From positions 1 through 12,057 of the forward strand of contig USCJ01000028.1 of assembly GCA_900553215.1 (NCBI GenBank): a DNA stretch of 12,057 bases. The letters run 5' to 3'. Made by a program: the position numbers and the translations under genes. This stretch comes from an uncultured Collinsella sp. (GTDB taxonomy: Bacteria > Actinomycetota > Coriobacteriia > Coriobacteriales > Coriobacteriaceae). How positions within the stretch are numbered: position 1 is the first letter of the stretch; each line of letters opens with the position of its first letter. The notes under the pieces are model-generated. The model saw nothing but the letters and a program-made list of their open reading frames with translations, ran no database searches and was not told the origin of the DNA. This document shows positions 1 through 12,057 of the stretch, piece by piece.

Positions 1-467
1 CCCGCCATGAGGACTTCTTCGCTCGTGCCGTGGTAGATGGGCATGCTCACGTCGATGGAGGGAATCTCGATCCAGCTCATCATAGGGTCGCGGTCAAAGA
101 TGAGCTGCTGAGCGTAGGGCTCGATCTGATCGGCGGGAAGCTCGGTGGCCTCGCCCGCCAGCTGCTCGTTAAAGGAGCGCGCCTGGAGCAGGATGCGCTC
201 GCGCTCCTCGGCAGACAGCGCGTCCACGGTGCTGGACACGGTGCTGATCTGGTTGAACACGCCCGAGGCCTCGAGCCGGTCCAAGATCCACGGCCAGGTC
301 ATAAGGCCCACGCCAACAAGGATGATCACGATGGTGATGAGCCGGTCGGCCCAGCGCGGCAGTCGCTTGCGGCGACGCTTGGGCTTTGGTTGAGGTTTGG
401 GCTGAGGGCTTGAGCCACCGTCTGCCGCGGCGTTATTGCTCTTCATATGTTTGGTGCCCTGCACCAT
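1..467 (-). CDS. Class C (pilus) sortase, N-terminal part, cut by window edge
   Basis: This gene encodes the start of a membrane-anchored pilus sortase, the transpeptidase that cuts LPXTG-type signals and joins pilin subunits through lysine side chains. 155 codons are visible. Residues 1-40 form a cytoplasmic tail rich in Pro, Lys and Arg (PKPQPKPKRRRKR). A transmembrane helix follows at about 42-62. Residues 65-128 are a helical linker, and the sortase fold begins at about 131 with SWIEIPSIDVSMPIYHGTSEEVLMA. This matches the class C consensus I-E-I-P-x-I-x-x-x-x-P-I-Y-H-G-T-S-E-E-V-L. The catalytic His, Cys and Arg lie beyond the window. I chose the ATG at 467 because AGAGGAG sits 9 bases upstream; an in-frame ATG at 446 has a poorer site. 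A typical DPF/DPW lid motif is not obvious before the beta-barrel; DP appears only at residues 127-128. The gene follows the three pilin genes on the same strand, so it probably polymerises them. The family call is firm, but the exact substrate is inferred from position. Confidence 0.9.
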   Translation of the reverse strand, partial: MVQGTKHMKSNNAAADGGSSPQPKPQPKPKRRRKRLPRWADRLITIVIILVGVGLMTWPWILDRLEASGVFNQISTVSSTVDALSAEERERILLQARSFNEQLAGEATELPADQIEPYAQQLIFDRDPMMSWIEIPSIDVSMPIYHGTSEEVLMA

Positions 468-650
468 CGCCGGTCACTCCTCTACAGCTCAGGTTGTCTA
501 AACAAATAATAGCCGAATCGCGAGCTTCCGCGCCGGACAACACAGCTAGACAGCATTGTGCGGCGCGAGCATAGGCCAGCATTTGCGTTTTCAAAATGTC
601 CCGGATCGGCGGGGCGATTCGGGATACAATGTCAACAGAAAACGACGCAC

Positions 651-752
651 CCCGCGTAAGTACTTAGGAGCGCGGGCAGCCTAGTTTTCAGCTTTAGTTA
701 AATGCCCGGGATCCGACCCCCGGGCATTCTTATTTGCGCTTGCGGCGCAAAT
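651..752. other. Cluster of three hairpins, possible small RNA or leader
   Basis: There are three inverted repeats in a row. Arms CCCGCG (651-656) and CGCGGG (671-676) flank a loop that contains the 10-base palindrome TAAGTACTTA. Arms AATGCCCGGG (701-710) and CCCGGGCATT (719-728) pair perfectly around an 8-base loop and are followed on the plus strand by CTTATTT. Arms ATTTGCGC (732-739) and GCGCAAAT (745-752) enclose 5 bases. On the plus strand the second hairpin resembles an intrinsic terminator, and TACAAT at 625-630 could start a transcript of about 100 bases. On the minus strand the cluster would sit in the sortase leader. I do not recognise an RNA family, and which strand is transcribed is open. 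Confidence 0.4.
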
Positions 753-871
753 GCCTTCTACCGTCCGCACCGCGCGTGCGCCTACGGACCTTAATCCGAA
801 CCTCATACGAGTCAAGAAACGCGATGACGAACGTACCCGCATCGGACGGTGGAGGCTGGCTGCGTTATCCC

Positions 872-908
872 AAAAAACGGGGCAGAATCCAGTGCGGAGT
901 CTGCCCCG
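872..908 (-). terminator. Intrinsic terminator of the pilin genes
   Basis: On the minus strand a perfect 9-base stem (CGGGGCAGA 908-900 pairing with TCTGCCCCG 886-878) encloses a 13-base loop. Six T residues (877-872) follow at once. It lies about 100 bases downstream of the backbone-pilin stop codon and is the clearest intrinsic terminator in the window. It separates the three pilin genes from the sortase gene. Confidence 0.85.
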
Positions 909-1008
909 AAAAGAAAATGACAAAGCAAGAACGTGGATGGACGAGAAAAGTGTCCGCAAGTCTCATGGCCATCACATCCCACCTGCCAAAGGGATGGGTG
1001 AGCGAGCG

Positions 1009-2670
1009 TTACTCCTGCTCGGACTCCTCAGCCTGCTTACGGCTGCGGATGAGATGAGCCACGCCGATGCACAGCACCGCGCCACCAGCGATCCAAGTGA
1101 ACGTCACGCCGTTAAGGCCGGTGAGCGGGAGGCCGGAACCCTGCTTGTTTTTGACGATCAAGGCAGCAGTACCGTTGTCCGTGTTAGTCGTGTCAACCTC
1201 GACCAAATTGGAACCCCTGGTGCTCGTCTTGACCGTAATCTTGTTTTCTCCCTCTCCCTCTGCTTGGTTGAATCCAATGGCTTTGATGGTGAAGGTGAAC
1301 TCGGGGATGGTGTTATAGCCGGCGAGCGTATGGGTCTCCTTGACGGTGTAGGTGCCGGCATCGAGGCCCTTGACGTTAATCTCGCCGGAGTCGGTGGTCG
1401 TGAACTCATAAGCCTCAGTACCGAGGGAGCCATTCTCCTGGACATACATGTCCTTGGATGCAATATCGTCGGGATCAGTGGCACGGATGGTGAACTTTAC
1501 GCCCTTAAGTATCTTATTCTCATCCGTCGCGTCCTTCTTGACGAGCTTGAGCGCATAGGTGTAGTCGCGCACGGTGTCGGGCACAGACTCACCCCGGGAA
1601 TCGTGGCCAGGGTTGTTGGAGTAGATGAGCTTGACGGTGTTGGAGTTGCCCGTGCCACCGACAACGACATGCTGGGACTTATTCGGGTCGAGCTTGGCGC
1701 TGTACGTGACAACGACCCTTGTATGCTCGCCGACAGTGACGCCGGCCGCCGTGGCGGCAGCCTTAAGATCGTCAAACTTTACGCTCAAGACCGTTCTGCC
1801 ATTTGAATCGGGATCAGACACGGTCACAGAAGTAGGCGTGATCTGAGTCTCACCAATCACGGCCTTGACAGTGGACTTATCAACAGTCAAACCGGCAGAC
1901 AGCTCATCGTGGAACTCATAATAGTAGGTGCTGAACGTGTCGACATTGCTTGCAACCGTGCCGGTCAGCTTGTACTGAACGGTCTGACCCATCTGGGAGT
2001 CCGCCTTGTACTTCCAGTCGTTGTCCGCACCATCGTCCTTGACCTGCTTCGTCACGGTCGGGATGCTCGTCTTCTCGGTAACGACCACTGCGTTGCCGCC
2101 CACGACTGCAAAGATCGGCGAGGTACCGGTCTGCTTCTCATTCGCACTGAGCGAGTCGGTATCGGTCATGAACAGGTAGTAGCCAGCGCTCGTAGTGGTG
2201 AAAGCGCGACCGGCGGCAAAGGAATCGCCCGTAGCGGTAACACTCTTCTCTACAGCCAAGGCAATCTTGTTAAGGATGCTGCTCTGCGGCAGACTCGTGG
2301 TATCAGTGGTATCAGTGATCTTGGAAAGGTAGTCGGCAACGTCAGAAGCGGTCGAGTCTAAGGTAATCCCTGGGGCATTATTATCAACAAGCACCTTCAG
2401 GACCGCAGTCTCTGCGTCATCACTCGCCCACTCAATGTTGGACGCAACCTTACCGGACTTTCCGTCAATAACGTCAGCCTTAAAAATCTGATACGCCTTG
2501 AACGAAGTGGAGTCATTGTCCACGGACTTGTTAATCGTGAGCGAATAGCTGGGGGCAGCACCCTCCGCAGCAAACGCCATCGTGACTGTCGCCATCACGC
2601 CGCCGAAGCTCAGGGCTGCGGTGAGGCCGGCGGTTACTGCCAGGCGTGCGATGTTCTTGGTTGTTTTCAT
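1009..2670 (-). CDS. SpaA/FimA-like backbone (major) pilin, LPLTG-anchored
   Basis: This is a 553-residue cell-wall-anchored fimbrial shaft subunit. Residues 1-35 are a signal peptide (basic start, hydrophobic core, AFA-A cleavage region). An N-terminal domain runs to about 198. A middle isopeptide-type domain spans about 204-355: it starts PTVTKQV, has the YKLTGTVASNVDTFSTYYYEFHDELSAGL strand pattern seen in two pieces at 233-261, and ends NTVKLIYSNNP. A C-terminal CnaB-type domain covers about 370-510. Likely intramolecular isopeptide residues in CnaB are K378 and N508 with E445. E445 sits in an E-box, YTVKETHTLAGY. K208 in TVTKQV, or a nearby Lys, is a candidate pilin-motif or isopeptide lysine. 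The sorting signal is LPLTG (514-518), a hydrophobic helix and a tail starting RSRK. AAAGAGGT lies 7 bases before the ATG. Lack of cysteine in the mature part and its place next to the sortase fit a backbone role, but that role is inferred. Confidence 0.9.
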   Translation of the reverse strand: MKTTKNIARLAVTAGLTAALSFGGVMATVTMAFAAEGAAPSYSLTINKSVDNDSTSFKAYQIFKADVIDGKSGKVASNIEWASDDAETAVLKVLVDNNAPGITLDSTASDVADYLSKITDTTDTTSLPQSSILNKIALAVEKSVTATGDSFAAGRAFTTTSAGYYLFMTDTDSLSANEKQTGTSPIFAVVGGNAVVVTEKTSIPTVTKQVKDDGADNDWKYKADSQMGQTVQYKLTGTVASNVDTFSTYYYEFHDELSAGLTVDKSTVKAVIGETQITPTSVTVSDPDSNGRTVLSVKFDDLKAAATAAGVTVGEHTRVVVTYSAKLDPNKSQHVVVGGTGNSNTVKLIYSNNPGHDSRGESVPDTVRDYTYALKLVKKDATDENKILKGVKFTIRATDPDDIASKDMYVQENGSLGTEAYEFTTTDSGEINVKGLDAGTYTVKETHTLAGYNTIPEFTFTIKAIGFNQAEGEGENKITVKTSTRGSNLVEVDTTNTDNGTAALIVKNKQGSGLPLTGLNGVTFTWIAGGAVLCIGVAHLIRSRKQAEESEQE

Positions 2671-2778
2671 GTTGGGACCTCTTTCTTGGAGGTTGCTTTA
2701 ATTCTCGTCATCACCAAAAGTCAGCAGGCTCATTTCCCTGCGCTCTAATCGCTACGGAGGTAGTACGCCACTGAGCAA

Positions 2779-2785
2779 GGGGGGG
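2779..2785. repeat. Seven-G run in the gap between the two pilin genes
   Basis: The plus strand has GGGGGGG (C7 in the mRNA direction) four bases after the stop codon of the upstream minor pilin and about 110 bases before the backbone-pilin start. It is outside any coding frame, so slippage would change only the spacer. The 118-base gap has no terminator-like hairpin, so read-through from the upstream pilin is likely. Confidence 0.5.
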
Positions 2786-2788
2786 CAA

Positions 2789-4444
2789 TTATTTATCATG
2801 GCGACCTCCTCCCCGCTTGATGACGAGCGCGACGACAATAGCCACTACTCCGATGACGGCCAAAGCCGTTACCAACACCAACGTTCTATCTCCCGTCGAG
2901 GGCATAAAGCCTCGACTCACTTCGTTACTTGGGGTGTTAAGCACCGACAACTCGACTAAACCCTTCCCGGCATCGGCGGCATCAACTCGCAGAGGGCTTT
3001 CGGCCGATACGGTCACCTTAGGCTTGGCGGCCGCCACCTGGTCGACATCCAGGCCCTCGGCCTTGACCGTCACGCAGCACGTGCCCTCAAAGGCGGTGTA
3101 GCCCTTGGGCGCCTTGAGCTCGCGGACCTCCAGCTTGCCCGAGTCCACGCCCGAGACGGTCACGCGGCCGTCCTCGCCCGTGGTGACGGTGGCCTTGCCC
3201 TCCGCATCCCACGTGCCATCGGCCGCTAGCGTGCGGCCGCGGTCGTCGGCGATGCTCAGGACCGCCCCGGCAAGCGGCTTGTCGCCGTCGCTGCCGCGCT
3301 TGGTGAGCGCGAGATCCCAGGTGTAGGCGCACGCATCATCGCTCGGCGTGCGAGTGAAGCCGGCATCGCTGAACTGGTCGGCAAAGGGAGAGCGCGGGTA
3401 ACGCAGGTAGACCTCGTTGGGGTTGCCCTTCGCGATGCCGTGGTTGCACGCGCTGTTGAGCGGCGCGTTGTACACGGCGACCACGCGGGCGCCCGCGGTG
3501 AAGGCGTCGGCCCCGCCGAGCGCGGCGATGAGGTCGCCGGTACGCACGGTGAAGGTTCCGTCAACCGCTACCTTGGTGGCGCACTGGGCCGTGATGTCGG
3601 TCCAGCCCTTCGCGGGCTCGGTGTCGGCTCGGCCGTCCTTGCCGGTCTGGACGGCGTCGAAGCCACCGTCCGCGCCCGCCGCCACGTACACGCGCATGCT
3701 CGCGGCCACCTTGGAGGGGTCGAGCCCCGCGCTCATGGTGTCGACGAACCGCACCGCGTAGGTGTCGTAGGCCGTGAGCCCCGCCGGGACCGTGGCAGAG
3801 AGGCGCCAGTACAGGTCGTCGGCGACCGTGGCGTCGGCGGCCTTCTGCCATGCGGCGGTGCTGTCCTCCAGCACGTGCTTGGACACCTTGGGGGTCGCGG
3901 CCTTGGGCTTGACGGTGACGGCGCTGCCGCCCACCAGGGCCATGATCGGCGCGGTGCCGGCCTCGCCCTGGGCGATGGCGTCGTCGTCGGCGACGATGAG
4001 CCAGTAGCCGCAGGGCAGCTCGGCCGCCGTGCCCGCGTTGAGGGCCGCGAGCTCGGCGCCAGAGCTCTGGAGGGAACGAGCGAGCTGCGCGCTCAGCGCG
4101 CTCGTAAGGTGGGAATCGGTGTTGAGCCACTCGGCAGCTTCCTGCGCGGTGGTCTGGGAATTGGGCATGCCGGCGCTGTGCAGCACAGGCAGCGCGGCGT
4201 CGCGCACGGCGTCGCTTGCCCAGGCGAGGTCGGTGGCGATCTTGGCGTCGCTGTCGCCGTCGACGACGTTGGCGCTAAAGATCTGGTAGGCGTCGTAGCT
4301 GCGCGCCACGGTGCCGCTCACCGTGATGGAACCGGTCGAGGTCGGCGCGGCCTGCGCGGATGCGGGGAACACAACCGCGCAGGTGCCGATCAGGAGGGTA
4401 AGCAGCGCAAACAAGATCGGGAAGGAGCAAACTTTCTTATTCAC
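2789..4444 (-). CDS. SpaA-like minor or basal pilin, MPSTG-anchored, GTG start
   Basis: This is a 551-residue secreted pilin paralogous to the backbone pilin. Both share an N-terminal block of the type AYQIF-x-A-x-V-x-DG then WASD, a middle domain ending N-P/S-N-x-V-x-L-x-Y, and a C-terminal CnaB-type domain. The signal peptide is residues 1-32 (cleavage near ASAQA-A). Candidate isopeptide residues are K189 with N343 in the middle domain, and K382 with N503 plus E442 (VRELKAPKGY E-box) in the last. The sorting motif is the variant MPSTG (514-518), followed by a long hydrophobic helix and tail KRGGGRHDK. I chose GTG at 4444 because GGGAGGT lies 7 bases upstream and it gives a clean signal peptide; an upstream ATG at 4525 would add 27 residues without a fitting signal. 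The start overlaps the tip gene by 8 bases, implying translational coupling. Six cysteines in the mature part and markedly higher GC set it apart from its neighbours. Minor or basal role is inferred. Confidence 0.87.
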   Translation of the reverse strand: MNKKVCSFPILFALLTLLIGTCAVVFPASAQAAPTSTGSITVSGTVARSYDAYQIFSANVVDGDSDAKIATDLAWASDAVRDAALPVLHSAGMPNSQTTAQEAAEWLNTDSHLTSALSAQLARSLQSSGAELAALNAGTAAELPCGYWLIVADDDAIAQGEAGTAPIMALVGGSAVTVKPKAATPKVSKHVLEDSTAAWQKAADATVADDLYWRLSATVPAGLTAYDTYAVRFVDTMSAGLDPSKVAASMRVYVAAGADGGFDAVQTGKDGRADTEPAKGWTDITAQCATKVAVDGTFTVRTGDLIAALGGADAFTAGARVVAVYNAPLNSACNHGIAKGNPNEVYLRYPRSPFADQFSDAGFTRTPSDDACAYTWDLALTKRGSDGDKPLAGAVLSIADDRGRTLAADGTWDAEGKATVTTGEDGRVTVSGVDSGKLEVRELKAPKGYTAFEGTCCVTVKAEGLDVDQVAAAKPKVTVSAESPLRVDAADAGKGLVELSVLNTPSNEVSRGFMPSTGDRTLVLVTALAVIGVVAIVVALVIKRGGGRHDK

Positions 4445-7400
4445 GACGCTTACCTCCCTTCGCATTCGCCTTGCGACGAATGTGCATCCAGGCCGCAGCA
4501 GCGCAAAGCACCACCGCGCCGGCAAGGTACGTCAGAGTGACGCCCGACATACCAGAAAGGGGCAAAGAGGTGGAGTAGGTGTTGGTGAAGGTGGGGGTGG
4601 AACTTTCAGTGAGTTCGCGGCCCGTGTCGTTGGTCACTGGCTTGCCATCACGATCCTGAATCTGCTTGTAGGTCGCAGTGACGTCGATATGGTGGTTAGA
4701 GTCGTCAGTCGCGTTAACCGTAATCTGATAGACCGACTTGTCGTACGTATAGTGCGAGAACAGCGAACCGTCGTCTTTCTCGCGCACGTAGTACGTGAAG
4801 GTCTTGGAAGCACCACGGCCAGCGGGGCCAGACGCGAGCTGGTCGAGTTGATCGAGTTTGTAATCAATCTTGTCGAAGCTCAGGGTCTGGGACTTGTCGC
4901 CGTCGGCAGGGGTGGACTTGCTGCTAACGATATCCGTAAAATCTGTGTCGGTCGCAAGCTGGAGCGTGAACTCCTTCATCTCGCCACCCTCAACGACCTT
5001 AGTCGCCATAGGCGTCCAGGAGCCCTTCGAGTCGTACGGAGTGAACTTGTTAGTGAAAGTCGTGGAGTCACCCTCACAGATAATTGGATAATAGTCTCCA
5101 CTCTTCTGCACCTTGCTCCTCGCTTTTACGTTCTCCCACTTCCCAGACGACTCGCGGAATTCGTACTTGGTTACACCGACGTTTTTAATCGTGTAGTTAT
5201 GGATGTAAAGATCCTTCAGTTGGCTTGAGTTTTCTTTACTCGGAACAGACATGAGCAAGGTCTTGGTATCTTCGGCCGTCACCACAATCTTATACACGCT
5301 GGAGTCGTACGTGATGCCAGAATCACCACCGGGGTCTTCGACCAAGTAGTATGTGATTTCGTTACCCGCGCCACTCGATGCGAATTGTTCACCAAGGTCA
5401 AACGTAATGCTGCCTTCTGCATCATTTGCTGCTGTTCCAACCTCGGTGCAAACGTCGCGATTGAATGTCGTGCCAGCTGTCGTGCCAGCCAAAGGGTCGT
5501 CTGAATCCTTGCGATACACCGTAAAGGAGAACTCCCCATCATTGAGCTTGCGGCCTTCCAGCTTCTTGGTCGCCTTGAGCTTGAGGCTCGGATAGACATA
5601 CGTGTCCTCAGGCGCGCCCATGTACAGGTCGCCGTTCGACATGATGCCGCCGCCATGGTTCCAGGAATAATTGCCCGTGATAAACGTCGCGCCCGCCTCT
5701 AGCGCAGCCTTTCGCGCATTGATCGCCTCGGGGTCTTGAGCCTTAACATCCGAACTCAGGCCGATGCTTTTATATACCTGCACGCCACCGTTAGCGGGGA
5801 TAGTAATGGCTTTCTGGAGCTCTAAGCTTCCCCGATACTTAGCATCGCCGCCGCCAAGCATTTTGCCAATCACCGCCGCGATCGGAGTCGTATGACCCTC
5901 CGCCGCAAGGAAGAAGTCCGCGTGGCCGTTTTCGCGAAACACTTCGGCATTGTAGGCGTCGGAGTCCTGGTCCTTACCGTGACCACCGCCGGAAAGATGG
6001 GGGGTGCCGTTATTGCCTGTATTACTCACGGATTCGTAGTCGTTCGCGTTTTGCTCATTTCCGGCAGAAGTATTACCGAAAATCGCCGTGCCGTCGGTGC
6101 CTGTCACCAAAGTCTTACCCGTCGGGCAAACCGCAACGCCGCCACCGTAGCCACCGGCCTCATTGCTGCTTATATAGGAGTTATAGACAAATAGCCTACC
6201 AGCATTAGACGCGACCTTAGAATCGCCCTGGACGAAGATGCCGCCTCCACCCCAGTCAAAGCGAGACATGCAGTGGTTATTAGTGATATAGACTGGATTT
6301 GAATTTGACGTTCCTTTTATCATCGCGTCAACCATCTGGCCCACGCGAATGCCGGCACCCTCAGAGCGAAAACTCACGTTAGAGGCAATAGTTCCCCCCG
6401 TAATGTTGAGCCATGCCATTGTCTTGCGCGAGCTCGCCCCTTGGTGTTCGATGTCGGTCACATAGACGCCGCCGCCGGCTTCCTCAGAATAGTTGCCCGT
6501 GATCTGGCCGCCCGAAATGGTGACATGAGTACCGTTTTTAGCGGCAAGTCCAGCACCGCCATGATCGCCATTACCATCGTTACCACAGTAATTGGCATAT
6601 TTATTGTTAGTAATGTAGCCACCAGAAACAGTAACGCTGCCGCCTTCGGCCATGATGCCGCCGCCGAAACCAACACCAGTAGCAAGCGTGCTGTTGCCGG
6701 AGATTACGCCATTAGTTATGTTGACCGTGGAGTCTTTAGCATACACACCACCGCCACTAGGAGCACTGTTGCCGGCAATTACGCCACCGGAAACCTCGAG
6801 GGTCGAATTACCGTGTATTTCAATTCCGCCGCCCGCACCCGAGCCAGAAGCTCCACACACATAGCCGCCGCGCATGTTGACGGTAGAGCCGTTCTCGGCA
6901 TAGACCAAGCTGCTAACGCTGCCGCCTTGTTTTTGCGTGATCACGCCGCTCACAAGGTTAAACGTGCCGCCCTTGCCGTTGTTGTTATATAGATTGATGA
7001 GCTTTAGATTTGCGTTGCCGCCGCACGCCACGATGGCGCCCTTAATATCGACGCTATGGCTGACAAGCGTCTCGATTGTCCCTGTACCACTCGGGGTCGA
7101 TTTAGTCACGTAGTAGGTAAGATCAGACGGAATGCCATCATCGTATTTTAGCTCGGCTTTCTCGCCATAATTATCGGGATTCAGGTCCTGCCCCTGATTA
7201 GTCAGCTGTCGAACATCGTTAACCGTCTCAGTCACCGGCGCGAAGTCCTTAATTTCGTCCTTAATTGTAAGTGTTGCGCCGCCAGCAACATCAAATAACG
7301 GCTTGTCGGTGTTCAAGCACTTGATCTTATGACCGTTTAGATTAAGGGTGATATTGATGGGGTTGTCGTCAGTTTGTTCAAACCTAATCTCTTGGTTGCA

Positions 7401-7910
7401 TTCAATATCGTTAACGAGCTCAAAAATAGCTGAGCCGGATGCATCGCGAAGTTTATTGTCAAGAAGCTTCGTGCTGAGTTCAGCCCCACTGCTGATTGTA
7501 TAAGTCGATTCATTATTTGCAGCAAGTGAGATTGCGCCCTCGCCGTTAGCACCGTCATCCGCAGGCTGTGCGTCGGAAGGCTGCGTGTCACCCCCGACCT
7601 TCGTGTCGTCGGACGGCAGGCCTGCGGCAGCGGCGTCTTCGCTCGCGCCATTCTCGGCATCGTCGCTATTCTGGTTTTCGGTATCCCCGTTAGTGGTGTT
7701 GTCTACACCAGTAGACTCACTTGAGGAACCCCCCCCCATCACAGTTTCCTCGGTAGAAACCGTCTGGGCATCGTTGGCAATGGCCTGCGAGATCGGAGGC
7801 ATGACGAGCGACAGTACCAGGCTCAAAACGGAGGCTCCGCACAAAACGCCTGCCAGTACACGGCGCGTCGCTTTATTACTCTGCTTAGATTTGTCCGAAT
7901 TCGCTTTCAT
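4437..7910 (-). CDS. Large pilus tip-type adhesin: beta-helix stalk, two Spy0128 domains, LPLSG anchor
   Basis: This is a 1157-residue secreted surface protein. Residues 1-46 are a long signal peptide (KATRR, then a hydrophobic core ending SQAIA). Residues 48-128 are a disordered linker rich in Ser, Asn, Asp and Gly. From about 135 to 620 there are irregular repeats of the type SGG-x-I-x-GN and GGG-I/V (for example ISGNS, VIAGNSA, TGNYSEEAGGGV), typical of right-handed parallel beta-helices as in polymorphic outer-membrane or pectate-lyase-like proteins. A last such piece is near 742-760. Two Spy0128/FctA-type domains follow. The first spans about 776-956 (K782, E858, N954 as likely isopeptide triad; GRKLNDGEFSF motif). 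The second spans about 968-1112 (K971, E1044, N1110). The sorting motif is LPLSG (1116-1120), then a hydrophobic helix and RRK tail. GGAGGAG lies 6 bases before the ATG. It is first in the operon and the largest subunit, so a tip role is inferred; the ligand is unknown. Codons 58-61 contain a G9 run. Confidence 0.88.
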   Translation of the reverse strand: MKANSDKSKQSNKATRRVLAGVLCGASVLSLVLSLVMPPISQAIANDAQTVSTEETVMGGGSSSESTGVDNTTNGDTENQNSDDAENGASEDAAAAGLPSDDTKVGGDTQPSDAQPADDGANGEGAISLAANNESTYTISSGAELSTKLLDNKLRDASGSAIFELVNDIECNQEIRFEQTDDNPINITLNLNGHKIKCLNTDKPLFDVAGGATLTIKDEIKDFAPVTETVNDVRQLTNQGQDLNPDNYGEKAELKYDDGIPSDLTYYVTKSTPSGTGTIETLVSHSVDIKGAIVACGGNANLKLINLYNNNGKGGTFNLVSGVITQKQGGSVSSLVYAENGSTVNMRGGYVCGASGSGAGGGIEIHGNSTLEVSGGVIAGNSAPSGGGVYAKDSTVNITNGVISGNSTLATGVGFGGGIMAEGGSVTVSGGYITNNKYANYCGNDGNGDHGGAGLAAKNGTHVTISGGQITGNYSEEAGGGVYVTDIEHQGASSRKTMAWLNITGGTIASNVSFRSEGAGIRVGQMVDAMIKGTSNSNPVYITNNHCMSRFDWGGGGIFVQGDSKVASNAGRLFVYNSYISSNEAGGYGGGVAVCPTGKTLVTGTDGTAIFGNTSAGNEQNANDYESVSNTGNNGTPHLSGGGHGKDQDSDAYNAEVFRENGHADFFLAAEGHTTPIAAVIGKMLGGGDAKYRGSLELQKAITIPANGGVQVYKSIGLSSDVKAQDPEAINARKAALEAGATFITGNYSWNHGGGIMSNGDLYMGAPEDTYVYPSLKLKATKKLEGRKLNDGEFSFTVYRKDSDDPLAGTTAGTTFNRDVCTEVGTAANDAEGSITFDLGEQFASSGAGNEITYYLVEDPGGDSGITYDSSVYKIVVTAEDTKTLLMSVPSKENSSQLKDLYIHNYTIKNVGVTKYEFRESSGKWENVKARSKVQKSGDYYPIICEGDSTTFTNKFTPYDSKGSWTPMATKVVEGGEMKEFTLQLATDTDFTDIVSSKSTPADGDKSQTLSFDKIDYKLDQLDQLASGPAGRGASKTFTYYVREKDDGSLFSHYTYDKSVYQITVNATDDSNHHIDVTATYKQIQDRDGKPVTNDTGRELTESSTPTFTNTYSTSLPLSGMSGVTLTYLAGAVVLCAAAAWMHIRRKANAKGGKRRE
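4452..4458 (-). promoter_or_regulatory. Ribosome binding site that fixes the GTG start of the minor pilin
   Basis: GGGAGGT (4458-4452 on the minus strand) lies inside the last codons of the tip-adhesin gene, 7 bases before GTG at 4444-4442. The tip gene stops with TAA at 4439-4437, so the two reading frames overlap by 8 bases. Ribosomes finishing the tip gene would therefore be delivered to this site. Confidence 0.8.
7729..7737 (-). repeat. Nine-G run in the tip-adhesin coding strand, candidate phase switch
   Basis: The coding strand reads ATG GGG GGG GGT at codons 58-61, nine G in a row, within the disordered linker after the signal peptide. At G9 the frame is open for 1157 codons. With ten G the frame reads TTC CTC AAG TGA and stops. 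With eight G it reads GTT CCT CAA GTG AGT CTA CTG GTG TAG and stops. Either event would leave a secreted fragment of about 65-70 residues. Changes of three G would only alter the number of glycines, which a flexible linker should tolerate. Confidence 0.75.
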
Positions 7911-7999
7911 CGATGTCTCCTCCCCAAGAGACCGCGATCTTGCTCTTTCACTATCAAACGTATCTGCGCAATCTGTAATTGCGCTCGTTTAGTAATGCA

Positions 8000-8029
8000 A
8001 TTATAACGATTGTTTAAACATCTGAGCAA
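8000..8029 (-). promoter_or_regulatory. Candidate promoter of the pilus operon
   Basis: On the minus strand, TATAAT (8005-8000) is a perfect -10 hexamer, with TTGCTC (8029-8024) at 18 bases as a weak -35. Transcription would begin near 7993 and give a leader of about 80 bases before the tip-adhesin ATG. The spacer contains the 10-base palindrome TGTTTAAACA (8011-8020). The -35 lies inside one arm of the TTGCTCAGAT inverted repeat, so a regulator binding there could control the operon. Confidence 0.55.
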
Positions 8030-8082
8030 CAAAACCGACATTTTTGTCGCGAGTTCTCAATTCTCTTGACATTTGCTCAGAT
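8020..8082. repeat. Inverted 10-base repeat TTGCTCAGAT at the pilus promoter
   Basis: ATCTGAGCAA (8020-8029) and TTGCTCAGAT (8073-8082) are perfect reverse complements, 53 bases apart centre to centre, about five helical turns. A third, partial copy TTGCTCA lies at 8177-8183. The left copy overlaps the candidate -35. The layout suits a protein that binds two sites on one face of the DNA, but no regulator gene is visible in the window. Confidence 0.45.
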
Positions 8083-8201
8083 TTACCTTCGTTTATTCGC
8101 TATCTATTTTTTGTTTCTGCTGGTAATTTAGTTGCGTATTATTTTTTAATGGCATTAGTTTTATTTGCACAACATTTTGCTCAAGAGCGAGCATCCTGTG
8201 A

Positions 8202-8220
8202 ACGGTCGAAAATCGACCGT
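8202..8220. repeat. Perfect short hairpin or operator-like palindrome
   Basis: ACGGTCGA (8202-8209) and TCGACCGT (8213-8220) pair perfectly around AAA. It has no T run on either side, so it is not a typical intrinsic terminator. It sits in the AT-rich gap and may be a protein binding site or an RNA hairpin. Confidence 0.45.
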
Positions 8221-8223
8221 GAG

Positions 8224-8257
8224 TGGTAGGTCATTAACCGGGATGAATATCCTACCA
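8224..8257. repeat. TGGTAGG / CCTACCA inverted repeat
   Basis: TGGTAGG (8224-8230) and CCTACCA (8251-8257) are separated by 20 bases that include ATTAA. The arrangement resembles the pair at 10872-10908 (TTGGTAGAT and ATCTACCAA, 19-base spacer that includes TTTAA). Both lie in gaps that also hold a copy of the CCACAAAGG hairpin. Confidence 0.4.
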
Positions 8258-8367
8258 AATTGATGAGAATATCTTTAACCCATCGGTGGTTAGAAGCATG
8301 ATGTTCAGACAACTATATTTGAATTTTCGCGCAGATTTTAGGTATCAATTCGCCCAAATCGCCTGAG

Positions 8368-8402
8368 GCCGCCACAAAGGTGCCTATTCCCTTTGTGGTG
8401 GC
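8368..8402. repeat. Dispersed hairpin repeat, copy 1
   Basis: CCACAAAGG (8372-8380) pairs perfectly with CCTTTGTGG (8390-8398), extended outward by one G-T pair and GCC/GGC for 13 pairs in all. The loop is TGCCTATTC. The core and start of the loop match copies at 9330-9363 and 10915-10951. It lies 12 bases past the stop codon of the HAD phosphatase on the minus strand, where it could end that transcript, though no T run follows. Confidence 0.75.
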
Positions 8403-8414
8403 TCTCCCCCGGCG

Positions 8415-9236
8415 CTACAGCAGATGTTCCTCGATAAAGATCGCGATGCCGTCTTCGTCGTTGCTCGCGGTTACAAAATCGGCAGCGGAGCGGGTGGCAT
8501 CGCTGCCGTTTGCCATGGCCACGCCCACGCCGGCGTCGGCAACCATGCAGGTGTCGTTATCGGCATCGCCAAACACGCAGATGTTCTGGAGCTCCATGCC
8601 GTTGAGCTCCGCCACACGCACAAGGCCGCGTGTCTTGGACACGCGCGGATCCATAAACTCGTAGAGCCGCTGCGTGGTTTGCAGAGCCGCCGCCTTAACA
8701 GTGTCATCAGCAAACGTCGACGCCCGCTCAATCACCCGCGGCATTACCTCAGGCGCCATGGTAAACATCACCTTGGGCTGCGGCTCGCGCAAAAACTCGG
8801 CAAAATCGACCACCTGGTAGGGCACGCCGTCGACGCGTGACAGGTGCTCGACGCACGCGTTGCTCTCGGGCACGTAGAACACGCCGTCTCGGGGGCAGAC
8901 GGGCGTTGCCGGAAGGTCCGCCATGTGCTTGCAGATGCGCGCGATGGTCTCGCCCGGCAGCGGATAGCTCAGCTCGTTGATGTCGTGTGCGCGGTCGATG
9001 ACCTCGGCATCACCGCAGCCCACGAGCACGTCCACCAGGCCTTCGATGCCCCAGAGCTCGTACATGGCCTCGGTCGAGTGGGCGTCACGCCCGGTGCACA
9101 GGCCAAAGAGCACGCCACGCTCGCGCAGGGCGCGGATCGCCGCCACGGTGCGCGGGGACACCGTGTGCTGGCTCGTGAGCAGCGTACCGTCGATATCGCA
9201 GAACACGGCTTTGATGTGGCTGAAGGTGGTGTCCAT
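8415..9236 (-). CDS. HAD-superfamily Cof-type phosphatase
   Basis: This is a 273-residue soluble hydrolase of HAD subclass IIB (Cof/YidA-like), enzymes that remove phosphate from sugar phosphates and related small molecules. All four motifs are present. Motif I is FCDIDGTLL with nucleophile D14 and acid/base D16. Motif II is GLCTGR (45-50). The motif III lysine is K201 in VSKTRGL. Motif IV is FGDADND (222-228), followed by GVGVAMANGSDATRSAADFVT, the usual Cof-family tail. The cap domain lies at about 85-195. Length is normal for the family. I start at the ATG at 9236, which has AAGG a few bases upstream and begins right before motif I. A longer frame from 9413 would run through a hairpin repeat and adds residues unlike any HAD protein. 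The substrate cannot be read from sequence. It is probably a single-gene transcript, as repeats lie on both sides. Confidence 0.92.
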   Translation of the reverse strand: MDTTFSHIKAVFCDIDGTLLTSQHTVSPRTVAAIRALRERGVLFGLCTGRDAHSTEAMYELWGIEGLVDVLVGCGDAEVIDRAHDINELSYPLPGETIARICKHMADLPATPVCPRDGVFYVPESNACVEHLSRVDGVPYQVVDFAEFLREPQPKVMFTMAPEVMPRVIERASTFADDTVKAAALQTTQRLYEFMDPRVSKTRGLVRVAELNGMELQNICVFGDADNDTCMVADAGVGVAMANGSDATRSAADFVTASNDEDGIAIFIEEHLL

Positions 9237-9290
9237 GGGGGCCTTTCTGGGTTGTGCGGCGGTGTGGGGTGTATTCGTGAACGGCGTACA

Positions 9291-9300
9291 TGGTATACCA
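9291..9300. repeat. TGGTATACCA palindrome
   Basis: TGGTATACCA is a perfect 10-base palindrome in the leader of the HAD phosphatase gene, 30 bases from hairpin-repeat copy 2. It could be an operator. It echoes the TGGTA/TACCA ends of the inverted repeats near the other two hairpin copies, but it is short enough to be chance. Confidence 0.3.
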
Positions 9301-9329
9301 AGGCGCGCACGGGGCGCTTTGGTGCAAAA

Positions 9330-9363
9330 CCACCACAAAGGTGCCTGGCCCCCTTTGTGGTGG
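9330..9363. repeat. Dispersed hairpin repeat, copy 2
   Basis: CCACCACAAAGG (9330-9341) and CCTTTGTGGTGG (9352-9363) form a perfect 12-base stem around a loop TGCCTGGCCC. The loop itself is quasi-palindromic (GCC-T-GGC). Similarity to copy 3 continues past the right arm, where both have GACGTTT-x-CG, and on the left both have an A run before CCACC. It lies between the transporter stop and the phosphatase start, on no coding frame. Confidence 0.8.
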
Positions 9364-9381
9364 AAGTGACGTTTGCGGGCC

Positions 9382-9446
9382 AAACCATCACAACATTCGA
9401 TGTTTTTTGGCAAAATCGCGATTTTTACCGAATGTTGTGATGGTTT
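9382..9446. repeat. 65-base palindromic element with 18-base perfect arms
   Basis: AAACCATCACAACATTCG (9382-9399) is the exact reverse complement of CGAATGTTGTGATGGTTT (9429-9446). Inside the arms is a second palindrome, AAAATCGCGATTTT (9412-9425). The element begins 12 bases past the stop codon of the MFS transporter and 18 bases from hairpin-repeat copy 2. It could fold into a very stable RNA hairpin and stop or stabilise the transporter mRNA, but only three T follow on the minus strand. A non-autonomous mobile palindrome is the other possibility. Confidence 0.75.
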
Positions 9447-9458
9447 CTTACCTGTTTC

Positions 9459-10739
9459 TTACCGCTTTACGGCACGATCCAGATGCCGGCGTCCAAACAG
9501 CAGCAGCGCCGCGGGAACCGCCGTCACGACCATGCCCGCCCCCACGAGTGTCCGTTGTACGCCAAATGTTGCCGCCAGCCACGGTGCAACCGCCAGAGGG
9601 GCCACGCCAGCGAACATATTGCCAAAGCCCATGACCGAATTCACACGGCCAAGTTGCTCGAGCGGAGCCGTCGTTTGCACGATGGTGTTGTGGAGCGGGT
9701 TGACGACACCCCAAGCTATGCCCAGGGCGATCTGACCGACAAGGGCCACGCCCACGTACGGCGTCCCCACATAGAGCAGACTTCCCAGGCCCACGGACAT
9801 AAGCGCCACGAGCAGCGTTTTAAGGTTGACCAGGTGCGGCGGCAAGCGGAGCGCGAGCACGGCACCCAGCACCGCGCCGACACCGCAGGCAGACGAGAGC
9901 CAGCCCATCCACTCAACGCCGACGCGTAGGACATCGCGATAGAAAAACGACTCGAGCGGGTCGAAGGCTCCGTAACCAAAGTTCGAAAGAAAAATGATGC
10001 AGAAAAGTAGCGCGAGGACGCTGTTGGTGAAGACTGTCTTGATGCTAGCTGCGAAGGTGGCGCGGGCGGACGTGCTGGGGTTGGAGCTTTGTCCCGCACG
10101 CTCCCCTTCCTCTGCCGAATCGGCATCCGCATGCCCGGCGACATGGCTGGTCTGCGGCCTAAAGCCCCAGCCGGCGAGAAGCGCCAACGCGGTAAAGAGC
10201 ATCATGAGCACAAACACCGCGCGCGACGACGCAGCAGCCGCGACAAAGCCGCCCAGTGTGGGGCCAACGATAATACTCACGTTTGAGAACATGGCGATGG
10301 CGGAGTTGATGTCTTTGAGCTCGACAGGATCGTCGGTGAGGTAGGCCGGATAGGACGTGGCAATGGGCTGGGCGAATCCCATCACAAATCCCAGAAACAC
10401 CGCGCCGAGCAGGACGATGCCGGTCGCGCTGCCAAAGGCGATGATTGCCGTGCCAGTTGCGAGCGCGCCGATAATGCTCAGCAAGAAATGACGGCGCGGA
10501 CCCCAGGCGTCGAGCGCCGCGCCGCCCGCAAAGGATCCCAGGATCACGAAAACGTTCATGAACAGGACGGCCAGCGATGTCGCGACGACCGAAGCGCCGT
10601 CCGCATAGGTGAGTGTTCCGATAACGCCGATAAAATAACTGGTCTGAAACCCGGTGTAGATGAGAAAGCGCATCGCCACCAGGCGCTTGGCCTGCACGGA
10701 CAGCGACGAGCGGAATTTTGGGAATACAGATGCGGGCAT
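9459..10739 (-). CDS. MFS transporter, 12-helix, exporter-like
   Basis: This is a 426-residue inner-membrane protein of the major facilitator superfamily, in which proton-coupled carriers move small solutes or drugs. Hydrophobic segments fit two bundles of six helices. The loop between helices 2 and 3 carries a motif-A-like sequence, GGAALDAWGPRR (72-83). A hydrophilic charged linker at about 194-226 (AGHADADSAEEGERAGQ) joins the two halves, as expected between helices 6 and 7. GFAQPIATSYPAYLTDD at 121-137 is like the helix 4-5 region of efflux MFS proteins of the EntS/MFS_3 kind. AAGGAG is placed well before the ATG at 10739. The protein ends DRAVKR and is full-length. Substrate is unknown; the export direction is inferred from family resemblance. 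It is followed by a long palindrome and is probably transcribed alone. A link to the neighbouring glucosidase is not shown. Confidence 0.9.
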   Translation of the reverse strand: MPASVFPKFRSSLSVQAKRLVAMRFLIYTGFQTSYFIGVIGTLTYADGASVVATSLAVLFMNVFVILGSFAGGAALDAWGPRRHFLLSIIGALATGTAIIAFGSATGIVLLGAVFLGFVMGFAQPIATSYPAYLTDDPVELKDINSAIAMFSNVSIIVGPTLGGFVAAAASSRAVFVLMMLFTALALLAGWGFRPQTSHVAGHADADSAEEGERAGQSSNPSTSARATFAASIKTVFTNSVLALLFCIIFLSNFGYGAFDPLESFFYRDVLRVGVEWMGWLSSACGVGAVLGAVLALRLPPHLVNLKTLLVALMSVGLGSLLYVGTPYVGVALVGQIALGIAWGVVNPLHNTIVQTTAPLEQLGRVNSVMGFGNMFAGVAPLAVAPWLAATFGVQRTLVGAGMVVTAVPAALLLFGRRHLDRAVKR

Positions 10740-10871
10740 GAGGGCTCCTTATTGCATACGAATGTGGACAGCGGGCATTCGCCGCGCCGTCCATTGACTC
10801 AATCTATCCGTATGCCTTGCTAAGGTCGCATCGAGCCCTTTCCTTACGTCTTTCCGCCCAACATGAACCAC

Positions 10872-10908
10872 TTGGTAGATTTTAAGGCATGTCCCAAATA
10901 TCTACCAA
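10872..10908. repeat. TTGGTAGAT / ATCTACCAA inverted repeat
   Basis: TTGGTAGAT (10872-10880) and ATCTACCAA (10900-10908) are perfect 9-base inverted repeats with a 19-base spacer. The pair lies in the gap between the glucosidase terminator and the MFS start, about 130 bases upstream of the MFS ATG, so it could be an operator. It resembles the TGGTAGG/CCTACCA pair at 8224-8257. Confidence 0.45.
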
Positions 10909-10951
10909 AGAAAAAACCACCACAAAGGTGCCTGGCCCCTTTGTGGTGGTT
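10907..10951 (-). terminator. Dispersed hairpin repeat, copy 3, acting as glucosidase terminator
   Basis: AACCACCACAAAGG (10915-10928) and CCTTTGTGGTGGTT (10938-10951) form a perfect 14-base stem around a 9-base loop, TGCCTGGCC in plus-strand order. On the minus strand the stem runs into T residues (10916-10911), then C and TTT, which is a good intrinsic terminator. It lies 27 bases past the glucosidase stop codon. It is the best of the three copies of this repeat. Confidence 0.82.
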
Positions 10952-10978
10952 GCGACGTTTACGCTGGTTGAGACTTGG

Positions 10979-12057
<1,079 letters not shown>

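What the first reader, a model, noticed from the sequence alone, without database searches (positions are those of the whole stretch)
7729..7737. Nine-G tract likely switches the pilus tip adhesin on and off
The tract sits at codons 58-61 of a 1157-codon gene, in a disordered linker. Loss or gain of one G reaches TAG or TGA within about ten codons, so both wrong frames are OFF. Multiples of three stay ON. Poly-G slippage is established for sortase-dependent pili of bifidobacteria; a case in what looks like a Coriobacteriia genome would extend it. The tip gene is first in the operon and coupled to the next gene, so an OFF state could also lower the minor pilin by polarity.
Basis: partly seen in the sequence, partly recalled or inferred. 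Interest (0 to 1): 0.82.

Follow-up and report, generated by a model that had tools for sequence, protein, structure and literature searches.

The report
Poly-G on/off switch of pilus gene
A run of nine Gs near the start of a Collinsella pilus gene very probably acts as a genetic on/off switch: related gut genomes carry eight or ten Gs at the same spot, which cuts the protein short, as already known for pili of bifidobacteria.

Summary
The G9 tract is real (window 7729-7737, minus strand). It lies at codons 58-61 of a 1157-codon LPXTG-type gene, the first of a sortase-pilus operon. The relatives are Collinsella, class Coriobacteriia. The switch reading holds at sequence level. Of 12 sequences with the tract (the window plus 11 Collinsella genomes), nine have G9 (in frame), two G8 and one G10. 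The three G8/G10 genomes stop after 64-68 codons, while the rest of the gene stays open for over 1,000 codons. In one G8/G9 pair the single G and four substitutions are the only differences over 1,976 columns from the tract on. In the protein database, 66 of 120 listed short leader peptides end where G7, G8, G10 or G11 frames (or one base less beside the tract) would end. Switching within a clone, pilus display and polarity were not testable. The mechanism is known from Bifidobacterium breve (PMC9187656): a new member of a known kind. Additions: one leader-switch precedes two different tip bodies, and Collinsella has further such tracts (CAP-domain protein, Flp-like leaders, brxA start), some apparently entered by an IS110-family element.

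The parts
7729..7737 (-). G9 tract (C9 on +), codons 58-61 of the tip gene; the proposed switch
   Evidence: length 8, 9 or 10 in relatives
4437..7910 (-). Pilus tip/first pilin gene, 1157 codons, in frame (ON) in the window; FctA (Spy0128-like) domains and C-terminal LPLSG, an LPXTG-like sorting signal
   Evidence: (PF12892 8.6e-21)
7740..7910 (-). Leader, codons 1-57: signal peptide (recognised by eye) and start of linker; strongly conserved in DNA among relatives whose bodies differ
7703..7705 (-). TAG that ends the G8 reading
   Evidence: stop found there; position worked out by hand
7717..7719 (-). TGA that ends the G10 reading
   Evidence: stop found there; position worked out by hand
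2789..4444 (-). Second pilin; GTG start overlaps the tip stop by 8 nt (GTGAATAA), with GGGAGG upstream inside the tip gene: translational coupling expected (start read from the sequence, not measured)
   Evidence: (SpaA domain 3.2e-13)
1009..2670 (-). Major pilin-like gene (SpaH/EbpB-like, below the NCBIfam cut-off), LPLTG
3..467 (-). Class C sortase, cut by the window edge
   Evidence: NF033745 1.4e-15; 57.6 bits, under the cut-off of 160, the ORF being cut short
8000..8005 (-). TATAAT, possible -10 box upstream of the leader; unproven, not listed by the promoter scan
   Evidence: sequence; not listed

Best explanation
The G9 run is a slipped-strand (replication slippage) phase switch of the first gene of a Collinsella sortase-dependent pilus operon. 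At G9 the leader with the signal peptide is read in one frame with the tip body and the protein can be exported and built into the pilus. Loss or gain of one G stops translation after 64-68 codons, so the tip is not made; because the next gene starts inside the tip stop, and by analogy with B. breve, the rest of the operon is probably lowered too. Shown here: tract, frames, natural G8/G9/G10 alleles, intact downstream frame in the shifted alleles. Inferred: that changes arise by slippage at useful rates within a clone, that they reverse, and that they change pilus display.
For: (1) Tract and early stops in both wrong frames. (2) In 43 Collinsella genomes, 10 carry the site: 7 G9, 2 G8, 1 G10; a named scan adds one more G9 genome, L062; the window is the twelfth. 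(3) In 3 of 3 shifted genomes the frame beyond the tract is open: from codon 62 on, 1029 (G019), 1009 (G010) and 1059 (G036) codons, ending in the LPLSG anchor. (4) G019 (G8) and G008 (G9): one gap column, the tract, and 4 substitutions in the 1,976 columns after it. (5) Of 161 short leader proteins found, 120 listed: 36 end as G8, 16 as G10, 6 as G7, 2 as G11, 6 in the -1 frame through one base less beside the tract. (6) Of the 120 best full-length hits, 119 read MGGGSSSES, the in-frame form at protein level. (7) The same design (first gene, tract after the signal peptide) gates pili in B. breve (PMC9187656, sections read). (8) Another LPXTG-type family of the genus has no run of 6 or more G or C near its start in 5 of 5 loci, so the tract is not a general habit of such genes. 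(9) A second surface gene has the same layout, G9 in 6 and G10 in 2 of the 8 genomes (of 43) that match.
Against: No reads of one clone were available, so slippage rate and reversibility are unknown. Assembled lengths of G runs can be wrong (the B. breve authors warn of this); three of the seven unnamed G9 genomes (G007, G008, G029), among them the G9 partner of the pair, are in the poly-G-heavy group. G9 runs are not rare in these genomes. The leader search used a G8-type query, so the proportion of G8 to G10 is biased. DNA conservation of the leader means that keeping the tract may partly be common descent.
Confidence: 0.87

Rival explanations
1. The G8/G10 lengths are assembly or sequencing errors and the gene is always on.
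For: G runs are error-prone (warning in PMC9187656), and 4 of 42 genomes show 90 to 989 G9 words, in G008 partly as long runs that look like artefacts; three of these four are G9 genomes of this study.
Against: The three shifted genomes have 11, 12 and 10 G9 words, in the usual range (G019, G010, G036); two of them are isolate assemblies with coverage of about 51 and 94 in their titles. Off-frame leaders recur in many protein clusters, some on contigs over 100 kb.
Confidence: 0.06
2. The shifted alleles are dying pseudogenes, fixed losses and not a reversible state.
For: 2 of 20 genomes with the leader have a different arrangement here and 7 lack the tract.
Against: 3 of 3 shifted genes have no stop beyond the tract over more than 1,000 codons and keep the sorting signal; pilin-like frames further down the operon are open in the three genomes.
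Confidence: 0.06
3. Transcriptional slippage or ribosomal frameshifting at the G run gives a fixed mixture of products, so the DNA length matters little.
For: Slippage of RNA polymerases at such motifs is mentioned in the discussion of PMC9187656.
Against: Nothing here tests it. In B. breve, placing the two ORFs in frame in the DNA decided whether pili were seen.
Confidence: 0.1
4. Plain glycine linker with no regulatory role.
For: G9 codes for glycines in a low-confidence, probably disordered region.
Against: Glycines are not needed there (7 of 20 genomes have other sequence), GGG is rare in the gene, and single-G length variants occur in nature.
Confidence: 0.03

Closest known systems
Bifidobacterium breve UCC2003 bbr_0113 and bbr_1889 poly-G pilus switches (Penno et al. 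2022, PMC9187656)
   Same: First gene of a sortase-dependent pilus cluster; G tract between signal peptide and body; shifted state yields a short leader ORF (65 residues for bbr_1889a); downstream genes expected to suffer polarity.
   Different: Different class (Coriobacteriia). Assembled lengths G8-G10 here; G9-G12 in UCC2003 cultures. Most assembled tract genomes here are in frame, the UCC2003 reference is not. No pilus data here. Homology of the tip proteins was not tested.
Homopolymer contingency genes of other bacteria (the poly-C/poly-G methyltransferase case seen in passages of PMC3711429; Neisseria and Campylobacter cases recalled)
   Same: Homopolymer in the coding sequence; one-base changes toggle the frame.
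   Different: Unrelated genes and hosts.
Spy0128/FctA and FctB pilins of Streptococcus pyogenes
   Same: The C-terminal part of the tip matches FctA in sequence (PF12892, residues 969-1113); Foldseek's best hits are such pilins (8f70 3.4e-7, also 3klq).
   Different: Foldseek gives no aligned range and whole-model TM-scores near 0.1; the strand-rich body at residues about 134-610 was not identified. No poly-G switch is recalled in S. pyogenes pili.
IS110 family insertion sequences (bridge-RNA guided; PMC11208160 and PMC11208158, search listing and start of abstract only)
   Same: The element at the G tracts encodes a transposase with PF01548 and PF02371.
   Different: The subtype here lies behind G runs (8 of 8 fetched copies); a bridge RNA was not shown and Rfam found none.

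Membership tests
Slipped-strand phase-variable gene | Homopolymer long enough to slip, in coding or promoter DNA | tested here: met
   G9
Slipped-strand phase-variable gene | Length changes by single units between close relatives | tested here: met
   G8/G9/G10; G019 versus G008 pair
Slipped-strand phase-variable gene | Wrong frames truncate, rest of gene kept intact | tested here: met
Slipped-strand phase-variable gene | Frequent, reversible change within a clone | not testable with these tools
   no reads available
Bifidobacterium-type poly-G sortase pilus switch | Tract in first gene of a pilus cluster, between signal peptide and body | tested here: met
   precedent; signal peptide judged by eye
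Bifidobacterium-type poly-G sortase pilus switch | In-frame length needed for visible pili | not testable with these tools
   needs microscopy
Bifidobacterium-type poly-G sortase pilus switch | Polarity on downstream genes in the shifted state | not testable with these tools
   only the 8-nt overlap of the next gene is seen
Bifidobacterium-type poly-G sortase pilus switch | Common descent of the tip proteins | not tested
   no Bifidobacterium sequence was compared
Sortase-dependent pilus cluster | Pilin isopeptide domains, LPXTG-like anchors, class C sortase | tested here: met
   anchors LPLSG, MPSTG, LPLTG by eye; the sortase is only partly in the window and scores below its full-length cut-off
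IS110 family (element at tracts in relatives) | DEDD and Tnp20 transposase domains | tested here: met
IS110 family (element at tracts in relatives) | Bridge RNA with loop matching the target | tested here: inconclusive
   the part outside the transposase frame holds AACACCCCCC, the complement of the junction GGGGGGTGTT; no RNA model was made; no Rfam match

The most novel reading that the evidence does not exclude
Collinsella carries a multi-locus poly-G contingency system: the sortase-pilus tip (one leader-switch in front of two bodies that share only their C-terminal part), a CAP-domain coiled-coil surface protein, Flp-like prepilin leaders and possibly the start of BREX brxA. One subtype of IS110 (a bridge-RNA guided family) uses such G runs as its target and so parks in the switches, adding a second, insertional off state.
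Probability: 0.42. Interest if true: 0.8.

Novelty: new member of a known kind. Interest (0 to 1): 0.64.

Why it matters
Collinsella is a common human gut genus that has been linked to several diseases (recalled). If its pili flip by poly-G slippage, annotation of an assembly with 8 or 10 Gs reports a broken tip gene, and adhesion tests on single isolates depend on the tract state at picking. It takes the bifidobacterial switch to a second class of Actinomycetota. Seven searches of the open-access PMC library showed no title or abstract start reporting it in Collinsella or Coriobacteriia (searches list 20 of 437 and 20 of 31 papers; subscription papers are not covered).

Tried and rejected
Viral contigs hold no exact copy of the leader-start pattern. 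The window's own assembly is not held, so within-strain variation could not be examined. A chance argument from run frequency alone was rejected because G9 runs are not rare in the genus. The promoter and terminator scan gave no more than shuffles (4 promoter-like against 4.6 expected, 8 terminator-like against 8.0) and was not used. A C7 run (coding sense) upstream of the major pilin was looked for in the loci then held and seen as C6 in one other, L058; too little to call it variable. Foldseek did not identify the body. I considered that the tract derives from an IS110 end, because the element's right end (ACTGTAATGGG) resembles the sequence before some tracts; tract-less alleles already carry ACTGTG there, so I do not claim it.

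Leader classes were assigned by patterns on peptides: of 120 listed (41 of the 161 found were not listed), 66 are off-frame types, 7 in-frame types, 11 have foreign tails, 8 end MGCSK (a different arrangement as in G003 and G011), 28 have no tract or other ends. Of the 11 tails, 7 match an IS110 end by 12 residues, P0062 by 11, and 3 with VSMV were not traced. Gene contexts were read by eye for the runs of 9 or more in two genomes, 7 fetched plus the tip in each: 6 of 8 in G015 and 3 of 8 in G042 lie at or near the 5' end of a gene or long ORF; the other 6 of the 20 stretches were picked by eye for long runs. Of 53 places with the IS110-type end I read the flanks at 30.

Full report
Observation. 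The window has C9 on the plus strand at 7729-7737. On the minus strand it is the G9 of ATG GGG GGG GGT, codons 58-61 of a 1157-codon ORF at 4437-7910. G8 reads to TAG after 68 codons, G10 to TGA after 64, G6 and G12 stay in frame. The finding's coordinates and frame statements are right.

Is it more than chance? By itself only weakly. G7 words in the window are within the range of shuffles, and two genomes of the genus with complete listings have eight runs of nine or more each (counted by eye). Against that, 9 of 147 other glycine codons in the gene are GGG. The strong evidence comes from relatives.

What the gene is. The tip gene has FctA (Spy0128-like isopeptide) domains (PF12892, 8.6e-21) and a C-terminal LPLSG. 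The next gene has a SpaA domain and an RrgB_K2N domain above its cut-off. The third has pilin backbone and SpaA domains and resembles SpaH/EbpB major pilins below that model's cut-off. A class C sortase is cut by the window edge. In G042 the order tip, second pilin, major pilin, sortase-like ORF is the same (that sortase-like ORF was recognised by its N-terminus only). The second gene's GTG lies in the tip stop (overlap GTGAATAA). An AlphaFold model from 12 sequences (mean pLDDT 65) leaves residues 1-133 under 50 and then has a strand-rich body; Foldseek's best hits are streptococcal pilins, without aligned ranges. That the protein sits at the pilus tip and binds something is inference.

Relatives. 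The window's assembly is not held. Of 98 genomes round the nearest one, 43 match the tip protein at E 0.001. A scan of named genomes for the DNA at the start codon found 18 contigs, all titled Collinsella, class Coriobacteriia. Tract lengths: G9 in G001, G005, G007, G008, G015, G029, G042; G8 in G019 and G036; G10 in G010. Of the two additional named genomes one has G9 (L062) and one has no tract (L067). With the window: 9 G9, 2 G8, 1 G10. The shifted ones are Collinsella sp. TF06-26, C. aerofaciens 1001095H_141210_H8 and C. aerofaciens MCC370.

Shifted alleles are otherwise intact. From codon 62 on the frame of the body is open for 1029, 1059 and 1009 codons in TF06-26, 1001095H_141210_H8 and MCC370, ending in the same LPLSG anchor. 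TF06-26 (G8) and G008 (G9) differ after the tract by 4 substitutions and no gap over 1,976 columns, and by the one gap column of the tract itself; further down they diverge. G008 is one of four genomes with many poly-G words, so its G9 deserves checking; the G8 of TF06-26 does not share that flaw.

Metagenomes. The G8-type leader of TF06-26 as a query found 161 short proteins, 120 listed. Of these, 36 end in the G8 frame, 16 as G10, 6 as G7, 2 as G11 and 6 in the -1 frame with one base less beside the tract: 66 of 120. The query favours G8. The full tip as query found 7952 relatives at E 1e-50 among the 7969 candidates scored; of the best 120, 119 have MGGGSSSES, the G9 reading at protein level, and one MGRGSSSES. 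In-frame and shifted alleles thus both recur in public data; their true ratio is not known from this.

One switch, two bodies. Beyond the leader, window-type bodies and those of G008, G019, G010 and G003 align only over roughly their last 140-260 residues (140-173 with the window itself), yet the DNA from about 40 bases before the start codon to the tract is strongly conserved. G9 and G8 occur with the first body, G9, G8 and G10 with the second. The leader with its tract therefore behaves as a module that serves different tips. A further LPXTG-type family of the genus with another leader has no run in 5 of 5 loci.

Mechanism. Best reading: replication slippage changes the run by one G; G9 joins signal peptide and body, G8 and G10 end after the leader. 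Since the second pilin starts inside the tip stop, its translation should fall in the shifted state; in B. breve transcription fades after the leader stop, and strains with the two ORFs in frame show pili that the parent lacks (PMC9187656, section read). In B. breve cultures lengths were mixed at bbr_0113 (37% G11, 59% G12, 3% G10) and less so at bbr_1889 (93.4% G10, 6.5% G9; section read). Not tested here: rates, reversibility, pili, polarity.

Wider pattern. A coiled-coil/CAP-domain protein of at least 730 residues (PF00188; the coiled coil is judged by eye) has the same layout, tract right after its signal peptide: 8 of 43 genomes match, 6 G9 and 2 G10, the latter stopping after 61 codons. 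Of 63 short proteins found with its shifted leader, 12 end in the G8 frame, 9 in the G10 frame, 11 run into the IS110 end, 9 shift before the tract, 1 has the VSMV tail and 21 are other. Flp-like prepilin leaders carry runs of 9, 10 and 11; their Flp_Fap matches are below Pfam's cut-off. A run of 9 or 10 lies at the start of brxA of BREX (BrxA 2e-30 in L101) in 7 of 43 genomes; which length is on there was not settled.

IS110. Foreign tails on leaders of both surface genes equal the read-through of one end of an IS110-family element. In G024 the element lies inside the tract of the CAP-protein gene, with that gene's sequence on both sides. Of 53 places with this end I read 30: in one subtype six or more Gs precede the end at 8 of 8 copies, in a second two or three at 20 of 20, in a third five and six at 2 copies. 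For the tip gene the insertion is seen only in database peptides (8 of 120), not in DNA.

Novelty. The mechanism is known; the host class, the natural alleles and the shared leader are the additions. Seven PMC searches showed no report in Collinsella or Coriobacteriia (I saw listings and abstract starts only, except PMC9187656, whose abstract, outline and four sections I read and which does not name Collinsella in its main text, and PMC3711429, where I searched for words and saw passages).

Noticed in passing
L102, L109, L117, L118-L125 (relatives): CAP-domain surface protein with a G9/G10 tract right after the signal peptide: 6 G9, 2 G10 of 8 matching genomes; shifted leaders also in the protein database.
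   Followed up: partly
L161/L177 (G024), L147-L176: IS110-family element lying behind G runs and, in G024, inside the tract of the CAP-protein gene; its end also follows the tip leader in database peptides.
   Followed up: partly
L101, L107, L140-L146: Run of 9 or 10 Gs at the start of brxA (BREX defence) in 7 of 43 genomes: 4 G9, 3 G10; start codon and on-length not settled.
   Followed up: partly
L099, L100, L116, L126-L130: Flp-like prepilin leaders (Pfam match below cut-off) with runs of 9, 10 and 11 Gs; two overlapping ATGs in L099 could each be in frame at a different length.
   Followed up: partly
L103: G9 inside the signal-like N-terminus of a protein of at least 703 residues without Pfam match.
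   Followed up: no
L033, L034 (G003, G011): Leader ends MGCSK and its stop overlaps the GTG start of a tip gene that seems to have its own signal peptide: the switch appears replaced by a coupled leader.
   Followed up: partly
window 2779-2785: C7 run (coding sense) about 110 bases upstream of the major pilin; C6 in L058.
   Followed up: partly
G007, G008, G027, G029: Very many G9 words (90 to 989 per genome), in G008 partly as long runs; likely poly-G sequencing artefacts.
   Followed up: no
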